Positions 1-8,656 of a stretch of 8,656 nucleotides of DNA are shown here, piece by piece. The DNA lies in assembly GCA_005223085.1 (NCBI GenBank), contig NJBP01000072.1, forward strand, positions 1 to 8,656, written 5' to 3'. Both the position numbers and the translations under genes were made by a program. The notes beneath the pieces are model-generated. The model ran no database searches, had not been told where the DNA came from, and saw only the letters and a list, made by a program, of their open reading frames with translations. The stretch is from Candidatus Aerophobetes bacterium Ae_b3b (GTDB taxonomy: Bacteria > Aerophobota > Aerophobia > Aerophobales > AE-B3A). How positions within the stretch are numbered: the first letter of the stretch is position 1; every line of letters starts with the position of its first letter.

Positions 1-551
1 TAAATAACATAGAAGGTAGCAGGAAGCTCACTGAACATTTGATAAGTTTAGGGCATAAAAGAATCGGAATCATAGCCGGACCTCTTAACTCTACTACCGG
101 TAAAGAAAGATTGGAAGGTTATTTAAAGGCACTAAGGACACACTCTATACCAGAGGATAATGATTTAATCAAAGTTGGGGATTTCAAAAAAGAAAGTGGC
201 TACTTCCTGACTTTAGAGCTTATTTCTCTTGCTGTGCCTCCAACAGTTATCTTTGCCTGCAATAATCTTTTGGGACTGGGAGTTATGCAGGCTCTAAAAG
301 AAAAAAAAATTCAGATTCCAGAAGAAATAGGCTTAGCAATCTTTGATGAGCTGCCCTGGTTTGGTTATGTTAGTCCTTCTTTAACTGGCGTTGCTCAGCC
401 CTCTTTTCAGCAAGGCGAGGCGGCAGGGAAACTTTTATTTGAGCAAATGAGAAAAAGAAGAAAAAGGCCAAAAGAGGTGGTGCTAGACGTTCAATTAAAA
501 ATACGAGAATCTGCTGGTGAAGCGCTAAGAACTCTTAAGTCTCACCCATAA
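1..551 (+). CDS. LacI-family transcriptional regulator, C-terminal part (5' end cut by window)
   Basis: The frame is open from the first complete codon at base 3 to the TAA at 549-551, so the gene starts outside the window; the TTG at 39 is internal and not a true start. The visible part is the effector-binding, periplasmic-binding-protein-like half of a LacI/GalR regulator. It opens with an NN-IEGSRKLTEHLISLGHKRIG stretch, matching the family pattern of a helix followed by GH-(K/R)-(R)-I. It continues with FACNNLLGLGVMQALKE, then PEEIGLAIFDELPW, then SPSLTGVAQPSFQQGEAAGKLL, and ends in a typical KIRESAGE. The N-terminal helix-turn-helix is not in the window. The gene lies directly upstream of, and parallel to, a sugar ABC transporter, so it probably controls that operon in response to the transported sugar or a metabolite (inference). 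The family call is firm; the ligand is unknown. Confidence 0.9.
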   Translation, partial: NNIEGSRKLTEHLISLGHKRIGIIAGPLNSTTGKERLEGYLKALRTHSIPEDNDLIKVGDFKKESGYFLTLELISLAVPPTVIFACNNLLGLGVMQALKEKKIQIPEEIGLAIFDELPWFGYVSPSLTGVAQPSFQQGEAAGKLLFEQMRKRRKRPKEVVLDVQLKIRESAGEALRTLKSHP

Positions 552-583
552 GTATTTAAGGTTAAGCCATAATTTTATTTTTT

Positions 584-599
584 CTTAATGAACATTAAG
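584..599. promoter_or_regulatory. Perfect 16-base palindrome, candidate LacI-family operator
   Basis: CTTAATG-AA-CATTAAG is an exact inverted repeat of 7 bases around a 2-base centre, located between the LacI-type regulator and the transporter operon. LacI-family operators are short palindromes of about this length, although many have a central CG, which this one lacks. The loop is too short to make a good terminator. TTAAGCCA occurs at 562-569 and again, overlapping the palindrome's right arm, at 595-602. The operator role is inferred from position and symmetry. Confidence 0.45.
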
Positions 600-603
600 C
601 CAG

Positions 604-716
604 GCGAAAGAGAAGGAGGTTAAAAAATAAAAGGCCGGAAGGGAGGTGAAAAGTATATAGGTCAGCATAGTTTAAAAAAGTTTCCTTTGGATCTTTCGCA
701 AAAAATAAAAGGAGGG
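604..716 (+). promoter_or_regulatory. Transporter operon leader with long-range inverted repeat and repeated Shine-Dalgarno-like tracts
   Basis: GCGAAAGA (604-611) is the exact reverse complement of TCTTTCGC (692-699), and AAGG (613-616) can also pair with CCTT (684-687), which would close a domain of about 70 bases. Three purine-rich Shine-Dalgarno-like tracts occur: AAGGAGG (613-619), GGGAGG (641-646) and GGAGGG (711-716). Only the last lies at a normal distance, 6 bases, from a start codon (723). The 13-mer AAAAAATAAAAGG occurs at 622-634 and again at 700-712. No known riboswitch is recognised and no convincing sigma-70 promoter was found. Whether the RNA folds as drawn is inference. Confidence 0.3.
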
Positions 717-722
717 TAAATA

Positions 723-2231
723 ATGTTGCCAGAAAAGAGGAAAGTGGTAGGATTGGTTTTAGGGGTAATGGCAGGCTTGCTTCTTATCTCTGGTATGGTC
801 TTAGCTCAAACGCGGGTTGGAGTGATATTATTAGACGCTGGAGCGATGTTTGTTTTAAGAGATATGGCACCTGAATTCGAGAAGAGATATCCTGATGTAA
901 AGCTCAACATAGAACTCACAGCATTTGCGGATATTCATACTAAAGAAATGAACGATTTTATCGCTGGTACCGGGCGTTACGATGTTATACAGATGGATAA
1001 TCCTTGGCTCCCAGAATTTGCAGGAGCTGGATTCATTGCAAACTTGGAACCCTGGATTAAAAAAGCAGGACTGAATCTGCGAAAAGATTACATTAATAAA
1101 TGGCCTCCCGGAGTAGAGACAGATCCAACCATTTACCTTGAATCGATGATTGTACCAGTGTTGAACTTCTATGGTAATTGGGGTGGTGAGTTATATGCGC
1201 TTCCTAATATGCCAGGGGTACAGCTGCTTTACTATAGAAAAGATCTATTTGAGAATGAAACAGAGAAGGCAAACTTCGCGGCAAAGTATGGTTATCCACT
1301 TGAGGTTCCAACAACATGGAAACAATTCCGTGATGTTGCTGAATTTTTCACCAGGCCGCCAGGACTATATGGACTCACCTGGTCAGCAGGAAAAGGTAAT
1401 ATGGCTGTACAAAACTACTATAATGTAGCCTGGTCTTGGGGTGCAGATTGTCTTGCCTTTGGCCAAGGTTTTCCTAATCCTGACGACCCCATCCAGAATA
1501 TGCCTATTTGTAACAGCCCTATGGGAGTTGCAGCCTTAGAATATTTCTGTGATCTAGCGTCAGTTATGCCTCCTGGAGTCGGTGCTTATGAGTGGGCTGA
1601 AATCACTTCAGACTTTAACGACGGAAGAGCAGCGATGATGCTGCAGTGGTCTGACTTTATCAGGGACGTTGAAGACCCTGCTAAGTCAAAGGTAGCAGGC
1701 AAGACAGGATATGCCTTACTGCCTGGTAAACCTGATGCCCCAGCAAATAATGTGCCGGGAATAATTCCTGGTGAGGGTTATGCTTCTCTTGGTGGATGGG
1801 CTATAGTGATGAACAAAGATTCCAAGAATAAAGAAGCAGCCTGGAAATTTATGGGATGGGCTTCTTGTTTACTTATGACCACGAGTGAAATGGAAAATTA
1901 TCTTCAAGTTGGGGGAACCAATACTGGAAGAAAAGATGCATACTTCATTCCCACAACTACAGGATATAAGGTAGGTAGGTATCCTATTGAATTGGAAATG
2001 TATCGAGAGCATATTCGACGCAGACCAGCAATTGCTGAAGAAACCGAGTATGAAATGATCGTAGGAACAGAAGTCCAAAAAGCGTTTATAGGAGAGAAAA
2101 CTCCAAAACAGGCTTTAGATGATGCAGCTGAGCAGATGTACCAACTTATGGTAAGAGGAGGATATATTCCCAAGGATCAAAAGCTTGTATGGCCTGCTAA
2201 ATATGTCAATCCAGATGGGACATTACGCTGA
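723..2231 (+). CDS. ABC transporter substrate-binding protein, family 1 (sugar type)
   Basis: A 502-residue secreted binding protein for carbohydrate uptake. The start is fixed by GGAGGG six bases upstream. Residues 1-28 form a signal peptide: basic PEKRK, a hydrophobic core, then MVLA with likely signal peptidase I cleavage before Q29. There is no lipobox cysteine, which points to a soluble periplasmic protein rather than a lipoprotein. The mature part shows the family-1 pattern: APEFEKRYPDVKLNIE, then GRYDVIQMDNPWLPEFAGAG at about 84-103, then LPNMPGVQLLYYRKDLFE, the hinge-region PTTWKQFRDVAEFF, and GGWAIVMNKDSKNKEAAWKF. It is longer than many relatives (usually about 400-450 residues). It is followed by two permease genes and preceded by a LacI-type regulator, supporting sugar or polyol uptake. 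The ligand cannot be told from sequence. Confidence 0.93.
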   Translation: MLPEKRKVVGLVLGVMAGLLLISGMVLAQTRVGVILLDAGAMFVLRDMAPEFEKRYPDVKLNIELTAFADIHTKEMNDFIAGTGRYDVIQMDNPWLPEFAGAGFIANLEPWIKKAGLNLRKDYINKWPPGVETDPTIYLESMIVPVLNFYGNWGGELYALPNMPGVQLLYYRKDLFENETEKANFAAKYGYPLEVPTTWKQFRDVAEFFTRPPGLYGLTWSAGKGNMAVQNYYNVAWSWGADCLAFGQGFPNPDDPIQNMPICNSPMGVAALEYFCDLASVMPPGVGAYEWAEITSDFNDGRAAMMLQWSDFIRDVEDPAKSKVAGKTGYALLPGKPDAPANNVPGIIPGEGYASLGGWAIVMNKDSKNKEAAWKFMGWASCLLMTTSEMENYLQVGGTNTGRKDAYFIPTTTGYKVGRYPIELEMYREHIRRRPAIAEETEYEMIVGTEVQKAFIGEKTPKQALDDAAEQMYQLMVRGGYIPKDQKLVWPAKYVNPDGTLR

Positions 2232-2281
2232 ACGCTTAAAGAATAGGATACGTGGAGAAAAAGAAGATTAATTGCGGACGT

Positions 2282-2322
2282 TCGCCTGCAGGAGCTATTA
2301 GCTTCTGCAGGCGACGCTTTTT
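2282..2322 (+). terminator. Strong hairpin with T tract between binding protein and permeases (attenuating terminator or mRNA stabiliser)
   Basis: Bases 2282-2296 pair with 2300-2314: 15 pairs, one of them G-T, with a 3-base ATT loop. GACGC and a run of five Ts (2318-2322) follow. This looks like an intrinsic terminator inside the operon. Since the permeases lie just downstream on the same strand without a visible promoter of their own, partial read-through is likely, giving more binding protein than permease as in other sugar ABC operons. Alternatively it protects the 3' end of the upstream message. The structure is seen; the role is inferred. Confidence 0.7.
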
Positions 2323-2340
2323 AAAAAAGTTTTTTTAAAA

Positions 2341-3243
2341 ATGAAAAAAAGAAAAGTATTTTATATCCATAAGTTAACTCCTTATTTTATGATTTTGCCA
2401 GCGGTTATTGTTTTAATTTTGATTGCAATATACCCTATGGTATTCTCTTTTTGGGTAAGCTTACATAGATGGTATTTAGGAAGGCCTCATCTTTTCCCTT
2501 TTATTGGGTTGGAAAATTACTATACGCTCATTTTTAAGGATTCTGTATTTCGCAGAGCCTTTCTAAATACATTAGTATTAGTAGGTGTATGCATCCCCGT
2601 AGAATTTGCTTTAGGGACAATGTTAGCTGTACTACTGAATCGGGATGATATTAAAGGGAAAAAAATTTTCAGAGTTTGTCTTATTATGCCCGTAGTAATA
2701 ACACCTGTTGTTGCTGGAGTTTTATGGAAATTTCAGTTTCATCCATTCTATGGAATAATAAATTACTTCATAAGTTTAGTTGGAGGAAAGGGAATTCAAT
2801 GGCTCGCTGACCCGCGATTTGCTCTCCCATCGATAATGATAGTAGATATATGGCAATGGACCCCTTTTATGTTCCTGGTGCTTTATGCTGGTCTTCTTTC
2901 TCTCTCCAAGGAGCCATTTGAAGCTGCAAAAATAGACGGAGCATCAGAGTGGCAACTGCTTAAACATCTTACCATACCTTTATTAATACCAATAATTGTG
3001 GTCGTCTTACTTATAAGAACAATGGATATAATTAAGGTGTTTGACACCGTTTATGTATTGACACGGGGTGGTCCTGGCGATGCCACAGAGGTTCTAACCC
3101 TGTATAATTTTAGAGTTGGCTTAAACTATTTCTACATGGGAAGGGCAGCTACGATTTCCTGGATAATAGCAATTTTTGTCATTCTTCTGGCTCAACTTTT
3201 TTTCCGAATTTTAGGAACAGAATTTTATAAGAAAAGGACTTAA
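2341..3243 (+). CDS. ABC sugar transporter permease, MalF/UgpA type
   Basis: A 300-residue inner-membrane permease with about six hydrophobic segments (roughly residues 14-40, 74-98, 110-130, 160-186, 212-232 and 266-291). The EAA loop that docks with the ATPase is present at 194-217: EAAKIDGASEWQLL followed by KHLTIPLLIP. The family signature LTRGGPG sits at 240-246. It would pair with the next gene's product to form the channel for the solute carried by the upstream binding protein. The ATG at 2341 is the first in frame, but the 20 bases before it are an A/T run (TTTAAAAAAGTTTTTTTAAAA) with no Shine-Dalgarno sequence, which is odd for an operon with good sites elsewhere. It ends one base before the next start codon, so translation of the two permeases is probably coupled. 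Confidence 0.95.
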   Translation: MKKRKVFYIHKLTPYFMILPAVIVLILIAIYPMVFSFWVSLHRWYLGRPHLFPFIGLENYYTLIFKDSVFRRAFLNTLVLVGVCIPVEFALGTMLAVLLNRDDIKGKKIFRVCLIMPVVITPVVAGVLWKFQFHPFYGIINYFISLVGGKGIQWLADPRFALPSIMIVDIWQWTPFMFLVLYAGLLSLSKEPFEAAKIDGASEWQLLKHLTIPLLIPIIVVVLLIRTMDIIKVFDTVYVLTRGGPGDATEVLTLYNFRVGLNYFYMGRAATISWIIAIFVILLAQLFFRILGTEFYKKRT

Positions 3244-3244
3244 A

Positions 3245-4108
3245 GTGCAAAGAAAAAAATTTAAAACGCAAGATATGAGATACATTAAGAGTATGAGATG
3301 CATTAACAGGGCGATAGCATATTTTATTTTAATTGCAGCCTCCATAATAGCTATCTTCCCTATTTATTGGCTACTTTCATCTGCTCTTAAGGCGGCTAAG
3401 GATATTTGGATTATGCCTCCTATTTTTCTTTTCAAGCCGGATTTCTCCCATTTTGTCACAGTTATTAAAGAGAGAAGTCTTTTTAAATATTTTGTTAATA
3501 GTTTGATAGTTTCTTCTGGAAGTACCGGTATTGCCCTCTTCCTGGGTTCCCTTGCTGCATATGCTCTAACTAGATATTCTATGAAAGGGGGGAAACACAT
3601 AGCCTTTTGGATAATTAGTTTGCGTATGATGCCACCCATTGTGGTTATCCTTCCTCTTTATATTCTTTTTACCAGAGTTGGATTAGTTGATACTCACATA
3701 GGATTAATTCTTGCCCATATTACCTTAACTTTGCCCTTTGCTGTTTGGATGCTGATGGGATTTTTTAAAGAAATTCCCCTGGCTATAGATGAAGCTGCGT
3801 TAATAGATGGATGTACTACCATGGGGGTTCTTTTCAAAGTGGTACTTCCTTTAATTAGGGGAGGATTAGTTGCAACAGCAGTATTTTGTATATTGTGGTC
3901 CTGGAATGATTTTATATTTGCTTTTTCGTTAACCACTACAGACGCAGCAACACTACCCGTGTTAATCTCTGGATTTTTAGGAGATTATGTATGGGAGTGG
4001 TCTTCTTTTTATGCCACTGGTGTTGTAGCGGCAGCTCCAATTATGTTGCTAGCTCTATTTACTCAAAAGTACTTAGTCAGAGCAATGACTTTTGGAGCCG
4101 TGAAATAA
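3245..4108 (+). CDS. ABC sugar transporter permease, MalG/UgpE type
   Basis: A 287-residue second permease of the same transporter. The chosen start is GTG at 3245, one base after the stop of the upstream permease, with AAAAGGA about 7 bases before it; an ATG at codon 11 is a possible alternative. Hydrophobic segments lie near residues 23-45, 84-107, 119-143, 152-174, 208-228 and 255-275. The EAA loop is at 183-206 (EAALIDG, then the VVLPLIRGG part), a clear match to the coupling motif. SWNDFIFA at 219-226 and the basic C-terminus are typical of MalG-like members. No ATP-binding subunit follows; the next gene is a dehydrogenase. The family call is firm and the substrate unknown. Confidence 0.95.
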   Translation: MQRKKFKTQDMRYIKSMRCINRAIAYFILIAASIIAIFPIYWLLSSALKAAKDIWIMPPIFLFKPDFSHFVTVIKERSLFKYFVNSLIVSSGSTGIALFLGSLAAYALTRYSMKGGKHIAFWIISLRMMPPIVVILPLYILFTRVGLVDTHIGLILAHITLTLPFAVWMLMGFFKEIPLAIDEAALIDGCTTMGVLFKVVLPLIRGGLVATAVFCILWSWNDFIFAFSLTTTDAATLPVLISGFLGDYVWEWSSFYATGVVAAAPIMLLALFTQKYLVRAMTFGAVK

Positions 4109-4130
4109 AATAGTATTATACGGAGGATTT

Positions 4131-5300
4131 ATGGTAAAGACATTTAACTATTTTCAACCAACAGACATCAGGTTTGGATGTGGAAGGGTAAAAGAAGTTG
4201 GTGATATTGTTGCTCAATTTGGAAGGCGTTGTGTTTTAGTGACAGTTCCAGTATTTGGAGCAATTGAACCAGTAATCGAGAAGGTTAAAAAATCCCTTTT
4301 AGATGCTGGAGTAAGTTTTGTGCATTTTGATCAGGTAATACCTAATCCGACTACTGATATCGTAACCGCAGGAGCAGAATTGGCAAGATCACATAATGTA
4401 GATGTGGTCCTTGGACTTGGTGGCGGGTCCAGTATAGACACAGCAAAAGCTATAGCAGTTGAAGCATCCCATAGGGGAACTTCCTGGGAGTATCTGTTCT
4501 TTCGAGAGACGCAACCCACGGATAAAACATTCCCCATCATTGCTGTGACAACAACTTCTGGTACAGGCTCTCAGGTTACACAGGTAGCAGTAATCACGAA
4601 CACAAAGGAGAAAAGAAAATCCGCAATCTATAATTCAATTATTTACCCCAGAGTTAGCATCATTGATCCTGAACTAACGCTAACAGTTCCTGAACATATT
4701 ACAGCATCAACAGGTTTCGATGTATTTACCCACTCCTTCGAAGCTTACATACATAAGAATACTTCACCTTACATTGAGATATTGGCACTTGAAGGTATTC
4801 GGCTGGTAGCTGAACATCTACATACCGCGGTAAGGGATGGGTCAAATATCGAAGCAAGGTCAGCTATCTCCTGGGCAGATACTCTTGCCGGTCTGTCTAT
4901 TGCAAACGCTGGAGTTACTCTCCCTCATGGTATAGCAATGGCAATTGGAGGAAATTGTCCACATGTTATGCATGGCGAGGCTCTTGCAGCAGTTTACCCT
5001 CAATTTATGCGTTTTACCTACCCTAGTACTATCCAGAAATTTGCTGCATTGGCTCGTATTTTCAAGAGTGATCTTACAAGAGCTACCGATGAAACTGTTG
5101 CCAAAGTATCCTGTTCCATAATTGATGATTTTCTAAAAAAAAATGGAATGTATCTTACCCTTGAAGATCTAAAGGTTCCTGAAAATGAAATAGAAGAAAT
5201 AGCTGATCATACCATGGAACTTCCAGATTATACTAACAACCCACGCGTAGCAACTCGTGATGAGGTATTCAAAATACTTAAAAAGGCTTTTCGGCGTTAA
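4131..5300 (+). CDS. Iron-containing (group III) alcohol dehydrogenase
   Basis: A 389-residue NAD(P)-dependent dehydrogenase of the Fe-ADH family, about the usual length. GGAGGA at 4122-4127 just before the ATG supports the start. The nucleotide-binding motif GGGSSID is at 97-103, TTTSGTGSQ follows at the nicotinamide side, and all four metal ligands are in place: D197 and H201 (in GFDVFTHSFEAY), H266 (LPHGIAMAIGG) and H281 (MHGEALAAVYP). It is therefore expected to be active. The cofactor-binding half comes first and the helical metal-binding half second. It starts 22 bases after the permease gene with no terminator between, so it is almost certainly part of the transporter operon. It may oxidise an imported polyol or reduce a sugar-derived aldehyde (inference). 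Family members act on many substrates, such as propanediol, lactaldehyde or butanol, and the exact one cannot be assigned. Confidence 0.92.
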   Translation: MVKTFNYFQPTDIRFGCGRVKEVGDIVAQFGRRCVLVTVPVFGAIEPVIEKVKKSLLDAGVSFVHFDQVIPNPTTDIVTAGAELARSHNVDVVLGLGGGSSIDTAKAIAVEASHRGTSWEYLFFRETQPTDKTFPIIAVTTTSGTGSQVTQVAVITNTKEKRKSAIYNSIIYPRVSIIDPELTLTVPEHITASTGFDVFTHSFEAYIHKNTSPYIEILALEGIRLVAEHLHTAVRDGSNIEARSAISWADTLAGLSIANAGVTLPHGIAMAIGGNCPHVMHGEALAAVYPQFMRFTYPSTIQKFAALARIFKSDLTRATDETVAKVSCSIIDDFLKKNGMYLTLEDLKVPENEIEEIADHTMELPDYTNNPRVATRDEVFKILKKAFRR

Positions 5301-5330
5301 GTTTAAAAAACTGGTAAATACTCAGTAAAC

Positions 5331-5358
5331 CCCGTCATTGTGAAGCGAAGCAATCTCG
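5331..5358. repeat. Dispersed-repeat-like segment (CCCGTCATTGTGAAGCGAAG type)
   Basis: The core CGTCATTGTGAAGCGAAGC followed by AATCTCGG strongly resembles the CGTCATTGCGAGCGAAGC...AATCTC interspersed repeats found in intergenic regions of many environmental bacterial genomes. Only one copy lies in this window, so repeat status rests on recalled resemblance, not on a second copy seen here. Confidence 0.5.
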
Positions 5359-5373
5359 GTAGTCGCCGGTAGC

Positions 5374-5391
5374 CGCAGGCTTCAGCCTGCG
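5374..5391. repeat. Compact palindrome CGCAGGCT-TC-AGCCTGCG
   Basis: A perfect 8-base inverted repeat around 2 bases, able to form a GC-rich hairpin, 16 bases after the dispersed-repeat segment. It has no T tract on either side, so it is not a standard terminator, but it lies between two converging transcription units and may slow transcription or protect 3' ends. It may also be part of the same repeat element. Confidence 0.5.
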
Positions 5392-5457
5392 CAAAATCTT
5401 AGCCTTTGCTCCCCCCGATGTTTCTTTCAAAAACTATCTGACGGCAGCCTTCTCAAG

Positions 5458-5814
5458 CTACTTTTCAGATCTCACCGCGCAGAGGATATTCTCAATTTCT
5501 AGTCTTTCTTTGGGGTCCGTGGCCTTTTTTATTCCCTGGTGTATATTTTTCGCTAATTTCTCGCTTGCCCGGTTCCACAATGTGTCCCTTTCCTGTGTGT
5601 TCTTAAAGTGCATTTGGATATGCAGGATATTTTCATGCAATTTATCTTCACTTTTTCGTACGTAAGCAAATAGGGTATAGTTCCTTTTTGTTCTCTCAAG
5701 AAGCTCGTAGGTGGCTGTTAATGATTTGTAGATAACTTCTCCGAATATCGGATATCGGGCCATTTTGGACCTCATTTCTCTCCCCATGAATCTTTCTAAA
5801 TATTTTTTCTCCAT
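5458..5814 (-). CDS. Unrecognised 118-residue basic helical protein, paralog A
   Basis: I do not recognise the family. The product is short, rich in charged residues (25 K/R against 17 D/E) and looks largely alpha-helical, with no signal peptide, membrane segment or cysteine-cluster zinc motif. By hand alignment it is identical at 98 of 118 positions, without gaps, to the product at 6784-7140, and the DNA differs at about 46 of 357 bases. Conserved blocks include ARYP-FGEVIYKSL, TYELLERTKRNY, LHENILHIQM and the C-terminus LEIENILCAVRSEK. Conservation of reading frame and length shows it is a real gene. No good ribosome binding site precedes the first ATG; GGGGAGAGAA precedes the internal ATG at codon 14, a possible alternative start, although similarity between the paralogs begins at codon 1. 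It lies 102 bases downstream of the MBL gene and on the same strand. Confidence 0.75.
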   Translation of the reverse strand: MEKKYLERFMGREMRSKMARYPIFGEVIYKSLTATYELLERTKRNYTLFAYVRKSEDKLHENILHIQMHFKNTQERDTLWNRASEKLAKNIHQGIKKATDPKERLEIENILCAVRSEK

Positions 5815-5916
5815 GGTGTACTTGTGGTAATCTCCACAAAGCAGAGTTTATTAATGATGGAGCTTTTCACCACCCATTCCAATATGCTAAAGGGAATTAA
5901 ACACCTTGTTTGAATT

Positions 5917-6657
5917 TCATATTTCTACTTGCATTAAATCTTCTGCTACTATGATCTCACCATAGAAGTCTCTCGAGCATTGCTCCTTAACCTTTTCTAA
6001 ATCCAAATCTAAATGTGTTAAAACCAATTTCTTGACCCCGGCTTTCTTAGCGATTCCAGCGCACTCTTTAGGGATCAGATGACCTTTTACTTGTTGCTCA
6101 TTTAATGTCGTACACTCCAAAACCAGGACATCCACACCTTTAAAAAACTCTATTAATTTTTCCGAGTAACCTGTGTCTCCAGAATACCCAAATATTTTTT
6201 TCTCGGCCTTTACTTTGTAACAGATCGAGACCAGCTCATCCACATGTTCTGTCCTCATCACCTCTATCTTGAAAAAAGGTAAGAAAATAGCATCGCCTTC
6301 ATCCACTTCCTTTACCTTCACTTCAAAAGGCATGCGTGAAAACTGAGAAGCTAATTTAGTCAGATGCTCATAAAATTTTTTAAGTCCACGTGGACCAAAT
6401 AAATGCAGGTCCTTCTTCCTATCGAGATGATAGGCCCACAAATACTGCAATAAGTCTGAAACATGGTCTATATGCAGGTGAGTAACAAATATATAATCTA
6501 TTTGTTCATAATCTATGCCTGCCTCTATCAAACGCATAAAAGTCCCACTGCCGGCATCAAAAATAATTGTTTTATCGCCTATGGTTAAAGCCAGTCCACT
6601 GGGATATCTAGCTGTCTTGGGTTTAAAAACCCCGGATCCCAATACGGTTAGCTTCAT
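5917..6657 (-). CDS. Metallo-beta-lactamase-fold hydrolase, RNase Z-like
   Basis: A 246-residue hydrolase with the full two-metal site. THLHIDH at 59-65 supplies H60, H62, D64 and H65. Further ligands are probably H138 (RTEHVDE), D161 (YSGDTGY) and H215 (LTHLDLD); H193 in KGHL sits where RNase Z-type enzymes have a catalytic histidine. The N-terminus MKLTVLGSG and FDAGSGT (34-40) are typical of the RNase Z/ElaC-like and arylsulfatase-like MBL branch. I see no flexible exosite arm of the kind true tRNase Z enzymes use to grip tRNA, so tRNA 3' processing is possible but not shown; a phosphodiesterase or other hydrolase is equally likely. The protein is expected to be cytoplasmic. It is flanked on the same strand by two near-identical small genes, 126 and 102 bases away, suggesting one transcription unit. 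Confidence 0.88.
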   Translation of the reverse strand: MKLTVLGSGVFKPKTARYPSGLALTIGDKTIIFDAGSGTFMRLIEAGIDYEQIDYIFVTHLHIDHVSDLLQYLWAYHLDRKKDLHLFGPRGLKKFYEHLTKLASQFSRMPFEVKVKEVDEGDAIFLPFFKIEVMRTEHVDELVSICYKVKAEKKIFGYSGDTGYSEKLIEFFKGVDVLVLECTTLNEQQVKGHLIPKECAGIAKKAGVKKLVLTHLDLDLEKVKEQCSRDFYGEIIVAEDLMQVEI

Positions 6658-6675
6658 ATCCTATTTTACCTTAGG

Positions 6676-6704
6676 TTCTGGAATTCTGGAAGAAACTGAT
6701 CAGT
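6676..6704. repeat. Tandem TTCTGGAA pair and adjacent 10-base palindrome
   Basis: TTCTGGAA occurs twice head to tail at 6676-6691, and the perfect palindrome ACTGATCAGT lies at 6695-6704. Both fall in the 126-base gap upstream of the MBL gene. They could be protein-binding sites or chance; nothing else in the gap, including a promoter, is convincing. Confidence 0.25.
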
Positions 6705-6783
6705 CAGATATACCAACTCTCCCCGTAGAAACTACGTCAAATTTCTCTCGTCCGCCCTCCTCAATCCAAAGGTGATTACTCTG

Positions 6784-7140
6784 CTACTTTTCAGATCTCA
6801 CCGCGCAAAGAATATTCTCAATTTCTAGTTTTTCTTCTGGGTCAGTCGCCTTTTTTATTCCACTTTTTATATTTTCCGCCAACTTTTCGCCTGCCCGGTC
6901 CCACAATGTATCCCTTTCGTGCACGCTTTTGAAGCGCATTTGGATATGCAGGATATTTTCATGCAATCTATCTTCACCTTTTCTTACGTAAGCAAATAGT
7001 TTGTAGTTCCTTTTTGTTCTCTCAAGGAGCTCATAGGTGGCTGCTAATGATTTATAGATAACCTCTCCGAATGTCGGATATCGGGCAATTTTAGACCTCA
7101 TTTCTTTTCCAATGAATGTTTCTAGATATTTTTTCTCCAT
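6784..7140 (-). CDS. Unrecognised 118-residue basic helical protein, paralog B
   Basis: This is the second copy of the unrecognised family, same length as the product at 5458-5814 with 20 substitutions, many conservative (K/R, I/M, K/E). No domain can be named. It is the first full-length gene of the minus-strand cluster, followed by the MBL hydrolase and paralog A. No Shine-Dalgarno sequence precedes its ATG, but a 15-codon ORF with a good site ends 8 bases upstream, so translation may be coupled. The internal ATG at codon 14 has a GGAAAAGAA before it. A near-consensus promoter at 7249-7277 reads toward it. Homology with paralog A stops at the start and stop codons; flanking bases are unrelated. 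It could act in a complex with its paralog, but no function is assigned. Confidence 0.78.
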   Translation of the reverse strand: MEKKYLETFIGKEMRSKIARYPTFGEVIYKSLAATYELLERTKRNYKLFAYVRKGEDRLHENILHIQMRFKSVHERDTLWDRAGEKLAENIKSGIKKATDPEEKLEIENILCAVRSEK

Positions 7141-7148
7141 AATGAGAA

Positions 7149-7196
7149 TTATCTTTTAGTGGCTTCGGCTATTTCATCACTATATATTGTTTTCAT
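7149..7196 (-). CDS. Possible 15-codon leader peptide upstream of paralog B
   Basis: On the minus strand, GAAAGGATCAAA precedes an ATG that opens the short frame MKTIYSDEIAEATKR and ends in TAA 8 bases before the start of paralog B. Its ribosome binding site is better than that of paralog B itself, and it lies about 45 bases downstream of the predicted promoter start. It could be a coupling or leader peptide, or the surviving start of a decayed gene. It is too short to test by composition. Confidence 0.35.
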   Translation of the reverse strand: MKTIYSDEIAEATKR

Positions 7197-7248
7197 TTTG
7201 ATCCTTTCATATCTTAACTGTATTGCTTCAAGACAATTTTATACCTGG

Positions 7249-7277
7249 AATATAGAGCAAATGAGGCTTTTTGTCAA
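7249..7277 (-). promoter_or_regulatory. Near-consensus sigma-70-type promoter for the minus-strand cluster
   Basis: On the minus strand TTGACA (7277-7272) is separated by exactly 17 bases from TATATT (7254-7249): a consensus -35 box, ideal spacing and a good -10 box. Transcription would start near 7242 and run into the 15-codon ORF, paralog B, the MBL gene and paralog A. Confidence 0.7.
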
Positions 7278-7307
7278 ATTGGAACTTCTTTTGACTAAAG
7301 GCTCATT
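7260..7307. promoter_or_regulatory. Large imperfect inverted repeat in the divergent promoter region
   Basis: AATGAGGCTTTTTGTCAAA (7260-7278) matches the reverse complement of TTTGACTAAAGGCTCATT (7290-7307), apart from two substitutions and one extra base, around an 11-base centre. Each arm carries a TTGAC -35 element, one for each direction, so a dimeric regulator bound here could control both transcription units. The symmetry is seen; the operator role is inferred. Confidence 0.5.
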
Positions 7308-7319
7308 ATAGCGCATAAT
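7291..7319 (+). promoter_or_regulatory. Candidate upstream promoter for the release-factor-like gene
   Basis: TTGACT (7291-7296), 17 bases, then CATAAT (7314-7319). The -35 box lies in the right arm of the inverted repeat. It reads toward the gene at 7388. Confidence 0.45.
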
Positions 7320-7327
7320 TTTTTTTC

Positions 7328-7357
7328 TTGACCTTGTGCAGGAGATGATGCTATTAT
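7328..7357 (+). promoter_or_regulatory. Candidate main promoter for the release-factor-like gene
   Basis: TTGACC (7328-7333), 18 bases, then TATTAT (7352-7357), giving a predicted start near 7364 and a short leader of about 24 bases before the ATG at 7388. Confidence 0.55.
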
Positions 7358-7387
7358 ATGTGAAAAACTATTTTATAGAGATAACAA

Positions 7388-7807
7388 ATGCTTAAGTTTG
7401 GAGTTCGTGAGGGAAAAGAAAAAGCTTTAAAAGAGGAAATGCGAAAGTTTAATGTGCGCGAAGAAGATTTGATTGAGAAATTTATTCGCGCAGGGGGTCC
7501 GGGAGGACAAAATGTTAATAAGGTAGCTACTTGTGTTTATCTAAAGCACGTGCCCACCGGTTTTGAGGTCAAAATGCAAAAGGCTCGATCTCAAGGTCTC
7601 AATCGTTTTCTCGCCAGGCGAGTGCTGGTGCGTAAGATCAAAAATCAGATACTGGGCAGGGAAAGCGAAGAGGAGAAGCGCCGCGAGAAAATCCGGAGGG
7701 CAAAACGCAGGCGATCAAGACGAGCTAAGAAGAAAATGCTTGAGCAAAAGAAGCTACAAGCTTACAAAAAGGAACTTCGAGCAAAACCTAACCTGGACGA
7801 AGAGTAG
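7388..7807 (+). CDS. Stand-alone GGQ release-factor-like protein (possible ribosome rescue)
   Basis: A 139-residue protein with only the peptidyl-tRNA hydrolysing domain of class I release factors. The catalytic loop GGPGGQNVNK is at 36-45 with the GGQ at 39-41, followed by VATCVYLKHVPTGFEV and SQGLNRFLARR, as in bacterial RF2-like domains. The codon-recognition domains of RF1/RF2 are absent. The C-terminal 50 or so residues are extremely basic and predicted helical (EKIRRAKRRRSRRAKKK), like the tail that ArfB/ICT1-type rescue factors insert in the empty mRNA channel. It is therefore probably a codon-independent factor that frees stalled ribosomes, but sequence around the GGQ is closer to release factors than to E. 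coli ArfB, so I give no gene symbol. Only a weak AGAGATA lies before the ATG. It is monocistronic and divergent from the paralog-MBL cluster. Confidence 0.88.
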   Translation: MLKFGVREGKEKALKEEMRKFNVREEDLIEKFIRAGGPGGQNVNKVATCVYLKHVPTGFEVKMQKARSQGLNRFLARRVLVRKIKNQILGRESEEEKRREKIRRAKRRRSRRAKKKMLEQKKLQAYKKELRAKPNLDEE

Positions 7808-7817
7808 CACTTAACAC

Positions 7818-7955
7818 TTAGTCTTTGAGCCTTTCTTGAACCGCATCGCTTGTCAACTCTCGAATCGCATCAGAAGCAATCCACCTGTATTTTTCTCTTC
7901 TTATCCAAAGCTTCATTCCCTTTTCTTTCGCCCTCTCCGTAATATTGTCTTCCAT
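7818..7955 (-). CDS. Small 45-codon ORF downstream of the methyltransferase
   Basis: Unrecognised. On the minus strand GGAAGAGAA lies directly before an ATG that opens a 45-codon frame ending in TAA at 7820-7818. The product is charged and tryptophan-containing, with GMKLWIRREKYRWIASDAI in the middle and SDAVQERLKD at the end, unlike random AT-rich translation. The ATG lies 39 bases beyond the TGA of the methyltransferase gene and in the same reading frame, with no other stop between. It could be a small gene co-transcribed with the methyltransferase, or a remnant of something longer. Its end converges on the release-factor-like gene with a 10-base gap. Confidence 0.4.
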   Translation of the reverse strand: MEDNITERAKEKGMKLWIRREKYRWIASDAIRELTSDAVQERLKD

Positions 7956-7994
7956 TTCTCTTCCGGCACTCTCCTTGGAGCTACGAGATAAGTT

Positions 7995-8656
7995 TCATGT
8001 CGCCTCATCGGATTTCACCGCATAAATCTTGATGCTTATAACCGAATTTGCAATCTCTTTTACCTTCTCTGGTGGGATGTTTAAATTTTCCATGATTGCC
8101 TTTGCTGTTGGATCATTAGCCATATACTCAATAGGAAAAGATGTCTCATCAATTATCCTGAGCTCCTGAAATCCTGCCGTTTTTATGGCTCCCAGGTATT
8201 CATCCCTCATCATTGCTCCCGAAAGACAACCAATATATGCCTCAACAGAGTTCTTTATGAAATCGGGAAGTTCCTTCAACAAGACCAGGTCCGAGATCAT
8301 CAACCTGCCACCTGGTTTCAACACCCTGAACGCTTCCCGGAAGACTTTTCTTTTGTCGGGTGAAAGGTTGATAACACAATTTGAGATCACTATATCAACA
8401 GAACTGTCAGCAGCCGGTAGATTTTCAATCTCTCCCAGCCTGAACTCTACATTCTGGTAGCTTCCTTTCTGAGCGTTCTCTCTTGCCTTTTCAATCATCT
8501 CGGCTGTCATATCAACACCGATAACTCTTCCCTTCCTACCAACTTTGTTAGCAGCAAGAAAACAATCGAATCCCGCACCTGAGCCAAGATCAAGCACAAT
8601 CTCACCTTCTTTTAGAGAAGCAAGAGCAACAGGATTCCCACAGCCAAGCCCTAAAT
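7995..8656 (-). CDS. arsM: Arsenite methyltransferase-like SAM-dependent methyltransferase, N-terminus cut by window
   Basis: The frame stays open to the window edge, so the GTG at 8597 is internal and the gene starts outside; 219 residues are visible. Counting from the first visible codon, LGCGNP (3-8) and [16 protein letters not shown] (20-35) are hallmarks of ArsM enzymes, the second being the SAM-binding motif. [13 protein letters not shown], then [10 protein letters not shown] (about 92-101), [14 protein letters not shown] and [17 protein letters not shown] follow in the usual order, and the end [10 protein letters not shown] fits the family C-terminus. Cysteines are visible at 5, 31, 93 and 143; those at 31 and 143 probably bind As(III). 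I see no third cysteine further on, so how many methyl groups it adds is uncertain. The reaction would be SAM-dependent methylation of arsenite to volatile or organic forms in the cytoplasm. No arsenic regulator is in view. Confidence 0.85.

Follow-up and report, generated by a model that had tools for sequence, protein, structure and literature searches.

The window analysed here, 8,656 bp in length, is one complete contig of a 2.04-Mb metagenome-assembled genome (MAG) that is 88.6% complete; the closest named relative of the contig is L006, from a Candidatus Aerophobetes MAG. Two open reading frames of 118 codons, termed copy A and copy B, lie on the same strand, 1.3 kb apart, on either side of a gene for a metallo-beta-lactamase (MBL)-fold hydrolase, from which they are separated by gaps of 126 and 102 bp. 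The features of the locus are the following:

5313–5405, + strand: dispersed repeat with the GCCGCAGGCTTCAGCCTGCG hairpin, approximately 95 bp, of which the genome has more than 20 full or partial copies
5404–5440, + strand: second short repeat segment, 95% identical to genome site C65, ending 17 bp from the stop codon of A
5458–5814, – strand: copy A, open reading frame of 118 amino acids without family match
5844–5908, + strand: relic of an M48 peptidase gene (htpX), last codons, between A and the MBL gene, identified by DNA identity
5917–6657, – strand: MBL-fold hydrolase of the RNase Z/ElaC-like branch, 246 amino acids (PF12706, E = 4e-23)
6709–6777, – strand: relic of a methylpurine-DNA glycosylase gene, 23 codons near the C-terminus, identified with tblastn
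6784–7140, – strand: copy B, paralogue of A of 118 amino acids, 83% identical
7141–7155, – strand: upstream block GATAATTCTCATT, common to B, L006 and L005 and not present at A, identified by flank comparison
7174–7387, – strand: remnant of a truncated acuC-type deacetylase gene (its first codons), together with the ancestral promoter region that this gene and the divergent RF-like gene have in common, identified by alignment with L030
7388–7807, + strand: RF-1-domain protein, peptide-release-factor-like (PF00472), a syntenic anchor that adjoins acuC in relatives

The initial annotation had described a same-strand pair of equal length around an MBL-fold gene, with a similarity limited to the coding sequences, and both the open reading frames and the counts were reproduced: the proteins share 98 of their 118 residues (83.1%) and the genes differ at 46 of 357 bases. 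These changes are enriched at third positions (11, 10 and 25 at codon positions one, two and three, respectively; p = 0.002). The synonymous divergence (dS) is 0.3–0.4, about 0.35 substitutions per site, and the dN/dS ratio between A and B is approximately 0.23 (omega; bootstrap 0.12–0.46), by which both copies are kept under purifying selection, in agreement with the retention of both that had been proposed. A repeat finder recovers A and B alone, as pair D1 (87%).

In bins of 30 bp, the identity between the copies is 0.77–0.93 within the coding sequence and drops to 0.10–0.43 outside of it. When the 100-bp flanks are aligned locally, the best scores are 14 (upstream) and 13 (downstream), i.e., at the level of shuffled sequences (means of 14.6 and 13.8), whereas a neutrally evolving flank at about 0.35 substitutions per site is expected to score around 69 and never scored below 30 in 200 simulations. 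A simple tandem duplication that included the flanks had been doubted from the outset, and rightly so: at the divergence of A and B, neutral flanks would still align.

The borders of both copies were traced by targeted searches of the source genome for gene relics. Upstream of B, window positions 7174–7400 align with the intergenic region between the RF-like gene and acuC, and with the first codons of acuC, in the related genome G003 (score 152; shuffle maximum 43). Both G002 and G003 have an intact acuC gene, of the histone deacetylase family (PF00850), in divergent orientation to the RF-like gene; in the window acuC is cut after some nine codons (remnant peptide MKTIYSDEI, compared with MKTAIIYSDEL) and the homology ends 34 bp short of where B starts. 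Downstream, the glycosylase relic begins 6 bp past the stop codon of B and is 74% identical over 23 amino acids (E = 2.5e-8) to an intact gene, L075:1175-1756 (PF02245). Directly upstream of the start codon, some 12 bases (GATAATTCTCAT) are shared between B and L006 (12/12) and between B and L005 (10/12), while A lacks them; this common block suggests that B retains the older upstream edge and that A would be the displaced copy. Within the block (7141–7155), a –10-like box may lie beside the start codon of B; a promoter scan near B returned four hits where 5.6 were expected, which is not above chance.

The surroundings of A are of another origin. Between A and the MBL gene lies the htpX relic, which is 91% identical at the DNA level over 66 bp to the intact gene L074:645-1619 (PF01435); thus, the glycosylase and htpX relics both have intact paralogues elsewhere in the source genome. 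On its other side, A is followed by the two repeat segments listed above. The sharp borders of the two copies therefore look like the outcome of local genome scrambling: beyond its start and stop codons, each copy abuts the debris of different genes, which is why the similarity is lost there, and these junctions account for the lost flank similarity without any need for fast divergence of the flanks.

We consider it probable that A and B are functional accessory paralogues, one of which was duplicated or re-acquired into a region broken up by deletions and repeats, with the MBL gene as a separate arrival. One copy, most likely A, would have arisen by duplication or re-acquisition, in a small landing region fragmented by deletions and dispersed repeats. 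On this reading, B lies between what is left of the 5′ end of acuC and of the 3′ end of the glycosylase gene, and A between the remaining 3′ end of htpX and the dispersed repeat; the junctions were presumably made by illegitimate or repeat-mediated recombination. The MBL gene would have come in separately, to end up between A and B without being their partner. Paralogy confined to the coding sequence would then have, in this draft genome, an ordinary and traceable cause, namely truncated neighbours and dispersed repeats.

That the pair was unrecognised is confirmed: searches of Pfam, NCBIfam, PHROGs, PADLOC and the PDB sequences returned no family for either protein; an Rfam scan of the window was likewise without match. 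The source genome contains exactly two copies, both inside the window, at variance with the dispersed multicopy family that had been envisaged. Members of this protein family occur in three of 17 Aerophobota genomes, which belong to three taxonomic families of one order. Outside of the window, L004, L005 and L006 have one copy each, in unrelated neighbourhoods: between genes for an MFS transporter and ilvB in L006, between those for archease and pdxA in L004, and upstream of a flavodoxin-like gene in L005 (gene names read from translations). In approximately 370 genomes beyond Aerophobota (386 genomes in all), no convincing member was found; weak profile matches in distant genomes (E of about 0.001–0.007) were judged to be due to chance, as they are partial and mostly lie within other open reading frames. 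Phage, plasmid and viral collections and contigs were also scanned, with zero relatives of A or B.

The contig L005 (18 kb) was submitted as part of an archaeal MAG. However, an Aerophobota gene is 76% identical to its radical-SAM gene, and Aerophobota genomes match its repeats at up to 91–95% identity, so that an archaeal origin was rejected and L005 is almost surely a mis-binned Aerophobota contig. A side observation concerns L028 (JAUWZS010000006.1, 1–18256), a contig from a Candidatus Aenigmatarchaeota MAG with DNA that appears to come from Aerophobota; it encodes a DNA cytosine methyltransferase, a phosphoribosyltransferase-like protein and a CARF6-type protein, and resembles a defence-associated cluster. 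The family is best read as an unnamed, lineage-restricted family of accessory orphan genes, so far seen only in Aerophobota. With other such families it shares its small size, conservation within one phylum, patchy occurrence and the lack of an annotated domain; it differs from them in the close pair, the homology limited to the coding sequence and the identifiable gene relics at its borders.

Could the gene itself be mobile, as a cassette or carried by a mobilising system that was not seen? What moves would be the coding sequence with some 12 bp before it and a few bp after it, and acuC, the glycosylase gene and htpX would have been truncated when it inserted. Five copies occur in five contexts, in which only the coding sequence and at most some 12 bp of flank are common, both window copies abut truncated genes, and the synonymous distance to L005 is low. 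Nevertheless, we regard this as unlikely. The protein has no recognised recombinase, transposase or nuclease motif, no family match, and is absent from the phage, plasmid and viral collections; the genome holds just two copies, which are not surrounded by inverted repeats. Terminal inverted repeats of at least 10 bp were found around none of A, B and the L006 and L004 copies, and neither transposase, integrase, terminal repeat nor target-site signatures were seen at the family copies. Moreover, the neighbouring genes in L006 and L004 appear intact, and the rearrangement of decaying genes can also explain why the flanks in the window are broken. The B site differs from that in relatives by more than an insertion, as acuC is truncated in the window. 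In its most specific form, which we hold to be quite unlikely, a bare coding unit of approximately 375 bp would spread through Aerophobota, disrupting the genes into which it lands and passing from one lineage to another, and it would bring along neither a recombinase of its own nor terminal repeats or flanking sequence. If it did travel by itself, the gene would be a minimal mobile unit of an unusual kind.

The synonymous distance to L005 is 0.19 for A (0.13 by YN00) and 0.35 for B, whereas the RF-like gene of the window is at 0.54 from that of G003 and at 1.2 from that of G002. Because A and L005 are closer than the window and its relatives are at the RF-like gene, horizontal movement of the family gene is quite possible; the comparison with L005 is suggestive at most. 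In a tree of A, B and L005, no topology was rejected (AU p ≥ 0.067).

The MBL protein resembles RNase Z in its match to the TIGR02651 profile (150 bits) and in its PDB matches (RNase Z 1y44 and 2cbn), but the score is below the curated cut-off of 293 and the protein is shorter than the model (246 amino acids, compared with 302). Relatives at 30–41% identity are common in other phyla. The initial annotation had proposed a role for the pair together with this hydrolase, and we find it very unlikely that A and B are heteromeric partners or a regulator of the enzyme, for instance in an operon B–MBL–A. The common strand and order, the short gaps and the constraint on both paralogues would fit such an arrangement. 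However, none of the three copies outside the window (L004, L005 and L006) adjoins an MBL gene, these copies are single, and a counterpart of the MBL gene is absent at E 1e-20 from all 16 other Aerophobota genomes searched, including those of L004 (G013) and L006 (G012). Furthermore, the gap between the MBL gene and A is occupied by the htpX relic, on the opposite strand. The linkage is therefore local: elsewhere, the family genes are unlinked to the MBL gene and to each other, the outcome that the initial annotation had named as a refutation, so that the proposed partnership is not supported and the link looks accidental.

It is highly improbable that A and B stem from a tandem duplication of a segment that originally included the MBL gene, with flank similarity lost afterwards. 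The same orientation and short spacing of the copies would suit this origin; against it, besides the failure of the flanks to align at a dS of 0.3–0.4, the source genome does not contain a second copy of the MBL gene at E 1e-20, and the relics already contradict it, the flanks of A and B coming from different genes. That the contig is a chimeric metagenome assembly, setting two strain variants of one gene together, is suggested by its being a short MAG contig (8.7 kb) and by the start of L005 12 bp before the family gene, which hints at assembly trouble there, but is extremely improbable given that both copies are internal to the contig with different flanks, that the flank of B is continuous with the ancestral RF-like/acuC region and that a dS of 0.3–0.4 exceeds strain variation.

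Returning to the protein as a functional accessory paralogue, the structure prediction recommended for the 118-residue product yielded a confident fold: AlphaFold2 models of two family members agree, with pLDDT values of 81.5 (A) and 91.9. The analysis defines a conserved, unnamed protein family of Aerophobota with a confidently predicted fold. The nearest domains to the predicted fold would be those of KH type II, although the resemblance is weak. Domains of this type include the N-terminal domain of uS3, the C-terminal domain of Era, and RbfA, and the N-terminal domain of RimP is similar. Chains of uS3 match the model with Z = 7.2 (3.7 Å over 85 residues) and the RimP-type structure 1ib8 with Z = 6.6. 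The KH signature is a GXXG motif, or AXG in RbfA, at the turn between two helices (PMC9917171). The family alignment (A1) contains neither; the only invariant glycine in the region is G94, which is not followed by another glycine three residues later. The family also differs from KH type II in the helices that follow the hairpin, a long one and then a short one, and in its extra N-terminal helices. No sequence-profile match to KH families was obtained in Pfam, NCBIfam or PDB chains.

No Z exceeds 7.2, and unrelated alpha-beta-beta-alpha-beta domains (PrgH, the C-terminal domain of MamB, FliF) come within 1 to 2 units of it; since these score nearly as well, the fold is a common arrangement. 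OsmC/Ohr proteins rank at the top with Foldseek, yet with unconvincing TM-scores of 0.25–0.41 and an rmsd of 6–9 Å. RbfA, considered for its size and topology, does not figure in the structural matches that were listed, and the family lacks its AXG motif. Against a library of viral protein structures, no match reached E < 0.001. The basic charge that had been remarked upon is real in four members (pI 9.3–9.7) but does not hold as a family trait, with a pI of 5.06 in L004. Binding of nucleic acid by the family can thus only be guessed at, with a weak fold match, the KH motif absent and basic charge not conserved.

Three further features lie at the right-hand end of the window. The stand-alone RF-1-domain protein (7388–7807, + strand) is conserved at 76–85% in five other Aerophobota genomes, in at least two of which its gene is divergently paired with acuC. 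Between this gene and one for an ArsM-like methyltransferase, an open stretch of 58 codons (7818–7994, – strand) has no family match; the corresponding interval in G002 measures 2.6 kb and carries other genes, and the stretch in the window may be another deletion scar. The ArsM-like gene (7995–8654, – strand) has a paralogue at L074:2-598, with 85% amino acid identity and a dS of approximately 0.43, similar to that between A and B, and the L074 copy adjoins the intact htpX gene of which the relic sits beside A.
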